The notes beneath the pieces are model-generated. The model saw only the letters and a program-made list of their open reading frames with translations, did no database searches and was not told the origin of the DNA. DNA of 64,000 nt from NCBI RefSeq assembly GCF_025136295.1, contig NZ_CP062788.1, positions 1,240,001 to 1,304,000 on the forward strand, in the 5' to 3' direction. The first letter of the stretch is position 1. Each line of letters opens with the position of its first letter. The DNA comes from Aestuariispira ectoiniformans (lineage in GTDB: Bacteria > Pseudomonadota > Alphaproteobacteria > UBA8366 > Aestuariispiraceae). Below are positions 1 to 64,000 of the stretch, one piece after another. Made by a program: the position numbers and the translations under genes.

Positions 1-736
1 CGATGCAGACCGGGGCAGGCATGGCCGTTCCGGTCAGGTGATTGACCGTCTCGATCATGGTGCGCGCGGTGGAGATGATGTCATCCACCAAGACCGGCGT
101 ATGGTCCTGCCATTGCTCCACTTGCGGGACAGTCACCTCCACGTCACGGTCGCCGTGGCGGGTTTTCTCAAGGACGAGAAAAGGGGCACCGGCCAGGTCG
201 GCAACGGCGTGGACCCATTGTTCGCTTTCGGCGTCGGGGCCGACCAGCACAGGCTTGTCGACGGATGATTTGATCCAGGCGGCAATCGCCGGGGCGGCCT
301 GAAGGACGCGGGTCGGCATGTCGTAGATTTCAGACAGGCTCTTGCGCCGGTGCAGATGCGGGTCAATCGTTATCAGCCAGTCGATACAACGGTTGAGAAG
401 TCCGGCAAAATGGGTGGAAGTGACGACCTCTCCGGGGTGGAAGCGCGTGTCCTGGCGCATATAGGCGAGATAGGGCACGACCAGCCCGACCTCTTTCGCA
501 CCCAGCTCGCCTGCGCCGCTGGCTGCAAAAATCAACGGCATAATCCGTGCGTCCGGCCGGTCCAGTGTGCAGACGAGGATGACCCTTCGGCCGTCGACCG
601 GTGTCAGAAACCGGACATAGCTTTCGCCGTCCGGAAAATGCCGCGTTTCAAGCGCGCCCATCTCCGCATCGAGGGCCGTTACCAGTGCTTGTGCCGTCGC
701 TTCATTGCCGGGCAGGGGAAAGATCAGCGGTGTCAT
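1..736 (-). CDS. prs: Ribose-phosphate pyrophosphokinase-like protein (3' end cut by window edge)
   Basis: The protein resembles PRPP synthetase, which makes PRPP from ribose 5-phosphate and ATP. About 245 residues are visible. They include an N-terminal half with the FPDGE motif and DPHLHR, the flexible-loop segment LEKTRHGDRDVEV, and the PRPP-binding loop LVDDIISTARTM. The loop spelling is closer to archaeal-type enzymes than to the usual bacterial DDMIDT form. The ATG at 736 lies 5 bases after the stop of the phosphorylase gene, so the two are almost certainly cotranscribed. That pairing suggests a dedicated nucleotide-salvage role rather than the housekeeping Prs. The C-terminus lies outside the window. 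The family assignment is strong; the exact substrate is an inference. Confidence 0.85.
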   Translation of the reverse strand, partial: MTPLIFPLPGNEATAQALVTALDAEMGALETRHFPDGESYVRFLTPVDGRRVILVCTLDRPDARIMPLIFAASGAGELGAKEVGLVVPYLAYMRQDTRFHPGEVVTSTHFAGLLNRCIDWLITIDPHLHRRKSLSEIYDMPTRVLQAAPAIAAWIKSSVDKPVLVGPDAESEQWVHAVADLAGAPFLVLEKTRHGDRDVEVTVPQVEQWQDHTPVLVDDIISTARTMIETVNHLTGTAMPAPVCI

Positions 737-741
737 GCAGC

Positions 742-2250
742 CTATTTTACCTCGATGATCAGGGGGTGATTGCGGACATAGCCCATCGCGTAGTTCAACT
801 CGCCATGGGTTTCGGCGTGCAGGGTGAACAGGGGCTCTCCTGCCGCCACAGTCTGCCCCAGCCTGCAATGCATTTCCAGACCCGACGCCTTGGCATGCGG
901 CGCCCCGGCCAATTTGGCCGTGCGGGACAGACGGCGATTGTCGAAATTGGTAATCAGCCCTGCATGTGAGGCCTTGATGACGCTTTGATGATGGGATCGG
1001 GGCGGTTCCCTCATGCCACCCTGGGCCTCACAGATGCGTTGGAATTTCTCCCAGGCCTTTCCCTCCGTCAGCACCCGACCCGCAGTCTCGATGCCTTCGC
1101 CGTCCGGGGCATAGCCCGCCAGTTCAAGCAGGCTGCCCGCCAGATGCAGGGCGCGCTCCCGCAGATCGGCGGGGGCATCTTCCTTGTTCTGCAGTACGGC
1201 CAATACGTCCCAGGCTTCCAGCGCGGGGCCGATGCCGCGACCGACCGGTTGCGTGCCATCGGTCTGTATGGTGCGCGCCTTTATATCCAGCGCGCGGCTG
1301 GTGCTGAGCAGGCTGCCGGCGAGGGATGTGGCGTCCGCCTGGCTGCGGACCTTGGCGGTGGGGCCCATGGGCAGGTCCAGCACCAGATGAGTCGCGCCCG
1401 CGGCGGCCTTCTTGGACAGGACAGAGGCAACCAGTTGTCCCTCGCTGTCAATGTCGAGCGCGCGTTCAACGCGGATCAGCAGGTCGTCGGCGGGGCTGAG
1501 ACCAACCGCACCACCCCAGACAACACAGCCGCCCTCGCGGTCCACGACCCGGCGCATGTCGTCCAGGCTGAGGTCTACCGGGGCCAGAGTTTCCATTGTG
1601 TCGGCGGTTCCCGCGGGTGAGGTGATCGCGCGCGATGAGGTCTTGGGCATTACCAGTCCGCAGGCCGCGACGATGGCGACGACGATCGGTGTCGTCCGGT
1701 TGCCGGGCAGGCCGCCGATGCAGTGTTTGTCCACGATCGGCGTCGTGCCCCAGTCCAGATGGTCGCCCACATTGATCATGGCGCGGGTCAGGCCGATCAT
1801 CTCGTCGCGGTTCAGGTCTCGTGAGGAACAGGCGGTAACGAAGGATGACAGTTCGATGTCGGAATATTGTCCGGCCACGATATCGCGCATGATTTCGTCG
1901 AATTCCGCATCATCCAGCCGGTGCCCGTAAATTTTAGCCCGGACATAGCTGAGCGAGTCGACCGTCCGTGGATGTTCGAAGGAAACCAGGTCGCCTTCCT
2001 TGGCATCCAGCCTTTCCCAGGCCGATTCGGACAGGCTGGCATGACCGGCGGGGAGCAGGTTGTCGCTTGTGGTGTTCAGTGTGGCGATGACCGAATTGCC
2101 GTTGGATCGGATCAGGATGCGCGCATGGGCGGTAAAACCTTCCGCCCGGCAGATATGGCAATCCTTGCGCATATAGACGACCGCCTCGTCATGGGTGTCG
2201 ATCCCCAGACGCGTGAGGCGTAGCAAATTGTGATGATGCTGGTTTTTCAA
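742..2250 (-). CDS. Thymidine phosphorylase / AMP phosphorylase-like protein
   Basis: The protein is about 502 residues and belongs to the pyrimidine-nucleoside phosphorylase superfamily, in the longer archaeal-type branch that includes AMP phosphorylase. Members split a nucleoside or nucleotide with phosphate to give a base and a (phospho)ribose 1-phosphate. There is an N-terminal extra domain (about 1-90), a helical segment, then VDKHCIGGLPGN at 173-184 and the phosphate-binding KTSSRAITSPAGTADTME at 203-220, and a C-terminal PYNP-like domain. I chose the TTG at 2250 because GAGAGG stands a few bases upstream; an in-frame GTG at 2271 is the alternative. It is followed directly by the prs-like gene, so products may be channelled toward PRPP. 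The substrate (AMP, CMP/UMP or thymidine) cannot be told from sequence alone. Confidence 0.82.
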   Translation of the reverse strand: MKNQHHHNLLRLTRLGIDTHDEAVVYMRKDCHICRAEGFTAHARILIRSNGNSVIATLNTTSDNLLPAGHASLSESAWERLDAKEGDLVSFEHPRTVDSLSYVRAKIYGHRLDDAEFDEIMRDIVAGQYSDIELSSFVTACSSRDLNRDEMIGLTRAMINVGDHLDWGTTPIVDKHCIGGLPGNRTTPIVVAIVAACGLVMPKTSSRAITSPAGTADTMETLAPVDLSLDDMRRVVDREGGCVVWGGAVGLSPADDLLIRVERALDIDSEGQLVASVLSKKAAAGATHLVLDLPMGPTAKVRSQADATSLAGSLLSTSRALDIKARTIQTDGTQPVGRGIGPALEAWDVLAVLQNKEDAPADLRERALHLAGSLLELAGYAPDGEGIETAGRVLTEGKAWEKFQRICEAQGGMREPPRSHHQSVIKASHAGLITNFDNRRLSRTAKLAGAPHAKASGLEMHCRLGQTVAAGEPLFTLHAETHGELNYAMGYVRNHPLIIEVK

Positions 2251-2452
2251 GGAGCCCTCTCGTCCTTTCACACTTGCCGGCAAGTGTCTCAAATGCCGGA
2301 GAATTATACCGCAGCCGAGCCGCGATGACAGGATAATCGTCGCTCTGCCCTGCGGGTTGGTGGGCGCAACGTAGATGGTAAGGGATGCGCCTTCGTTGAC
2401 GCATCTCAACTGTCTGGAATGACTTTCTGTTTCTGCACTGGTCACGGGTCCC

Positions 2453-2481
2453 TTGACGAAATATATTTTAAGCTTAAAATA
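2453..2481 (+). promoter_or_regulatory. Promoter with an 18-bp palindromic operator for the aminobenzoyl-CoA operon
   Basis: TTGACG (2453-2458) and TAAAAT (2475-2480) are 16 bases apart and form a sigma70-like promoter. The perfect palindrome TATTTTAAGCTTAAAATA (2464-2481) covers most of the spacer and the -10 box, so a bound repressor would block polymerase. The start codon of the operon's first gene is at 2518. The MarR regulator encoded at 5759 in the same operon is the obvious candidate binder; this link is inferred. Confidence 0.6.
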
Positions 2482-2517
2482 AAAATCAGAATAGTAAGCC
2501 GTAAGGGAGGCGTTCCA

Positions 2518-4818
2518 ATGAAAGTCATTTGTGTCGGGGGTGGTCCCGCAGGTCTGTATTTCGCAATTTCCATGAAGTTGCAGGACCCGTCCCACGACGT
2601 GACCGTGGTGGAGCGGAACCGCAGTGACGATACCTTTGGCTGGGGTGTGGTGCTGTCGGACGACGTCATGAACCGGATGGCGGAAAACGACCCTGTCAGC
2701 GCCGAGGCGATCCGCGGCCGTTTTGCTCATTGGGATGATCTGACGATCCACTTCAAGGGGGAGAGCATCACTTCCGGCGGGCATGGTTTTTCCGGTATCG
2801 GACGTAAACAGCTTTTATTGATCCTGCAGGACCGGGCCCGGGAATTGGGTGTGAAGCTGGAATTCCAGTCTGAGGTAACCCCGGAGGATATCGAGCGCTT
2901 CCAGAAAGAGGCGGATCTGGTGATCGCGGCGGATGGCCTGAACAGCAAGGTCCGCGCGCTCTATGCCGATACATTCCAGCCGGATATCGATAATCGCCCG
3001 AATAAATTCATGTGGCTGGGCACGCATCAGAATTTCAAGGATGCCTTCACCTTCATTTTCGAGCAGACGGAGCATGGCTGGATCTGGGCCCATTGCTATC
3101 AGTTCGATGCCGAAACCTCGACCTTCATCGTGGAATGTTCCGAGGAGACCTGGAAGGGGCTCGGTTTCGATAAGACCGATACGGATGGCACAATCGAGAT
3201 TTGCGAGCGGATTTTCGCTCGCTATCTGGATGGCAACAGTCTGATGAACAATGCCAAGCACCTGCGCGGCAATGCCTGGATCAACTTCCCGCGGGTGACC
3301 TGTGGAAAGTGGTATCACGACAATGTAATCCTGATGGGGGATTCGGCGCATACGGCCCATTTCTCCATCGGGTCCGGTACGCGACTGGCGGTCGAGGATG
3401 CGATTGACCTGGCGCGGATGCTGCACGACGGACGTCCCCTCAATGAGGTGCTGGAGGAATATCAGGAGACCCGTGGGCTGGAGGTGATCCGCCTGCAAAG
3501 CTCTGCACGCAACTCCATGACATGGTTTGAGGATCTGGACCGTTATACCGATCAGGAACCCATGCAGTTCATGTATTCCCTGCTGACCCGGTCTCAACGC
3601 GTCAGCCATGAAAACCTGCGCTTGCGGGACAAGATATGGCTGGAGGAACTGGAAAGCTGGTTTGCGGAAAAGGCGACGGGTTTCAAACCGAAAAGCCCGC
3701 TGCCGCCCATGTTCACGCCGTTCCAGTTGCGCGGCATGGACCTGAAGAACCGCGTGGTGGTCAGTGCCATGTGCATGTATAGCGCCAAAGACGGCCTGCC
3801 CAGTGACTGGCATCTGGTGCATTACGGCAGCCGCGCCATGGGCGGGGCCGGGCTGATCATGACAGAAATGACCAATATCAGTCAGGACGCGCGCATCTCT
3901 CCGGGCTGCACCGGTATTTACAATGACCAGCATGAAGCCGCCTGGAAGCGCATTGTCGATTTCGTCCATGGCAGTTCGGACGCCAAAATCGGGCTGCAGC
4001 TTGGCCATGCGGGGCCGAAGGGCTCCACCCAACTGGGTTGGGAGGTGATGGATGCGCCGTTGAAAGAGGGCAACTGGCCGATCTATGCGGCCTCCGATGT
4101 GCCCTGGTCGCCGGAAAACCAGACACCGCGTGCGATGACGCGTGAGGATATGGACCGGGTGAAGGCGGATTATCTGGCCGCCACCGAACGCGCGATCCGC
4201 TGTGGATTCGACCTGCTGGAATTGCACTGCGCCCATGGTTATCTGCTGTCGTCCTTCATCACACCCTTGATGAACAAGCGGAGTGACGAATATGGCGGCA
4301 GTCTGGAAAATCGCCTGCGTTATCCGCTTGAAGTATTCAACGCGATCCGTGCCTTGTGGCCGGAAGACAGGCCCATGTCTGTGCGTGTTTCCTCCACCGA
4401 CTGGATGGGTGATCTGGGGATTACGCCGGAAGAGTCGGTAGAGATCGCCAAAGCATTCAAGGCCGCAGGTGTCGATATCGTCGACGTGTCTGCCGGTCAG
4501 ACCTCCCGCGAGGCCAAGCCGGTCTATGGCCGCATGTTCCAGACGCCCATGTCCGATCGTATCCGCAACGAGGCCGGTGTGGCGACCATGGCGGTCGGCA
4601 ACATCTATGAAACCGACCATGTGAACTCCATCATCATGGCAGGGCGCGCGGATCTCTGCTGTCTGGCGCGGCCGCATCTGGCGGACCCATACTGGACCCT
4701 GCATGCCATGGCGGAACTGGGTATGAAGGATATCCCCTGGCCCAGGCAATATGAGGCTGGTGGCGCGCAATTGGAACGCAATCTGGCGAAAGCCGCAGAA
4801 ATGGCATTGGTGGTGTAG
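2518..4818 (+). CDS. 2-aminobenzoyl-CoA monooxygenase/reductase-type flavoprotein (fused FAD hydroxylase and OYE domains)
   Basis: The 766-residue protein fuses two flavin enzymes. Residues 1-390 form a p-hydroxybenzoate-hydroxylase-like FAD monooxygenase, with [11 protein letters not shown] near residue 6 and [14 protein letters not shown] near residue 275. Residues from about 396 to 766 form an Old-Yellow-Enzyme-like FMN reductase, with [15 protein letters not shown] near residue 568 and a following RSDEYGGS. This architecture is that of 2-aminobenzoyl-CoA monooxygenase/reductase, which hydroxylates and then reduces the ring of aromatic CoA thioesters. Salicylyl-CoA 5-hydroxylase is the main alternative name. 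ATG 2518 follows AAGGGAGG. It is first in an operon with a CoA ligase and beta-oxidation-type enzymes, which supports aerobic CoA-dependent anthranilate (or related) breakdown in the cytoplasm. Confidence 0.9.
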
Positions 4819-4847
4819 GCTTGGCCGCGCGACTTGAAAATAAGATC

Positions 4848-4961
4848 GTCATGGCTGGACTTGATCCGGCCACCCACGAGGGCACAGTCCTTTCTGGTGG
4901 AACGCGTCTACGCCGGGACGACAGCCTCTTCGTGGGTACGCGGGTCAAGCCCGCGCATGAC
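4848..4961. repeat. Inverted pair of GTCAT-CTTGA hairpin repeats (BIME-like), copy A
   Basis: The left unit at 4848-4880 reads GTCATG, stem, CTTGA loop, stem, CACCCACGA. The right unit at 4930-4961 is the same pattern on the opposite strand, with a different stem (CGCGGG/CCCGCG). The 49-base interior starts GGCACAGTCCTTTC and resembles the interior of the copy at 48500-48614. Each unit can form its own hairpin, and the pair can form a larger one. It lies inside the operon, between the flavoprotein and the SDR gene, where it could terminate, protect or destabilise the transcript. Confidence 0.8.
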
Positions 4962-4990
4962 GGGCCAAATTAAGGCAAGAAAGGGTGAGC

Positions 4991-5755
4991 ATGACCGACC
5001 TTACAGGAAAACACGTATTGGTCACCGGGGGTGGCAAGGGGATCGGTGAGGCCGTCGCCCGCCGCCTGGCTGCCGATGGGGCGAAAGTCACCGTGCTTGG
5101 CCGGTCTCTGGAGCCGTTGCTTGCAGTGGCAAGCAGCCTGCCGCAGGGGCAGGCGCTTTCCTGCGACGTGACGGATGAGGCGGCGGTGAATGCCGCAATC
5201 CAGGAGGCGGTCGAGGTTTTCGGGCCGGTCGAAATTCTGGTGAATAATGCCGGGGCGGCCTTGAGTGCGCCTTTCCTGAAGCAGACCGGCGACGATCTGC
5301 GCCGGATGCTGGAAATCAATACGGTCAGTACATGGACCTGCACCCAGGCGGTGTTGGGCGGCATGGTCGATCGTGGCTGGGGCCGGGTCGTGAATGTCGC
5401 CTCCACGGCGGGTCTCAAGGCCTATCCCTATGTGGCGAGCTATGTGATGGCGAAACATGCAGTTGTCGGCCTGACGCGCACCTTGGCCCTGGAACTGGCG
5501 CGCAAGGGCGTGACCGTGAATGCGGTCTGTCCCGGTTATACGGAAACGGACATGGTGCGCGGCGCAGTCCAGACGATCATCGACAAAACCGGGCGCAGCG
5601 AAGACGAGGCACGGATGGAACTGGCAAAGAACAACCCGCAGAAACGTCTGGTTCAACCCGATGAGGTTGCGGAAACCGTGTCCTGGCTTTGCGGCGCCAA
5701 CAGCGACAGCATCAACGGACAATCAATCGCCATTGCTGGCGGTGAGGTGATGTAA
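4991..5755 (+). CDS. Short-chain dehydrogenase/reductase (3-hydroxyacyl-CoA dehydrogenase-like)
   Basis: This is a 254-residue classical SDR. It has the NAD(P)-binding TGGGKGIGEA motif at residues 13-22, NNAG near residue 86, and the catalytic S...YxxxK set within VASTAG and SYVMAK. The C-terminal GGEVM is typical of FabG-like oxidoreductases. ATG 4991 follows AAGAAAGGG; a GTG six bases upstream is less likely. It sits between the ring-attacking flavoprotein and the MarR gene, so a role as the 3-hydroxyacyl-CoA or ring-keto-CoA dehydrogenase of the pathway is likely. Its exact substrate is inferred from context only. The hairpin repeat just upstream could change its expression relative to the first gene. 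Confidence 0.85.
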   Translation: MTDLTGKHVLVTGGGKGIGEAVARRLAADGAKVTVLGRSLEPLLAVASSLPQGQALSCDVTDEAAVNAAIQEAVEVFGPVEILVNNAGAALSAPFLKQTGDDLRRMLEINTVSTWTCTQAVLGGMVDRGWGRVVNVASTAGLKAYPYVASYVMAKHAVVGLTRTLALELARKGVTVNAVCPGYTETDMVRGAVQTIIDKTGRSEDEARMELAKNNPQKRLVQPDEVAETVSWLCGANSDSINGQSIAIAGGEVM

Positions 5756-5758
5756 GGC

Positions 5759-6241
5759 ATGACGAAAGTATTTTCCCCCACGGATGAGAAAGCTCGCCTG
5801 CGCCTGTGGTTGCGCCTGCTGGACAGTGCGAATTCCATCGAGCGCGAAGTGCGGACCCGGCTGCGTGAAAAATTCAATGTGACGTTGCCGCAATTCGACC
5901 TGATGGCAGCCTTGGACCAGGTCTCGGAAAATGAGGGGCTTTCCATGGGGCAGTTGTCGGAACGCCTGCGTGTCTCAAACGGCAATGTGACCGGGGTGGT
6001 CAACCGGCTGGTCAAGGAAGAACTGGCGATGCGCTGGTCGCCGCCGGAAGACCGGCGCACGTCCTTCATCTCGCTGACCAAAGAGGGCCGGGCCCGTTTC
6101 AGGGAAATGGCGCAGGTCCATCAGGGCTGGATTGACAGCATGCTGGGCGATCTGTCGGACAAGGATATGGAACAACTGGCCGACCTGCTGGGCCGCACCC
6201 AGGCGTCGGTTGAACGGGATCGGGAGGACGAGCACAAATGA
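5759..6241 (+). CDS. MarR family transcriptional regulator
   Basis: The 160-residue protein has the MarR winged-helix layout. A dimerisation helix is followed by a helix-turn-helix around residues 55-85 ([20 protein letters not shown]) and the wing with the diagnostic PEDRRTSF at about 98-105. It starts 3 bases after the SDR stop and its stop overlaps the start of the crotonase gene (ATGA), so it is translated as part of the operon. MarR proteins in aromatic-CoA operons usually repress the operon and release DNA on binding the CoA thioester. The 18-bp palindrome in the promoter at 2464-2481 is the likely site. Ligand identity is inferred from context. Confidence 0.9.
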
Positions 6242-7050
6242 GGAAAATGGCCGGTTTGAAGCCACAGCATTTCCGCTGGGAGATGAAAGGCGATGTGGCT
6301 GTTGTCACCCTGGATCGCCCGGAAAAGAAAAACCCGCTGACTTTCGACAGCTATGCAGAGCTGCGCGATACCTTTCGCGACCTGCGTTACTGCGACGACG
6401 TGAAGGCGGTGGTGATCCATGGCGCAGGCGGTAATTTCTGTTCCGGCGGTGATGTCTTCGAGATCATCGGGCCGTTGCTGGAAAAGGACATGGTCGGCCT
6501 GCTGGAATTTACCCGCATGACCGGGGACCTGGTGCTGGCGATCCGCAATGCGCCGCAGCCGGTGATTGCCGCGGTTGATGGTGTTTGTGCCGGTGCCGGG
6601 TCGATGATCGCGCTGGCCTCGGATATGCGATTTGGCACGCCTGCTGCCAAGACGGCCTTCCTGTTCACTCGCGTCGGTCTGGCCGGATGCGACATGGGGG
6701 CCTGTGCCTTGTTGCCGCGTGTCATCGGTCAGGGCAGGGCCAGTGAACTTCTCTATACCGGACGCAGCATGAGCGCCGATGAGGGCGAACGCTGGGGCTT
6801 TTTCAATGCACTGCATGACAGTGAGGCCCTGCTGGATGAGGCCGTGGCCTTCGGTCAGCGTCTCGCCGATGGGCCCAACTTCGGTCACATGATGACCAAG
6901 ACCATGCTGAACCGCGAATGGGATATGAGCCTCGAGGCTGCCATCGAGGCAGAAGCACAGGCCCAGGCGATCTGTATGCAGACCAAGGATTTCGGGCGGG
7001 CTTTCGAGGCCTTTGCCAATAAACGGAAACCTGTCTTTGAGGGGAATTAA
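6238..7050 (+). CDS. Enoyl-CoA hydratase/isomerase (crotonase) family protein lacking both hydratase glutamates
   Basis: The 270-residue protein has the crotonase fold: the CoA-binding [10 protein letters not shown] near residue 66, the oxyanion-hole segment [17 protein letters not shown] at about 113-129, and [13 protein letters not shown] at 148-160. In an alignment by eye to classical enoyl-CoA hydratase, Glu144 falls on Met123 and Glu164 falls on or next to Arg145; an Asp is present at 152. A plain hydratase activity is therefore doubtful, and an isomerase, ring hydrolase or deaminating variant is possible. The start overlaps the MarR stop by 4 bases and the next gene begins 3 bases after its stop. 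It belongs to the aminobenzoyl-CoA operon. Confidence 0.87.
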
Positions 7051-7052
7051 TC

Positions 7053-8237
7053 ATGGCTGACCGCTCCTTCCTCGACTGGCCGTTTCTGGATGAGGGGCAT
7101 AAGGCCCTGGCTTATGATCTGGATGCCTGGGCAGAGCGCGAGATTGCAGAGCTGGCCCATGCGGAAAGTGATGTTGATGAGACCTGCCGCGAGCTGGTGG
7201 CCAAGCTGGCGGAAGGGGGCTGGCTGCGCTATGCCGTTCCGGCGTCCCATGGCGGGTTGCGCGATAAGCTGGACGTCCGGTCGCTCTGTCTGATCCGGGA
7301 AACACTGGCGCGCCACGGCGGGTTGGCGGATTTCGCTTTTGCCATGCAGGGGCTGGGCAGCGGCCCGATCAGCTTGTTCGGTACTGATGACCAGAAGCAG
7401 GCCTATCTGCCTGCGGTCGCCCAGGGTGAGAAGATCGCGGCTTTTGCCCTGTCGGAGCCGGAAGCAGGCTCAGACGTGGCGGCGCTTGCGACCACGGCGG
7501 AACGGGATAGCGATCATTTTATTCTGAATGGTCTGAAAACATGGATATCAAATGGTGGCATTGCCGATTTCTATGTAGTTTTCGCCCGCACGGGCGAGGC
7601 GGCTGGGGCCAAGGGCCTCAGTGCCTTTATTGTTGATGCGGATACCCCGGGTCTGACGGTTGAGGAACGGATCGAGGTGGTTGCGCCGCATCCGCTGGCC
7701 ACGCTGAAATTCGAAAATTGCCGCGTCCCGGCCAGTGCCCAGCTCGGTGCCGGCGGGGCGGGGTTCAAGATCGCCATGGCGACGCTGGATGTTTTCCGCT
7801 CCACGGTCGGGGCGGCGTCCCTGGGGTTTGCCCGCCGTGCGCTGGATGAGGCATTGGAGCGCTGTTCGACGCGCGAATTGTTCGGTGCGCCGCTGGCGGA
7901 TCTCCAAATGACCCAGGCCAGCCTGGCCGACATGGCGACGGATGTCGATGCCTCCGCACTTATGATCTACCGCGCCGCCTGGACCAAGGATCTGGTGGCG
8001 GACCGTGTGACCCGCGAGGCGGCTATGGCCAAACTTTATGCAACGGAGGCAGCCCAGCGCGTGATCGACAAGGGCGTACAGCTTTTCGGCGGCCACGGGG
8101 TGACCGTCGGCAATGTGATGGAAAAGCTGTATCGCGAGGTGCGGGCGCTGCGCATCTATGAAGGGGCCTCGGAAGTGCAGAAGGTGATTATCGCCCGTCA
8201 GGCGCTGACCCTGCATGCGGCGGCCAGGAACGATTGA
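7053..8237 (+). CDS. Acyl-CoA dehydrogenase family protein
   Basis: The 394-residue protein matches the acyl-CoA dehydrogenase family in length and order of domains. It has an N-terminal helical domain, a middle beta domain with [15 protein letters not shown] near residue 131 and [12 protein letters not shown] near residue 164 (FAD and substrate contacts), and a C-terminal helical domain ending in [18 protein letters not shown]. That last segment carries the glutamate expected to abstract the alpha proton. It oxidises an acyl-CoA ring or chain intermediate and passes electrons to ETF. It lies 3 bases downstream of the crotonase gene and upstream of the CoA ligase, so it should act in the same pathway. 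Confidence 0.9.
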
Positions 8238-8285
8238 AGCAAGCGAGATCCAACAATAAAAAATATATGTGATGGGGAGAAGACG

Positions 8286-9926
8286 ATGACCAACTACAGC
8301 GCGCATGTGGATACGTTCACACGCGACAACCTGCCCCGGCCGGAGCTTTGGCCGGATTTGATTCTGGATGCGCCGTTCGATTACCCGGACCGGCTGAACT
8401 GTGCGGCTGAACTGCTGGACAGCATGGTTGAAAAGGGTTTTGGCGACAAACCGCTTTTCTATACCCGCCGTGAGACCTGGACTTATGGGCAGATGCTGGA
8501 AAAGGCCAACCGGATCGCCCGCGTCCTGGTGGAGGATATGGGGCTGGTGCCGGGCAACCGTGTGCTGGTGCGTGCGGCCAACGATCCGCTGTTTGTTGCC
8601 TGCTGGTTCGCCATTGCCAAGGCAGGTGGCGTTGTGGTGGCGACCATGCCGCTGCTGCGGGCCAAGGAAATCAGCGTCATGATCGAACGGGCGGAAATCA
8701 GCCATGCGCTGTGCGACGAACGCCTGGCCGAAGAGATGAAAGGCGCGGTTGAACTGGCCCCGGCCTGCAACCGCGTCTGCTATTTCAACGGTTCCGGCGA
8801 GGCCGGTGTCGAGGCGGAGCTGGAGCGCATGATGGCGCTGAAGCCGCCGACATTCGAGAATGTGGACACTGCCGCCGATGACACGGTGCTGATTGCCTTC
8901 ACGTCCGGCACAACCGGCAAGCCCAAGGGCACGATGCATTTCCATCGCGACGTGATGGCGATTTCCGATGCTTTCCCAAGGTCCATCCTGAAGGCGACCG
9001 AGACGGATGTCTTCATCGGCAGCCCGCCGATTGCCTTTACCTTCGGCCTGGGCGGGCTGGTGACCTTTCCCATGCGTATTGGCGCCAGCAGCGTGCTGTT
9101 GGAAAAGCCTGCGCCGGATAACCTGATCAGGGCGATTGAGGAATTCGGTGCGACGGTATGCTTCACCGCGCCAACCGCCTATCGCGCGATGCTGGGTATG
9201 TCCGACGATCATTCGCTCGCTTCCTTGCGTAAATGTGTCTCGGCGGGTGAGACGCTGCCGCTGCCGACCTTTGAGGAATGGAAGAAAAAGACCGGTATCG
9301 AGATCATCGACGGCATTGGTGCGACGGAGATGCTGCATATCTTCATCTCCGCTGCGGGTGAGGATATCCGCCCGGGAGCCACCGGCAAGCCGATCCCCGG
9401 TTATCAGGCGATGGTCGTGGATGATGAAGGCAAGCCGCTGCCGCCGGGTGAGGTAGGGCGTCTGGCGGTCAAGGGGCCGACTGGCTGCCGCTATCTGGCG
9501 GATGACAGGCAGATGGTTTATGTCCATGACGGTTGGAACCTGACCGGCGATGCCTACAAGATGGATGAAGACGGCTATTTCTGGTTCCAGGCCCGCGCTG
9601 ACGACATGATTGTGTCCTCCGGCTACAACATTTCCGGACCGGAAGTGGAAGAGGCCTTGATGGCGCATGAAAAGGTCGCGGAATGTGCGGTCATCGGCGT
9701 GCCTGATGACGGTCGCGGCAATATCGTGAAGGCCTTTGTCGTGCTGAAGGATATGCGCGACGCTTCCGATGAGACGGTCAAGGAACTGCAGGATTTCGTG
9801 AAGGCGACGATTGCGCCGTTCAAATATCCGCGTGCCGTTGAATTCGTGGAAACACTGCCCAAAACCGAAACCAACAAGATCCAGCGCTTTAAACTGCGTC
9901 AGATGGAATTGGCCAGGGCGGGCTAG
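8286..9926 (+). CDS. Aryl-CoA ligase (2-aminobenzoate-CoA ligase-like)
   Basis: The 546-residue protein is an ANL-superfamily acyl/aryl-CoA ligase that activates a carboxylate through an acyl-adenylate to the CoA thioester. The P-loop-like AFTSGTTGKPKGTMHFH motif is near residue 204. The core motif with TGDAYKMDEDGYFWFQARAD is near 420, and the hinge and C-terminal lysine region KTETNKIQRF is near 528. Its resemblance to benzoate/2-aminobenzoate-CoA ligases and its place beside the aminobenzoyl-CoA flavoprotein make anthranilate the leading substrate; benzoate or salicylate are alternatives. ATG 8286 follows GGGGAGAAG. A 48-base gap with an AT-rich stretch separates it from the acyl-CoA dehydrogenase gene. 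Confidence 0.88.
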   Translation: MTNYSAHVDTFTRDNLPRPELWPDLILDAPFDYPDRLNCAAELLDSMVEKGFGDKPLFYTRRETWTYGQMLEKANRIARVLVEDMGLVPGNRVLVRAANDPLFVACWFAIAKAGGVVVATMPLLRAKEISVMIERAEISHALCDERLAEEMKGAVELAPACNRVCYFNGSGEAGVEAELERMMALKPPTFENVDTAADDTVLIAFTSGTTGKPKGTMHFHRDVMAISDAFPRSILKATETDVFIGSPPIAFTFGLGGLVTFPMRIGASSVLLEKPAPDNLIRAIEEFGATVCFTAPTAYRAMLGMSDDHSLASLRKCVSAGETLPLPTFEEWKKKTGIEIIDGIGATEMLHIFISAAGEDIRPGATGKPIPGYQAMVVDDEGKPLPPGEVGRLAVKGPTGCRYLADDRQMVYVHDGWNLTGDAYKMDEDGYFWFQARADDMIVSSGYNISGPEVEEALMAHEKVAECAVIGVPDDGRGNIVKAFVVLKDMRDASDETVKELQDFVKATIAPFKYPRAVEFVETLPKTETNKIQRFKLRQMELARAG

Positions 9927-9941
9927 CGAAAGAGGATGGGG

Positions 9942-10367
9942 ATGGCTGCTTTTGAAATGCCGCTGACGGTGCGGTTCCAACATTGCGATCCGGCGGGGAT
10001 TGTTTTCTATCCACGCTATTTCGAGATGTTCAACCTGCTGGTGGAAACCTGGTTCGATGAGGCCCTTGGGCTGCCCTTCGGGGAGTTGCATCTGAATCGG
10101 GGTTTCGGCGTGCCGACGGTGCGCACGGAAGCGGATTTCAAGGCGCCCAGTCGCCTGGATGAGAAACTGACCCTGTCTTTGACGGTACAGGACATCGGGC
10201 GCTCGAAGATCAGTTTGCTGTTGCAGGTCCTGGGGCCTGACGGTGATTTGAGGGTAGCCGCCAACCACGTATTGGTCTATGCCGCGTTCGACCCCATGAG
10301 GGCGGCGGCCATACCGGAAGAATTAAAAACACGGATGCAGCGTTTTCAGGCTGTACCGGCCAAATAA
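9942..10367 (+). CDS. Hot-dog fold acyl-CoA thioesterase (4-hydroxybenzoyl-CoA thioesterase-like)
   Basis: The protein is about 141 residues, a single hot-dog domain. It carries the 4HBT signature QHCDPAGIVFYPRYFE (about 12-27), whose Asp is the catalytic carboxylate. Such enzymes hydrolyse aromatic or short acyl-CoA thioesters, either to recycle CoA from dead-end intermediates or to release a product. I prefer ATG 9942 because AAGAGG then lies 6 bases upstream; ATG 9936 would touch the ribosome site. It begins 15 bases after the ligase stop, inside the same operon. A salvage role that frees CoA trapped in aminobenzoyl-CoA or its products is the most likely reading. Confidence 0.88.
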   Translation: MAAFEMPLTVRFQHCDPAGIVFYPRYFEMFNLLVETWFDEALGLPFGELHLNRGFGVPTVRTEADFKAPSRLDEKLTLSLTVQDIGRSKISLLLQVLGPDGDLRVAANHVLVYAAFDPMRAAAIPEELKTRMQRFQAVPAK

Positions 10368-10384
10368 ATGAGGTTTTGACAGAT

Positions 10385-10780
10385 ATGCCGAGCATCAATC
10401 CGCCGGGCTGGCCGCAGCCCAAAGGTTATTCCAATGGCGTGGCCGCAGAAGGCCGCATGGTCTTCGTTGCGGGCCAGATCGGCTGGACCCCGGAGGGGGA
10501 ATTTGAGACCGATGATTTCGCCGGACAGGTCCGCCAGACCCTGTTGAACACCGTGGCTGTCCTTGAGGCCGGTGGCGCAAAGCCGGAACATATCACCCGT
10601 ATGACCTGGTATGTCACCGACAAGCAGGAATACCTCGGTGCCTTGAAGGAAATCGGGGCGGTTTACCGGGAAGTCCTGGGCAAGGTCTTTCCGGCCATGG
10701 CGCTGGTTCAGGTCGTGGCCCTTGTCGAGGACCGTGCCAAGGTTGAAATCGAGACCACGGCCGTAATTCCCAACGGGTGA
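10385..10780 (+). CDS. RidA (YjgF/YER057c/UK114) family protein
   Basis: This 131-residue protein belongs to the RidA family of enamine/imine deaminases. Family-typical segments are GRMVFVAGQIGW near residue 25, the central trimer-forming strands, and FPAMALVQVVALVEDRAKVEIE near the C-terminus. The usual RidA arginine that anchors the substrate carboxylate is not at its standard place, so it may belong to an Rid subgroup. ATG 10385 is preferred; an in-frame TTG at 10376 is possible. It is the last gene of the aminobenzoyl-CoA operon. The flavoprotein product in known 2-aminobenzoyl-CoA metabolism is a cyclic enamine, so hydrolysis of that enamine to ketone plus ammonia is an attractive inferred role. 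Confidence 0.87.
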   Translation: MPSINPPGWPQPKGYSNGVAAEGRMVFVAGQIGWTPEGEFETDDFAGQVRQTLLNTVAVLEAGGAKPEHITRMTWYVTDKQEYLGALKEIGAVYREVLGKVFPAMALVQVVALVEDRAKVEIETTAVIPNG

Positions 10781-10795
10781 CCCTTTCCGGACGTT

Positions 10796-11623
10796 CTAGT
10801 CAGCAGTGAAGGCCGCAGCGATTTCATCGATGCGGCCTTCCTTATGCATGGCGCGGATGGCGTCATTCAATTCCCGGATGAAGTCTTCCTGATAGGGGAA
10901 CAGATGCTGCGGGTCGTTGCTGAACGCCAGATAGGCCCAGTTTTCTGAGACTTGCGTGCCCAGTCTTGCGTAAACCTCCAGCTTTTCGCCCAGCGACCGT
11001 GGGGTGGCGTATTTTCGGTATTGATAATGCAGAACATTCGTGTCCTGCACGATGCAATCCACCTTGTTTGCCAGAAGATGCGGGATGATGCTTTCCAGCG
11101 GAATTGCCACGTGGGTCAGCTTCCCTTCTTCCGCAGCCTTGAAAAAGGCCGGTCCTGCGGCAAGGCTGCCGAGCCCGAGGCCGATGCGTAGCCCGAAATA
11201 GTCTTCCGGCCAGTTGGTGCGGGGCCTGGCGGCAATGGGAGGCTGACAATAGGTAGCGACGGTTTCCTTGAGGATGGGTTCGGAATAGGTGGTGATCCAG
11301 GGGCGTTGTTCCGGCCAATAGTAGGGCGGGAACACCGCAATATGCTGTCCGATCTCCACCGATTTAAGCGCCCGCTTCCAGGGCAGGACGTCAATTTCGA
11401 TGCGATAGTCCGGGATGCGATCGGACAATTCAGCGAATATCTCATGAAAAATTCCCCGTGGAATTCCGTCGTCGAGATAGCTGTAAGGCGGATAGTCCGG
11501 CGGTCCGACGATGACGACAACCTGAGCGTCGTCTGAGGCGGCGGCAAGGGAGGGCAAAAGGAAAAGCGCCGCCTGAAACAGGCGAAAAAGAAAGGTTCGG
11601 CAGGGCCGCAAAACTGGAGGCAT
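10796..11623 (-). CDS. Periplasmic substrate-binding protein, family 3 (orphan)
   Basis: The 275-residue protein has a signal peptide (RLFQAALFLLPSLAAA, about 14-29) and a type 3 periplasmic binding fold. VVIVGPPDYPPYSYLDDG near the mature N-terminus and a late FIRELNDAIRAMHKEGRIDEI are typical. Such proteins bind amino acids or other small polar ligands in the periplasm. No permease or ATPase gene is adjacent. It converges on the RidA gene with only 15 bases between stops, and yidD lies upstream on the same strand. Members of this divergent group are often annotated only as transporter substrate-binding domain proteins; ligand unknown. Confidence 0.83.
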   Translation of the reverse strand: MPPVLRPCRTFLFRLFQAALFLLPSLAAASDDAQVVVIVGPPDYPPYSYLDDGIPRGIFHEIFAELSDRIPDYRIEIDVLPWKRALKSVEIGQHIAVFPPYYWPEQRPWITTYSEPILKETVATYCQPPIAARPRTNWPEDYFGLRIGLGLGSLAAGPAFFKAAEEGKLTHVAIPLESIIPHLLANKVDCIVQDTNVLHYQYRKYATPRSLGEKLEVYARLGTQVSENWAYLAFSNDPQHLFPYQEDFIRELNDAIRAMHKEGRIDEIAAAFTAD

Positions 11624-11691
11624 GGCTGCCCTCTCCCATTTTTTGCAAATATTGTAACACTCTTATGGGAGGAGGTTAACAGGAAGAGGGC

Positions 11692-11943
11692 TCAGTCCTG
11701 CCTGTTGTCGGCGGGCGGTACCGGGTCATAGCCACTGCCGCCCCAGGGATGGCAGCGCCCGATCCGCTTGATCGCAAGCCAGCTTCCCTTGAAGGCGCCG
11801 AAGCGGTCAATGGCCTCCAGGGCATATTCCGAACAGGTGGGCGCAAAACGGCATTGCCGTCCGATGAAATAGGACAGGGTAAAGCGATAGAGATAGATCA
11901 GGCCCTTCGCCAGCAGGCTCAGGGGATCATGCCGTGGTGTCAT
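11692..11943 (-). CDS. yidD: Membrane protein insertion efficiency factor YidD
   Basis: The 83-residue protein is a clear YidD. It begins with the amphipathic membrane segment LAKGLIYLYRFTLSYFIG and then carries the family core CRFAPTCSEYALEA (about 31-44) and GRCHPWGGSGYDPVP. YidD helps the YidC insertase place membrane proteins and sits at the cytoplasmic face of the inner membrane. Its ATG overlaps the end of the Fe-S scaffold gene by 17 bases, so the two are translationally coupled. This pairing, beside folE, recurs in alphaproteobacteria. Confidence 0.95.
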   Translation of the reverse strand: MTPRHDPLSLLAKGLIYLYRFTLSYFIGRQCRFAPTCSEYALEAIDRFGAFKGSWLAIKRIGRCHPWGGSGYDPVPPADNRQD

Positions 11944-12382
11944 CGGGTGTGTCCGTGCCGGATTTTATCTGTTCGATTGCCTTCAGGATCGCATTGAAGG
12001 GCAGCATGATGGATGCGTGGCGGGATTTATGCGCGCGCGCAGGTTCCAGGATTGCCAGTTCCGCCCAGTCACCCCCCGGCGGCGGACCGTCCTGTTTCAG
12101 CATCGCCTGCATCCGGTCGCGCACCCGGGTCAGTTCTGCTTCATCCCGGCCGACGGCCAACTTTTTCATGATGGCGGCGGCTGACTGACCAAGGGCGCAG
12201 GCGCGCACCTGCTGACCATATTCCGCGACGCGACCGTCTTCCAGAACAAGGTCAACACGGATGCGGCTGCCGCACAGCGGGCTGTCGAGCGTCACTGTTG
12301 CCTGCGGGTGGTCCAGGCGGTCGTCCTTGTTCAGGCCTTCCGCCAGTGCAAGAATACGATCATTATAGAGTTTCTCTAACAT
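11927..12382 (-). CDS. Iron-sulfur cluster scaffold (IscU/NifU N-terminal-like) protein
   Basis: The 151-residue protein has the IscU/NifU-N fold. SPLCGSRIRVDLVLEDGRV (about 34-52) holds the first cysteine and VRACALGQSAAAI the second. Where IscU has its third cysteine, this protein reads RHASIMLPFNA, so the classical three-cysteine cluster site is incomplete. ATG 12382 opens the gene, and its stop overlaps the yidD start. The family normally assembles or delivers Fe-S clusters. The lost cysteine makes a delivery or regulatory role as likely as scaffolding. The gene diverges from folE across a 242-base intergenic region. Confidence 0.82.
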   Translation of the reverse strand: MLEKLYNDRILALAEGLNKDDRLDHPQATVTLDSPLCGSRIRVDLVLEDGRVAEYGQQVRACALGQSAAAIMKKLAVGRDEAELTRVRDRMQAMLKQDGPPPGGDWAELAILEPARAHKSRHASIMLPFNAILKAIEQIKSGTDTPDDTTA

Positions 12383-12458
12383 TGAAGGCCGTTCTATATG
12401 TTTCCGCACCGTGAACGGTGAATTGCCGCGAATAGACAAATTCCATGCCTTCATATTG

Positions 12459-12487
12459 TTGACTTCCCTTGGGATTGCAACGATAAA
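12459..12487 (+). promoter_or_regulatory. Possible sigma70-type promoter upstream of folE
   Basis: TTGACT (12459-12464) and GATAAA (12482-12487) are 17 bases apart on the plus strand, in the 242-base region between the Fe-S scaffold gene and folE. The site would leave a leader of roughly 130 bases before the folE ATG. The match is decent but not proof; nothing else coding is seen in this gap. Confidence 0.35.
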
Positions 12488-12624
12488 CGCGGCAAAAGCT
12501 TGGGACCCGTCCGCCCGGCGGAAGGGGACAATATCGGCGCAGGATCGAAACAGAGTTGATTTTCCCGCGCCGCATCCCAAGATACGGATGAGCCAACGCG
12601 AATAGTCAGGAAAGTGATCTGCCC

Positions 12625-13224
12625 ATGCAGGATGTCTTGAAAAAACAGGAAGCTGCCATCCAGCGCCCGTCCCGTGAAGAGGCCGAAGCCGCCGTGCGGA
12701 CCTTGCTGGCATGGACCGGTGACAATCCCGACCGCGAAGGCCTGATCGATACGCCGTCGCGCGTGGTGCGCGCCTATGAGGAATATTTCGAAGGCTATAA
12801 CATCGACCCGGTGAAAACGCTGCAGCGTACCTTTGAGGAAACCGACGGTTACGACGAAGTCGTCATGCTGCGCGATATCCCGTTCGAAAGCCATTGCGAA
12901 CATCACATCGCCCCGATCATCGGTAAGGCCCATGTGGCTTACCTGCCAGACAAACGCGTGGTCGGCATTTCCAAGCTGGCCCGCGTGGTGGAAATTTTCG
13001 CCAAGCGCCTGCAGACCCAGGAAATCATGACCGTCCAGGTCGCTGATACCATCCAGGAAGCTCTGCAGCCGAAGGGCGTTGCCGTTGTCATCGACGCGGT
13101 TCACCAGTGCATGACCACCCGCGGCATTCACAAGCCGGGCGTGGCGACCGTGACCAGCCGTATGCTGGGCGTGTTCCGCAGCCAGCCCGAAACCCGCCGT
13201 GAATTCCTGGCGATGATCGAATAG
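12625..13224 (+). CDS. folE: GTP cyclohydrolase I
   Basis: This 199-residue protein is GTP cyclohydrolase I, which turns GTP into 7,8-dihydroneopterin triphosphate, the first step of folate synthesis. The zinc ligands are visible in [11 protein letters not shown] (near residues 87-97) and in [13 protein letters not shown] near the C-terminus. The phosphate/GTP contact segment with [16 protein letters not shown] is intact. Length is normal for type IA enzymes. It stands alone on the plus strand, ending at a strong intrinsic terminator, and diverges from the Fe-S scaffold/yidD pair. Confidence 0.97.
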
Positions 13225-13249
13225 GCCCTGCGGGGTATTTGTTAAGGAA

Positions 13250-13279
13250 AAGGCGGTACGGCTATGTGCCGCCTTTTTT
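13250..13279 (+). terminator. Intrinsic terminator after folE
   Basis: AAGGCGG (13250-13256) pairs with CCGCCTT (13269-13275), and a run of T follows to 13279. It lies 26 bases after the folE stop. Confidence 0.85.
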
Positions 13280-13393
13280 GTCTGAACGCTTTTCTGATCT
13301 TTGATCTTCTCTTTACGTGGTCCGTCAAAGGGGAGTATGACGCAAAGATACAGTGATGACATACCACCCTATGCATTCAAGGGATGAAAGACG

Positions 13394-14428
13394 ATGAGCA
13401 ACCTGTTCCTGGAGCTTTTGGAAAAGCGCCCCTATCTGATCGCCGATGGCGCCATGGGCACCAGCCTGTTCAAACGGGGTCTGGAAACCGGGGATGCGCC
13501 GGAATTGTGGAATGTGGACCATAAGGACCGGGTGGAAAGCGTCCATCAGGAATATGTGGATGCGGGTTCGGACATCATCCTGACCAACAGCTTTGGCTGT
13601 AACCGCCATCGCCTGAAACTGCATAATGCGCAGGACCGGACCTACGAGTTGAACAAGGCAGCGGCAGAACGCGCACGCGCCGTCGCGGATGCCGCCGACC
13701 GCCCGGTCGTGGTAGCCGGGTCTATGGGGCCCACAGGTGAAATCCTGGAGCCGGTCGGCGCGCTCAGCGTTGCCGATGCGACCGAAGCCTTTGCCGAACA
13801 GGCGAAAGGTCTGAAAGACGGTGGTGTGGATGTGCTGTGGGTTGAGACCATGTCGTCCCGTGAGGAAAGCCAGGCGGCGGTTGCCGGGGCTTCTTCCGTC
13901 GGCCTGCCGGTGGTGACCACCATGACCTTTGATACGGCGGGCAAGACCATGATGGGTGTCTCCCCGCAGGAGGCCTATGAGCATCTGAGCCATCTGGAAA
14001 CCGCACCGACGGCAATCGGGGCGAACTGTGGCCTGGGCCCGACCGAAAGCGTGATCAGCATTTCCCAGATGACGGCCATCGTGCCGGAGGATGCGGTGAT
14101 TGTGGCCAAGGCTAATTGCGGTATTCCGGAATTCAAGAATGGTGAATTCCGCTTCAGCGGTACACCGGACCTGATGGGCAAATATGCCCGCATGGCCCGT
14201 GACTGTGGCGCACGTATCATTGGCGGCTGCTGTGGTTCCGATGGCACCGTGATCAAGGCAATTGCGGACTCCTTGAAGGACTATGAACCGGGTGAACGGC
14301 CCAGCGACGAGAAGATCATCGAAGTTCTGGGGCCGCTGGCCAATATGCCTGCAGGTGGCGCACACAGCCATGGTGGTGGCGGAAGTGAAGACGGCGAAGG
14401 CCGCCGCCGCCGTCGCCGCCGGGGCTGA
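13394..14428 (+). CDS. Betaine-homocysteine S-methyltransferase-like methionine synthase with a basic tail
   Basis: The 344-residue protein is a homocysteine S-methyltransferase-domain protein of the BHMT type, a TIM barrel that transfers a methyl group to homocysteine. Typical motifs are LIADGAMGTSLF near residue 15, LTNSFGCNRHRL near residue 62, GANCGLGP near residue 215, and GGCCGSDGTVI near residue 277; the latter cysteines and the earlier NC form the zinc site. The core ends near residue 325. A low-complexity tail follows, with HSHGGGGSEDGEG and then seven arginines. The methyl donor (glycine betaine or other) is inferred from the family. The gene stands alone between two intrinsic terminators. 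Confidence 0.88.
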   Translation: MSNLFLELLEKRPYLIADGAMGTSLFKRGLETGDAPELWNVDHKDRVESVHQEYVDAGSDIILTNSFGCNRHRLKLHNAQDRTYELNKAAAERARAVADAADRPVVVAGSMGPTGEILEPVGALSVADATEAFAEQAKGLKDGGVDVLWVETMSSREESQAAVAGASSVGLPVVTTMTFDTAGKTMMGVSPQEAYEHLSHLETAPTAIGANCGLGPTESVISISQMTAIVPEDAVIVAKANCGIPEFKNGEFRFSGTPDLMGKYARMARDCGARIIGGCCGSDGTVIKAIADSLKDYEPGERPSDEKIIEVLGPLANMPAGGAHSHGGGGSEDGEGRRRRRRRG

Positions 14429-14451
14429 TATTTAACGTGAGATGAAGGGAG

Positions 14452-14482
14452 GCCCTTCCTGTCCAAACGGGAAGGGCTTTTT
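14452..14482 (+). terminator. Intrinsic terminator after the BHMT-type gene
   Basis: GCCCTTCC (14452-14459) pairs perfectly with GGAAGGGC (14470-14477), followed by TTTTT. The TauE start codon comes only 7 bases after the T-run, so that gene has almost no leader of its own unless its transcript begins within or before the hairpin. Confidence 0.85.
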
Positions 14483-14488
14483 CCATTT

Positions 14489-15253
14489 ATGAATATTCCA
14501 ACCGATCCATTTTTTTATGCTGCGGCCATTCCTGCCATGATGATCTTTGGTGTCTCCAAGGGTGGTTTTGGCGGGGCATTGGGCGTGCTTGCGGTCCCTT
14601 TGATCGCATTGGTGATTCCGCCGGTGCAGGCGGCGGCGATCATGCTGCCGATCCTCTGTGCGATGGACCTCTTCGCGCTTTACGCTTATCGGCGGGTCGC
14701 CAGTTGGCAGAATCTCAAAATGATGCTGCCCGGGGCGATTTTAGGAATTGGCATTGGCGGCTTTGCCTTCGGGCAGTTGGATGAGAATGTGGTGCGTATC
14801 CTGCTGGGGGTGATCGCGGTTGCCTTCACCCTGAACCATTGGTTCGGCAGGAAACCCCATCCGGACGGTGCGAAGCCCGGCCTGATCAAAGGCAGCAGTT
14901 GGGGCGCGCTTGCGGGTTTCACCAGCACGATTGCCCATGCCGGCGGGCCGCCGGTGCAGTTTTATCTGCTGCCGCAGAAGATGGATAAGACGCTTTATGT
15001 TGGGACCACGGTCTGGTTCTTCATCGCGGTAAACTATGCAAAACTGATCCCCTACGGTCTGGCGGGGCAGCTATCGCTTCACAATCTGGAAACGTCTTTG
15101 GTGCTGTTGCCCTTGGCGCCGCTTGGTATCTGGTTGGGGGTGAAGGCCCATCACCATGTTCCGGAACTGTGGTTCTACCGGGTGGCCTATGTGATGCTTT
15201 TCGTCACGGGCGGTAAACTGCTTTGGGATGGCGCGCAGGGTCTCATCGGTTGA
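14489..15253 (+). CDS. TauE/SafE family sulfite or anion exporter
   Basis: This 254-residue inner-membrane protein has about seven to eight hydrophobic segments and the duplicated TauE/SafE layout. The first half carries GVSKGGFGGALGVLAVPL near residue 22 and the second GALAGFTSTIAHAGGPPVQ near residue 140, both family hallmarks. Members export sulfite, sulfoacetate or other organosulfur anions, or remain unassigned. No sulfur-metabolism genes are adjacent, so the substrate is unknown. The start codon lies right after the preceding terminator, and the gene is closed by a terminator shared with the convergent chemoreceptor gene. Confidence 0.88.
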   Translation: MNIPTDPFFYAAAIPAMMIFGVSKGGFGGALGVLAVPLIALVIPPVQAAAIMLPILCAMDLFALYAYRRVASWQNLKMMLPGAILGIGIGGFAFGQLDENVVRILLGVIAVAFTLNHWFGRKPHPDGAKPGLIKGSSWGALAGFTSTIAHAGGPPVQFYLLPQKMDKTLYVGTTVWFFIAVNYAKLIPYGLAGQLSLHNLETSLVLLPLAPLGIWLGVKAHHHVPELWFYRVAYVMLFVTGGKLLWDGAQGLIG

Positions 15254-15260
15254 GAAAGGA

Positions 15261-15284
15261 AAAGGCGGCCAGGTGGCCGCCTTT
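15261..15284. terminator. Bidirectional terminator between TauE and chemoreceptor genes
   Basis: AAAGGCGGCC (15261-15270) pairs with GGCCGCCTTT (15275-15284) around an AGGT loop. The stem ends in A/T runs on both sides, so it can stop transcription from either direction between two convergent genes. Confidence 0.8.
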
Positions 15285-15302
15285 CCTGCTTATGGCCGGG
15301 AA

Positions 15303-16985
15303 TTACGCCTCGCGGATTTTGGTGATGAAGTCGTCCACCTGACGGCTCAGATTTTCGGCCTGTTGGGACAATTCGCCCGCCGCGCTCAGAACATCGGAGG
15401 CGGAGTGCCCTGTTTCCTGAGCGGCATCCGACACATGTTTGATGTTTTCCGCCGCCATGCTGGTGCTGTTGGAGGCCTGGGCGACGCTGTTGGCGATCTC
15501 TTTGGTGGCGGCTCCTTGCTCTTCCACCGCGCTGGAGATGCCGGTGCCGATTTCATTCACCCGGGTGATGATCCCGCCGATGGAGGCAATGGCCTTGGCG
15601 GCATCGTCGGTCGCCGCCTGCATGTCGCTGATATGCTGGCTGATTTCATCCGTTGCCTTGGCGGTCTGGGTTGCCAGGCCTTTGACTTCCGTTGCCACCA
15701 CGGCAAATCCCTTGCCCGCCTCACCGGCGCGGGCGGCCTCGATGGTCGCGTTCAGGGCCAGAAGGTTGGTCTGTTCTGCAATGTCGGAGATCAGGTTGAC
15801 CACTTCGCCAACCCGCTGGGCGGCGTCGACCAGTCCTTTGACCTTGGCGTTGGTTGTCTCCGCTTCGGAGGCTGCCTGATTGACGATGGTTGCGGATTCA
15901 GTGACGCGGCTGGTGATTTCATTGATCGAACTGGACAGTTCCTCTGCCGCGGCGGAAACGGTCTGCACATTGCCGGATGCGGATTCCGATGCCCCGGCGG
16001 CGGTTTGTGCTTCCGTGCTGGTCTGTTCGGCGGTCTGGCTCATGCCTTCCGCCGTGCTTTGCAACTCCGTTGCGGCGGCAGAGACCGCGTTGACGATGCT
16101 CTTCACGCTTTCCTCGAACTGGGTGGCAAGATCCAGGCGCGTCTGTTGCTGCGCCTCCAGGGCCTTGCGTTCCTGTTCCTCGCGTTCGGCGCGAAGGCGT
16201 TCCACGTCGCGCGCGTTGTTGCGGAAGACCTCTAAAGCCCGGCCCAGGGTGCCGATTTCGTCTCGCCGCTCCTGGGCGTCGTTTTCGAATTCCAGGTTAC
16301 CATCCGCCAACAGGCCCATATTGCCCGCCATGGCGTTGATCGGGCGGGAAATCCCGCGTGAAATGATGATGGCTGCGATAACGACCACGGCCAGGACGGC
16401 CAGCAGGATCGGCAGAGTAAAGCTTAATGTCTGTTGGAATGCCGTATTCACATCATCCAGATAGACACCGGTGCCGACGACCCAGTCCCAGGGTTTGAAA
16501 TGGCCGACATAGGAAACCTTGCGGACAGGTTCATCCTGTCCCCCCTTGGGCCAGAGGTAAAAAACAAAACCGCCGCCTTTGGACTGGATGACCTTGGTGA
16601 ATTCCTTGAAAATGGCGACGCCGTTCTTGTCCTTCAGGCCGCTGACGTCTTTTCCAACCAGTTGCTTGGCGAAGGGGTGCATGATCATGACCGGGCGCAT
16701 ATCATTAACCCACAGATACTCGTTGCCCGCGTATCGCATATCTTCAATGGCACTGAGGGCGGCTTTCTGTGCCTCCTCTTCCGTCATCTCGCCTTTCTGG
16801 AAAAGCTGATAATAATGGTTTGCCGTACTCAACCCGAGGTCGACGACCTGTTGGACCTTGTCCTTGCGGTCTTCAATCATTGTGTTCTGAAGGATTGTCA
16901 GGGTGGTGAAGGCAACGATTGCAAGCCCTAGAATGCCGAGCGCGGATAGCAACAGAAGCCGGATACCGATCTTAAATCGTGCCAT
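15303..16985 (-). CDS. Methyl-accepting chemotaxis protein with a single Cache domain
   Basis: The 560-residue protein is a transmembrane chemoreceptor. TM1 is at about 7-29. A periplasmic single Cache domain follows (about 35-185; [16 protein letters not shown] and [14 protein letters not shown] are typical), then TM2 (about 190-211), a HAMP linker starting [11 protein letters not shown], and a cytoplasmic signalling domain. The hairpin tip reads [20 protein letters not shown], the CheA/CheW contact region. It has no CheR-binding pentapeptide at the C-terminus. It stands alone with no che genes nearby. Small organic acids are common ligands of such Cache domains, but the ligand here is unknown. 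Confidence 0.95.
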
Positions 16986-17164
16986 TTTTGTTTCCCACTG
17001 GTCTCAATTATTTCATCTTTTGCGACAGTTTATGTCTTTAAAACTTAATATATTGTTATGTAGCTTTTTAAATGACGCGTTGGGTTATGTGGCGTGTGAA
17101 TTCGGTGAGAAATTGGAACGTGATTTGCATTGATATTTTCAAAACCAAGAAAATGAACTGATTG

Positions 17165-17211
17165 CTCTCACAGCCGCCTGGTGCCGAGGAGAGGGCCGTA
17201 GAAACGGCCTT
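17165..17211 (+). other. Structured leader upstream of the glycosyltransferase-like gene
   Basis: CTCTC (17165-17169) can pair with GAGAG (17189-17193). A second hairpin, GGCCGT (17194-17199), AGAA loop, ACGGCC (17204-17209), stacks directly beside it, ending 23 bases before the start codon. No known riboswitch class was recognised. The rest of the 16986-17233 gap is AT-rich and holds nothing else I can support. Confidence 0.35.
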
Positions 17212-17233
17212 GCGATTTTGCACAGGGGTGGAA

Positions 17234-17830
17234 ATGTCCAACCAAGCCAGAAAGTCAGTAAAAAGTAAGCCGTCTCTTGGAGTTATTCTCCCGACCCTGA
17301 ACGATGAACAGGCGTTGCCACAGGTCCTGCAGGGCCTGCGGGAGGCTGCCTGTCTGTTTGAGCTGGATGTCATTGTTGCCGATGGCGGTTCTACCGACTG
17401 CACGGTAGATATTGCCCAGCGACATGATGCACGCGTTCTTGAGGCCGAAGGCGGATGGCAGGCACAGGTTGCTGCTGGCTGCCGCATGCTGTGGGGGCAA
17501 TGGGTTATGATTCTGGGCGGTAACGTTGTTTTTCGTCCGGGGTGGTCGACGAACCTGCGCCTTTTCGTCGATGCGACGGGAGAGTATGAATTCGCCGCGC
17601 ATGGGCGTTCACAGGATCAGGTGCGCGGGCCCTTTGGCTTTCTGCATGCTGTTCCTGCGTCGCATGTGGGGTTGGTGCTGCGGCGGTCCCAATTGGAAAC
17701 CCTGTTGCAAAGGAAGCGGCCCGGCACCCTGACCGATGCCAATCTGATTGATCAGCTTGACCGCAAACGCCTCATCCAACTGCCCTATATCCTGCATGCA
17801 GTGGTTGATGAGCAGGCGGATGCGGCCTAG
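17234..17830 (+). CDS. Glycosyltransferase family 2-like protein without a DxD motif
   Basis: The 198-residue protein begins with a GT2 fold: GVILPTLNDEQALPQVL near residue 15 and VIVADGGSTDCTVDIA near residue 48, which normally bind the nucleotide of an NDP-sugar. Where relatives carry the metal-binding HADT-type DxD, this one reads MILGGNVVFRPG, so the metal site appears lost. It is also short. It may be a non-catalytic relative or use a different mechanism. ATG 17234 follows AGGGGTGG. No partner genes are close: the neighbours are a divergent chemoreceptor and a convergent hydantoinase gene. Confidence 0.72.
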   Translation: MSNQARKSVKSKPSLGVILPTLNDEQALPQVLQGLREAACLFELDVIVADGGSTDCTVDIAQRHDARVLEAEGGWQAQVAAGCRMLWGQWVMILGGNVVFRPGWSTNLRLFVDATGEYEFAAHGRSQDQVRGPFGFLHAVPASHVGLVLRRSQLETLLQRKRPGTLTDANLIDQLDRKRLIQLPYILHAVVDEQADAA

Positions 17831-17846
17831 CGATCACATTTAAATA

Positions 17847-19868
17847 TCAATCCGTTGCCAGCCGTGGCCGACCATGGGCGGTTGCCGTTACCGATCCTTC
17901 GATAAAGATCGGTCGAGGGCCGTTCCCCGTGGTCATCCGGCGTTCTTCCTGGGTGTTGATATGGATATCTATCGCGCCTGCCTCCACGGCAAGATTGTTG
18001 GCTTGCGCCTCGGCCAGGCTACGGGCGTGAACAAAGGCCTCGTCCAGGTTGGTGAAGTCGCGGATATTGTCCGCATCATGCACGCGGAAGCGCATATCGT
18101 CCGGGGCGGTGATCAGGATATGGGCGCGCTGGCTGACACCACCGGCAACCGCACCGACGGCGTTGGAGACATGGGCGAATTCGGGCTGCACATAGGTTGT
18201 GTTCAGGCGGGTGGCCACATCGGCGTAATAGGTCGCCGCAGGCGCGCCGATCCCGATCAGCGGATGACCAAGGCGCAATGAAAAACGCAGCAGGTTACCG
18301 GCATTGCTTTTCTCATCGCCCAACGCGGTGCGGATCATCTTTTTGGCAAGGCCCTGACCCTGCTCTGCGGTCTGGCCGAATTCATCGTCCAGAATGGCGT
18401 CTACAAGCGCCTCTCCGGTCTGCAGGATCACCTGTTCGCGCACCTGTTCTGCAAAGTCTCTGGCGTCCTTGGCGCAAGGCTGGTTCGGGCGGCGCTCGCT
18501 GCGCGCCCAGATCTCTGCGCCAAGCCGGGCGGCCTCAATGTCCCAGGCGTCATGCAGGCCAAGCACGTGGGCGGCATCCGACGGGCTGAAGGCGCTGATG
18601 ATCACCAAACCGCGGTCCACCAGACGGCGAAGCGGTTGTTCCGGCATATGCCGCCCCAACAGAACCTCCAATGCAACGGGGCCACCGGACAGCTTGTCCC
18701 AGATAGCCCTTTCACTGGAGGACAGTCTGGCGACACCAGCCTCGTCCAACCCGCGCAGGCAAAGGGCGAAACGTCCGTCGTAGGTCTTGGACCAGCCACG
18801 TTTCAACTGTTCCTGCAGGACAGGCACCACAAGATCGGGGTGCTCGTAGGACAAAAGGGATAAAGGTACCACGCGGCGTGGCCCTGCCACCAGTTCCTTA
18901 TGATCGTTCAGGCGGATTTCACTGTCGCCGCCCAGGCCCACGGTATGCACCTCGACCGCCTCGACCATGGTCCGGTGGCCGTTGACGACCGCGCCGTCCT
19001 TGTTCAGGACCGGTTGGCCGTCTTTCAGCAGGGCGATATCGGTTGTGGTGCCGCCCATGTCGGAGACCACCATGTCTTTCTCCGAGGCCTGATATTGTGC
19101 GCCGACAACACTGGCGGCCGGGCCGGAGAGGATGGTCTCCACCGGTCGCCGCAGTGCGGTTTCGGCAGAAATCAGGGAGCCGTCGCCTTTGACCACCATA
19201 AGCGGACAATCCAGCCCCAGGTCCTTCTGGAAGCCTTCGACGGCCAGAACCAGATGCTGGATCAGGGGAACCAGCCGGGCATTCAGGACGGCGGTCAGGG
19301 CGCGGCGCGGGGCGTCCAGGCTGCTGCTCAGTTCATAGGAACAGGTGACCGGCAGGTCGCATTCCTCGAAAATGATCTCGCGCACGCGTTTTTCGTGGGA
19401 CGGGTTGCGTACGGCGAAATAGCCGGCGACCGCAAAGGCGCTGACCTGTTTGGCGGCCTGGCGGATTGCCTCACGGACCTGATCCTCGTCGAGCGGTTCT
19501 TTTTCCGCGCCGGAGGCGCTATGTCCGCCATTCAAAAAGAGGACGGGGTCGCTGCCCATGACCTGCTTCAGGCCCGCACGTTCCAGCGTGGCAGCAGGTT
19601 GTCCGATCAGGACGAGGCCGACGGCGCCGCCATGGCTTTCGACAATGGCGTTGGTTGCGAGCGTTGTGGAAATCGATACCAGTTTGATATCGCTGGCCTG
19701 GAGATCCGGGGCGGCACTCAGGACATTGCGCGCGGCCTTATGCAGGCCGATGGACAGGTCGTGTTTGGTGGTCAGCGCCTTGGCGGCCTGCAACACGCCC
19801 TTGTCTTCGTCAAACAGCACGGCGTCGGTGAAAGTGCCGCCAGTATCAATGCCCAGGAGAATGCTCAT
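17847..19868 (-). CDS. Hydantoinase/oxoprolinase family protein, A subunit type
   Basis: The 673-residue protein is a HyuA/AcxA-type ATPase subunit of the hydantoinase, 5-oxoprolinase and acetophenone carboxylase families. It carries the actin-fold phosphate loops GIDTGGTFTDAVLFD at residues 6-20 and VSDMGGTTTDIALL near residue 270, plus a long C-terminal domain. Family enzymes use ATP to open cyclic amides or to carboxylate ketones, normally together with a HyuB-type subunit. No HyuB gene is in this window, so either it works alone or with a distant partner. The substrate is unknown. It is monocistronic, next to a DHH-phosphoesterase gene on the same strand. Confidence 0.88.
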   Translation of the reverse strand: MSILLGIDTGGTFTDAVLFDEDKGVLQAAKALTTKHDLSIGLHKAARNVLSAAPDLQASDIKLVSISTTLATNAIVESHGGAVGLVLIGQPAATLERAGLKQVMGSDPVLFLNGGHSASGAEKEPLDEDQVREAIRQAAKQVSAFAVAGYFAVRNPSHEKRVREIIFEECDLPVTCSYELSSSLDAPRRALTAVLNARLVPLIQHLVLAVEGFQKDLGLDCPLMVVKGDGSLISAETALRRPVETILSGPAASVVGAQYQASEKDMVVSDMGGTTTDIALLKDGQPVLNKDGAVVNGHRTMVEAVEVHTVGLGGDSEIRLNDHKELVAGPRRVVPLSLLSYEHPDLVVPVLQEQLKRGWSKTYDGRFALCLRGLDEAGVARLSSSERAIWDKLSGGPVALEVLLGRHMPEQPLRRLVDRGLVIISAFSPSDAAHVLGLHDAWDIEAARLGAEIWARSERRPNQPCAKDARDFAEQVREQVILQTGEALVDAILDDEFGQTAEQGQGLAKKMIRTALGDEKSNAGNLLRFSLRLGHPLIGIGAPAATYYADVATRLNTTYVQPEFAHVSNAVGAVAGGVSQRAHILITAPDDMRFRVHDADNIRDFTNLDEAFVHARSLAEAQANNLAVEAGAIDIHINTQEERRMTTGNGPRPIFIEGSVTATAHGRPRLATD

Positions 19869-19987
19869 GGCTTATGCCCGTTCTTATAATCTAACCCATC
19901 TGCCAATTAGGCCGAGACGGGATTATGCGCAAGCGGATTTGCGCCGGGAAATTATCTATTTCCGTGGGAGAAGAGGCGTGATGGCTG

Positions 19988-20920
19988 TTAGCCGTCCATC
20001 GTGATGCGACCGGTCAATGCCATGCGAACCTTTTCGGCCTGCTGATTGGCGACCTGGCACGAGCCTGCACCCAGATGGCCGCCGCCGTGGAAGGCGAGGC
20101 AAAGCTCGCCGACATTGGTGCGGGAGCTGCGGTTGAAGATGGATTTACCGATGGCGAATGTGGTGTTGGAGTTATCCTTGCCGTTCAGGATATGCATGGA
20201 AATATTGCATTCCGGGAACAGCGTGTAGATCAGGAACCGGTTGCCCGGCCAGATTATTTCCTGATCACGCAGGTCGATCTGCACCAGATTTCCTTCTATA
20301 CGGGCGCATTTGCGTATCTGCTCAATGCATCTGCCCTGGGTCTCATGAAAGAAAGTGACCCGTTCTTTCACGTCCGGATGTTCCAGGATTTCCTCGATTG
20401 AATGGTCCTGGCAGAGGTCGATCAGTTTCAGCATCAGCTTGCGGTTGGAAATCCGGAATTTCCTGAAGCGCCCCAGCCCGGTGCGCGCATCCATGATGTA
20501 ATTCAACAGCATCCAGCCCTGCGGGTTCAGGACATCTTTCCGGGAAAGCTGGGCGGAATCGCATTTGTCGACCGCGCAAAGCAGGTCTGTATCAACATGC
20601 GGGAAAACGTCGTTGGCGCCATAATAATTATAGACGACCCGTGCAGCCGAAGGCGCTTCCGGGTCCAGGATGTGATTGGGGCGCTTGCCGATACGCACCG
20701 CTTCGGAATGGTGGTGGTCGAAGGCGAGATAAACACCCTTCACATAGGGCAGATTGGTTGTGATATCCGCACCGTTGAGGGGGACTTTGCCGTCCTGCAT
20801 GTCCTTGGGATGGGTGAATTCGATCTCGTCGATCATGTCCAGTTCCCGGAGGAGCACCGCGCAGACCAGGCCGTCGAAGTCGCTGCGCGTCAAAAGACGG
20901 TATTTACCGCGCTGGCCCAT
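19988..20920 (-). CDS. DHH family phosphoesterase
   Basis: The 310-residue cytoplasmic protein has the DHH superfamily motifs. LLTRSDFDGLVCAVLL near residue 9 holds the first metal-binding aspartates. AFDHHHSEAV near residue 68 is the DHH motif. DKCDSAQ near residue 119 holds a further Asp. GGGHLGAGS near residue 283 is the DHHA1 substrate-binding motif. Members are phosphodiesterases or pyrophosphatases acting on nanoRNA, c-di-nucleotides or polyphosphate. This subgroup is often labelled exopolyphosphatase-like without proof. The gene is transcribed from the 239-base region shared with the divergent aspartoacylase-type gene. Substrate unknown. Confidence 0.87.
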   Translation of the reverse strand: MGQRGKYRLLTRSDFDGLVCAVLLRELDMIDEIEFTHPKDMQDGKVPLNGADITTNLPYVKGVYLAFDHHHSEAVRIGKRPNHILDPEAPSAARVVYNYYGANDVFPHVDTDLLCAVDKCDSAQLSRKDVLNPQGWMLLNYIMDARTGLGRFRKFRISNRKLMLKLIDLCQDHSIEEILEHPDVKERVTFFHETQGRCIEQIRKCARIEGNLVQIDLRDQEIIWPGNRFLIYTLFPECNISMHILNGKDNSNTTFAIGKSIFNRSSRTNVGELCLAFHGGGHLGAGSCQVANQQAEKVRMALTGRITMDG

Positions 20921-21159
20921 TCAAAATCACCTCCATTACAACGGACATACGGTGTCAGGGTATTGCCTGTTAAAGTTTTTTCTATTTTACGGCGTAATTC
21001 TTACTGAATGGTTACCCGTAACGTCAGTATTTGTGCGGGTTTGGTAGCTACTTACCGTTCTTGTCAAAAGTCTTTTCCCGGCGGGGAACTTGTCCTAAGG
21101 AGGGGAGGGAACTATCACTCAAAAAAAACTGATCATATTGTATCGAAGGGGTTAGAGGC

Positions 21160-22302
21160 ATGGCACGGCAAACAGACAGGATTGATCTGGCGTCTTCAGC
21201 ACCGGGCACAAACCGTCACTTGCTTGTCCACTGCTATGGCAAACCGGGGTCGGGGCCCAAAGCCTATCTGCAGGCTGCCCTTCACGCCGACGAATGGCCC
21301 GGCATCATGGCGGTCCATCATCTGCTGCCGCTTCTGGATGCGGCTGATGCAAAAGGCCTGATCAAAGGTGAGATCGTTGTTGTGCCCTACGCCAATCCGA
21401 TCGGGATGGATCAACGTATCGGCGACCACGTGCCGGGCCGTTATGCCTTTGATGGCAGCGGTAACTATAACCGGAACTGGGCGGATCTGGTCGGCGGGGC
21501 GGCCCCGCGGATCAAGGGCAGGCTGATCGGGGATGCGGCGCAGGATGTGGAAACCGTCCGCGCGGCTTTCCGTGAGGTTGTCGCCAGTCAGGATGCGCGG
21601 TCGGAGGTGGCACAGCTTCGCAAGGTTCTCATGGGTCTGTCCTGCGACGCCGATTACGTTCTGGACCTGCATTGCGACGGCGAGGCGACAATGCATATCT
21701 ATGCGAATGACCGTCATCGCGATATCGCCACAGAGCTTTGCCTCGATATGGACAGCCCGGTTCTGCTGATCGAAACCACCGCAGGCGGCGGGCCTTTCGA
21801 TGAGGCGAATTCCTCTCCCTGGTGGCGGTTGGGTGACGAGCTGGACGAGGCAAAGGACCTGCCTCATGCCTGTTTTGCCACGACGGTTGAATTCCGGGGG
21901 CGGCAGGATGTCAGCGATGACTTCGGTGCCAAGGATGCTGCCGGGCTCTACAGCTTTCTTTGCCGTCGGGGCGTGATCGACGATGTGGTTAAGCCGCAGC
22001 GCGATGAAACCTTCACGGCCTTCCTGCATGAAACCGATGTGATGCATGCGCCGAAGGCCGGTTTCGTCAGCTATGCACTGGAAGTGGGGACGCAGGTGAA
22101 GGCTGGGGACCTGATTGCTACGATTATTGATCCCGTGGCCGCTGACCCGGCTGAGGCACGGACGGAGCTGCGCGCCCGAACCGACGGCATTTTCTTCGCC
22201 CGCGTCGATACCCGCCTCGCGGCCCCCGGCGTAACCATTGCCAAGGTCGCAGGCAAAACACCGCTCGCCCATCGCAAGGAAGGCGCGTTGCTGGAGGCGT
22301 AA
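21160..22302 (+). CDS. Succinylglutamate desuccinylase/aspartoacylase (M14-like) family protein
   Basis: The 380-residue protein belongs to the AstE/AspA zinc hydrolase family. The zinc motif HADEWPG is near residue 44, LDLHCDGEATMHIY near residue 169 holds the second zinc histidine, and TVEFRGRQD near residue 244 supplies the catalytic glutamate. The C-terminal domain (about 285-375) is a biotinyl-like beta fold common in this branch. Enzymes cut N-acyl amino acids or related amides, and some family branches act on other small amides; the substrate is unknown. The gene has its own promoter region, which includes the palindrome GTTACCCGTAAC at about 21009. It is followed by the GIY-YIG repeat element. 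Confidence 0.86.
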   Translation: MARQTDRIDLASSAPGTNRHLLVHCYGKPGSGPKAYLQAALHADEWPGIMAVHHLLPLLDAADAKGLIKGEIVVVPYANPIGMDQRIGDHVPGRYAFDGSGNYNRNWADLVGGAAPRIKGRLIGDAAQDVETVRAAFREVVASQDARSEVAQLRKVLMGLSCDADYVLDLHCDGEATMHIYANDRHRDIATELCLDMDSPVLLIETTAGGGPFDEANSSPWWRLGDELDEAKDLPHACFATTVEFRGRQDVSDDFGAKDAAGLYSFLCRRGVIDDVVKPQRDETFTAFLHETDVMHAPKAGFVSYALEVGTQVKAGDLIATIIDPVAADPAEARTELRARTDGIFFARVDTRLAAPGVTIAKVAGKTPLAHRKEGALLEA

Positions 22303-22331
22303 AAACCACCCTTGGCCTCCAATACCTAACC

Positions 22332-22363
22332 GTCATGGCCGTGCTTGACACGGCCACCTACGA
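22332..22363 (+). repeat. Hairpin repeat unit, left side of the GIY-YIG element
   Basis: GTCAT, stem GGCCGTG, loop CTTGA, stem CACGGCC, then ACCTACGA. The same loop and flanks occur in the other units of the window, with different stem letters. Confidence 0.8.
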
Positions 22364-22381
22364 AGAGGGGACGGGCGGGAC

Positions 22382-22669
22382 ATGCAAGGTGGGTGGGTTT
22401 ACATCGTAACCAATAGGCCTAATGGCACACTTTATGTGGGTGTGACGAGTGACCTCAAAAAACGCGTATTCGAACATCGTGCGGGGGTGATGGCAGGTTT
22501 TACTAAGAGATATGGATTGAAGCGCTTAGTTTACTATGCAGCTTTTGGGGATATCCAATCTGCCATTCAGCGAGAGAAGAATATAAAACACTGGCCGCGT
22601 GCCTGGAAGGTTCGTCTCATCTTGATGGCTAATCCGGCATGGGATGATCTTTACCACAAGCTATTTTAA
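22382..22669 (+). CDS. Small GIY-YIG endonuclease family protein
   Basis: The 95-residue protein is a single GIY-YIG domain. WVYIVTNRPNGTLYVGVTSD (residues 5-24) holds both halves of the motif, in the VYI/YVG form. KKRVFEHRAG carries the catalytic Arg and a conserved His, FTKRYGLKRLVYY follows, and AIQREKNIKHWPRAWK holds the metal-binding glutamate. All expected catalytic residues are present, so it should be an active nuclease. Members of this short family are usually annotated only as putative endonucleases. The gene is GC-poor compared with its surroundings and is tightly bracketed by inverted hairpin repeats, which suggests that the repeats are its substrate or its vehicle. Confidence 0.93.
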   Translation: MQGGWVYIVTNRPNGTLYVGVTSDLKKRVFEHRAGVMAGFTKRYGLKRLVYYAAFGDIQSAIQREKNIKHWPRAWKVRLILMANPAWDDLYHKLF

Positions 22670-22670
22670 T

Positions 22671-22702
22671 CCGTGGGTGGCCGGATCAAGTCCGGCCATG
22701 AC
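22671..22702 (-). repeat. Hairpin repeat unit, right side of the GIY-YIG element
   Basis: Read on the minus strand: GTCAT, stem GGCCGGA, loop CTTGA, stem TCCGGCC, then ACCCACGG. It is inverted relative to the unit at 22332-22363 and starts one base after the GIY-YIG stop codon. Confidence 0.8.
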
Positions 22703-22742
22703 GAGGTTATATCTCCCTTTACCCAATTCCAAGTTCCACAAC

Positions 22743-22756
22743 TTGATCCCAATCAA
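22743..22756 (+). promoter_or_regulatory. FNR/Anr/FixK-type box upstream of ubiTUV
   Basis: TTGAT-CCCA-ATCAA is a perfect match to the FNR-family consensus TTGAT-N4-ATCAA. Its centre at 22749.5 would be near -41.5 of a start site around 22791, with a -10-like CATAGA at 22780-22785, the layout of a class II activated promoter. It lies 64 bases upstream of ubiT, whose operon makes ubiquinone without oxygen. Confidence 0.75.
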
Positions 22757-22820
22757 AGCCATGGAGGTGCCTGACAGGGCATAGAGGGGAACTTACTCCC
22801 TTCTTCTGACAGGTGCCTTC

Positions 22821-23486
22821 ATGTTCAAACACGGCGATATTCCGCCGCCCTTGTCTCCGGCCTTGCTGGCGGGGCTGGTCCTGCGGCCGGTTCCCCCCCG
22901 GTTGATGCAGCCGGTTTTTTCTGAGGTCATGCGGCGTGTGTCACGGCGCTATCGATCCGTATTTGACCGTGTGGCGGGTGATGGCCCAAAGCAGTTTCTG
23001 ATTGATCCCGTTGACCTGCCATTTGTTTTCCTTCTGTCCGTTGGCAACGACGAACCGGGGCTGACCCTGCTGCGTGACGGGGCGGATGTGCAGGCGGTGG
23101 CGGCGATCCGCGGGCCGATTGCGGCGCTTTTGGCGCTGCTGGAAGGGAAGATTGATGGGGATGCCCTGTTCTTTTCCCGTGTGTTGACAATTGAAGGCGA
23201 TACGGGGGCGGTGCTGGCCCTGCGGAATTCCGTGGACGGGGCGGAGATCGACCTGAGGCGCGACGTGATGGAGGAATTGGGGCCGTTCGCAGGGCCTGCA
23301 CGTCATGTTGTCAGCCATATGGAGCGCGTCTGGACGCGCCTTGAGCAGGATATGCAGCTTCTGTCGTCTGCGCTGCTGGCACCGGTCCATAAGCGGCTGG
23401 ACCAGCAGGAGGTCAAGCTGCGGCGGCTGACAGAAGAATCCACGCAAACACGAAAAGTAAACAGGAAGAGGGGGGCTGTGGCGTGA
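22821..23486 (+). CDS. ubiT: UbiT, SCP2-domain accessory factor for O2-independent ubiquinone synthesis
   Basis: The 221-residue protein has an SCP2 sterol-carrier-like domain at about residues 35-140, which in UbiT binds the polyprenyl intermediates of ubiquinone synthesis. The usual N-terminal proline-rich start and a domain segment with DLPFVFLLSVGND are visible. A basic, charged tail follows. It is identified mainly by family resemblance plus operon order: UbiU and UbiV follow directly, and its stop overlaps the ubiU start (GTGA). The operon lies behind a perfect FNR box, consistent with use under low oxygen. The protein is expected to be cytoplasmic or loosely membrane-bound. Confidence 0.88.
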   Translation: MFKHGDIPPPLSPALLAGLVLRPVPPRLMQPVFSEVMRRVSRRYRSVFDRVAGDGPKQFLIDPVDLPFVFLLSVGNDEPGLTLLRDGADVQAVAAIRGPIAALLALLEGKIDGDALFFSRVLTIEGDTGAVLALRNSVDGAEIDLRRDVMEELGPFAGPARHVVSHMERVWTRLEQDMQLLSSALLAPVHKRLDQQEVKLRRLTEESTQTRKVNRKRGAVA

Positions 23487-24472
23487 CCAAGGTTCTGGAA
23501 CTGGTCTGCCCCGCGGGCACACCTGCGGCGCTGCGGGCAGCGGTGGATGCCGGTGCCGATGTTGTTTATGTGGGCTTTCGCGATGAAACCAACGCCCGCA
23601 ACTTTCCCGGTCTGAATTTCAGCCGTGAGGAATTGCGCGAAGGCGTTGCCTATGCCCATTCAAAAGGCGCACATGTTTATGTGGCGATCAACACCTTCCC
23701 CAAGGCGGGCAATCTGGAGCCATGGTATAAGGCGGTGGATGATGCGGCGGAAATTGGTGTCAATGCGGTGATTTTGGCCGATATCGGGCTGGTGGATTAC
23801 GCCAAACGCAATCACCCGGACCTGCGCCGTCATTTGTCCGTCCAGGCCTCTGCCTCCAACCCGGAATCAATCCGCTTTTATACGGAAGCCTTCGATGTAA
23901 AGCGCGTGGTGTTGCCGCGCGTGCTAACCCTGCCGGAAATCCGGGCGCTGAATAAGGAAATCGACGTTGAGACGGAGGTCTTCGTTTTCGGTGGCCTTTG
24001 CGTGATGGCGGAAGGACGTTGCGCGTTGTCCTCCTACGCCACCGGTGAAAGCCCCAATATGAACGGTGTCTGCTCCCCGGCCAGCCATGTACGCTATGAG
24101 GACGAGGGCGACCGGCTGGTCTCGCGTCTGGGAGAGTTCACAATCAATGCCTTCAACCCGGATGAACCTGCGGGCTATCCGACGCTTTGCAAGGGGCGAT
24201 TCAAGACCGAGGGCAGAACATCCTACCTGTTTGAAGAACCCACCAGCCTGAACGCCATGGAACTGTTGCCCGACCTGATGGAAGTCGGCGTAACCGCGCT
24301 GAAAATCGAAGGGCGTCAGCGTGGCAAAGCCTATATTGCGCAGGTTGTGGCCGCTTTCCGGGCGGCGGTGGATGCTGCCGCCGAAGGGCGTCCTATTCCC
24401 ATTGGCGGTCTGGATGCAATCACGGAAGGGCAGCGCAAGACGTCCGGTGCCTATGAGAAACGCTGGCGGTAA
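23483..24472 (+). CDS. ubiU: UbiU, U32-family subunit of the O2-independent ubiquinone hydroxylase
   Basis: The 329-residue protein is a U32-peptidase-like protein. It begins ELVCPAGTPAALRAAVDAGA and continues with DVVYVGFRDETNARNF, as in UbiU. The cysteines that hold the 4Fe-4S cluster in UbiU match CVMAEGRC near residue 173, NGVCSP near residue 195, and YPTLCKGRF near residue 234. With UbiV it forms the complex that hydroxylates the ubiquinone ring without O2, taking oxygen from prephenate in the E. coli work. GTG 23483 is used, overlapping the ubiT stop. The next gene, ubiV, starts 10 bases after its stop. Confidence 0.95.
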   Translation: MTKVLELVCPAGTPAALRAAVDAGADVVYVGFRDETNARNFPGLNFSREELREGVAYAHSKGAHVYVAINTFPKAGNLEPWYKAVDDAAEIGVNAVILADIGLVDYAKRNHPDLRRHLSVQASASNPESIRFYTEAFDVKRVVLPRVLTLPEIRALNKEIDVETEVFVFGGLCVMAEGRCALSSYATGESPNMNGVCSPASHVRYEDEGDRLVSRLGEFTINAFNPDEPAGYPTLCKGRFKTEGRTSYLFEEPTSLNAMELLPDLMEVGVTALKIEGRQRGKAYIAQVVAAFRAAVDAAAEGRPIPIGGLDAITEGQRKTSGAYEKRWR

Positions 24473-24482
24473 GGAACACATC

Positions 24483-25403
24483 ATGGATTTGTCGAATGCA
24501 AAGCTGACCATGGGGCCGGTCCTGTTCAACTGGAAGCCGGAAACATGGCGGGATTTCTATTTCCGTGTGGCGGACGAGGCCCCGGTGGACACGGTCTATA
24601 TCGGCGAGGTGGTCTGCTCCAAGCGCCAGCCCTTCTTTGAACCGGTGTTTCCGGAAGTCCTGGAACGCCTTCTTTCGTCAGGAAAGGAAGTGGTCCTGTC
24701 CACTATGGCGCTCATCATGAACAAACGTGAGATGCAGTCCGTGCGCGATATCGCAGGTATGGACGACATGCTGGTCGAGGCCAATGACGTTTCCGGTGCC
24801 GCGCTGCTGGCGGGGCGTCCCCATGTGATCGGGCCGTTCGTGAATATCTATAATGAAGGCACGGTGGCCTATTTTGCGGACAAGGGCGCGAAACGATTTG
24901 CCCTGCCCGTGGAACTGCCGCTGGCCTCCATCGGCAAACTGGCCGAGGCAACGGACGCGGAAATGGAAGTCCAGGCCTTCGGGCGGCTGCCTCTGGCGGT
25001 GTCTGCGCGTTGTTACCACGCCCGCCATCACGGGCTGCACAAGGATGGTTGTCAGTTCGTCTGCGACAAAAGCCCCGATGGCATGGATCTGGATACACTG
25101 GACGGGGAGGCATTCTTGGCGGTCAACGGCATCCAGACCATGTCTTATACCTACGCCAACCTGATCGGCGATCTGGACAGCCTGGCAGGCGCGGGTGTCA
25201 GCCATTTCCGCCTGTCGCCGCATAGCTGTGACATGGTGGCCGTGGCGCAGACCTTCCGGGATTATATGGATGGCAGGGCGGAGCTTGGCGATGCCTATGA
25301 ACGGTTGGAAGACCTCTGTCCGGAGGCGGTTTTCTCCAACGGCTATCTCTATGGCCGGGAAGGATATCTGGCCGAAGGGCGACTGGCGGAGATGGCGGAA
25401 TAA
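24483..25403 (+). CDS. ubiV: UbiV, second U32-family subunit of the O2-independent ubiquinone hydroxylase
   Basis: The 306-residue protein is the UbiV partner, also a U32-family Fe-S protein. LTMGPVLFNWKPETWRDFYF opens the fold and YIGEVVCSKR near residue 40 carries the first cluster cysteine. A further cysteine group lies in SARCYHARHHGLHKDGCQFVCD around residue 178, and a late SPHSCDMV fits the remaining position. ATG 24483 follows AAGGAAC; the longer open frame upstream overlaps ubiU and is not used. It closes the ubiTUV operon. The assignment is firm from paired U32 genes plus UbiT in this order. Confidence 0.95.
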   Translation: MDLSNAKLTMGPVLFNWKPETWRDFYFRVADEAPVDTVYIGEVVCSKRQPFFEPVFPEVLERLLSSGKEVVLSTMALIMNKREMQSVRDIAGMDDMLVEANDVSGAALLAGRPHVIGPFVNIYNEGTVAYFADKGAKRFALPVELPLASIGKLAEATDAEMEVQAFGRLPLAVSARCYHARHHGLHKDGCQFVCDKSPDGMDLDTLDGEAFLAVNGIQTMSYTYANLIGDLDSLAGAGVSHFRLSPHSCDMVAVAQTFRDYMDGRAELGDAYERLEDLCPEAVFSNGYLYGREGYLAEGRLAEMAE

Positions 25404-25414
25404 TTGGCTCTTTT

Positions 25415-25460
25415 CATGCAGGCATGGGTTGCCCATATGTCGCATATGCGGCATTAATGC
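25415..25460. promoter_or_regulatory. Cluster of short palindromes upstream of lpd
   Basis: In 46 bases lie CATGC-AG-GCATG (25415-25426), ATGGG-TTG-CCCAT (25424-25436), CATATG-TCG-CATATG (25434-25448) and GCATTAATGC (25451-25460). They overlap or abut in the 140-base gap between ubiV and lpd. They may be operators or RNA hairpins; no known site type was recognised. A 27-codon frame also runs from the ATG at 25424, but it lacks a ribosome site. Confidence 0.4.
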
Positions 25461-25543
25461 GGCTATGGAAGACACTGCCGCGGGGGTCTGTGGCGGTGCC
25501 GGTATGAAAGCTTTCGGCGATTTCAAGAAAAGGGGTCCGAAGA

Positions 25544-26950
25544 ATGTCGGATACGGAATTCGATCTGGTCGTAATCGGTGGTGGGCCGGGCGGCTATGTA
25601 GCAGCCATTCGCGCAGCACAGCTGGGCATGAAAACTGCCTGCGTGGAAATGCGCGGGGCGCTCGGCGGGACCTGCCTGAATGTCGGCTGCATTCCGTCCA
25701 AAGCACTGCTGCAGTCTTCCGAACTGTTTGAAGAGGCCAATCATTCCTTCGACGGTCATGGGATCGAGGTGACGCCCAAGCTGAACCTGAAAAACATGAT
25801 GGGCCGCAAGCAGAAGATCATCGACGACTTCACCAAGGGCATCGAGTTCCTGTTCAAGAAGAACAAGGTCACCTATGTCAAAGGGCGCGGCCAGATCAAA
25901 GCGGTTGGCCAGGTCGAAGTGACCGAAGGTGAAGACAAGGGCAAGACCCTGACCGCCAAGAAAATCCTGATCGCCACAGGTTCCGAATCCACCCCGATCC
26001 CGAATATCGACGTGGATGAGAAGAAAATCGTTTCCTCCACCGGCGCGCTGGAACTGGATAAGGTTCCGGGTCATCTGGTGGTAATCGGCGGCGGTGTGAT
26101 CGGGTTGGAGCTGGGCTCTGTCTGGCGTCGCCTGGGTGCGAAAGTCACCGTTGTGGAATTCCTGGACCGTATCCTGCCGACCATGGACGGCGAGGTCTCC
26201 AAGACCTTCCAGCGCGTCCTGAAAAAACAGGGCATGGGCTTCAAGCTGAAAAGCAAGGTTACCGAAGCCAAGGCCACCAAGACCGGCGTGAAGCTGAAAG
26301 TGGAACCGGCAGCCGGTGGTGATGCCGAGGAAATGGATGCGGATGTGGTTCTCGTCTGCGTTGGCCGCCGCCCCTATGTGGACGGCCTGGGCCTGGAAGA
26401 GCTGGGCGTGAAGCGCAACGAACGCGGTTTCATTGAAATCGGTGAAGACTTCCAGACCAATGTGGAAGGCATCTATGCCATCGGCGACTGCGTGCCGGGC
26501 CCGATGCTGGCGCATAAAGCCGAAGATGAAGGCATCGTCTGTGCCGAGAAGATGGCCGGTCAGCAGCCGCATATCAACTACGGTGCGATCCCGGGTGTGG
26601 TTTACACCATGCCGGAAGTGGCAGACGTGGGCCTCAGCGAAGAGGCGTTGAAGGAAAAGGGCATCGACTACAAGGTCGGCAAATTCCCCTTCCTGGCCAA
26701 CAGCCGCGCAAAGGCCAACGGTTTCCCGGACGGTTTCGTGAAGTTGCTGTCCGACGCCAAGACCGACAAGCTGTTGGGCGCGCATATCATCGGCCCGGCA
26801 GCGGGCGAGATGATCCACGAACTGACCACGATCATCGAATTCGGTGGTTCGTCGGAAGACGTGGCGCGGACCTGCCATGCCCACCCGACCTTCAGTGAAG
26901 CGGTGCGTGAGGCAGCCATGGCCATCCACGACGGCCCGATCCACGCGTAA
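25544..26950 (+). CDS. lpd: Dihydrolipoyl dehydrogenase (E3)
   Basis: The 468-residue flavoprotein re-oxidises dihydrolipoyl groups of 2-oxoacid dehydrogenase complexes, passing electrons to NAD. It has the FAD motif [13 protein letters not shown] at residues 9-21, the redox disulfide [16 protein letters not shown] near residue 41, an NAD-binding [15 protein letters not shown] near residue 182, and the C-terminal His-Glu dyad in [10 protein letters not shown]. Length and motifs are standard. Genes for E1 and E2 are not next to it here. A strong terminator follows. The upstream palindrome cluster may control it. Confidence 0.96.
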
Positions 26951-26973
26951 GGCCGGATCGGTTTTATACGACT

Positions 26974-27008
26974 AAAGCCCCATCGGTTGCCGCCGGTGGG
27001 GCTTTTGC
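26974..27008 (+). terminator. Intrinsic terminator after lpd
   Basis: The 13-bp stem runs from AAAGCCCCATCGG (26974-26986) to CCGGTGGGGCTTT (26993-27005), with one G-T pair and a TTGCCG loop. T residues follow. The LysR gene ends at 27011 on the other strand, so the hairpin may serve both. Confidence 0.85.
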
Positions 27009-27010
27009 TT

Positions 27011-27928
27011 TCACGGGAGTGGCAGACCCTGCGAACGCCTCTTTTCAGCGGCAAGTAAAAGCGCGACGAAGGCCCGCACTTTCGCAGGGCGGTAGCGCGC
27101 AGGGGGATAGACCGCATGGATTCCTGCTTCGGGCAGAGACCACTCGGGGAAGACCCGGACAAGCCGCCCTTCTTCAATATCCTGGTCAACCATGGAATCG
27201 GGCAGGATTCCCAGGCCGATACCTTCCAGCAGGCAGGAACGCATGGGAAGGGCCTTGTCACAAAGGACAACGGAATTCAGTTCGGTCTTCACGGTTTCCC
27301 TGCCTTTGGTAAAGGTCCACTGGTTTATTCCGCGTAGTTGCTTATTTGTGATCCAGGGCAGGTTTTTTGCGTCATGGGGGCTGATATCGTCAGAAATCGT
27401 CGCCATGAAGTCCGGGCTGGCGACAACATATTGCTGAATGGTGCCCAGGCGGCGTGCCTTGTTGCTGGAATCGGTGAGCCAGCCCACGCGGATACCCAGA
27501 TCGATTTCTTCGGCGACCAGGTCGTTAACGGCGTCGTCGAAATTCGCGTCTACACGCATCTGCGGATACTTCTTGAGATAGTCGGCAATCACCGGGGCCA
27601 GCACGGTCATGCCGTAGTCGATTGGCGCAGTGAGGCGGAGCGTACCACTGGGTTCTGCCGCATTGACAGAGACTTCTCCGAAAGCAGCCTCCGCATCGCG
27701 CAGGATGACGATTGCTCGTTCATAGAAAAGCCGCCCCTCTTCGGTTAGCGTCACGCGTCGGGTGGTCCGCCGCATGAGGGTGACGCCCAATTCCTCCTCC
27801 AATTTGCGGACCTGATGGCTGACGACCGCCTTGGCCACGCCCAGATGCTCGCCCGCTGCGGTGAAGGAGGCGAGTTCCGCCACCGTGGTGAAATAGGCGA
27901 GCCGGTTCAGGTTCAGGAGTTCCGCCAA
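27011..27928 (-). CDS. LysR family transcriptional regulator
   Basis: This 305-residue protein is a LysR-type regulator: an N-terminal winged helix (residues 5-65, with LAYFTTVAELASFTAAGEHL and SHQVRKLEEELGVTLMRRTT) and a C-terminal periplasmic-binding-like effector domain. It is close to the CrgA/AaeR-like branch that often controls a divergent oxidoreductase. The divergent neighbours are a DsbA-family protein and an NAD(P)-binding reductase. A perfect inverted repeat, TGTATGAT-CTA-ATCATACA, sits 25 bases upstream of its start and is the likely binding site. The inducer is unknown. Confidence 0.93.
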   Translation of the reverse strand: MAELLNLNRLAYFTTVAELASFTAAGEHLGVAKAVVSHQVRKLEEELGVTLMRRTTRRVTLTEEGRLFYERAIVILRDAEAAFGEVSVNAAEPSGTLRLTAPIDYGMTVLAPVIADYLKKYPQMRVDANFDDAVNDLVAEEIDLGIRVGWLTDSSNKARRLGTIQQYVVASPDFMATISDDISPHDAKNLPWITNKQLRGINQWTFTKGRETVKTELNSVVLCDKALPMRSCLLEGIGLGILPDSMVDQDIEEGRLVRVFPEWSLPEAGIHAVYPPARYRPAKVRAFVALLLAAEKRRSQGLPLP

Positions 27929-27952
27929 AATACCCTCTCAAAAGGCTCTTTT

Positions 27953-27971
27953 TGTATGATCTAATCATACA
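27953..27971. promoter_or_regulatory. Perfect inverted repeat in the LysR/DsbA divergent promoter
   Basis: TGTATGAT (27953-27960) and ATCATACA (27964-27971) are perfect 8-base arms around CTA. The site contains the T-N11-A pattern of LysR boxes and lies between the divergent LysR and DsbA-family genes. Confidence 0.6.
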
Positions 27972-28059
27972 GTTCATATCATTGGGCGGTATTTTTCACA
28001 ATCACGAGGAATGCTACTTGAAAGGTCGGATGCAATGACGACCCCTCAAGGAGCAAATC

Positions 28060-28749
28060 GTGACGGATGCGATGATCCTCTATCTTTTCGACCCGCTTTG
28101 CGGCTGGTGCTATGGCGCCGCGCCCATGTTGGACAAAGTGGTGGCCCAAGGCGTTTCGGTAGAGGCGGTCCCGACGGGCTTGTTCGCCGGGCCGGGTGCT
28201 AGGCCGCTGGATGCCGGTTTTGCCGATTACGCCTGGTCCCAGGATCAGCGGATCGCGCAGATCAGCGGGCAGGAATTTACAAAAGCCTATGTAGAGAATG
28301 TGCTGCAGGCGCAGGGAACCTCCCTTGATTCCAGTGCGGCGACCCTTGGGATCGTGGTGGCCGGTCTGGAAGAACCCACCCGCCGGATGGTGGCATTGAA
28401 GGCGATCCAACGGGCCCGCTATGTGGAGGGCCGCGATATCGTCACCACGGAAGGCGTGGCATCGGTGCTGGCCGATGTCGGATTGGAAGCGGCGGCCGAC
28501 AGGTTGCATGCACCCGATGCCGCAACCCGGATGCAATATCGTGAACTGACCGCCTATGGTCGGTCTCTGTTCCAAGGCCTGAACGCCAATGGTGTACCGG
28601 CCCTTGTCGTCCGCCAGGATGGTGGTGATCGTTTGATCGGGGCGGATGCCCTTTTTGGGTCCCTGGACAATCTTCTTGCTCGGTTGCGGGCCGCCAATAC
28701 CTCCAAAACAGACAAAACCCCCAATCCCGAAAGGATATCCCATGGCTAA
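28060..28749 (+). CDS. DsbA family protein (thioredoxin-fold oxidoreductase)
   Basis: The 229-residue protein has a thioredoxin fold with an active-site CGWC near residue 14 in LFDPLCGWCYGAAP, followed by an all-helical insertion and the cis-Pro segment NGVPALVV near residue 192. No signal peptide is visible, so it is probably a cytoplasmic FrnE-like or 2-hydroxychromene-isomerase-like relative rather than a periplasmic disulfide catalyst. GTG 28060 is the start, with AAGGAG six bases upstream. Its stop overlaps the next gene by 8 bases, and the LysR regulator is divergent. This set recurs in oxidative or electrophile stress loci; the function is inferred. Confidence 0.86.
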   Translation: MTDAMILYLFDPLCGWCYGAAPMLDKVVAQGVSVEAVPTGLFAGPGARPLDAGFADYAWSQDQRIAQISGQEFTKAYVENVLQAQGTSLDSSAATLGIVVAGLEEPTRRMVALKAIQRARYVEGRDIVTTEGVASVLADVGLEAAADRLHAPDAATRMQYRELTAYGRSLFQGLNANGVPALVVRQDGGDRLIGADALFGSLDNLLARLRAANTSKTDKTPNPERISHG

Positions 28750-29353
28750 AATTGCCCTTATCGGTGCCTCCGGTCAGGCCGGTTCCCGCATTCTCAAAGA
28801 ACTGTCCGACCGTGGACACAGCGTCACCGGCATTGCCCGCAATCCGGACAAGATCGCTGCCCTGCCGGGTGTGACCGCCAGACAAGGCGACATCTTCGAC
28901 AAGGACGGCTTGGCCGATCTTCTGCGCGGTCATGACGTGGTGATCAGCTCAGTCCATTTCCTCGCCAGCGATGCCGATCTGCTGCTGGCCGCCGTTCGGG
29001 CCTCGGGCGTGAAACGCTATCTGGTTGTTGGCGGGGCGGGTTCCCTGCTGGTGGCGGCGGATACGCGCCTGATCGATACGCCGGAATTCCCCGCGATCTA
29101 TAAGGATGAGGCACAGAAGGGTGCGGATTATCTTGATCTGCTGCGCGATGTGGAAGATCTGGACTGGACCTTCCTGTCACCTTCCGCGTTGTTCACTGCC
29201 GGGGAACGGACCGGGCAGTTTCGCCTCGGTACGGATTTCCTGCTCGCCAATGACAATGGCAGCAGCATTTCCTTTGAGGATTATGCGATCGCCATGGCCG
29301 ACGAGATCGAAAGTCCGTCACACATTCGCCGGCGTTTCACTGTTGGCTATTGA
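28742..29353 (+). CDS. NAD(P)-binding Rossmann-fold reductase (NmrA/YwnB-like)
   Basis: The 203-residue protein has the dinucleotide-binding motif IALIGASGQAGSRI at residues 4-17 and an atypical SDR layout. VVGGAGSLLV near residue 96 and TFLSPSALFTAGERTG near residue 143 are common to the NAD(P)H-binding YwnB/NmrA group. These act as reductases or redox sensors of small quinones or aldehydes. It is translationally coupled to the DsbA-family gene by an 8-base overlap and shares its LysR-controlled promoter. A terminator hairpin follows. Substrate unknown. Confidence 0.86.
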   Translation: MAKIALIGASGQAGSRILKELSDRGHSVTGIARNPDKIAALPGVTARQGDIFDKDGLADLLRGHDVVISSVHFLASDADLLLAAVRASGVKRYLVVGGAGSLLVAADTRLIDTPEFPAIYKDEAQKGADYLDLLRDVEDLDWTFLSPSALFTAGERTGQFRLGTDFLLANDNGSSISFEDYAIAMADEIESPSHIRRRFTVGY

Positions 29354-29385
29354 TCGACAGCCGCATTGAGATTGGCGGCGCTTTC

Positions 29386-29420
29386 ATCGGGCGGCATGTT
29401 TGTGCCGCCCGATTGCTTTT
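29386..29420 (+). terminator. Intrinsic terminator after the DsbA/reductase operon
   Basis: ATCGGGCGGCA (29386-29396) pairs perfectly with TGCCGCCCGAT (29403-29413), followed by TGCTTTT. It ends the operon 32 bases after the stop codon. Confidence 0.75.
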
Positions 29421-29551
29421 GGGGTGGCGTGGATGCGGGGGTATGATGAACGCGACAAATCTTGTGGTGAGGGCCCATGCCTGCGAATTCGATTCAGGTG
29501 ACTTCACAGGCCAGGGCTTTGACCTAGGATACTGGAGGGAGGCAAAACATC

Positions 29552-29938
29552 ATGGCGGATAAGGATGCATCTGTCAGCGTCTGTCATTTTGATCCGGAGG
29601 CATTCGAGGGGGGCTTGCGGAGCTTTTTTGAATATCGCGACCTGGGCATTGAAAAGGCGACCGCCGGAGCGGTCGGCGCCCATGTGATCCGGGCCGTTCC
29701 CGGAAAGAACAGCGGTGGCGATCTGCATACCCACAGCCTGCAGTTCCAGATGGTTTATGTCCTGAAGGGCTGGGTCCGCTTCTGGTATGAAGGGGAGGGC
29801 GAGGTGTTGCTGGAGGAAGGTGCCTGCGTCTACCAGCCACCCGGCATCAAGCACCGGGAGGTCGAGCATTCCGAGGACGTGGAGATGCTGGAAATTACGT
29901 TGCCTGCCCAGTTTGAAACACAAGCCGCCGACGCGTGA
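29552..29938 (+). CDS. Cupin domain-containing protein
   Basis: The 128-residue protein is a single cupin beta-barrel. The metal-binding motif 1 appears as DLHTHSLQFQMVYVLKG (about 57-73), and motif 2 as VYQPPGIKHREVEHSE. Such small cupins may be isomerases, dioxygenases or sensors. ATG 29552 follows TGGAGGGAGG. It is monocistronic with no clear partner; the SMR/TetR pair begins downstream with its own promoter. No function can be given from sequence. Confidence 0.85.
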   Translation: MADKDASVSVCHFDPEAFEGGLRSFFEYRDLGIEKATAGAVGAHVIRAVPGKNSGGDLHTHSLQFQMVYVLKGWVRFWYEGEGEVLLEEGACVYQPPGIKHREVEHSEDVEMLEITLPAQFETQAADA

Positions 29939-29954
29939 CAGACGATCAAAATAC

Positions 29955-29998
29955 TTGAAATCTGGCCTTTCGATCTATAAACATACCGGACGTCCGGT
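29955..29998 (+). promoter_or_regulatory. Promoter and 14-bp palindromic TetR-type operator for the SMR pump
   Basis: TTGAAA (29955-29960) and TATAAA (29976-29981) are a possible -35/-10 pair, although the 15-base spacer is short. The perfect palindrome ACCGGACGTCCGGT (29985-29998) sits just downstream, over the expected start site, and 15 bases before the SMR gene. The TetR repressor encoded after the pump is the natural ligand. Confidence 0.65.
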
Positions 29999-30013
29999 TT
30001 TGATTGTGGTGAA

Positions 30014-30364
30014 ATGGAAATGACGCCAACCCTTATGGCCTATGGTGCCCTTGGCCTTGCGATTGTCTGTGAAGTCACGGGATCGTCGCTTCTGGCACTG
30101 TCCCAACAGTTCAGCAAGCTGCTGCCGACGATCGGCATGGGCCTGTTCTTCGTCGCGTCTCTATTCTTCCTCTCCCACGCCCTGAAGGTGCTGCCGCTCG
30201 GGGTTGCTTATGCGATCTGGGCCGGGGTTGGGATGATCCTGACGGCCCTTGTGGGCCTTGTTGTCTTCAGGCAGTCCCTGGATGTCGGGGCGATGGTGGG
30301 TATCGCGATGATTGTTGGCGGTGTCATTGTCATGCGTGTCTTTTCCACCGCCGGGGGGCATTGA
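30014..30364 (+). CDS. Small multidrug resistance (SMR) family transporter
   Basis: The 116-residue protein has four transmembrane helices and the SMR pattern. The essential membrane glutamate sits in AIVCEVTGSSLL (Glu20), and the GxG-type packing segment PLGVAYAIWAGVGMILTALV lies in helix 3. SMR dimers use the proton gradient to expel quaternary cations or guanidinium-like compounds across the inner membrane. The start is either ATG 30014 or ATG 30020; neither ribosome site is strong. The TetR gene begins 2 bases after its stop, and a palindromic operator covers the promoter. The drug or metabolite exported is unknown. Confidence 0.92.
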   Translation: MEMTPTLMAYGALGLAIVCEVTGSSLLALSQQFSKLLPTIGMGLFFVASLFFLSHALKVLPLGVAYAIWAGVGMILTALVGLVVFRQSLDVGAMVGIAMIVGGVIVMRVFSTAGGH

Positions 30365-30366
30365 TC

Positions 30367-30930
30367 ATGTCAGAAGGTGTGACACGCAGGAAACAGCCGG
30401 AAATGGTCCGCCGGGCGTTGCTGGACAGTGCGGCGAAAATTGCCATGGAAGATGGTTTGCCCGCGGTAACGATCCAGGCGGTGGCAAAGGCCGCCAATGT
30501 GACCAAAGGCGGGCTTTTTCACCACTTTGCGTCCAAGCAGGCCCTGATCGAAGGAATGTATAAGGATATTCTGACCAGGCTGGATGAAAAAATAGATGCC
30601 CGTATGGCTAAGGAGGATACGGCGAAAGGATGCTTTACGCGCGCCTATGTAGCCACAATCTTCCAGGATGATGAATTGGGTTTTGACGGTCCGCTGGCGG
30701 CGATGTGGATCGGGGCCAGCGCGGACCCCGTGTTGCGGCAGATCTGGCTGGATTGGCTAAATGCGCGGTTGGACCGCCATCGCGATACTGACAATGCCCC
30801 CCTCCTGGAGGTGGTGCGGCTTGCCGCGGACGGGGCGTGGTTCTCCTATGCCGGGCTGGAAACGGCCGGGCAGGCGGAGGTGCGGGAAACGCTCTACGCG
30901 AGACTCGTGGCGATGATGGACGAGACTTAG
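30367..30930 (+). CDS. TetR family transcriptional regulator of the SMR pump
   Basis: The 187-residue protein has a TetR N-terminal helix-turn-helix (about residues 13-58, including VTIQAVAKAANVTKGGLFHH) and a helical ligand-binding domain of the TetR_C_33-like type. It begins 2 bases after the SMR stop, so pump and regulator form an operon. The 14-bp palindrome upstream of the pump suggests simple autorepression that is relieved by the pumped compound. Its stop overlaps the stop of the convergent cupin gene. Confidence 0.93.
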   Translation: MSEGVTRRKQPEMVRRALLDSAAKIAMEDGLPAVTIQAVAKAANVTKGGLFHHFASKQALIEGMYKDILTRLDEKIDARMAKEDTAKGCFTRAYVATIFQDDELGFDGPLAAMWIGASADPVLRQIWLDWLNARLDRHRDTDNAPLLEVVRLAADGAWFSYAGLETAGQAEVRETLYARLVAMMDET

Positions 30931-31280
30931 GCGCCATCCTCCCAGTCCACATTGCCCTCGGTCGGGGTGATGAAGAAGATTTCCAGGTCTTTCGTGATCT
31001 TCGCATTATGGGCGACCCCCTTGGGCATGAAGATCATATCTCCGGCCCTGACCGGGAATTCTCCCCGGCCGTCGTCCAGGGTGAATGTTGCCTCGCCTTT
31101 CAGGATCATCAGGATTTCGTCGCCGCCGTCATGGCGTTCCCAGAACCGGTCCGTCGTGTTGGCGGCGATGCGGATCACGCCACTGACCAGGGGGCCGTCA
31201 GTTTCGATGGTTTGCAGGAAGCGGGGTTTGTGCCAGTCGGTGAGATTGTCGAGTTCCCGGCGCAGGGTGTAGGCAGACAT
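30927..31280 (-). CDS. Cupin domain-containing protein
   Basis: The 117-residue single cupin has a partially typical motif 1, RFWERHDGGDEILMILKGEA (about 45-64), and motif 2, DMIFMPKGVAHNAKITKD. Putative metal ligands are His50, Glu55 and His90. It has no recognised enzyme signature. ATG 31280 is chosen; the longer open frame upstream overlaps the divergent TetR gene. It shares a 103-base divergent promoter with a TetR regulator, which may control it. Confidence 0.83.
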   Translation of the reverse strand: MSAYTLRRELDNLTDWHKPRFLQTIETDGPLVSGVIRIAANTTDRFWERHDGGDEILMILKGEATFTLDDGRGEFPVRAGDMIFMPKGVAHNAKITKDLEIFFITPTEGNVDWEDGA

Positions 31281-31329
31281 GATTACCTCTATAGGGCTTG
31301 TCATCGGTTGTATTTGACTGTTTCCTATA

Positions 31330-31364
31330 AATACGAATGTTTCGTCATATTTTGTATTCGCATT
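31330..31364. promoter_or_regulatory. Imperfect inverted repeat between cupin and TetR genes
   Basis: AATACGAAT (31330-31338) and ATTCGCATT (31356-31364) are inverted with 8 of 9 positions matching. They lie in the divergent promoter between the cupin gene and the TetR gene, about 20 bases before the TetR start. They are a candidate TetR operator. Confidence 0.4.
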
Positions 31365-31383
31365 CCGGGAGGCGGGAAAACCC

Positions 31384-32040
31384 ATGGCCAAAGCCGTGAC
31401 GACACCTCGAAAACTGCCGAAACAGGACCGGTCGAGGGCGGCGGTGGACGCCATGCTGACGGCCACCGCTCAGGTTTTGCAGGTGGAAGGCTATGACAAA
31501 ACCACCACCGCACGGATTGCAGAGAGAGCCGGGGTCAGTGTCGGGTCGCTGTATCAGTATTTTCCGAACAAGGATGCCCTTATCGCTGCATTGATCCGCC
31601 AGCATACAGACGCATTGCTGCGCTCATTCGAGGGGCGGATGGACCGGATTTTGTCGATGGATGCGCCACCGGCGGTAACCCTGCCGCTGATTGTTGCGGA
31701 ACTGGCCGGGGCGGAACGGGTTGACCCGCATCTGCATGGCATTCTGGTGGAACAGATACCGCAGGCGGATCAGGCCTCCCATGTGGCCGAGGTTCAACAG
31801 CAGCTATGTCGCATGCTGGAACGGTATCTGGAAAAACACGTTGAATGCCTGATAGTAGCGGATATTCCCCTTGCCGCGCAGGTCATGGAGACCACGCTGG
31901 AGGCGCTTGTCCATAGGGCCGTGGATGGCCGGTCAGACCGGATGACGGTATCGGCTGTCCAGCAGGAGGCCTGCAGGATGTTACAGGCCTATCTCTTTGG
32001 CGGTGGGGCTTTGGAGGAGGTCAGGCCTGCATCAGGATGA
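31384..32040 (+). CDS. TetR family transcriptional regulator
   Basis: The 218-residue protein has an N-terminal TetR helix-turn-helix, with TTARIAERAGVSVGSLYQYF at about residues 41-60, and a longer helical C-terminal domain of the TetR_C_17/AcrR-like kind. The helix-turn-helix is intact. Its divergent neighbour is a cupin gene and the intergenic space carries an inverted repeat, so local control is likely. Its stop lies inside the convergent PP2C gene's end by 20 bases. Ligand unknown. Confidence 0.92.
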   Translation: MAKAVTTPRKLPKQDRSRAAVDAMLTATAQVLQVEGYDKTTTARIAERAGVSVGSLYQYFPNKDALIAALIRQHTDALLRSFEGRMDRILSMDAPPAVTLPLIVAELAGAERVDPHLHGILVEQIPQADQASHVAEVQQQLCRMLERYLEKHVECLIVADIPLAAQVMETTLEALVHRAVDGRSDRMTVSAVQQEACRMLQAYLFGGGALEEVRPASG

Positions 32041-32773
32041 TGCTGGCATTATCTTCAATCAGATGAGAGAAGCTGCGGAAGCGGTCTTCCGCACGGACGG
32101 GGTCGAAGTCGCCGACGAAGGCATCCAGTGTATCGTGGTCGACAGCCGTGTGCAGACCATCGGAGGTGATCAGCAGGCAGTCGCCATGCATCAGGTCCAC
32201 ATCGGTGATCTGGGGGCTGTGATCGCATCCTTCCCAATTGGGGCCAAAGGCGGGGCCGACGCCAAGATCGACGATATTGCGCATGGGGTGGGTCTGGGCA
32301 TCGTCGCTGGATAACTCTCCGGCCAGGACTTTATCCATGACAGGCGTGTGATCGACGGTCAGTTGTTCAAGGGGGTGGCCGCTTCGTTTCAGATAAGCGC
32401 GGCTGTCACCCAGATGCACGATCGTGACGTGATCGTCCGGTCGGAAAATCGCGCCGGTCAGCGTAGCGCCGCACCGGCTGGTCTGGGCCTCTTTGCAAAG
32501 ATGATCCTGCAATGCGTCCAGAATTGCCGGAAGAGTATCGCAATAGGCGAGCGCATTGGAGAGGCGGCTGAGAAAGCGGCAGGTCTCATGGGATATCCAG
32601 TTGCCATCCGGCGCACCGCCAAGACCGTCGCTGATTGCCGCAATACCGGCAAGGCAATTGGTTGTAATGCGGGTGATCGGTAGCTGCGCTTCCTGCAGAA
32701 TCTGATCGCCTATGACGAGGCAATCCTCCTGCCGGCTGCGCGGACCCAATAACATTCCCGCATAAAGCTTCAT
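32021..32773 (-). CDS. PP2C-family protein serine/threonine phosphatase
   Basis: The 250-residue protein is a PP2C phosphatase that removes phosphate from Ser/Thr residues with two metal ions. The motifs are SRQEDCLVIGD near residue 14 (the RxxED start), AISDGLGGAPDG near residue 48, VHLGDSRAYLKRS near residue 118, ITSDGLHTAVD near residue 200, and a C-terminal DNAS-like ENASIILMQA. No kinase gene is beside it, unlike Stp1/PppA loci with a partner kinase or T6SS genes. It converges on the TetR gene with a 20-base overlap. Target proteins are unknown. Confidence 0.9.
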   Translation of the reverse strand: MKLYAGMLLGPRSRQEDCLVIGDQILQEAQLPITRITTNCLAGIAAISDGLGGAPDGNWISHETCRFLSRLSNALAYCDTLPAILDALQDHLCKEAQTSRCGATLTGAIFRPDDHVTIVHLGDSRAYLKRSGHPLEQLTVDHTPVMDKVLAGELSSDDAQTHPMRNIVDLGVGPAFGPNWEGCDHSPQITDVDLMHGDCLLITSDGLHTAVDHDTLDAFVGDFDPVRAEDRFRSFSHLIEDNASIILMQA

Positions 32774-32915
32774 TCAGTGGCACCCTTATTAATGATCCAG
32801 GGCACTTTAGCGGTCTTTCTACAGCCTGACGAGGCGGTAGCTGGATGTGGCCTCGAATTTCCCGCTCTTGTTGCAGGATGGCATCACGTTAGAAAGCTCA
32901 CTTATTAGCATACAC

Positions 32916-32955
32916 AAAAAAACACCCGCTTGCAGCGATGTCATGCAAGCGGGTG
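32916..32955 (-). terminator. Intrinsic terminator after purH
   Basis: CACCCGCTTGCA (32923-32934) pairs perfectly with TGCAAGCGGGTG (32944-32955). On the minus strand a T-run follows (32916-32922). It lies 42 bases after the purH stop. Confidence 0.9.
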
Positions 32956-32997
32956 CCATTCTTTTCAATCGGCTGTCATTTATCCAGCCGAAAGATA

Positions 32998-34557
32998 TTA
33001 ATGTTTGAAGTGGCGCATGCCGGTATAAACCATGGCAATTCCTGCCTCGTCCGCGGCTTTGATAACCTCTTCATCGCGCATGGACCCGCCGGGCTGGATC
33101 GCAGCCGTTGCCCCGGCGCCAACAGCGGCCATCAGGCCATCGGCGAAGGGGAAGAAGGCATCGGATGCGACGACGCAACCACCTTCCATGCCTTTATGCT
33201 CGGCGGCTTTGGAGGCTGCAATCTTGGCGGAGTCAACGCGGCTCATCTGTCCTGCGCCCACGCCGATCGTGCTTTCATCGCGGACATAGACAATGGCGTT
33301 GGATTTGACATGTTTGGCCACTTTCCAGGCAAAGAGCATATCCGCCCATTCCTTTTCCGTGGGTTCGCGTTTGGTGACCACCTTGCAGTCCTCGCGGCTG
33401 ATCTGGCCATAGTCGCGGGTCTGGGCCAGCAGACCGCCGCCACCCAGCGTACGCCAGGTCATGGACTGTTCCGACGGATCCGGCATTTCCCCGGTCAGCA
33501 ACAGGCGCAGGTTCTTTTTGGCGGCCAGAATTTCGCGGGCCTCATCCGTTGCTTCCGGTGCGATGACGACTTCCAGGAAAAGCTCCGTCAGGCGCGTAGC
33601 CAGGTCTGCTTCCAGCTTGCGGTTCAGGGCAACGATGCCGCCAAATGCCGACACCGGATCGCAGCTCAGCGCCGGGTCCCAGGCGTCGATCAGGCTATCT
33701 GCCTCGGCGACGCCGCAGGGGTTGGCGTGTTTGACGATGACAACAGCAGGCTTCTTGAATTCAGCAACCAGTTCGAAGGCTGCATCCGCATCGTTGATAT
33801 TGTTGAAGCTGAGCTCTTTTCCCTGCACCTGTTCGGCGGTGGAGACACTGGGGCGACGGTCGGTGCCCAGATAGAGCGCTGCTTCCTGATGCGGGTTCTC
33901 GCCATAGCGCAACACCTGTTTGCTGCGACCGGCAAGGGTCATGCGTTTCGGCCAGGTACGTTCCTGCTGTGCAGACAGCCAGTTGCTGATCGCAGAGTCG
34001 TATGACGCCGTACGGGCATAGGCCTCACGGGCCAGGAACTGGCGAAGATCGCGCGTCGTCGCGCCGCCGTTTTCGTCCATGTCCTTGATGACCGAGGCGT
34101 ATTCGCCGGGGTCGGTGACAACGGTCACCGACTCGTGGTTTTTGGCTGCTGCACGGATCATAGCCGGGCCGCCAATGTCGATGTTTTCAATGCAGGTGTC
34201 ATAGTCTGCACCGGAACGGACCGTATTCACGAAGGGATAAAGGTTCACGACCACCATATCAATCGGGGCAATGTCATGGGTTTCCATGGCCATGCGGTGT
34301 TTCTGGTCGTCGCGTTTGGCAAGGATGCCGCCGTGAATGGTCGGGTGCAGGGTTTTGACACGGCCATCCATGATTTCCGGGAAACCGGTGTGGTCGGAAA
34401 CCTCGGTGACGGCAATGCCGGCTTCCTTCAGGGCCTTGGCGGAGCCGCCGGTCGACAGGATCCGGACCTTGTGTTTTGCCAGTTCGGTGGCGAATTCCAC
34501 CAGGCCGGTCTTGTCGGAAACGGATATCAATGCACGGGCGATCGGTTTTTCGCTCAT
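32998..34557 (-). CDS. purH: Bifunctional AICAR formyltransferase/IMP cyclohydrolase
   Basis: The 519-residue PurH does the last two steps of IMP synthesis. The N-terminal IMP cyclohydrolase domain (about 1-200) shows ISVSDKTGL, the [13 protein letters not shown] phosphate-binding motif near residue 35 and [16 protein letters not shown] near residue 67. The C-terminal transformylase domain has RYGENPHQ near residue 221, KHANPCGVA near residue 279 and [17 protein letters not shown] near the end. It starts 11 bases after the CapD-type gene and shares its transcript. Length and motifs are complete. Confidence 0.97.
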
Positions 34558-34568
34558 GAGGGGTCCTT

Positions 34569-36530
34569 TCAATCTCCGGATGGTGCCGCGGTTTTGGGCA
34601 ACTCTACCCTGCGGCACTGACTTTCCTTCGGAAGTAACGTGCGTTCGTCGGGGGTGTATTCCGGCACGAATTTCTTCAATTCGGCCAGGGTCTCTTCCCT
34701 GTCACGGGCCTGGGCGAGTGTTTCCATGCGGTCCAGCGAGCGCTGCAGCACATCCAGGGCGCTGGTGCGTGGCTGGGCCAACATGATCCCGTCGGTCACC
34801 GTGGGTAGCTGCTGTTCTTGGGTATGCAGCAGTTCTTCGTATAATTTCTCACCGGGGCGAAGACCGGTATATTCGATTTTGATGTCCTTGTCCGGCTCCA
34901 TACCCGCCAGCATGATCATCTGGCGTGCAAGGTCGGCGATCTTCACCGGCGCGCCCATGTCGAGGACGAAAATCCGCCCTGCGGTGGTGTCGTCCTTCAC
35001 GCCGATGGCAGAGGCCTGCAGCACCAGTTCGACCGCCTCGCGGACGGTCATGAAATAACGGGTAATCTCCGGATGGGTGACGGTCAGCGGCCCGCCTTCT
35101 GCCAATTGCTTCTGGAACAGGGGCACGACTGATCCGGTGGAACCCAGGACGTTGCCAAAGCGAACCACAACATAGCGGGTGCTGTTCTCGTCCCGTGCAA
35201 CCGGGTCCAGAGCCTGGATATATTCTTCCGCCAGGCGCTTGGTCGCCCCCATGACATTCGTCGGGTTGACGGCCTTGTCGGTGGAAATCTGGACCATGCA
35301 GCGTGCCTTGTGCCGACGGCATGCATCGGCCACGATGCGGCTGCCCATGATATTGGTCAGCACACCTTCCATCGGGTTGTCTTCGACCAAGGGCACATGT
35401 TTGTAGGCGGCGGCATGGAAGACCAGTTCCGGCTGGAAACGTTCGAACGCGCTGTCGACACGCTTGCGGTCCCGGACATCGCCCAGAATGGCGTGACGGG
35501 GAATATGCGGGAAGCGTTTTCCGATTTCCTGGTCGATCAGATAAAGTTGATATTCCGATACTTCGTATAATGCGATTTCCGACGGGCCGAGGGCGCAAAT
35601 CTGGCGGGTGAGTTCCGAACCGATGGTGCCGCCGCTGCCTGTGACCATCACGCGTCGGCCTTTGACCAGGGCCTCCATGGCAGGACGGTCCAGCTTTGCC
35701 TGAGGGCGTCCCAGTAGGTCTTCCACGGCAATCGGGCGCACCACCTGTTTGTCGTCCTGGAATCCTGCCCGAAGTTCGGAGAGTTTCGGCAGCCGGTCAA
35801 GGGTCAGGCCTTCCTGTTGCGCCATGGCGAAAAGCGCACGGAGAACTTCCCCGTCCATGGTCTCTTTGGTCAGGATCAGTTTTTGCGGTGCTGACGAAAG
35901 TTTTTTCCAGGTTTCGGGCGTGAAATCGGCGATGGTGGAAATGACAGGGACGCCGTGAATTTCACGACCGAGGCGGCCTCTGGTCTCGGAGACAATGGCA
36001 ATGGGGTCGTAGATGCTGCTGCTGTTACGCTTTTGCTCGCGGATGAAAAGCTCCGCTTCATCACCGGCGCCTATCAGGATGACCGGAATACGGCGGCGGT
36101 TGCTCAGTGTGCTCCGCAGGTTGGCGCGTTTGTCCTTGGCCATCCGGTAGAGGAAACGAGGCCCGCCCAAGAGTGCGATCAGGACAAACCAGTTAATCAC
36201 CGGGATGGACCGGGGCAGGAATTCCAGGCGGGTCAGCGTAAACAGGATCGGCAGGAAGACGAGGATCGCGATCGTGACGGCCCGCGTGATGGCGGTGAGG
36301 TCTTCCAGCGAGGCATAACGCCAGATACCGCGATATTGCTTGTTGAAATAGAAAACGACGGCACAAATGCCGACAAAGATGCCTGTGCTTTCCAGGACAT
36401 AGGTTGCCGGAAGCCAGTCCCAACTGTCGCCGAGACGTAGATATAGGCTCAACGGGAACGACAGACCCGCCATGATCATGTCGTGCAAAAAGGCGACCCG
36501 CGCCCGCGTTGATTTGAATAGCCTAATCAT
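34569..36530 (-). CDS. CapD/FlaA1/WbpM-type membrane UDP-sugar 4,6-dehydratase
   Basis: The 653-residue inner-membrane protein has four N-terminal transmembrane segments (about 12-130), a cytosolic CoA-binding-like linker domain, and an extended SDR domain from about residue 290. The NAD motif [18 protein letters not shown] leads that domain. The catalytic region [21 protein letters not shown] has Met in place of the SDR tyrosine, the usual SMK form of this family. Such proteins convert UDP-GlcNAc to a 4-keto-6-deoxy sugar for O-antigen or capsule. It lies upstream of purH and near the lipid-carrier transferase and epimerase genes on the same strand. Confidence 0.92.
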
Positions 36531-36632
36531 GATGCTGTTTTCATAATGCTCAGCCGCCCGTCACGCAAGCGAACTTCGCGCTTGCCTGCATAGGGTATAA
36601 GGCGGACGTCATCCTTATCCGTCCCTTTGAAT

Positions 36633-37526
36633 TTACTGTCTCAGGTACCAGTTCACGGTGTCGGCAATGCCTTGCTGCGGCGTGTAGGGAGGTTGCCAAC
36701 CGGGAATTTTTCCGTCTACCTGAAGGCTGTCGGTCAGGCGCTGTATCATGCCGGAGCGCCCGGTCAGCCGTCCGGCCAACCTCAGACAGGCAATCGGCAC
36801 CGGCGGCAGGCAAGGTTTTTTCCCCATACTGTCGGCAATGAGACGGATCAGTCCGGCGGTTGACAGGTCTTGCCCGTCACTGGGCAGATAGCTGCCTGCC
36901 GGACAGGTCAGGGCCGCTTCAACCGCTGCGGCGAGGTTGCCGACGTAGATCATACTGCGTTTGTTGTGAACCGCACCCAGTGGCAGCGGTAAACCTTTGC
37001 GGACGGCTTTGAGCAGCGTCAGGAAATTTCCCTTCACGCCGGGCCCGTAAACCATGGGCGGGCGCAGGCTGAGCACATCCATTGCGCTGCCCAGACCGGC
37101 CAGGGCAGTTTCTGCCTCATGTTTGCTGATGCCGTATGGGTCACAGGGCGCTGGAGTGTCCCGGCCGGACAGCGGGTGGTCCGAGCGCTCCCCCATTACC
37201 TTGACGGAGCTCATGAAGACAAAGCGCCCGATACCAGCGTCTTGCGCCTGCCGGGCAAGTCGCAGGGTGCCGTCCCGGTTGACCTGGCGATAGATGTCGA
37301 TGGGGTTGGCCTGGGTTTCCTGCATTACATGTGCACGTCCGGCGAGGTGGATCACCGCATCCACGCCGTCCAGATGCATGGACCAGTCCGTGTTCCCGTC
37401 GAAATTCCCCACTTCCCTGCGGCCCACAAGCCGCAGGTCATAGCCCCTGTCCTGCAGATACGGCACAAGGCATTGACCGACAAAACCGGTAGCGCCGGTT
37501 ATCAGCAATCGCTTTGGCGCGCTCAT
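36633..37526 (-). CDS. NAD-dependent epimerase/dehydratase (extended SDR, WbpV/GalE-like)
   Basis: The 297-residue protein is an extended SDR with LLITGATGFVGQCL at residues 8-21 as dinucleotide loop, VIHLAGRAH near residue 61, FMSSVKVMG near residue 105, and the catalytic YGISKHEAE near residue 131. It probably epimerises or reduces a UDP- or dTDP-sugar during surface polysaccharide synthesis. Its ATG overlaps the stop of the upstream sugar-phosphate transferase gene by 4 bases. That pair, with CapD-type downstream, matches O-antigen initiation loci. A 102-base gap with a weak hairpin separates it from the CapD-type gene. Confidence 0.9.
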   Translation of the reverse strand: MSAPKRLLITGATGFVGQCLVPYLQDRGYDLRLVGRREVGNFDGNTDWSMHLDGVDAVIHLAGRAHVMQETQANPIDIYRQVNRDGTLRLARQAQDAGIGRFVFMSSVKVMGERSDHPLSGRDTPAPCDPYGISKHEAETALAGLGSAMDVLSLRPPMVYGPGVKGNFLTLLKAVRKGLPLPLGAVHNKRSMIYVGNLAAAVEAALTCPAGSYLPSDGQDLSTAGLIRLIADSMGKKPCLPPVPIACLRLAGRLTGRSGMIQRLTDSLQVDGKIPGWQPPYTPQQGIADTVNWYLRQ

Positions 37527-38518
37527 ACCTCACGCCTCTTGAACCGTGGGGACAGGTGCATCCAGCCGATCAGGACTGCAACGCAGCCAGCGGCGGCCAG
37601 AATGGCAAGAAGCGGTCTGTCCAGCGACCACACTGACAGCCCGATCAGGATCACATTGGTCAGGGCGATCGCGGCGCTGACGCCGCTGTGCCGGTGGCCC
37701 GCCTGCACGGCAACTTGATAAAAATGCTCGCGGTGGGCTTCCCAGACTTTTTCACCGCGCAGAAGGCGGCGGGTCAGTGTGACGCCTGCGTCGGTCAGAT
37801 AATACAGTGGTAGAATTAGGGCCGGGGCCCAATATCCGGCGACCGCCAGTTGCAACAGCAGCCCACCGAGCAGAAATCCTAAGGGGATGCTGCCGACATC
37901 GCCAAGGAAGATACGTGCGGGGTGCCAGTTCCAAACCAGAAAACCAATCGCAGCGGCGGCAATGATCAGGCCCGGATTAATAGGGGTGCCGAATACGCCG
38001 ACGAGGCTGAGACAGTAAAGTCCCAGGCCGATGCTGGCTGCTTCTACGCCGGAAATGCCGTCGATACCATCCATGAAGTTGAAGAAATTGATGAACCCGA
38101 CCCAGACAATGGCGGCCAGCGGCATTTCGACCCAATAGGGCAACCATCCGCTCGTGATCGACCCGTCCTGCATCAGCCAGGGAAGGGTTACCGCAACGGC
38201 GGTGAACTGGACGGTCAGCCGTAGTCGGGCGGAAAGGGAATGCAGGTCGTCAAGCCAGGACACAATGGCCAGCACGGCAGCACCGGCGGACAGCCAGATC
38301 ATGTCAATCTGGTCCAGTGCGATGGCGTGATAGGCGATTGCAGCCAGTGAAATTGCCGTCACAGCCAACCCGCCGCCGCGGGGGGTCGGTGTCTCGTGAC
38401 TGGACCGGTCATTGGGGTGATCCAGAATGGCCCGGCGACGCAAATAGGCCAAAACAATCCCGGTCAACAGGACGCTGGCGCAAACGAGCGCGAAGAATTG
38501 GATGAGTTCAAGCTGCAT
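37523..38518 (-). CDS. WecA/MraY-type undecaprenyl-phosphate sugar-1-phosphate transferase
   Basis: The 331-residue protein has about ten transmembrane segments and the polyprenyl-phosphate N-acetylhexosamine-1-phosphate transferase motifs. PNDRSSHETPTPRGGG near residue 35 opens the fold, LDDLHSL near residue 89 is the catalytic aspartate pair, NFMDGIDGISG near residue 147 is the second, and FLGDVGS near residue 203 follows. It starts polysaccharide repeat synthesis on undecaprenyl phosphate at the inner membrane. It leads the minus-strand polysaccharide operon; the divergent UDP-sugar dehydrogenase lies 175 bases away. Confidence 0.93.
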   Translation of the reverse strand: MQLELIQFFALVCASVLLTGIVLAYLRRRAILDHPNDRSSHETPTPRGGGLAVTAISLAAIAYHAIALDQIDMIWLSAGAAVLAIVSWLDDLHSLSARLRLTVQFTAVAVTLPWLMQDGSITSGWLPYWVEMPLAAIVWVGFINFFNFMDGIDGISGVEAASIGLGLYCLSLVGVFGTPINPGLIIAAAAIGFLVWNWHPARIFLGDVGSIPLGFLLGGLLLQLAVAGYWAPALILPLYYLTDAGVTLTRRLLRGEKVWEAHREHFYQVAVQAGHRHSGVSAAIALTNVILIGLSVWSLDRPLLAILAAAGCVAVLIGWMHLSPRFKRREV

Positions 38519-38632
38519 CTCGCGGTTATAGCCGCTGTTTGCGGGGGAGGCTAGCCTGCAAATCGGGCTTGCAATCGAAGGGTGCGAAGGGCTAGATGAA
38601 CGCTGTGATTATATGAGCTTTACAGGGGTGCC

Positions 38633-38658
38633 CCTGCCTTCGGCGGCAGGTGTTTTTT
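38633..38658 (+). terminator. Terminator-like hairpin in the leader of the UDP-sugar dehydrogenase gene
   Basis: CCTGCC (38633-38638) pairs with GGCAGG (38645-38650), and T6 follows at 38653-38658. It sits 36 bases upstream of the start codon at 38694, in the path of any promoter within the divergent gap. It could act as an attenuator or stop stray transcripts. Confidence 0.5.
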
Positions 38659-38693
38659 CCCTGCGTGAAAGAGTTGCTTGGAAGGTTTTGACG

Positions 38694-39947
38694 ATGATTG
38701 AGAACCCCCGTATCGCCGTGATCGGCCTGGGCTATGTTGGATTGCCTTTGGCTGCGGCTTTGTCGCAACATTTCGATACGGTTGGATTCGATATCAACGA
38801 GACCCGCGTTGCCGAATTGCGCGACGGCCATGACCGGACCGGTGAGTTGAGTGACGGTGCCCTGCGCGATGCGCCGTTGTCCGTGACGGCCGATCTTGAG
38901 GAAACACGCGGTTGCGACATATTCATTGTGACCGTTCCGACGCCGGTCGGCGCCGATAATGAACCGGACCTCACGGCGGTGAGAAAAGCAACGGAAGGTG
39001 TTGGCTCCGTCATTGCTTCCGGCAATATCATTGTGTTTGAAAGCACGGTTTATCCCGGTGTCACGGAAGATATCTGTGGGCCGATCCTGGCAGAAAAATC
39101 GGGCCTGACCCCGGGCACGGATTTTTATCTCGGTTATTCGCCGGAACGGATCAATCCGGGCGACAAAGTCCACACCGTGGACAAGATCACCAAGGTGGTA
39201 TCAGGTGAAACGCCGGAAGTGGCGGCCCTGCTGGCCCGTGTCTACGGCTCGATGAATGGCGGTAATATCTTTATCGCGCGCAACATCAAAACCGCCGAGG
39301 CATCCAAGGTCATCGAGAACGCACAGCGCGATATCAATATCGCCTTTGTAAACGAAATCTCCCTGATCTTCGAAAAGATGGGGATTTCCGTCTATGACGT
39401 GTTGGATGCCGCAGGTACCAAATGGAACTTCCTGAACTTCCAGCCGGGGTTGGTTGGCGGCCATTGCATTGGTGTCGACCCCTATTATCTGGCGCATGCG
39501 GCCCAGGCAAACGGCGTTGCACCGGAAGTGGTGCTGGCCGGGCGTCGCACCAACGATGGTATGAGCACAGTGGTTGCGGACCGCATTCATGACCTGTTGA
39601 GCGGCAAAGCCAAAATCCTGGTTCTGGGCATCACCTTCAAGGAGAACGTGCCTGACATTCGCAATTCCAAAGTGGCTGATGTTATCAAACGCCTGGAGGA
39701 ATTGGGGCATGCGGTTACGGTTTACGACCCGGAAGCGGATGCGGAAGAGACCCGCGAGGAATATGGTATCGACCTGGCAGCAGAGCCCGGCACGGATCAT
39801 GACTGTGTGATTGGTGCTGTGCCGCATGATGCCTACAGCGACCTGTCACTGACCAATCTGGTCAAGGCCGATGGTCTTGTGGCGGACCTGAAGGGCATGT
39901 GGCGTCACCGGTCGTTGCCGGACAGCATGCGCCGCTGGTCCCTGTAA
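38694..39947 (+). CDS. Nucleotide-sugar 6-dehydrogenase (TviB/WbpO-like, UDP-HexNAc type)
   Basis: The 417-residue protein is a UDP-sugar dehydrogenase that oxidises C6 of a UDP-sugar in two NAD-dependent steps. RIAVIGLGYVGLPLAAAL (residues 6-23) is the NAD motif, FIVTVPTPVG near residue 81 and ESTVYPGVTE near residue 118 follow. The catalytic cysteine lies in LVGGHCIGVDPYYLAH near residue 262. That spelling is typical of UDP-GlcNAc/GalNAc dehydrogenases such as TviB rather than UDP-glucose dehydrogenase. ATG 38694 follows GGAAGG; the upstream extension covers the hairpin and is not used. It diverges from the polysaccharide operon. Confidence 0.92.
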   Translation: MIENPRIAVIGLGYVGLPLAAALSQHFDTVGFDINETRVAELRDGHDRTGELSDGALRDAPLSVTADLEETRGCDIFIVTVPTPVGADNEPDLTAVRKATEGVGSVIASGNIIVFESTVYPGVTEDICGPILAEKSGLTPGTDFYLGYSPERINPGDKVHTVDKITKVVSGETPEVAALLARVYGSMNGGNIFIARNIKTAEASKVIENAQRDINIAFVNEISLIFEKMGISVYDVLDAAGTKWNFLNFQPGLVGGHCIGVDPYYLAHAAQANGVAPEVVLAGRRTNDGMSTVVADRIHDLLSGKAKILVLGITFKENVPDIRNSKVADVIKRLEELGHAVTVYDPEADAEETREEYGIDLAAEPGTDHDCVIGAVPHDAYSDLSLTNLVKADGLVADLKGMWRHRSLPDSMRRWSL

Positions 39948-39953
39948 TTCCCG

Positions 39954-41606
39954 CTATTCCTTATTGAAGGCCCATTTTACGACGGCACCATCGGTTTCGG
40001 TGGTGCCGCGCAGGACGATCTGCTGGGCGCGGCGTGGATTGTCGCCGCCCAGATAGATGCTGTCCTCCAACTGGATTTTCGCGCCGAAACAGCGAAAGCG
40101 CCAGCCCTGGCCGCTGGGCAGGCGAAGCAGAGCAGAGGATTGGTTCTGCAGCAGCGAGATGCTGACTTTGGGATGCAGATGAAAGCGGACCGCGAAGTCG
40201 TGACCTGCGCCGTCTTCCACGCCTTCTGAGCAGGTCAGCCGGTCTTCTCCCCGGATATTCAGGCCATCTTCCGTCACATAGAGACGACGGGCGTGTTGCA
40301 GGCCAAAAAGCGCTGCGTAGCCGTCATGCGTGATGCTGAGCCAATGGGCATCCTCGCTGTCGTCGCGATGGCATGTGGGCTCGGCGCGGCGTTTTCCGAT
40401 ACCCTGTTTTCTGTTGAGCGCGCTGGAGTTTGTATCGTCCACACATAGGGTGGAATGTGCCGCCGTGCTGCGCTCTGCCTCTAGCCAGTCACCGCGACCG
40501 GCATTCGACGCCCCGCAGTTGACGATCATGCGGTCTGTACCAATGCTGACCTCGAAAGACCCAATGCCCGCATGGGCAAGCCGGTCAAATGGCGCGGGCG
40601 GCGGTGCACCGCAGTCTGCCAGCATCAGCAAGGCCCCGGCCTTCAATCGCTCATAGCCCGAATAGGGGGCTTCCTGCGGTGGTTTGCCTTTGGCGCCGGT
40701 CAGGCTCAACAGGTGATCCAAGGAGGCTTTGCCACTATCCCGGCTGCCGTTGAAATGACAAAGGCCGCCATCGCCATGCCGGAAAAAGTGGATCATCGGC
40801 ACACAGCGGTCGATTGTATGTTGCACGACCGGCGGCACCTCTTCCCGCGCTGCGAGGTAGGCCAGCCGGATTTCCACCAATTCCTGCAGGAGCTTCACCA
40901 GGTCCAGCGGGTTTCGGCTGGTGGGCGCGCCATCGGGCAGGATTTGCTGGCTGATTTCACGTTCCAGTGAAACAAGAGATTGTTCCCGTGCACCCTCGTG
41001 CGGCAGCCAAAGCAGGTAGCCGACGATCTGTCCTTTCAGGCCGATGACCCGGTCCAATGGCGTTGTCGCAAATGGTGAAACCACGGAAAGATGGCGCAAT
41101 TGCCGCCCGACGGCCTTCAATATCTGTTGTTGTAGCTCGGCATCGGCCGTAGCGAAAACCGCAGGCCAGTAATAGAGCCAGGCCAGCAGGCGGTTGCCTG
41201 TCGCCGCCGCGGTCCAGCTATCGGGGTTGGCGTTGACGGCGTCCAGGCGATCATTGCGGGAGAGCCAGTCGCGGGTCAGATCGCGGACTTTGGTCAACGC
41301 GCTGTCACTGCCAACTGCGCGCAGATCACGAATCCAGTCAAAGCCGTTCATGGCCTTCATCCAGGCATCATCGGCACCGGCTGCTTCCCAGGGGTTCCGC
41401 GCCTGATGAATCTGTTGCCCGGCGAAAGGATAGGTGTCGTTGAGGATTGCCCCGCCGATTTCCGCATTTCCCGTCCAGGGGTCGGATGGAGTGGCGGCGG
41501 GGGGATTGGCGCCTCCACGCATCAGGCAAAGGCCATAGAGCGTGCCACCGGCCGTGATTTTCTGGCCGGCGTATTTCAGATAGGACCAGGGGTCTTGCCG
41601 TCTCAT
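39954..41606 (-). CDS. Heparinase II/III-like protein
   Basis: The 550-residue protein has a helical toroid first half and a beta-sandwich second half, as in Hepar_II_III proteins. WSYLKYAGQKI near the start, the tryptophan-rich NPWEAAGADDAWMKAMNGFDW near residue 70 and HSTLCVDDTNSSALN near residue 388 are characteristic of the alphaproteobacterial group found beside rpe, rsmB and purH. Some family members cleave acidic polysaccharides; this group is uncharacterised and the lyase role is not shown. No signal peptide is evident. ATG 41606 is used. It follows rpe by 28 bases on the same strand. Confidence 0.85.
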   Translation of the reverse strand: MRRQDPWSYLKYAGQKITAGGTLYGLCLMRGGANPPAATPSDPWTGNAEIGGAILNDTYPFAGQQIHQARNPWEAAGADDAWMKAMNGFDWIRDLRAVGSDSALTKVRDLTRDWLSRNDRLDAVNANPDSWTAAATGNRLLAWLYYWPAVFATADAELQQQILKAVGRQLRHLSVVSPFATTPLDRVIGLKGQIVGYLLWLPHEGAREQSLVSLEREISQQILPDGAPTSRNPLDLVKLLQELVEIRLAYLAAREEVPPVVQHTIDRCVPMIHFFRHGDGGLCHFNGSRDSGKASLDHLLSLTGAKGKPPQEAPYSGYERLKAGALLMLADCGAPPPAPFDRLAHAGIGSFEVSIGTDRMIVNCGASNAGRGDWLEAERSTAAHSTLCVDDTNSSALNRKQGIGKRRAEPTCHRDDSEDAHWLSITHDGYAALFGLQHARRLYVTEDGLNIRGEDRLTCSEGVEDGAGHDFAVRFHLHPKVSISLLQNQSSALLRLPSGQGWRFRCFGAKIQLEDSIYLGGDNPRRAQQIVLRGTTETDGAVVKWAFNKE

Positions 41607-41634
41607 CTCTCTATCCCTGAGCCGACTGCGCTGA

Positions 41635-42300
41635 TTATCCTTCGCCGCGCAGCTTTTTGATGTTGTTGGCGTATTCGCCGGGGCCGCCGACGAAAGTCGC
41701 GGTGCCAGCGACCAGCACATCCGCACCGGCCGCAATGGCCTTGGGCGCTGTTTCCAGATTGATGCCGCCGTCTACCTGCAGGTCGATATCCCGGCCCGTT
41801 GCCTCGATCATCTTGCGAATCTCGCGGATCTTGTCCAACTGGCTGTCGATAAAGCTTTGCCCGCCGAAGCCCGGATTGACAGACATCACAAGGATCAGGT
41901 CCACCATATCCATCACATAGTCCAATGCACTGATCGGCGTGCCGGGGTTGAGAACGACACCGGCTTTCTTGCCAAGGGCCTTGATGGTCTGGACGGTCCG
42001 GTGGGTATGGGCTCCGGCTTCCGGGTGGATGGTGATGATATCCGCACCGGCATTGGCGAAGGCCTCCAGATAGGGATCGACCGGGGAGATCATCAGATGC
42101 ACATCGAAGGTTTTGGTCGTATGCGGCCGCAGGGCTTTGACCACGCCCGGGCCAATCGTGATATTAGGCACGAAATGGCCATCCATCACGTCGATATGGA
42201 TGAAATCGGCACCGGCCGCATCAATGGCGCGAACCTCTTCACCAAGCTTGGCGAAGTCGGCGGACAGAATGCTGGGCGCAATTCGAACGGGCTTTGACAT
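41635..42300 (-). CDS. rpe: Ribulose-phosphate 3-epimerase
   Basis: The 221-residue TIM barrel interconverts ribulose 5-phosphate and xylulose 5-phosphate. [16 protein letters not shown] at residues 8-23, [17 protein letters not shown] near residue 36, and [14 protein letters not shown] near residue 69 include the metal-binding His and Asp residues. [12 protein letters not shown] near residue 139 and QVDGGIN near residue 174 complete the site. It is complete and canonical. ATG 42300 follows TTGAGG. It is the first gene of a short minus-strand operon with the heparinase-like gene. Confidence 0.97.
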
Positions 42301-42432
42301 CAAGTTTACCTCAAGGGGGTGATCAGGGGTTCTGACCATCTGGCAATCCAACAGCAGCCTGCCGAAAATAGGCGGTCATTGCAAGCTGGCCGTGGCGTCG
42401 CCACGAAATAGTCACGATTAGATTTCTGCGTC

Positions 42433-42864
42433 TTATCGCAGGTCTTCGCCCTGCCGGACAAGACCGACTGCGTAAAGGATCAAACAGATCCATCCGGCGA
42501 TGAAGGTACTACCGCCGAACGGGGGGACAATGCCAAGGCCGGTCACACCGGTCAGCCCCATCAGCCAGAGCGATCCGGTGAACAGGAGAATTCCTGCCAG
42601 AAATAAATATCCGGCAAACCCGCGCCATTTGGCCGCCCGCAAATCCGTCGGCAGGCAGTCCAGCGCGATCAGGGCCAAGCTGTGCCACACCAGATAGCGA
42701 TGGCCGATTTCAATCCAGTCCAGTTGTTGCGGCGACAAGACCGGTTTCAGCGCATGGCTGGCCCCGGCCCCTACAATAACGCCGATCAGGGCGATGACCG
42801 CCCCGAAGAGCAGGAAAATTCCGCGTTTCGGCTGAAGAAGCGACATAGATGAAATCCTGTCCAT
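42433..42864 (-). CDS. DUF423 family membrane protein
   Basis: The 143-residue inner-membrane protein has four transmembrane segments and the DUF423 (YgdD-like) pattern. GAVIALIGVIVGAGASHALKP begins the first helix, YLVWHSLALIAL follows in helix 2, and FGGSTFIAGWICLI comes near the end. The family function is unknown. The start is either 42864 or the internal ATG at 42846 (MSLLQPK); the latter gives the commoner family length. It is monocistronic, downstream of the low-complexity gene on the same strand. Confidence 0.88.
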   Translation of the reverse strand: MDRISSMSLLQPKRGIFLLFGAVIALIGVIVGAGASHALKPVLSPQQLDWIEIGHRYLVWHSLALIALDCLPTDLRAAKWRGFAGYLFLAGILLFTGSLWLMGLTGVTGLGIVPPFGGSTFIAGWICLILYAVGLVRQGEDLR

Positions 42865-42913
42865 GCGTTTGGTTCTGAGATGGCGTTGCTGCCTGTGATA
42901 GCCGGTTTCGGGT

Positions 42914-42942
42914 CAAAGAAAAAGCCCGCGCTTTGGCGGGCT
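42914..42942 (-). terminator. Intrinsic terminator after the low-complexity gene
   Basis: AGCCCGC (42923-42929) pairs with GCGGGCT (42936-42942). The minus-strand transcript then runs into TTTTTCTTTG. It lies 25 bases after the stop of the gene at 42967. Confidence 0.8.
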
Positions 42943-42966
42943 GATCATTCGGGGTGGCCGGTGGGT

Positions 42967-43494
42967 TCAGGCAAACTGATCGACAATCTGCCCCAGGGTC
43001 CGGACCTGTTCGTTTTGATTGTTTTCATTCCCCGTCACGGTGGTCGTTGTGTTCGCCAGCCCGACGGCCTGATTGGTTTCATTGGCAGGTGCGGTCGCGC
43101 TGGTTTCACCGGCGGCAGGCGTTGCCTCCGTTGCGGCAGTCGGTTGCGGTGCGGTGGTCTGGCCCGTGGCGAGGGCCTCCTGCGCCGCAGCACTCAATGT
43201 GACCTGATCGCGAGGCTCATTTTCGCTGGCTTCGGGGCGACGGGTTTCATTGGGGGCAGATTCTTCCCCTGCCTGGGTCGTTCCGGCCGTGGCCGGCGCG
43301 CCGGTTTCATTCACGCCCTGCGCGGTGTTGGCTTCGGTTCGCGTTGCCTGGGTCTGTTCCTGGGCTGCCTGTCTTTGCTGTTCATCGCGCAGACGGGCAT
43401 CGTCCTCTGCGGCGCGTTGACGATCTGCCACGCGCGCATTCTGTTGGGCCGCATCAAAGCCGCTGTTGGTATTTACACCCGCGACATCAGCCAT
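42967..43494 (-). CDS. Low-complexity, Gln/Asn/Thr/Ala-rich acidic protein of unknown function
   Basis: The 175-residue protein is not recognised. The first third is charged and likely helical (ADRQRAAEDDARLRDEQQ). The middle is rich in Thr, Ala, Glu and Asn, with little hydrophobic content and no Cys. A short segment DQVTLSAAAQEALA resembles the ends seen in flagellar or FlaG-neighbour proteins, but that is weak. The C-terminus LGQIVDQFA may form a short helix. It has no signal peptide or membrane helix. It has its own terminator and a 221-base upstream region, so it is probably a real gene and an intrinsically disordered protein. Confidence 0.7.
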   Translation of the reverse strand: MADVAGVNTNSGFDAAQQNARVADRQRAAEDDARLRDEQQRQAAQEQTQATRTEANTAQGVNETGAPATAGTTQAGEESAPNETRRPEASENEPRDQVTLSAAAQEALATGQTTAPQPTAATEATPAAGETSATAPANETNQAVGLANTTTTVTGNENNQNEQVRTLGQIVDQFA

Positions 43495-43715
43495 AAGACG
43501 GGTTCCTTTCTGTTTGGCGACCGGGATAGCACCTCTGCGCCAACCCCCTCTGCCTGTTGAATAAAATCAGCAAGCCCCGCCGCAACCGCCCTTTCCGGCA
43601 CGCATCATCGTGACGGAATAGTGGATTACCTCGAAACCTAATATAGGACGAAAGGTAAATTTTTTCAATGAATGGCAGAATTCAGCCGATCACGTTCCTG
43701 TTGGGCTTTCGATGA

Positions 43716-44633
43716 TCACCGCCGATGGATGCGTTTGGGGTCAAGTGCATCCTGCAATCCGTCGCCCAGGAAATTGAAGGCGATGACCGTGGCGAAAATA
43801 GCCAGCCCCGGCCAAAGTGCGAGCAAAGGCGCGTCCCAGATATAGTCCTGCACGGCGGTCAGCATGTTGCCCCAGCTTGGGGTCGGTGGCTGTATACCCA
43901 GCGCCAGGAAGCTCAAGACGGATTCAAACAGGATGACCGATCCAATGGTCAACGTTGCCGCGACGATAATCACCGGCAGCGTATTGGGCAGAAGATGGCG
44001 GTAGAGAATGGCCGGGATGCTCAATCCCTGTGCGCGGGCGGCGGTGATGAAGTCGCGGCGGCGAAGCGACAGGGTCTCTGCCCGCACCAGCCGTGCGACC
44101 GTGGTCCAGCCCACGAGGCTTACGATCAGGATGATCCGGTACAGGCTGAAACTGTCGGACCGGGCCAGCGCCTCCGGCAGGCCCAGTTTGGCCGGATCGA
44201 TGGCGGCCATGATGATCAACAGCGGCAGCAGGGGCAGTGAGATCACGCCATCAGTGAGGCGCATCAGCAACCGGTCGAGCCAGCCGCCCATATATCCCGC
44301 CCAAAGCCCGATTACCGTGCCGATGGCGGCTGAGAGAAGGGCTGCTGATATGCCGACGAAAAGCGAGACCCTCCCGCCATAGAGAAGGCGCAGGAAAATA
44401 TCCCGCCCGGCCTCGTCCGTACCCAGCCAGTGTTGTGCGCTGATCGGGGCGAAACGGTTGAACAGGTCCGTTGCCTCCGCATCCAGGTTCAGGATCATTT
44501 CAAAGAGAGGAGCGGCCAGTGCCAACAGGCCGAACAGGAGCAAAAGGGCGAGGCTCGCGACGGCTAGCCGGTGTTCCAGAAAGGCGGAGAACAGGGCGTG
44601 TCCCGGCGTATAGACCTTGGCTGGTTTACTCAT
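43716..44633 (-). CDS. ABC transporter permease, OppC/DppC type
   Basis: The 305-residue inner-membrane protein has six transmembrane segments and the second-permease layout of oligopeptide/nickel importers. FSAFLEHRLAVASL at the start is the OppC_N segment. The coupling-loop region ARLVRAETLSLRRRDFITAA (about 190-209) is the EAA motif that touches the ATPase. GIQPPTPSWGNML near residue 265 is family-typical. The start overlaps the stop of the OppB-type gene by 8 bases. No ATP-binding genes follow; the next gene is a low-complexity protein. Confidence 0.93.
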   Translation of the reverse strand: MSKPAKVYTPGHALFSAFLEHRLAVASLALLLLFGLLALAAPLFEMILNLDAEATDLFNRFAPISAQHWLGTDEAGRDIFLRLLYGGRVSLFVGISAALLSAAIGTVIGLWAGYMGGWLDRLLMRLTDGVISLPLLPLLIIMAAIDPAKLGLPEALARSDSFSLYRIILIVSLVGWTTVARLVRAETLSLRRRDFITAARAQGLSIPAILYRHLLPNTLPVIIVAATLTIGSVILFESVLSFLALGIQPPTPSWGNMLTAVQDYIWDAPLLALWPGLAIFATVIAFNFLGDGLQDALDPKRIHRR

Positions 44634-45591
44634 CGCTTTCGGCCCCCAACCGGATTCGCGGGTCGAGCGCGGCATAGGAAATGTCGGCCAGGAAATTCCC
44701 GGTGAGCGTCATAACGGTTGCCAGCAGGAGGCCGACCATCGCCAGATTATAGTCATTGCCCAATATGGAATCGTAGATGGTTTTGCCCATGCCCGGCCAG
44801 GCGAAGATGCTTTCGGTGATCAGCGCGCCGGAAAACAGGTTTCCCAGGCTGAGCGCCACGATCGTGGTCAGCGGCAGGACTGCATTGCGGAAGACGTGGT
44901 GGACCATCAGGCGCATCTCGCTGACGCCCTTGGCGCGGGCGGTGCGGACATAATCCATGGTGAGCGCCTGGATTGCGGCAGCCCGCATGAAACGGATGAA
45001 GCTGCCGATACTGAGCAGGGTCAGCACCACAACCGGCAAGGTCAACCGGTGCAGCATGTCGAGGGCGGTGGCGTCATTGGGGAGCGCCGCGCTTGCCGGA
45101 AACCAGTTGAGGGTGACCGCGAAGAACAGGATCGCCAGGATCGCCAGCCAGAAGGGGGGCACTGAAATCCCGGCAAAGCTGAAAAGATTCACGCCATAGT
45201 CCAGCCAGCCATAGCGCTTATGGGCGGCCAGCAGCCCCAATGGCACAGCCAGCGCCACGGACAGCAACAGGGAGGGGAGCAACAGCCAGAGACTGTTGCC
45301 CAGGCGCGGCCAGAGAATGTCGAAAACCGGCTGTCCGTAAAGACGCGAATAGCCGAAGTCCCCCTGCAGGGCGGCGCTGAGCCAGTGGAAGAAACGTTCC
45401 AGTATCGGTTTGTCCAGTCCATAGAGCGCCTTCAGCCGGGCGGCGTCGGCGGCGCTGAAATCCGGGTTGCTTTGAACCATCAGGTCAATCGGGTCGCCGG
45501 GCATCAGGCCCATCATCCAATAGGACAGGAAGGCGACTACGAGAAGGACGATCAGGGATTCGATCAGGCGTTGGATCAGATAACCGGACAT
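44626..45591 (-). CDS. ABC transporter permease, OppB/DppB type
   Basis: The 321-residue protein has six transmembrane helices and the first-permease pattern. It begins YLIQRLIESLIVLLVVAFLS, then GDPIDLMVQSNPDF near residue 32. The EAA loop YVRTARAKGVSEMRLMVHHV is at about 215-234. It forms the inner-membrane channel with the OppC-type subunit for a peptide or other solute delivered by the binding protein encoded just upstream. It starts 6 bases after that gene's stop. Confidence 0.93.
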   Translation of the reverse strand: MSGYLIQRLIESLIVLLVVAFLSYWMMGLMPGDPIDLMVQSNPDFSAADAARLKALYGLDKPILERFFHWLSAALQGDFGYSRLYGQPVFDILWPRLGNSLWLLLPSLLLSVALAVPLGLLAAHKRYGWLDYGVNLFSFAGISVPPFWLAILAILFFAVTLNWFPASAALPNDATALDMLHRLTLPVVVLTLLSIGSFIRFMRAAAIQALTMDYVRTARAKGVSEMRLMVHHVFRNAVLPLTTIVALSLGNLFSGALITESIFAWPGMGKTIYDSILGNDYNLAMVGLLLATVMTLTGNFLADISYAALDPRIRLGAESDE

Positions 45592-45597
45592 GCTGGA

Positions 45598-47253
45598 TCA
45601 GTTTTCCATATGCCAGTTTTCCACCCAAAGGGTGCTGGGGAACTGGTGGCCGGTAGGCGTCAGGCCCTTTAGCTCCTTGGGCAGGATATAGGTGTTGGCC
45701 CGGAAATAAAGCGGCAGGGCAGGCAGTTCTTCTGCGTATATTTCCTGTGCCCGGTTCCACAGCGCCCGGTTTTCCGCCTCCCCGCATTTCAGTTCCAGGT
45801 CGTCGAGGACCTGATCCATCTCCGCATTGTCAAAGCCGGTGTAATTCTGCCCGGTCCATCCGTTCTTGTCCGACGGGATATTACCAGAATACAGGGTGGA
45901 ACGGGGAATGTTGCGTGGTGACGAAATCCAGGCGAACAGCGCCATATCCTTGAACTTGCGTTTGGAGATGGTTTCTCCGAACAACACGCGCGGCGGCTCG
46001 TTTCGGATGGTGAGGTCAATGCCCAGTTCCTTCCACTGGGATTGCAGGACCTGCTCCACCAGTTCCCGGTTTTTCGATCCGGCGGTGGAATTGACCTCAA
46101 ACGTCAGCCGTTCGCCCGCCGCATTGGTCCGGAAGCGCCCGGCCTTCTTCCAACCTGCCGCATCCAGAAGTTCTGCCGCCTTGGCCGGATCATAGGCATA
46201 TGTCTTCACATCCGGATCATAGACCACGTCGAGGGGGTGGACACTGCCATTGGCGACGGGCTGCTTGCCCGCGAACAGGTTCTGGCTGATGGCCTCCCGG
46301 TTGATGCCATAAAGCAGGGCCTGACGGACGCGTTTGTCTGCCAGGACCGGATTATCCAACCTCAGGTCGACATGCTCATAGACCAGACCGGGCTTGTAGA
46401 TGATCTGGTAGTTGTCGCCATAGCGTCTTTCAAAGCCAATGGCCTGATCGATTGTAAGGCCCAGTTCCCCCGCGATCATGTCGATATCGCCGCTTAGAAG
46501 GTTGGCGGTCAGGGCTGCGGTGTTTTCAATGCTGCGCAGCTCAATCTCGTCGAAATAGGGCTTCTTGCCCCACCAATGTTCATTGCGCACCAATGTGATC
46601 GACTGGCCCGGCTGTATCTGTGCCACGCGATAGGGGCCGAACCATAGCGCCGGGTTGGTCGGGTCGCGTTCGTAAAGCGATTTTGGGCGGTATTGTTTGG
46701 CGGCCTTCGGGTCGAAGAGGGCTGCTTCCATATGGGCGGGCAGGATATAGAATTGCGTCAGGCCCTTATACTCGCAGCTCCGCTTGTTGATGTAGAGCGT
46801 GAAGGTATGGGCATCCTTGATCTCAACCTTTTCGATCCGCTTGAACAACTCGTAATTGTCAAAGCCGGATTGCGGGTTGTGGCCGACCTTCCAGGTGAAC
46901 TCGATATCCTTGGTCGTCAGTGGCGTGCCATCGCCCCAGACAGCCTTGTCATCCAATGTGTAGGTAACCGCGATCCCGTCCTTGCCGTCGGCGGTCTTGT
47001 AATATTTCGCCGTGCCTTTTTCCAAATCCGGCAGGGCGGTGCACAGCATGCAGACATCCTCCCAATCCGGCGAAATGGTACTGATCGGGCGGCGCGTCAT
47101 ACCCATGATATAGGTCTTGGCCAGCATGCTGTCATAGGCCGGGTGCAAGGTGCTGGGATATTGGCTGATCCCGATGACAAGCCGCTCTTTTGCCTCTGCG
47201 GCCAGCGGCAGGGCGATCAACAGGATAAGGATCAGGCGGCTCAGGATTGTCAT
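45598..47253 (-). CDS. Family 5 extracellular solute-binding protein (peptide/nickel type)
   Basis: The 551-residue periplasmic protein has a signal peptide (LILILLIALPLAAEA, residues 7-21) and the SBP_bac_5 fold. VIGISQYPSTLHPAYDSML opens the mature protein and KDIEFTWKVGHNP near residue 117 is in the first lobe. LADKRVRQALLYGINREAI near residue 303 is the family hallmark in the second lobe. It delivers an oligopeptide or other solute to the two permeases encoded downstream. It is divergent from an XRE-cupin regulator gene, which may control it. The ligand is unknown. Confidence 0.93.
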   Translation of the reverse strand: MTILSRLILILLIALPLAAEAKERLVIGISQYPSTLHPAYDSMLAKTYIMGMTRRPISTISPDWEDVCMLCTALPDLEKGTAKYYKTADGKDGIAVTYTLDDKAVWGDGTPLTTKDIEFTWKVGHNPQSGFDNYELFKRIEKVEIKDAHTFTLYINKRSCEYKGLTQFYILPAHMEAALFDPKAAKQYRPKSLYERDPTNPALWFGPYRVAQIQPGQSITLVRNEHWWGKKPYFDEIELRSIENTAALTANLLSGDIDMIAGELGLTIDQAIGFERRYGDNYQIIYKPGLVYEHVDLRLDNPVLADKRVRQALLYGINREAISQNLFAGKQPVANGSVHPLDVVYDPDVKTYAYDPAKAAELLDAAGWKKAGRFRTNAAGERLTFEVNSTAGSKNRELVEQVLQSQWKELGIDLTIRNEPPRVLFGETISKRKFKDMALFAWISSPRNIPRSTLYSGNIPSDKNGWTGQNYTGFDNAEMDQVLDDLELKCGEAENRALWNRAQEIYAEELPALPLYFRANTYILPKELKGLTPTGHQFPSTLWVENWHMEN

Positions 47254-47318
47254 CGGCGGGACCTCTGTATCGGTTCCGTCTTTTATATCAAAGAATTACC
47301 GATCCGGCCTATGTCTTC

Positions 47319-47365
47319 TTGACATGATCTCTATATTGGGAATATTTCTCATATATGGGAAATAT
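47319..47365 (+). promoter_or_regulatory. Promoter and inverted repeat upstream of the XRE-cupin gene
   Basis: TTGACA (47319-47324) is a perfect -35 box with ATATTT at 47342 as a weak -10. ATATTTC (47342-47348) and GAAATAT (47359-47365) are perfect inverted arms 10 bases apart. ATATTGGGAATAT and ATATGGGAAATAT also form a near direct repeat here. The sites sit between the divergent binding-protein gene and the XRE-cupin gene and suit autorepression. Confidence 0.5.
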
Positions 47366-47369
47366 GAAC

Positions 47370-47927
47370 ATGGATACACAAGGCATTGATCAGCGACTGG
47401 CAGCGCGCCTCAGGGCCCTGCGGGCAGAGCGGGGCTGGTCATTGGATGAACTGGCGGGGCTGAGCAGCGTTAGCCGCGCGACATTGTCCCGGCTGGAAAA
47501 GGCGGAAGTCAGCCCGACCGCCCAGGTGCTGGGCAAACTGGGCGCGGCCTACGGGCTGACCATGTCGCGGCTGATGCATCTGGTGGAGGGCGGCTTTGCC
47601 CCGGTGATCCGGGCGGACGATCAGGAAGTCTGGACCGATCCGGAAACCGGCTTCACCCGGCGGACCCTTTCGCCACCTGCCCAGGGCCTTGCCGGGGAAA
47701 CTGTGCGGGGCGACCTGCCTGCCGGTCAGGCGATCGCCTATAGCAGTCCACCGCGCCCCGGTCTGGAGCATCATCTGGTCATGCTGGACGGACGGTTGAC
47801 CGTGACGGTGGATGGTCAGGCCCATGATCTGCATCCGGGCGACTGTCTACGCTACCAGCTTTATGGCTCAAGCCGTTTCGAGACGCCTGCGGACAGTGCG
47901 GCGCGCTATATTATTTTCATTGTGTGA
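47370..47927 (+). CDS. XRE-family regulator with a C-terminal cupin domain
   Basis: The protein is about 185 residues. The N-terminal helix-turn-helix (LDELAGLSSVSRATLSRLEK, near residues 25-44) is followed by a cupin sensor domain (about 110-180; PGLEHHLVMLDGRLTVTVDG and HPGDCLRYQ). This architecture is common in regulators of amino-acid, polyamine or peptide use, where the cupin binds the effector. ATG 47370 fits GGGA nine bases upstream; ATG 47355 and 47364 are alternatives. It is divergent from an oligopeptide-type ABC operon and 7 bases upstream of a GNAT gene. Confidence 0.9.
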   Translation: MDTQGIDQRLAARLRALRAERGWSLDELAGLSSVSRATLSRLEKAEVSPTAQVLGKLGAAYGLTMSRLMHLVEGGFAPVIRADDQEVWTDPETGFTRRTLSPPAQGLAGETVRGDLPAGQAIAYSSPPRPGLEHHLVMLDGRLTVTVDGQAHDLHPGDCLRYQLYGSSRFETPADSAARYIIFIV

Positions 47928-47934
47928 GGGCATT

Positions 47935-48471
47935 ATGTCGGACCTGTCGATTGCAGCATTGACCGCCGAAGAGCTTGAAGAACGCCTGCCGGAACTGGGC
48001 GCGTTGCTTCTGGCCTGTGTTGAAGATGGCGCCAGCGTCAGTTTCGTCCTGCCATTGACGCCGGGCGAGGCAACGGACTTCTGGCGGGGCAAAGTCCTGC
48101 CCTCCGTCCGGGAGGGTGGCAGCATCCTCCTCGCGGCCCGGATTGGGGGCCGGATCGCGGGCGTGGTGGAACTTGCCCATAAACTCCCGCCCAACCAGCC
48201 ACATCGGGCAGAGGTGAACAAACTTCTGGTTCACCCCGATTTCCGCAGGCGCGGTCTGGCACGCAAACTGATGGAAAGACTGGAGGACGAGGCGAGGACG
48301 CTGGGCAAGACTCTGCTGGTGTTGGACACACGGTCCGGCGACAAGGCTGAACCGCTTTATGCCTCAATGGGCTTCGAGACGGTCGGTCAAATCCCCCATT
48401 TCGCCGTCGACCCCCATGACCCCGGCAAGGTGGATGCGACGACGGTGATGTTTAAGCGGCTGGAGGGGTGA
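47935..48471 (+). CDS. GNAT family N-acetyltransferase
   Basis: The 178-residue protein is a GNAT acetyltransferase. The acetyl-CoA motif A is VNKLLVHPDFRRRGLARKLM (about 96-115), preceded by AGVVELAHKL and followed by LDTRSGDKAEPLYASMGFE, a common GNAT ending. It is cotranscribed with the XRE-cupin regulator (7 bases apart). Such regulator-acetyltransferase pairs are common and may detoxify or modify the imported ligand. The acceptor substrate is unknown. Copy D of the hairpin repeat lies 29 bases after its stop. Confidence 0.92.
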   Translation: MSDLSIAALTAEELEERLPELGALLLACVEDGASVSFVLPLTPGEATDFWRGKVLPSVREGGSILLAARIGGRIAGVVELAHKLPPNQPHRAEVNKLLVHPDFRRRGLARKLMERLEDEARTLGKTLLVLDTRSGDKAEPLYASMGFETVGQIPHFAVDPHDPGKVDATTVMFKRLEG

Positions 48472-48499
48472 GGGGAGCACCGAAGCTTCCTTAAAGCCC

Positions 48500-48614
48500 G
48501 TCATCCTCGTGCTCGACACGAGGACCTACGGGGGCAAAGTCCTATCCGCAGAAAAGGCGATCACAGCGCAGGCAAAGCCGTTTCGTGGATACGCGGGTCA
48601 AGCCCGCGCATGAC
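48500..48614. repeat. Inverted pair of GTCAT-CTTGA hairpin repeats (BIME-like), copy D
   Basis: The left unit (48500-48530) reads GTCAT, CCTCGTG, CTCGA, CACGAGG, ACCTACG. The right unit (48583-48614) is inverted with stem CGCGGG/CCCGCG and loop CTTGA. The 52-base interior begins GGGGCAAAGTCCTATC, close to the interior of copy A. The rest of the 48472-48738 gap is AT-rich and holds nothing else I can support. Confidence 0.8.
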
Positions 48615-48738
48615 GAGTATTCTTAGGCGTTTTATAAGGCCATCATGCTCTTGCGTGGTTGTGCGGAGCGTCGAGTGTATTAGAATATTCGTGTAGCTGG
48701 ATCTCTACTATTGCGTTTAAAGTGAGTTGGGGGCGGCC

Positions 48739-49404
48739 ATGTCAATTCAATCTAAAATTATTCTTTCGTTGTTGATGTCTTTGACTGCGATTTCGACCAT
48801 CGTTTACGCTGGTGAAATAGAAAAGACGCTTGCGAAATGTGCGGCGATGGAAGGGAGCCTGGCTCGATTGGATTGCTACGACAGTCTAGCTAAAAAAAAT
48901 CAACTGAATGGTCCGCAAGCACAACCTATAGAGATTTCTGGCTTAGGTGGTTGGAAAGTGAGCAAAAATAAAAATCCTATTGATGACACTCAAAGCGTAG
49001 TCATTTTCTTGGAAGCAGAAACTGGGCGATCACGATGGGGGAGGCCCGTTGTGTTTGCCGCTAGGTGCCAATCGAATAAGACTGAGGCATACATTAACTG
49101 GAACGATTTTCTTGGGGATGATAGCTCCAGCGTTTACGAGGAATGGAAATATGTCACGATTCGTATTGGAGCGGGGGATGCGGAGGAGCAAAAGTGGAAC
49201 ATCTCGACCGATAAGCGGGCCACATTTGCTCCTGAATGGGCGGGGAGCCTCCTTAAAAAAATGGCTTCTGCGGACAGTTTTCTGGCTCAAGTTACACCGT
49301 TTGGTGAGTCTCCATTGACTGCAATATTCGATACTAGAGGGATGTCGGCAGCGCTAATGCCGCTGGCTGAGACCTGTGGTTGGAGCATAGATGGTTCCAA
49401 TTAG
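48739..49404 (+). CDS. VasI/TagO-like secreted protein (orphan)
   Basis: The 221-residue protein starts with a signal peptide (IILSLLMSLTAISTIVYA, about 6-23). The conserved KCAAMEGSLARLDCYDSLA (about 33-51) follows, then GGWKVSKNKNPIDDTQSVV near residue 72, AARCQSNKTEAYINW near residue 107, and a final TCGWSID. This is the pattern of the VasI/TagO/EvfG family, which is linked to type VI secretion but also occurs alone and in phages. No other T6SS gene is in the window. GC content is visibly lower than in its neighbours (one 60-base line counts 33%), which suggests transfer. ATG 48739 follows GGGGGCGG. Confidence 0.8.
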   Translation: MSIQSKIILSLLMSLTAISTIVYAGEIEKTLAKCAAMEGSLARLDCYDSLAKKNQLNGPQAQPIEISGLGGWKVSKNKNPIDDTQSVVIFLEAETGRSRWGRPVVFAARCQSNKTEAYINWNDFLGDDSSSVYEEWKYVTIRIGAGDAEEQKWNISTDKRATFAPEWAGSLLKKMASADSFLAQVTPFGESPLTAIFDTRGMSAALMPLAETCGWSIDGSN

Positions 49405-50333
49405 GTGTTTTCTTTGCGGGCATTTTCTTCCTCATTCCCCTCCCTAACCAACCAATCCCTCAACGCCTCCGCTTCTTTGCTCAACCGCCAGTGTTTGGGC
49501 CAGGTGACGTAAAAGCCTACATCGGTTTCCATGGTATCGGGCAGGATTTTGACGAGCTGTCCTTTGGCGACGAGGTCGTCGGTCAGGTGGTGCCAGCCCA
49601 TGGCGACACCTTCGCCTTCCAGGGCGGCGTGGATGACCAGCGCATAGTCGTTCATAAAGAGGCCTTCCTCTACGGCAACGCCCTTGACGCCGAATGTCGC
49701 CAGCCATTGTTCCCAGGTGAGGCGCGGACGGTAGGGTTCTTCCAGATGGATTAATCGGCAGGCCAACAGGTCCGCCGGTCCGGTGATCGGGCCGACCTGC
49801 TTCAGATAGTCCGGGCTGCAGGCCGCATAGACCGCTTCATGGGTGAAATATTGTGAGGAATACTGCATCCAGTCGTCCGGTCCCCGCCGGATGCCGAGCG
49901 AAATACCTTCCGCCGCCAGGTCCACATCCTTGTCCGTGGTCAGCACCCGGATATCCACATTGGGGTGTTCGTTGCGAAAGCGCGCCATGCGCGGCAATAA
50001 CCAGTAATTGGCAAAGGCGGTGGAGGCCGACAGGGTCACATAGCCACCCTTATGGCTGCGCCTTATATCCTCGACCGAGCGCTGGATATGGCTCATGCCG
50101 ATCGTCACGTCATGGAAGAAACGCTCCCCCACCTCTGTCAGCGACAGCTTGCGGTATTCCCGGTTGAAGAGCGAGACGCCCAGAAACTCCTCCAGCCGCT
50201 TGATGGCATAGGAAACGGCTGCCTGGCTGACGCCCAACTCGTCCGCCGCCTTGGTAAAGCTGAGCAGGCGGGCGGCGGCTTCAAAGGTGAAAAGCGCATT
50301 GGCGGAGGGGATGGTATTTCGCAATCGTCGCAT
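49401..50333 (-). CDS. LysR family transcriptional regulator (GcvA-like)
   Basis: The 310-residue protein is a LysR regulator of the GcvA-like branch. The winged helix (about residues 10-65) includes ALFTFEAAARLLSFTKAADE and VSYAIKRLEEFLGVSLFNRE. The effector domain follows. The C-terminal tail is charged (EENARKENT). It is divergent from the MttB-family/enolase-superfamily pair and the most likely regulator of it. Its stop overlaps the VasI-like gene by 4 bases. The inducer is unknown, probably the substrate or product of the two enzymes. Confidence 0.93.
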   Translation of the reverse strand: MRRLRNTIPSANALFTFEAAARLLSFTKAADELGVSQAAVSYAIKRLEEFLGVSLFNREYRKLSLTEVGERFFHDVTIGMSHIQRSVEDIRRSHKGGYVTLSASTAFANYWLLPRMARFRNEHPNVDIRVLTTDKDVDLAAEGISLGIRRGPDDWMQYSSQYFTHEAVYAACSPDYLKQVGPITGPADLLACRLIHLEEPYRPRLTWEQWLATFGVKGVAVEEGLFMNDYALVIHAALEGEGVAMGWHHLTDDLVAKGQLVKILPDTMETDVGFYVTWPKHWRLSKEAEALRDWLVREGNEEENARKENT

Positions 50334-50445
50334 AAATTGAACTTATCCTAACGGTGACATTTTTTGCTCTCCACGGCAGGAAGTAACGATATTACGATTT
50401 TCCCTCAGGCATAAGAATAAAATGAAGCTATGTCAGGAGCAGGCC

Positions 50446-52005
50446 ATGTCGGCAGTTGAAATGGAAAGTCGGGATCAATCCGCCACCGGCGGGCGACGGG
50501 CGGGGCGGCGCGCGCGAAAGCGGGCGGAACATACGGTATCAGCCGCGCCTTATGTCAAACGCAACATCCCGGTCTACGAGTTGTTGAGCGAGGAAAGCCT
50601 GACGCGGATCGAAGCGACCGCCGACCGCATCCTGGAAGAGGTCGGGATCGAGTTTCGCGGCGACCCGGAGGCTCTGCCCCTGTGGAAGGCGGCGGGGGCC
50701 GATGTACAGGGGGAACGGGTGCGTATGCCCCGCGGCCTGCCGCGTAAAATCATTCAGGACAACGCGCCGCGGCAGTTTACGTGGCATGCGCGCAATCCGG
50801 CAAAATCGGTGGAGATTGGCGGCGATAGTGTGGTCTTCGCCCCGGCCTATGGCTCCCCCTTCACCTTCGATCTGGATGACGGGCGGCGCTATGCCACCAT
50901 TGAGGATTTCCAGAATTTTGTGAAACTGGCCTATGTCACGCCTCACCTGCATGTCTCCGGCGGCACCATCTGCGAGCCGGTCGACCTGCCGGTCAACAAA
51001 CGTCATCTGGATATGGTCTACAGCCATTTCCGTTTTTCCGACAAGGCGGTCATGGGCTCCGTCACTGCGGCAGAGCGGGCCGAAGATACGGTCAGTATGG
51101 CAAAGATCGTCTTCGGGGAGGAATTCGTCGACCAAAACTGCGTTCTGGCCAGCATCATCAATGTGAATTCGCCGCTGGTGCTGGACGCAACCATGCTGGA
51201 CGCGTTGAAGGTCTATGCCCGCGCCGGACAGGCCAGCATCGTCACGCCTTTCATTCTGGGCGGGGCCATGGGGCCAGTGAGCGCGGCAGGTGCCTTGGCA
51301 CAATTCCTGGCCGAAGCCATGGCGGGCATGGCCTATGCGCAACTGATCCGCCCCGGCGCGCCGGTGATGATGGGGAACTTCCTGAGCAGCATGTCCATGC
51401 GCTCCGGCTCCCCCACCTTCGGCACGCCGGAACCGGACCTGGCGCTGATCGCGGCAGGGCAATTGGCAAGACGTCTGGGGGTGCCCCTGCGCGGTGGTGG
51501 CAGCCTGACCGCGGCCAAACTGCCCGATGCCCAGGCCTTTGTCGAAGGGGCGGCCAGCATGAAGGCCAGCGTCTTGGCGGGTATCAACTATGTCATGCAT
51601 TGTGCAGGCTGGCAGGAAGGCGGCCTGGTGATGGGCTATGAGAAATTCATCATCGACACCGATATCTGCGGCGCTATGACCCGCTTCCTGGAAGGGATCG
51701 ACTGTTCCGACGACAGCCTTGCGATGGATGCCTTCCGTGAGGTGGAACCGGGTAACCACTTCCTGCAATGCGAACATACCAAGGCCCACTACAAAACCGC
51801 CTTCTATGACGCCTTCACCGCCGACAACAATTCCTTCGAACAATGGTCGGACGCGGGCGCGAAGGATACCGCAAGGCGGGCCAATGATATCTGGCGCAAG
51901 CAGTTGGAAGAGTATCAGGCACCGGACCTGGACCCGGGTATTGACGAGGCATTGCAGGCCTTTATCCGCCAGCGGAAGGACAGCATGCCGGACGCCAGCT
52001 TCTAA
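50446..52005 (+). CDS. Trimethylamine methyltransferase (MttB) family protein, non-pyrrolysine
   Basis: The 519-residue protein has an arginine-rich N-terminus (RRAGRRARKRAE) and then an MttB TIM barrel, with RILEEVGIEFRGDPEALPLW near residue 68, SGGTICEPVDLPVNKRH near residue 175, and GSPTFGTPEPDLALIAAGQL near residue 325. No in-frame TAG occurs, so it is not a pyrrolysine enzyme. Non-Pyl relatives demethylate glycine betaine or other quaternary amines, giving the methyl group to a corrinoid protein. Neither a corrinoid protein nor a reactivase is nearby. ATG 50446 follows AGGAG. An enolase-superfamily gene follows 38 bases later. Confidence 0.9.
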   Translation: MSAVEMESRDQSATGGRRAGRRARKRAEHTVSAAPYVKRNIPVYELLSEESLTRIEATADRILEEVGIEFRGDPEALPLWKAAGADVQGERVRMPRGLPRKIIQDNAPRQFTWHARNPAKSVEIGGDSVVFAPAYGSPFTFDLDDGRRYATIEDFQNFVKLAYVTPHLHVSGGTICEPVDLPVNKRHLDMVYSHFRFSDKAVMGSVTAAERAEDTVSMAKIVFGEEFVDQNCVLASIINVNSPLVLDATMLDALKVYARAGQASIVTPFILGGAMGPVSAAGALAQFLAEAMAGMAYAQLIRPGAPVMMGNFLSSMSMRSGSPTFGTPEPDLALIAAGQLARRLGVPLRGGGSLTAAKLPDAQAFVEGAASMKASVLAGINYVMHCAGWQEGGLVMGYEKFIIDTDICGAMTRFLEGIDCSDDSLAMDAFREVEPGNHFLQCEHTKAHYKTAFYDAFTADNNSFEQWSDAGAKDTARRANDIWRKQLEEYQAPDLDPGIDEALQAFIRQRKDSMPDASF

Positions 52006-52043
52006 CTCAAAACGAACCGGAAAATTTGAACAGCGAGAAGCCC

Positions 52044-53210
52044 ATGAAGATCACGCGCCTCAAATACACACCCTTCAACATGCCTCTGGAAGTGCCGTTC
52101 CACTGGACCGGCGGGCTTTATCCCGGCGGCTCCAAGGTGCTGATCGAAGTGGAAACGGACGAGGGGATCGTGGGCTATGGCGAAGCGCCGTCGGTGGATG
52201 TCCTGCCCACCTTGAAGGATATGTCCGAGGCATTGATCGGGATGGACCCGATCGACATTGCCGCCTGCGAGATGTGTGTGGTGCCGCCCTGGCAGATCAC
52301 GGCCAATACGGATGATTCGACGGCGACCAAGGCTTTCGGTGCAATCGAAATGGCGCTTTGGGACATCCGGGGCAAGGCCTGGGACCAACCGCTATACAAA
52401 TTGCTGGGCGGGGCGGTACGCAAGGAGATCGCCTTCACCGAATATTTTGCCTTCCGCCCGGGCCGGGAAATGGATGAGGAAAGCATCGCCGATTACTGCG
52501 TCCGGATGAAGGAGGAACACGGCTCCACCTTTTTTGAGGGAAAGCTGATCCTGGGTGATCCGCATCTGGAGATTCGAACGGTTAAACGTTTGCGTGAGGC
52601 GCTGGGCGAGGAGGCGATGATCCGTCTCGATTCCAACATGCAATGGTCATTGCAGACGGCCCGCATGGTGCTGCGGGAACTGGAACCCTACAATATTTCC
52701 AACTATGAGGACCCGGTCGCGACATTCGAGGAAATGGCCGTCCTGCGCCAGCATTCCTCCATTCCCTTCTCCACCCATATCCCTGATGTGAAACGGGCGG
52801 CGGCCTTGGGCGCGCCGGATAATATCGTCACCAACTTCCCGGTTCTGGGCGGGATCAGCCGGGCCATGCGTTTCTTCGGGGCCTGCGAGGCGGCCAATGT
52901 CGGCTTCTGGTGTTACAGCGGTGATGCGGGCGTTTGTACGGCAGCCTATCTGCACGTCAGTGCGGCGATGCCTTGGTTGTTTCAGCCGTCGCAAAGCCTC
53001 TTCCGCTGGCAATATATCGACGTGATCGAAGGTGGTCCCTTCCGGCAGACCAATAACGTGATCCCCGTTCCCGAAGGCCCCGGCCTGGGAATCTCAATCG
53101 ACCGCGACAACCTCAAACGCATGCATCAGGATTTCGTGGATAATGGCCCTCTGGACCATTTCCGCAACCCGGAGGACAAATACCGGCATCGCCGCCTGCC
53201 GCTGGCGTGA
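52044..53210 (+). CDS. Enolase-superfamily enzyme (mandelate racemase/muconate lactonizing type, glucarate-dehydratase-related)
   Basis: The 388-residue protein has an N-terminal capping domain (1-120) and a beta/alpha barrel. Metal ligands appear as IRLDSNMQW (Asp near 193) and NYEDPVATFEEM (Glu near 219). The usual KxK pair at the second strand reads EGKLIL, so only one Lys is kept. The third ligand region reads PFSTHIPDV, unlike the standard Glu or Asp form and nearer the glucarate-dehydratase subgroup. It abstracts an alpha proton from a carboxylate for dehydration or racemisation. It follows the MttB gene, which hints at a betaine-like acid as substrate; this is inferred. Confidence 0.88.
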   Translation: MKITRLKYTPFNMPLEVPFHWTGGLYPGGSKVLIEVETDEGIVGYGEAPSVDVLPTLKDMSEALIGMDPIDIAACEMCVVPPWQITANTDDSTATKAFGAIEMALWDIRGKAWDQPLYKLLGGAVRKEIAFTEYFAFRPGREMDEESIADYCVRMKEEHGSTFFEGKLILGDPHLEIRTVKRLREALGEEAMIRLDSNMQWSLQTARMVLRELEPYNISNYEDPVATFEEMAVLRQHSSIPFSTHIPDVKRAAALGAPDNIVTNFPVLGGISRAMRFFGACEAANVGFWCYSGDAGVCTAAYLHVSAAMPWLFQPSQSLFRWQYIDVIEGGPFRQTNNVIPVPEGPGLGISIDRDNLKRMHQDFVDNGPLDHFRNPEDKYRHRRLPLA

Positions 53211-53217
53211 GGGGACT

Positions 53218-55365
53218 CTAGGCCACCATCTCCTGCAGGAAGTTGTCGACCTCAGCCGACAGATGTTTTGACTGTTCCGCCAGTTTGGAGGCGGCGTCGC
53301 GCACGGAATGGGAGGCCTTGCCGGTTTCTTCCGAGGCGACCATGACGTTGGAGGCGGTGCTGGTGACTTCCTCCGTGGCGTTGGCGGCCTCCCGAATGTT
53401 GCGGTTGATCTCGTCGGTGGCCGCAGACTGCTCCTCAGAGGCGGATGCGATGCCCGCAACAATTTCCTCCACTTCCTTGATCCCGGTTGTGACAACACCG
53501 ATACCGGTAGCGGCTTGTTGGACTGCGGCCTGGATTTGCGCGATCTGGGTGGATATCTCTTCCGTTGCGGTCGCCGTCTGGTTGGCGAGTGTCTTGACTT
53601 CGTTCGCAACCACGGCAAAACCTTTGCCTGCCTCCCCGGCCCGTGCGGATTCAATCGATGCGTTCAGGGCGAGAAGGTTGGTCTGATCCGCAATCTCGGA
53701 AATCAGTTCTACGACCTCACTGACCTTTTGCGAGGCATCCAAAAGGGTATTCACCGCCGACTCGCTGTCCTGGGCATTGAGGGAAACCTTGTTGGCGGTG
53801 CTGGCCGCATGGCTGGTCTGGCGGCTGATCTCGGAGATAGACCGCAGCAGTTCGTCTGCGGCCGCGGCCACCATCTGGACATTGGCGGAGGTCTGCTGGG
53901 AGACGCTTGAGGCGGAGGAGGACTGGCGGCTGGTTTCTTCTGCCGTGGCGGAAAGCTGTTCCGACGTCGCATGCAGGTCGTTGGAAGATGTGGAAACCGC
54001 AAGGACAATTCCCTTGATCCGGCTTTCAAAATTATTGGCCATTGCCTGTATTGCGGCACGTTTTTGCTCTTCGGCCCGAAGCTCTGCCTCCTCCTGTTCC
54101 TGCTGCAGGCGCTTCATTTCCAGGGCGTTGTCTTTGAAGACCGCGATGGAGCCTGCCATGTCACCGATTTCATCCTGCCGACGTGTTGCGGGGATGCGGA
54201 TTTCCAGATCGCCTTTTGCAAGGCTTCCCATGGCGCTGGTCATCCGGCTCAACGGACCCGTGATCGACCGGGCGAAAGTGATGCCGATCAACGTGCCGAT
54301 GGCCGTTACGGCACAAACTGCAACCGCGACCGCGAGGAGGATGTCACGGACGGGCTGCAGCGCTTCCGCCACGTCGACTTCACCCAGGATGGCCCAATGT
54401 GTGTTCATGAAATTCATGGGCGTATAGGCGGACAGAACTTCCACGCCGCGGTAGTCGGTAATTTCCATCACACCGCTTTCACCGGCCAGGGCACGTTCTG
54501 TTGTCTTTCCTTTAACTTCTGTCTTTAAAACACTGTTTTCTTTTGAGAAACGGGAGTTACTACGCATTAAATTGTCAGGTCCGACAATATATGTTTCGCC
54601 GGTTTTTCCCATCCCTGCGGCGTCGTTCATCAACTTGTTGATCTGTCCGATCGGCATCTGGAATGCGAGGACGGCGGCAAGCGAGCCATCCTTGTTCAGG
54701 ACGGGGGCGGCGATGAAACTGGCGGCGGCACCATTGCTGGGCGCGTAGGGTTTGAAATCATAGAAGGTGTCAAAACCGGATGCCGGGTTGTCGCGTACGG
54801 CCTGGAAGGCATAGGCCAGATCCGTCTGCTGCCAGGGGCCGTCCAGCAGGTTTGTGGCGAAATCCTGCTCCTTGTAGACGCTGTAGACAAGGTTTCCATC
54901 CGGGGCGATCAGGAAAATATCGTAATAGCCGCGTTCCTCCAGCAAGCGCCGGAACATGGGGTGATATTTCTGGTGAATCTCGTCATAGGCGGAACCGTCG
55001 TTTGTTGCGACCAGCTTGTCCTTTTCTCCGGCAGGATTGGGGTTGTCCTTAATATAGAGGCGCTGAAGGTCGGCCGACTTGTCACCGGGCAAATCGTTCC
55101 AGGCACCTTCGAAGTCCTTTGCTGCCTGCAATACAAACGGATGTGTTACCTGAAGGTTCAGGTCGGCGCGGATGGATTGCAGGTAGTTTTCCAGTGCGAC
55201 TTTCCGCGCGCCGGTCAGGGCGGTGAGTTTCTCGCCGACGGATTTTTCAAGGCTTTGTTGGGCAAGGTAGCCGACGATGGCACCGGTTGATGCCGTTGCG
55301 ACCAGGGTGAGGGCAACCACAATTGCCGGTAGCTTCACGGCAATGCGCAAATTCGAAATCTTCAT
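53218..55365 (-). CDS. Methyl-accepting chemotaxis protein with a double Cache domain
   Basis: The 715-residue chemoreceptor has TM1 at about 6-30 and a large periplasmic dCache_1 domain (about 35-320, with [20 protein letters not shown] and [20 protein letters not shown] in its two halves). TM2 follows at about 325-350, then HAMP and a signalling domain with tip [20 protein letters not shown]. Methylation helices are intact and no C-terminal CheR pentapeptide is seen. ATG 55365 gives the best spacing to AAGGGG; ATG 55368 is adjacent. It converges on the enolase-superfamily gene by 7 bases. It may sense a compound handled by the nearby pathway, but this is a guess. Confidence 0.95.
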
Positions 55366-55504
55366 CATTCCCCCCTTTGTTCTCCCAATAAAAGAAGCCA
55401 ATCACAGGAGAACACGTTTAGCGAGTATACGTGATGAAGATTATTAGATAAATAAAAAATAAAATGTGATGTATTTTTCGGCATCCCTGCGGCTATTCGG
55501 AAAA

Positions 55505-55539
55505 CGGCTCTGCGACAGGGATTGAAAGGGGCAGAGCCG
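55505..55539 (-). terminator. Intrinsic terminator after the creatininase-family gene
   Basis: CGGCTCTGC (55505-55513) pairs with GCAGAGCCG (55531-55539). On the minus strand the stem is followed by TTTTCC. It lies 32 bases beyond the stop of the creatininase-family gene. Confidence 0.75.
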
Positions 55540-55571
55540 CTAAAAGACGACGACCCTGCCTTTGTTTCCGC

Positions 55572-56321
55572 CTAGACTTCCGCCTTCAGGAATTTGTGAT
55601 AGTCCTCGACGACCGCCGCGCTGGCGGTTTCCACAAACAGTTTGCCATGTTCCGGCGTTGCCAGCCAGGAAGCAGCGGCCATACGCCCGTCGGGGAAGAG
55701 CGCACGATAGTCGCTGGCATCGGCGAACCAGCGCTCAAACGGCGCGGCGGGGCTTTCCTTCATGGATTTCACCGCCTGCGGGTAGACATATTGGGTTACG
55801 GCCACTTCCGACGGGGTGGCGTGGAAGCCTTCATCGTCACCGTAGAGTTCCTTCTGCAGGTCGGTTACCGGCTTCATGGCGAACCAGTTGGCCAGACGGC
55901 AACGAATTGCCGTGCCGTTGTTGGCGCCGTCGAAACTGGCGTCGGCGTAAATTTCCTGGAAGGCGGTTTGCACCGTGGTGATGTTGCCACCATGGCCATT
56001 GACGAAATAGAAATGGGTAAAGCCGTTGCGCGCCAGCGATTGCACATAGTCACGGATAACCGCGATCAGGGTCGTCGGGCGCAGCGACATGCTGCCGGGG
56101 AAGCCCAGGTGATGCTGTGCCATGCCGACATTAATGGTCGGGCCGACCAGAATATCGGCGGCGTCGCCCGCATGACGGCCGATGAACTGGGCAGTTTGCG
56201 CGTCCGTCCCGATCAGGCCCATGGGGCCATGCTGCTCCTGGGAGCCGATCGGCATGATGACGCCGGTGCTGGTTTTCAAATATTCGGCAACCTCGTCGGA
56301 GGTCATGAGATCGAGCCGCAT
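55572..56321 (-). CDS. Creatininase family protein (creatinine amidohydrolase-like)
   Basis: The 249-residue protein has the creatininase fold with its metal residues: MPIGSQEQHGPMGLIGTDAQ (about 23-42) holds Glu, His and Asp ligands, and FVNGHGGN near residue 107 holds the next His. ATPSEVAVTQYV near residue 168 supplies the last glutamate. Family members hydrolyse cyclic or linear amides such as creatinine, formamide precursors of F420/riboflavin, or mycofactocin peptides. ATG 56321 follows AAGAGGG. It is monocistronic between a chemoreceptor and a DMT exporter. Substrate unknown. Confidence 0.9.
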   Translation of the reverse strand: MRLDLMTSDEVAEYLKTSTGVIMPIGSQEQHGPMGLIGTDAQTAQFIGRHAGDAADILVGPTINVGMAQHHLGFPGSMSLRPTTLIAVIRDYVQSLARNGFTHFYFVNGHGGNITTVQTAFQEIYADASFDGANNGTAIRCRLANWFAMKPVTDLQKELYGDDEGFHATPSEVAVTQYVYPQAVKSMKESPAAPFERWFADASDYRALFPDGRMAAASWLATPEHGKLFVETASAAVVEDYHKFLKAEV

Positions 56322-56453
56322 CGTGGTGTCCCTCTTGTTTCTATTGATTGGCTGCCATAGTGGAGCCTGCAACCAATTGCTTCAAGCCAGTCCTGGGATA
56401 TGCACTTGTGAGGCGGCAGATATATTAGATGGGGAGAGGTGACAGAAAGAAGA

Positions 56454-56471
56454 CGGCTGCATTGGCAGCCG
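56454..56471 (-). terminator. Possible terminator after the DMT transporter gene
   Basis: CGGCTGC (56454-56460) pairs with GCAGCCG (56465-56471) around ATTG. The minus-strand tail is the pyrimidine-rich TCTTCTTTCT rather than a clean T-run. Confidence 0.45.
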
Positions 56472-56508
56472 CCTTGGTTATCCGCCTCTATTGATCAGGG
56501 TAAGTGTT

Positions 56509-57444
56509 CTACTGCTTCTTGCCCCGAATCTGGGCTGTTATGGCGACGGCAATGCCAAGGGCAATCACGCCGGCACCGATCCAGGTCTTGGCCGCATAGC
56601 TTTCGCCGAGCAGGGCGGTGGCGGCAATCAGACCGACGGCGGCGGCCACATAGCCGATCTGGCTGAGCAGGACCGGCCCGCCTTTCTGCTGCAGACGGAA
56701 GAAAGCCGGGAAGGTCATACCTGCGACGATCATCTGGGTAACCACCGCTGTTGGTGTAAGCGCGAGTTCACCCAGCGGCAACCCGCCCGTCGTTATCAGC
56801 AATATGCCTAGGAAAACCAGGACAGAGAAGGCGTGGCTCCAGAAGGCGAGAGCGTCGGGGGAGGCGTCTTTCGGCCAGTCCAACGTGCGATAGACATTCC
56901 CGGAGGCCAACGTCAGCGGAACCGCCAAGGCAGCAACGATCCAGATGAAAGACGGAGCTTCCGGTGCGGAGCCACGGGTGATGCTGACGATGACGGCACC
57001 CGCCAGCCCAAGGGCAATCCCGGCGATGCCCATCCTGCCGGGGGCCTTCAGGCCGCTGAGGGTTGCGATTGCCAGCGTGAAGACCGGCGACAATGCGAAC
57101 ATCAGCCCGGCATAGCCTGCGCCCACATGGGGGATGACCGTGAACAACAGCAGGTTGGGCGCGATATAGGAAATGACACCGGAGATCACCGCATAGCGCA
57201 GCATCCGGCCCCGCGGCAGGCGCAGGTGGCCCCTGAACGCCAGGACGGGTAGCAGGGCAAGACAGGCACCCAACGATACGAGCATGGCCCAGATCGTGGG
57301 AGAGACACCAGCCGTTCCGGCGATTTTGCCCAGGGGAAAGTTAAATCCGATCAGGGTGCCGGTCACAACCAGAAGCAGGGACGGGCTTTGCAGCAGACCG
57401 GAGCCCGAATGGGCGGCGGGTGGATTGGTGACACGGGCCGTCAT
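56509..57444 (-). CDS. EamA/DMT family transporter
   Basis: The 311-residue inner-membrane protein has ten hydrophobic segments in two EamA repeats (about 25-150 and 165-305). LVVTGTLIGFNFPLGKIAG opens the first repeat and GIAGIALGLAGAVIVSI ends it. The second repeat carries QIGYVAAAVGLIAATALLGE near residue 265, a typical EamA ending. Members export metabolites such as amino acids or nucleosides. It lies 27 bases downstream of the nitroreductase gene on the same strand, so the two may be cotranscribed under the MarR regulator. Substrate unknown. Confidence 0.9.
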   Translation of the reverse strand: MTARVTNPPAAHSGSGLLQSPSLLLVVTGTLIGFNFPLGKIAGTAGVSPTIWAMLVSLGACLALLPVLAFRGHLRLPRGRMLRYAVISGVISYIAPNLLLFTVIPHVGAGYAGLMFALSPVFTLAIATLSGLKAPGRMGIAGIALGLAGAVIVSITRGSAPEAPSFIWIVAALAVPLTLASGNVYRTLDWPKDASPDALAFWSHAFSVLVFLGILLITTGGLPLGELALTPTAVVTQMIVAGMTFPAFFRLQQKGGPVLLSQIGYVAAAVGLIAATALLGESYAAKTWIGAGVIALGIAVAITAQIRGKKQ

Positions 57445-57471
57445 GGCTGTATCCTCCTTGATAACGCGGCG

Positions 57472-58092
57472 TCAGGCCGCCTCGCTTTCCGGGATGGCAT
57501 GTGCGGGGAAGCTGCCGGAAAAGGCAATTTCCGACAGCGGCTTGCGTGGGCTGGGCGCTTCCATTTCCTGCAGGAAGTCCGGCAGGGATTCCTTCTCACC
57601 GCGACGGCCGAGAGCCACAGCGATCTCGATCTTGAAACGTTCCGGTACGCCCAACTGATCCTTGATATCGTCGAAGAGGATGCCTGCCATAGCATGGGCG
57701 TTATAGTCCAGGGCGGCTGCCTGAAGGGCCATATGCGTGGCGGCAGCCCCGGCATCGAAGCTGTGATAATGCGAGGGCAGGTCCGGGCGCTGATCCCCAT
57801 CGCCGGGCATGATCCGGTCGGACAGTACCAGGACGAGGCTGGAGGCATGCTGGCCCCAGGCGCGGTTAAAATCGTCCAGGAAGGAGACATATTGCTCCCA
57901 ATGGGCGTCGCCGCGGCGGGCGTAAAGGAAGCGCCAGGGCTGAATATTATAGCAGGACTGGGCCCAGCGGGCGGCTTCCAGGATACGCAGTAAATCCGCT
58001 TCCGGCATCTCGCTGGCGTCGTAGGACCGCGGCGACCAGCGGTTCAGGAAGATGGATTCAATCGGGTGATCAGCGTTTCTCGGGTTTGACAT
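57472..58092 (-). CDS. Nitroreductase family protein
   Basis: The 206-residue flavoprotein has the FMN-binding arginine pair in LNRWSPRSYD (about residues 16-25), EAARWAQSCYNIQPWRFLYA near residue 40, a mid-protein DAGAAATHMALQAAALDYNA, and the late GRRGEKESLP. Such proteins reduce nitroaromatics, quinones or other electrophiles with NAD(P)H. ATG 58092 is used. The gene diverges from a MarR regulator across a region with a strong inverted repeat. It is followed closely by a DMT exporter gene, an arrangement that suits detoxification with export. Confidence 0.91.
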   Translation of the reverse strand: MSNPRNADHPIESIFLNRWSPRSYDASEMPEADLLRILEAARWAQSCYNIQPWRFLYARRGDAHWEQYVSFLDDFNRAWGQHASSLVLVLSDRIMPGDGDQRPDLPSHYHSFDAGAAATHMALQAAALDYNAHAMAGILFDDIKDQLGVPERFKIEIAVALGRRGEKESLPDFLQEMEAPSPRKPLSEIAFSGSFPAHAIPESEAA

Positions 58093-58139
58093 CAGTTTCT
58101 CCTTCCCCCCTGGGGCAGTGTCGTGTATTCCTTCATGAA

Positions 58140-58174
58140 ATATTTCGATGAAAAGTATTTCTACGTCGAAATAT
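58140..58174. promoter_or_regulatory. Inverted repeat in the nitroreductase/MarR divergent promoter
   Basis: ATATTTCGA (58140-58148) and TCGAAATAT (58166-58174) are perfect 9-base inverted arms 17 bases apart. GAAATATTTC (58137-58146) is an overlapping 10-base palindrome. The site is 32 bases upstream of the MarR start and suits a MarR dimer that controls both directions. Confidence 0.6.
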
Positions 58175-58206
58175 CCTATGTAGTGGTAAATAAGGTGATC
58201 TGTGAA

Positions 58207-58719
58207 ATGAGTCAAGAGGGGAAATCCGTTGCCGGAACGCCGGTTGTCGGGATCGAAGCAGAAACCCTGGTGGAACAATGGGCGCGGGAACGCCCGGATC
58301 TGGACCCGACCCCGATGGGCATTTGTGCCGATCTCTGGCGGGCAGGCGATCGTGTGCGTGCCAAAGTGAATGAAAACTTGGCGCGTTATAGCCTGGATCT
58401 ACCGGGGTGTGATGTGGTTTTCACCCTGCGCCGTCAGGGCAAAGACGTCTCTTTGTCACCTTCGCATCTGGCGAAATTGATGATGCTGTCCAGTTCGGCC
58501 ACAACCAATCGCCTCGACCGCCTGGAAAAAAAGGGACTGATCGAGCGCATCGCCGATCCGAATGACCGGCGCGCCCTGAAAGTACGGCTGACGGCTGAGG
58601 GACTGGCGCTTGTGGAGGATATGGTTGTTACCCATGTCGCGACCGAAGCCGCCAGCCTAGCCAAATTAAGCGGCGCGGAACGCGAGCAGCTTTTGGCCCT
58701 GTTGGCAAAGATCGGGTAG
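58207..58719 (+). CDS. MarR family transcriptional regulator
   Basis: The 170-residue protein has an N-terminal dimerisation helix (LDPTPMGICADLWRAGDRVR), a winged helix with LSPSHLAKLMMLSSSATTNR (about 79-98), and the wing IADPNDRRALKVRLT, the conserved MarR DxR region. ATG 58207 is chosen; the frame runs further upstream, through the operator, which argues against the longer start. It is divergent from the nitroreductase gene and separated from it by a perfect inverted repeat. Likely ligands are phenolic or oxidising compounds, as for many MarR proteins. Confidence 0.91.
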   Translation: MSQEGKSVAGTPVVGIEAETLVEQWARERPDLDPTPMGICADLWRAGDRVRAKVNENLARYSLDLPGCDVVFTLRRQGKDVSLSPSHLAKLMMLSSSATTNRLDRLEKKGLIERIADPNDRRALKVRLTAEGLALVEDMVVTHVATEAASLAKLSGAEREQLLALLAKIG

Positions 58720-58836
58720 GTCAGCCCACGCCTTCGAACCTGTCGTCAGGCGTGGACTTGCCGCGCGCGTTGCCTCTTGCCATCCGTTCGAATCCTGCTA
58801 CACAGGGCGTCCGACAGCTATATTTAGGAACTTGTT

Positions 58837-59472
58837 ATGTCGGACTTTTCCACCATCACTCTTTTTGCCGCGGCGGCACTGGTCCTTACAGCCACGCCGG
58901 GGCCGGATATGTTGCTTATCGCCTCGCGTAGCGTCAGCCAGGGGCGCGCGGCGGGATTTCTGACCTATGCAGGGATCGCCATCGGCACTTATTGTCATGC
59001 CCTGGCGGCAGCACTGGGACTGTCCCAATTGTTCCAGACAGTGCCGATCGCCTATGAGATCGTGCGTTGGGTTGGGGCGGCCTATCTGCTCTATCTCGCC
59101 TTCAAGACCATTCGCTCAGGCGGCGGAGATGCTTTGTCGCCTGTAGGTGGCTTGAGGCGTCTATCGGGGAAGCGGGTCTTTGCCGAAGGGTTGATGACCA
59201 ATATCCTTAACCCGAAAATGGCGCTTTTCGTGCTGGCGCTGTTTCCGCAATTCATCCGCATGGAAGACGGGTCGATGATTGCCCAGATGCTTGTTCTGGC
59301 AACGGTTCTCAATGGGATCGGGTTTATTGTGAATGGATCGGTTGTCCTGTTGGGCGGTCACATCCGCCGCCGTCTTGCAGGCCTCTCCCGGTTCCCGAAG
59401 TTGCCTCAATATCTTCTTGCGACAGTCTTCACCGGGCTGGCTCTTCGTCTCGCGCTGGGCAGCCGGACCTGA
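58837..59472 (+). CDS. LysE family translocator (RhtB-type amino-acid exporter)
   Basis: The 211-residue inner-membrane protein has about six hydrophobic segments and the LysE/RhtB pattern. TATPGPDMLLIASRSVSQGR near residue 19 is the family signature. AGFLTYAGIAIGTYCHALAA follows, and GLMTNILNPKMALFVLALFPQF near residue 126 is another hallmark. It exports amino acids such as threonine or homoserine lactone precursors; substrate unknown. It is monocistronic and converges on pyrE, with a nested palindromic repeat between them. Confidence 0.92.
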   Translation: MSDFSTITLFAAAALVLTATPGPDMLLIASRSVSQGRAAGFLTYAGIAIGTYCHALAAALGLSQLFQTVPIAYEIVRWVGAAYLLYLAFKTIRSGGGDALSPVGGLRRLSGKRVFAEGLMTNILNPKMALFVLALFPQFIRMEDGSMIAQMLVLATVLNGIGFIVNGSVVLLGGHIRRRLAGLSRFPKLPQYLLATVFTGLALRLALGSRT

Positions 59473-59492
59473 TTTCCCGTTACGCGTAGAGA

Positions 59493-59571
59493 CCCTCACC
59501 CTCCCTCTCCCGTAAACGGGCGAGGGCAAAAAATAACCCTCTCCCAAAACTGGGAGAGGGTTGGGTGAGGG
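59493..59571. repeat. Nested palindromic intergenic repeat (CCCTCACCC...GGGTGAGGG type)
   Basis: Outer arms CCCTCACCC (59493-59501) and GGGTGAGGG (59563-59571) enclose two hairpins. One is CCCTCTCCCG-TAAA-CGGG-CGAGGG near 59503-59526. The other is the perfect ACCCTCTCCCA-AAAC-TGGGAGAGGGT at 59536-59561. This type of repeat is common between genes in proteobacteria. Here it separates convergent lysE-type and pyrE genes and can end both transcripts. Confidence 0.75.
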
Positions 59572-59602
59572 TTTTTCCCTGAAAGGCCGGTCTGTTAAGG
59601 GT

Positions 59603-60271
59603 TTACTCTTCCTTGCCGCCATTGGCGAGGGACCAGGCTTTCGGGTCCTTCAGGAAGGCCTCGACCTGATCGGTGGCCTCGGCAGAGAAGTAGTTTTCCT
59701 CGCGCGCGCATTCCAGCACATCCCACCAGTTGGCGAGCGAATGCAGGTTGACGCTATGCTCGTCCTTCAGTGCCTGAATGCCTTCCGGGAAGATACCATA
59801 TTCGAACAGCACGAAGCAGTCATTGCATTCTGCCCCGGCATCGCGGATGCCCTGGACGAAGCTGACCTTGGAGCCGCCGTCGGTGGTCATGTCTTCCACC
59901 AGAAGCACACGGTCACCTTCCTTCACATGGCCTTCGATCCGTGCGTTGCGGCCAAAGCCTTTCGGCTTTTTGCGGATGTAGGCCATGGGCAGCATCAGGT
60001 GGTCTGCGATCCAGGCGGAAAACGGGATGCCTGCGGTCTCGCCACCGGCAACCACGTCCAGGCTTTCAAAGCCCACGCGTTCCTCGATCAGGGCGGCGCC
60101 CATCTTCATCAACCGGCGGCGTGCGCGCGGGAAGGCGATCAGCTTGCGGCAGTCCACATAGACGGGGCTGGCGCGACCGCTGGTCAGGATGAACGGATCT
60201 TCCGGACGAAACAGCACGGACTGGGTTTCGATCAGGATGCGTGCGGTGACGCGGGCAGGGGTCGGCGCCAT
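59603..60271 (-). CDS. pyrE: Orotate phosphoribosyltransferase
   Basis: The 222-residue protein joins orotate to PRPP to make OMP in pyrimidine synthesis. FILTSGRASPVYVDCRKL (about 27-44) is the substrate-binding start of PyrE. VVAGGETAGIPFSAWIAD near residue 74 and YIRKKPKGFGRNARIEG near residue 98 form the middle. The PRPP loop is VLLVEDMTTDGGSK near residue 122. The ATG is at 60271 and length is normal. It is monocistronic on the minus strand, opposite a convergent lysE-type gene. Confidence 0.96.
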   Translation of the reverse strand: MAPTPARVTARILIETQSVLFRPEDPFILTSGRASPVYVDCRKLIAFPRARRRLMKMGAALIEERVGFESLDVVAGGETAGIPFSAWIADHLMLPMAYIRKKPKGFGRNARIEGHVKEGDRVLLVEDMTTDGGSKVSFVQGIRDAGAECNDCFVLFEYGIFPEGIQALKDEHSVNLHSLANWWDVLECAREENYFSAEATDQVEAFLKDPKAWSLANGGKEE

Positions 60272-60358
60272 GGAATGCTCTCCATCAAATCAAGATAAAT
60301 CTGCGCGCATCATAGGCATCGCGCGTGCGAGTGCAACGGGATTCGGCCTACCAAATGG

Positions 60359-61390
60359 TCAGGATTTCGGGCCCCGGAACATTTTCCCCCGAGCAAAGGC
60401 ACTCAGGCTCAACAAGGTGATGGCAACCGTTGCTGCAGTGGAGATGAGCAGCATCGCACCCGCCAGGATACCCGCCGCCAGATAACCCGTGTGGTCGAAA
60501 TAATACATGCAGGCCGTTGCCAGAAAACCGAGCGAAAGGCTGCAGCACCACCAGGGCATACCGAAGGGTACGTCCTTGAACCGGCGCAGACGCGGCAGGA
60601 AAAAGACGAAGACGAGAAGAGCAAACCCCAGGAAGGCGATTGCCATGTCATCCATATAGCCGCCGTTCAGCCTTGTGATGGCAATGCTGGCAAGCGTCGG
60701 CGGCACGATCAGCAGGAACAGGTCGGGCATCAGGACAGGCGACAGCGCGCGGCAGAATAACAGCCGGTTGAGCGTGATCGGAAAGAGCCCCAGCCACAGC
60801 AGAATGCCGGCAGCGGCAAACATCCAGGAGATATCCGGATAGCCAAGCGGCGCGCCCGTGATCGGAATGATCAGAAGTCCTGACGAGGGCAGGAACCAGG
60901 CCGGTGACACTTCTTCAGGCCTGAAGCGCCGGGACAGCCACTGGTTCAGGATCATGGCGCAGATCACCATTGTCGCGAGACAGGCGATGAGCCAGATGCT
61001 GTCGGCTATCTTGTCGAAATGGGAGGCAAAGGCCTCGATGATCATCAACAGACCCAGAGGGGCGGCGGCCAGAAAATTACCGCGGCGCGGATGGCAGAGA
61101 TCCTCACGCAGGGAAGACGGATGCCGGGTCTGTCGTGCAACATAAAGCCCGATGACCGCCAGGGCATAACCCAGACCGAAACCGATGAAGATTTTTGCCA
61201 CAAGTATCGGGAGGCCAAAAGCCGGTGCGGCAATCTCCCAGGCCAGCCCTGTGCCGAAGAACGACAGGATTCCGGCCAGCATCGTTACAGGAAAGTAGCG
61301 GATGGACCGGATTTCGCCTTCTTCGGCGGTCTCCGCGCTTTCGTTGTCTTCCGGGGCTGTGGGCTGCGGCGTTTCTATCGACATGCGCAT
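60359..61390 (-). CDS. TDT/SLAC1-type anion channel or tellurite-resistance transporter family protein
   Basis: The 343-residue protein has ten predicted transmembrane helices after an acidic, soluble N-terminus (EDNESAETAEEGE). FPVTMLAGILSFFGTGLAWE opens the first helix pair, and the ten-helix pattern with short loops matches the TDT (TehA/SLAC1) family. Plant and bacterial members conduct chloride, nitrate or malate, or give tellurite resistance. The start is ATG 61390 or ATG 61384. It stands alone between pyrE and an amino-acid ABC operon. Identification rests on fold pattern by eye, so the family call is moderately firm. Confidence 0.75.
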   Translation of the reverse strand: MRMSIETPQPTAPEDNESAETAEEGEIRSIRYFPVTMLAGILSFFGTGLAWEIAAPAFGLPILVAKIFIGFGLGYALAVIGLYVARQTRHPSSLREDLCHPRRGNFLAAAPLGLLMIIEAFASHFDKIADSIWLIACLATMVICAMILNQWLSRRFRPEEVSPAWFLPSSGLLIIPITGAPLGYPDISWMFAAAGILLWLGLFPITLNRLLFCRALSPVLMPDLFLLIVPPTLASIAITRLNGGYMDDMAIAFLGFALLVFVFFLPRLRRFKDVPFGMPWWCCSLSLGFLATACMYYFDHTGYLAAGILAGAMLLISTAATVAITLLSLSAFARGKMFRGPKS

Positions 61391-61426
61391 GGCTTCTCAA
61401 AAATGCTAGATATCGTAGTATACGCA

Positions 61427-61462
61427 AAATATAGGCCAGACAAAAGAGTCTGGCCTATATTT
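61427..61462 (-). terminator. Terminator after the polar amino-acid ABC operon
   Basis: AAATATAGGCCAGAC (61427-61441) and GTCTGGCCTATATTT (61448-61462) form a perfect 15-bp stem around AAAAGA. On the minus strand the stem ends in a T-rich stretch. It lies 17 bases after the last permease stop. Confidence 0.9.
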
Positions 61463-61478
61463 GGGATATGTCTTGGTT

Positions 61479-62216
61479 TCAGGCTTCCCGCGGCCGCAGA
61501 TGGGCGTGCAGGCGTTGCTCCAACCGTTTGAAAACCCTGGAGATGACAAAGACCAGGATCATGTAGAGGACGGCGGCTGAGATAAAGCCTTCATAAGCCA
61601 CGTAATATTTGGCGTTTACAACGCGGCCCGCCCCCAGGATGTCGATGATCGTGATCGTGCTGGCAATCACGCTGCCGTGGAGCATGAAAATCACCTCGTT
61701 GGAATACATCGGCAGGGCCCGGCGCAAGGCACCCGGCAGGATGATCCGGCGTTTCATCTTGGTGGGCGACATGCCGCAGGCCTTGGCCGCCTCGACCTCG
61801 CCAAAGGGAGTGGCCTCAATCGCGCCGCGCAAGATTTCCGTCTGATAGGCGCAACTGTTCAGCGTGAAGGCGATAAGGGCACACCACCAGGCGTCTTTCA
61901 GAAGCGGCCAGAGAAGCCCGTCGCGGACAAAGTCAAACTGGCCCAGCCCGTAATAGATCAGGTAGGTCTGCACCAGCAGCGGCGTGCCGCGGAAGAAATA
62001 GGTGAAACACCAGATCGGCCCGTTGAAAATCGGATGCCGGTTTGCGCGGGCAAAGGCCAGCGGGATCGACAGGATCCATCCAAGAACAAGGCATAGTGCC
62101 GTCAGATTGATGGTATTCCAGACGCCCTCAACATAAAGAGGCCAGTTGTCGAAAACCAGGGTCCAATCCAGGAAACCCCAATCCAGAAATGCCGACAGGC
62201 TGTTTGCTTCTTCCAT
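61479..62216 (-). CDS. Polar amino-acid ABC transporter permease, HisM/ArtM type
   Basis: The 245-residue inner-membrane protein has about five transmembrane helices and the HisMQ-type permease domain. NTINLTALCLVLGWILSIPL lies near residue 34. The EAA loop is EAAKACGMSPTKMKRRIILP (about 142-161), which docks on the ATPase. It works with the second permease, binding protein and ATPase encoded upstream on the same strand. Its start lies 3 bases after the stop of the HisQ-type gene. Confidence 0.93.
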   Translation of the reverse strand: MEEANSLSAFLDWGFLDWTLVFDNWPLYVEGVWNTINLTALCLVLGWILSIPLAFARANRHPIFNGPIWCFTYFFRGTPLLVQTYLIYYGLGQFDFVRDGLLWPLLKDAWWCALIAFTLNSCAYQTEILRGAIEATPFGEVEAAKACGMSPTKMKRRIILPGALRRALPMYSNEVIFMLHGSVIASTITIIDILGAGRVVNAKYYVAYEGFISAAVLYMILVFVISRVFKRLEQRLHAHLRPREA

Positions 62217-62219
62217 GGA

Positions 62220-62909
62220 TCAGCCCCTCCGGATACCGACGGAATATTTCTTTTCCAGCTTGCGCAGGCCGAGTTGTGAAACGGCGGTCAGCAGCAGGAA
62301 GACAACAAGCACGAAAAGCAGGAATGTGAATGGTTCACGGAATTTCCGGCCGACGGCATTGGCGACATAGACCAGTTCCTGAAGGCCCAGCACCGATACC
62401 AGCGCCGTGGTCTTGATCATCACCAGCCAGTTGTTTGTGAAGCTGGGCAGCGCATAACGTACCATCTGCGGCCAGATGATCCGGCGGAAGATAAGGCTTT
62501 TGCTCATGCCGCAGGCAATGCCTGCCTCGATCTGGCCGCGCGGGATCGCCAGGATTGCGCCACGGAAGGTTTCCGTCATATAGGCACCGAAGATAAATCC
62601 GATGGTGCCGACCCCTGCGGTAAACTGGTTGATTTCAACATAGCCCCAGAGGCCCGTTTTCTCACCGATATCCAGCAGCAACTGCTGACCACCGAAAAAC
62701 AGGATCAACATCAGAACCAGGTCGGGAATGCCACGGATCAGGGTCGTATAGCCGTTGGCGGCGCGCTGGGCCATTGCGTTCTTGGACAGTTTGGCCCATG
62801 CGCCCAGAAGGCCCAGAACAATCGCGAGCACAAGCGAGGCGACACCGACCAGAATGGTGATGCCCGTTCCCTGTAGCAGCAGCCAGCGGAATTCCCAAAT
62901 ATGTTCCAT
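62220..62909 (-). CDS. Polar amino-acid ABC transporter permease, HisQ/ArtQ type
   Basis: The 229-residue protein is the paired permease, with GTGITILVGVASLVLAIVLG near residue 15 and NGYTTLIRGIPDLVLMLILF near residue 50 (the usual RGxP segment). The EAA loop is IEAGIACGMSKSLIFRRIIW (about 127-146). ATG 62909 is preferred to the TTG at 62915. It sits between the binding protein and the HisM-type permease gene. A heterodimeric HisQM-like channel is expected. Confidence 0.93.
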   Translation of the reverse strand: MEHIWEFRWLLLQGTGITILVGVASLVLAIVLGLLGAWAKLSKNAMAQRAANGYTTLIRGIPDLVLMLILFFGGQQLLLDIGEKTGLWGYVEINQFTAGVGTIGFIFGAYMTETFRGAILAIPRGQIEAGIACGMSKSLIFRRIIWPQMVRYALPSFTNNWLVMIKTTALVSVLGLQELVYVANAVGRKFREPFTFLLFVLVVFLLLTAVSQLGLRKLEKKYSVGIRRG

Positions 62910-62992
62910 GCGCAAATAACGACTTTATTTAAATGACTTAACGAATAAGGAATGCGGAGGGGCAAGCCCCTCCGCAAGCATCAAGCAGGCGG

Positions 62993-63772
62993 TTAGCCGC
63001 CGTAGATGTCGATGTCGAAATATTTCTTCTGAAGCTTGTCGTAGGTGCCGTCGGCACGGATTTCTTTGATCGCCTTGTTGAAGGCTTTACGCAGGTCGTC
63101 ATCACCCTTGCGGACGGCAATGCCGGCGCCTTCGCCGAAATACTTCACTTCGTTGTGGTCCGCACCGAAGAAGGCAAAGCCTTTACCGTTGTCGGTTTTC
63201 AGGAAACCGTCGGAGGTTGCCAGGCCATCGGCCTCGATCGCGTCAAGACGACCGGCCATCAGGTCCAGATAGGCTTCTTCCTGGGTGCCGTAGCGTTTGA
63301 TTTCGCTGTCCGGGTATACGCTGGAAACGAAATCGTCGTGGATCGTACCGCGCTGAACGCCGATGGTTTTACCGGCCAGTGTGGACGGTTTGTCATCCGG
63401 GAAAGCGCCTTCCTTGGCGGTGAACTTACCCGGGGTGTTGTAGTATTTGTCACTGAAATCAACGCGTTTCTTACGTTCTTCCGTGATCGACATGGACGCG
63501 ACGATGGCGTCGTACTTCTTGGCGAGCAGCGCCGGGATGATGCCGTCCCAGTCCTGTTCGACCATGGTGCATTTCACCTGCATTTTTTCGCAAAGCGCAT
63601 AGGCGATGTCGATGTCGAAGCCGATCAGCTCGCCGTCGGCGGTCTTTTCGGAGAACGGAGGATATGCGCCTTCAACCCCGATGCGCAGTTCCTTCATGTC
63701 GGCGGCCGACGCGGTGTGGGCCGCGAAAGCCATGGTGGCTGCAGCAGCAGCCAAAGTCAGTTTTTTGAGCAT
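62993..63772 (-). CDS. Periplasmic binding protein for polar/basic amino acids (HisJ/ArtJ-like)
   Basis: The 259-residue periplasmic protein has a signal peptide (KLTLAAAAATMAFAAHTASA, about 4-23). GVEGAYPPFSEKTADGELIG near residue 32 and DIDIAYALCEKMQVKC follow, as in lysine/arginine/ornithine- and histidine-binding proteins. The hinge and second lobe include VASMSITEERKKRVDFSD near residue 90 and GVQRGTIHDDFV. The basic amino-acid preference is inferred from resemblance. It lies between the ATPase gene and the permeases; a small hairpin precedes it in the operon. Confidence 0.93.
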   Translation of the reverse strand: MLKKLTLAAAAATMAFAAHTASAADMKELRIGVEGAYPPFSEKTADGELIGFDIDIAYALCEKMQVKCTMVEQDWDGIIPALLAKKYDAIVASMSITEERKKRVDFSDKYYNTPGKFTAKEGAFPDDKPSTLAGKTIGVQRGTIHDDFVSSVYPDSEIKRYGTQEEAYLDLMAGRLDAIEADGLATSDGFLKTDNGKGFAFFGADHNEVKYFGEGAGIAVRKGDDDLRKAFNKAIKEIRADGTYDKLQKKYFDIDIYGG

Positions 63773-63795
63773 TCATACTCTCCCTTCAGGCAAGT

Positions 63796-63813
63796 GCCGG
63801 CCACCCAACCGGC
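63796..63813 (-). other. Small hairpin between ATPase and binding-protein genes
   Basis: GCCGG (63796-63800) pairs with CCGGC (63809-63813) in the gap between two operon genes. Such hairpins often protect the binding-protein part of the message; function here is inferred. Confidence 0.3.
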
Positions 63814-63842
63814 CATATTCTCTTAATTGTTTTTCGGGTGGG

Positions 63843-64000
63843 TCAGGTTCTGGTTCTGGCCAGAAACTGACGAAAACGTTCCGATTTCGGATTGTTGAAC
63901 ATCTCTGCCGGCGGCCCCTGTTCCTCGACCTTGCCTTCGTGCAGGAAGATCACGTCGGAACTGACGTCGCGGGCAAAACTCATTTCGTGGGTGACCACAA
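63843..64000 (-). CDS. Polar amino-acid ABC transporter ATP-binding protein (C-terminal part, cut by window edge)
   Basis: About 52 C-terminal residues are visible. They begin with VVTHEMSFARDVSSDVIFL, the H-loop region of HisP/GlnQ-type ATPases, then HEGKVEEQGPPAEMFNNP and a tail ending LARTRT. The N-terminal Walker motifs lie beyond the right edge. It is the first visible gene of the minus-strand operon with a binding protein and two permeases, and it powers that importer. Confidence 0.9.
   Translation of the reverse strand, partial: VVTHEMSFARDVSSDVIFLHEGKVEEQGPPAEMFNNPKSERFRQFLARTRT

Follow-up and report, generated by a model that had tools for sequence, protein, structure and literature searches.

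What connects a small nuclease gene with the two DNA hairpins between which it is closely fitted? The question is raised by a stretch of 64,000 nucleotides (the window, whose positions are used below unless genome positions are named) from the genome of Aestuariispira ectoiniformans, a single contig of 4.36 Mb. REPs accompanied by RAYT, and the CGTC REP superfamily, were described between 2010 and 2013. Elements of the CGTC superfamily share a CGTC tag, a stem of 8-9 bp, a loop of 4-5 bases and a CCA-like tail, form inverted dimers and occur mainly in alphaproteobacteria; the passages of Di Nocera (2013) on their distribution place them mostly in intergenic DNA, not associated with transposase genes and apparently without a dedicated one (PMC3733652).

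The whole unit, from tag to tag, occupies 22331..22703 on the + strand and consists of a REP, a GIY-YIG nuclease gene and an inverted REP, the two hairpins being 0.82 alike. Its left edge, where GTCATGGCC...CTACG begins at 22332, is a CGTC-type hairpin of 31 bases, GTCATGGCCGTGCTTGACACGGCCACCTACG (22332..22362, + strand; 9-bp stem, CTTGA loop), and an inverted relative (22672..22702, − strand) ends at 22702. Between them, a complete open reading frame at 22382..22669 (+ strand), supported by Pfam and an AlphaFold2 model, encodes a 95-residue GIY-YIG nuclease with intact catalytic residues. Two further pairs in the window lack the gene: REPs at 4848..4878 (+ strand) and 4931..4961 (− strand) flank a spacer of 52 bp (4879..4930) from the same family as those between the paired REPs at genome positions 658149 and 875274, and REPs at 48500..48530 (+ strand) and 48584..48614 (− strand) flank one of 53 bp (48531..48583) that weakly resembles the spacer at 875274. 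Re-checking confirmed the tight enclosure of a complete gene by a hairpin and its inverted copy, and the positions of the unit and of both gene-less pairs (4848-4961, 48500-48614), as a preliminary description had given them. Its remark that the gene is GC-poor relative to its surroundings also held (0.458 vs 0.587 for the window, with 10 of 1275 windows of 288 bp equally low). Rfam contains no family that reaches its gathering threshold within the window.

A pattern derived from the six window hairpins, allowing at most two mismatches, finds 32 copies in the genome, and the reversed pattern, used as a control, finds none; the repeat is not due to chance. Close pairs, 13 in number, account for 26 of the 32 copies, and 12 of these pairs have the (+,-) arrangement. 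As DNA, each of the six window units forms a hairpin of -8.5 to -11.4 kcal/mol (z -2.6 to -5.1), so that the claim of one hairpin repeat recurring as gene-less inverted pairs withstood the genome count, the pairing and the folding. The window units have the geometry 9/5, a CTTGA or CTCGA loop and a CCA, CCC or CCT tail. These units, most of whose copies form inverted dimers, fit the traits that define the superfamily (CGTC tag, stem of 8-9 bp starting with AT, loop of 4-5 bases, CCA tail), and the window hairpin is a CGTC-tagged REP. The CGT of the tag can additionally pair with an ACG after the tail, forming an outer stem (22330-22365 and the other five units).

Compensatory change in the stems, which the preliminary description had also read from the six units, stands in part. 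Among 23 distinct copies, some of whose letters were fixed by the search pattern, two-sided change cells (38 vs 12.1 in shuffles) and a covariation score (0.485 vs 0.172) were both matched by none of 500 shuffles; two of the five measures used, the number of stem pairs with two-sided change (5 vs 4.6) and the further stem pair types (13 vs 12.3), did not rise above shuffles. The outermost A-T stem pair is formed in just 5 of the 23 copies.

The spacers are informative about what is copied. One REP heterodimer occurs three times with a common 23-bp spacer, at genome positions 639540 and 645103 (5.6 kb apart) and at the distant position 3920411, and a spacer of about 53 bases is common to at least three pairs, including the window pair at 4848. 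Because spacers are shared, it appears that pairs, and not single hairpins, are what is copied, as sections of PMC3116915 describe for REPINs. Inspected by eye, the spacers in the two gene-less window pairs are unlike the ends of the gene unit and form families of their own; an origin of these two pairs as trimmed copies of the unit was rejected on that ground.

The protein belongs to the GIY-YIG superfamily (Pfam PF01541, 54.8 bits against a cut-off of 22.6, E 1.2e-14), its 95 residues amounting to the nuclease domain alone (AlphaFold2 pLDDT 95.3). The GIY-YIG catalytic residues, whose roles are established, are Tyr, Tyr, Arg, Glu and Asn, represented here by Y7, Y18, R28, E65 and N84; in an alignment of 204 rows, Tyr7 and Tyr18 are found in 202, Arg28, His32 and Glu65 in 204 and Asn84 in 201, so the active site described earlier as intact is also nearly invariant in the family. 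The nearest solved folds are Slx1, UPF0213, HIGLE, I-TevI and UvrC, and since all have Z < 8 (VIA-align), this similarity supports the GIY-YIG fold only. The window protein resembles Slx1 and stand-alone UPF0213/YhbQ proteins (1zg2, 1ywl) in fold, and UPF0213 in size as well (1zg2: E 2e-7 by sequence, Foldseek E 7.8e-5, Z 6.9), but UPF0213-like genes rarely have REPs beside them in our data. It likewise shares the catalytic domain fold with homing endonucleases of the I-TevI type, but lacks a DNA-binding extension, and no intron or intein host was seen. Matches in PADLOC and PHROGs were weak only, mainly to homing endonucleases, and all those in NCBIfam fell below its cut-off. Large Rhizobium phages (records H34-H43) carry distant GIY-YIG relatives of 36-37% identity.

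The host genome contains four relatives of the gene, one broken into two frames. Visual inspection places inverted hairpins, differing in type, around every one of the four; a detector of similar inverted pairs recognizes such a pair at three of them and none at L003, though the REP detector finds REPs pointing inward on both sides of L003 but no such REPs at L004.

How general is this bracketing? A first set of 108 loci comprised the best 80 of at least 357 named alphaproteobacterial loci, the loci of the order (from 16 of 43 genomes) and the host's own copies; six with less than 150 bp of flank on one side were dropped, and the 102 used are biased towards near relatives and include a few partial genes and repeated places. 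An inward pair of CGTC REPs was present within 250 bp at 60/102 loci vs 0/2346 random windows, and any REP at 89/102 vs 99/2346. In a fairer sample, consisting of the best gene from each of 67 genomes among 231 of the class (65 after removal of two without flank), an inward pair was found at 18 loci, REPs on both sides at 24 and any REP at 41, the figures for 2002 random windows being 0, 0 and 76; 24 of these 65 genes lack any CGTC REP within 250 bp and 47 lack an inward pair.

Several genes missed by the strict REP detector sit between other hairpin pairs. We therefore also scored hairpins irrespective of tag, calling a locus bracketed if two hairpins were at least 0.75 alike; 24 of 228 loci were left out as short, weak or control, leaving 204. 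Similar hairpins occurred on both sides at 126/204 loci vs 4/1518 random windows, with the best match inverted at 79 of the 126 and direct at 47, and 32 of the 65 one-per-genome loci were bracketed, which bears out the view that genes of this family are often flanked by hairpins. Controls were taken from 13 loci of weak GIY-YIG matches, mostly UPF0213-like: one of the 10 with flank for this test has a similar hairpin pair (L209), and two of the 11 with enough flank for the REP search have any REP, one of which (L221) is a partial family gene. That the partner hairpin may be replaced by an entirely different one is seen at L180, where identical AT-rich inverted hairpins (GAATTTTCAAAGAAAATTC plus 7 more identical bases on each side), quite unlike CGTC REPs, lie at about -80 and +49 of the gene.

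The distance from the upstream REP tag to the first aligned codon is often 49 bases, also in genera remote from one another (exactly 49 in 13 of 116 genes, 43-52 in 34), and its recurrence hints at a constrained leader. At three loci from Rhodopseudomonas and Nitrobacter (L040, L049, L050) the gene lies between apparent murB and murC genes, names that we assigned from the starts of the neighbouring proteins; within the class sample, the MurB closest to theirs has an identity of about 60%.

Homologues also occur on plasmids and outside the class. The plasmid collection yielded 33 records, of which 11 were inspected: hairpins flank the gene on both sides in Sinorhizobium (2), Sphingobium, Rhizobium CIAT894, Shinella, Neisseria gonorrhoeae and Aeromonas, and on one side only in R. 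tumorigenes and Photobacterium; none was found within 350 bp of the Planktothrix and Spirosoma homologues (L300, L302). The Planktothrix gene is located between MmeI-type restriction and DISARM genes. A phylum-wide sample gave a match in 32 of 120 genomes. Twelve non-alphaproteobacterial loci from it were inspected, 11 with flank (any REP at 8, inward pair at 5), and ten new alphaproteobacterial loci, 9 with flank, had any REP at 5 and an inward pair at 3.

If the hairpins belong to the nuclease, their type should follow the protein, and it largely does. A maximum likelihood tree, built by a quick method, included 145 proteins whose genes have a CGTC REP of 9/5, 8/4 or 8/5 geometry; doubled loci were excluded, as were those lacking such a REP or having other lengths. 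Geometry changes 15 times on this tree, compared with a mean of 39.6 and a minimum of 32 after shuffling, and the nearest protein from another genome has the same geometry in 133/145 cases (79.2 expected), where a few neighbours may come from the same genome because one genome is possibly present under two names (L098, G071). Agreement reaches 100/102 for 9/5 and 31/32 for 8/4; the 8/5 geometry tracks the tree poorly (2/11). Within eight genomes of mixed geometry, 20/23 genes match, a value reached by 1 of 5000 within-genome shuffles, and for loop length alone in six genomes, 18/19 do (11 of 5000 as high), so host background cannot explain the match between clade and hairpin. The repeats elsewhere in each genome follow the same division: 18 class genomes whose fetched genes are 9/5 only contain 617 A-type and 44 B-type repeats, and 12 whose fetched genes are 8/4 only contain 0 and 386 (the typing covers fetched genes, not every gene of a genome; backward controls of the two patterns gave 1 and 0). 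The test proposed at the outset, whether each family gene is flanked by its own repeat type, comes out partly in favour: bracketing is frequent, and type mostly goes with the protein; the nuclease is paired with a hairpin, and specifically with a hairpin of its own type.

Does repeat number depend on the gene? The family is patchy, being present at 60 bits or more in 68 of 231 class genomes (73 matched, five with weak matches only and counted as lacking it). Three or more A or B repeats are found in 36/68 genomes with the gene vs 15/163 without (Fisher 2.9e-12), and across 24 families of mixed gene state repeats are higher with the gene in 12, lower in 2 and tied in 10 (sign test 0.0065); families f41 and f45 have more REPs in their gene-less members. 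The 15 gene-less genomes hold 3 to 119 REPs (119 in G265, 73 in G239, 34 in G120); 12 of them have no relative even at E 0.01, and the remaining three match weakly, at 51, 51 and 24 bits. G265, a genome of 1.7 Mb, has no detectable family gene, and its 119 REPs are A-type. REPs therefore persist without the gene, as relics or through another agent, which argues against strict dependence; the prediction that repeat number falls in the absence of the gene is upheld as a tendency and contradicted as a rule by these 15 genomes.

REPs without the gene, and the mostly intergenic location that parts of the 2013 account report for them (PMC3733652), are what one would expect if another enzyme spread the REPs, or if they were terminators only, and the gene merely sat in REP-rich intergenic DNA. 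We regard such a passive association as very improbable, given that random windows of the same loci never contain an inward pair (0/2346, 0/2002), that other, mostly UPF0213-like GIY-YIG genes rarely have REPs (2/11 controls), that geometry tracks the protein inside one host and that the window's genome has no match to the Y1 transposase family (PF01797, Y1_Tnp). This last result also led us to reject a RAYT acting in trans as the spreading agent; in all, Y1_Tnp was matched in two of nine genomes searched, and six of eight REP-rich genomes of the class have none.

Orthologous sites show the unit in different states. Between fnrL and fixJ of Sphingobium, seven records match the filled stretch over its whole length; four were aligned, and in one of these, TYG73, the gene is broken. 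TYG64 and TYG74 show one palindrome, tagged with CGTC at both ends and composed of the outer halves of both REPs, and in TYG65, TYG72 and S. herbicidovorans no such REP lies between the two genes. At the site between gltA and lpxB, the palindrome of Sinorhizobium C101 bears the tags CTC and GAC, and a degenerate second REP comes after it. In S. meliloti Ak57 this site carries the unit intact and, next to it, a copy from which about 213 bases of the gene are missing and in which a REP, the leader, the 3' end of the gene and a REP are retained. What is gained or lost at these sites is the entire unit, bordered by the tags, and internal deletion can give rise to gene-less pairs, as in S. meliloti Ak57. 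The suggestion that gene-less pairs are non-autonomous copies of the nuclease unit accordingly has this one deletion copy in its favour and, against it, the window's own pairs, whose spacers differ from the unit's ends. The comparison of filled and empty sites that the preliminary description called for thus yields two sites that differ in presence of the unit, between which insertion and loss are not separable. Set beside an insertion sequence, the unit varies in presence at these two sites, with no target duplication defined. At the window's own locus, the left neighbour is found in 19 of 42 genomes searched, that of the window included; the DNA covered behind it in the other 18, at most 1.5 kb and in some far shorter, contained no right neighbour.

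A gene-less state consisting of a palindrome tagged at both ends and made from outer REP halves (TYG64/TYG74, C101) would suit a homing process, in which the nuclease cuts gene-less pairs or symmetrical palindromes and the gene is copied in by repair, the bracketing REPs being both target and protected product; GIY-YIG is, moreover, the fold of some homing nucleases. The same palindrome results, however, from simple deletion between the stems acting as direct repeats, so that either polarity is possible, REPs far outnumber genes, and symmetrical forms are few (9 of 585 detections, at five loci between L036 and L261). We consider homing improbable. For most genomes the most similar copies of the gene inside one genome are old, their nucleotide identity being 0.56-0.79 in 27 of 28 (the remaining genome, G015, has a tandem pair 0.90 identical), which gives no sign of a recent jump by the gene. 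It is not a high-copy element, which parts of PMC8266576 likewise indicate for RAYT.

A different precedent comes from Neisseria. A study published in Nature Communications in 2025 reportedly introduced Ssn, a GIY-YIG family of site-specific single-strand nucleases there, with a repeat in hundreds of copies and thousands of homologues having sequences of their own; it is said to have described the system through cutting of single-stranded DNA and through transformation. An N. gonorrhoeae record in our data contains three GIY-YIG matches, one of which, 46.7% identical to the window protein and situated among dRS3-like REPs, is putatively Ssn. Like the window's system, Ssn reportedly pairs a small GIY-YIG protein with its own many-copy repeat. 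The preliminary description knew of no account of such a nuclease-repeat pairing; if the Ssn work is as reported, that statement fails, the pairing is known in principle, and the window contains a further member. The link of the nuclease to CGTC REPs may be new. Among titles and the opening parts of abstracts, with incomplete journal coverage, we found no publication that joins GIY-YIG proteins with REP, CGTC or dRS3 repeats; a term search of a 2006 survey of the GIY-YIG superfamily (PMC1564403) returned no inverted repeats or palindromes, and one of the main text of RepRanger, from 2025 (PMC12306157), returned no words beginning with nuclease or transposase.

On the Neisseria model, the nuclease would cut incoming or exposed single-stranded DNA site-specifically, and the REPs would be recognition marks that gain from it, through altered transformation or recombination near marked genes, and spread by ordinary recombination or gene conversion rather than through the nuclease. 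The gonococcal homologue among dRS3-like REPs agrees with this, Di Nocera equating CGTC-1 of Neisseriae with dRS3 (PMC3733652); the specificity of hairpin for clade fits equally well, and so do gene copies that are not recently mobile. REP pairs with shared spacers recur at unlinked sites, however, suggesting that a unit is copied, and an internally deleted gene copy exists. We judge this account unlikely, though it deserves to be kept in view.

The reading that we favour, and hold to be probable to a modest degree, is that of a REPtron-like system where a GIY-YIG nuclease takes the role of the Y1 transposase, cutting its own REP and aiding the copying of REP pairs in trans. As in REPtrons, whose RAYT (TnpA_REP) genes accompany REPs and REPINs, divergent genes lie between their own REPs, REP pairs are the dispersed unit, protein and REP co-vary and the gene is not of high copy number. 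The differences are that RAYT is an HUH Y1 transposase acting with GTAG REPs, and that here a GIY-YIG protein accompanies CGTC REPs: bracketing by own REPs is found, an HUH Y1 transposase and a GTAG tag are not. Compared with the CGTC superfamily as the relevant parts of the 2013 paper present it (PMC3733652), what differs is the GIY-YIG partner seen here, no dedicated transposase having been described there.

Bracketing together with the match of hairpin to clade suggests that the nuclease recognizes the REPs and may help them to spread. The small protein would recognize its own CGTC-type REP by the hairpin, most probably in an extruded or single-stranded state, at a replication fork or during DNA transfer, and would cut it; REP pairs with a short spacer would then be copied to new intergenic sites in trans with the help of the nuclease, paralleling what is thought for REPINs with RAYT, and the gene would stay at one or a few sites, changing along with its hairpin. 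Binding, cutting, strand state and the copying step are inferred; most likely, the nuclease would drive the dispersal of REP pairs as RAYT does. More tentatively, the GIY-YIG family could be the missing partner of the whole CGTC REP superfamily, HUH/Y1 with GTAG and GIY-YIG with CGTC (dRS3 probably included) being two unrelated nuclease folds that independently came to disperse paired hairpins in trans, each co-evolving with the geometry of its hairpin, and copies with internal deletions would found new lineages of REP pairs.

CGTC REPs occur widely among alphaproteobacteria, and as of 2013 no agent that spreads them was known (PMC3733652). The present gene, which tracks hairpin type across hosts, is a direct candidate for that agent, and the question can be tested with one small protein and short oligonucleotides. 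If the proposal is true, it would represent a second, independent solution to REP dispersal, and the likely target of each such nuclease would be readable from its own flanks.
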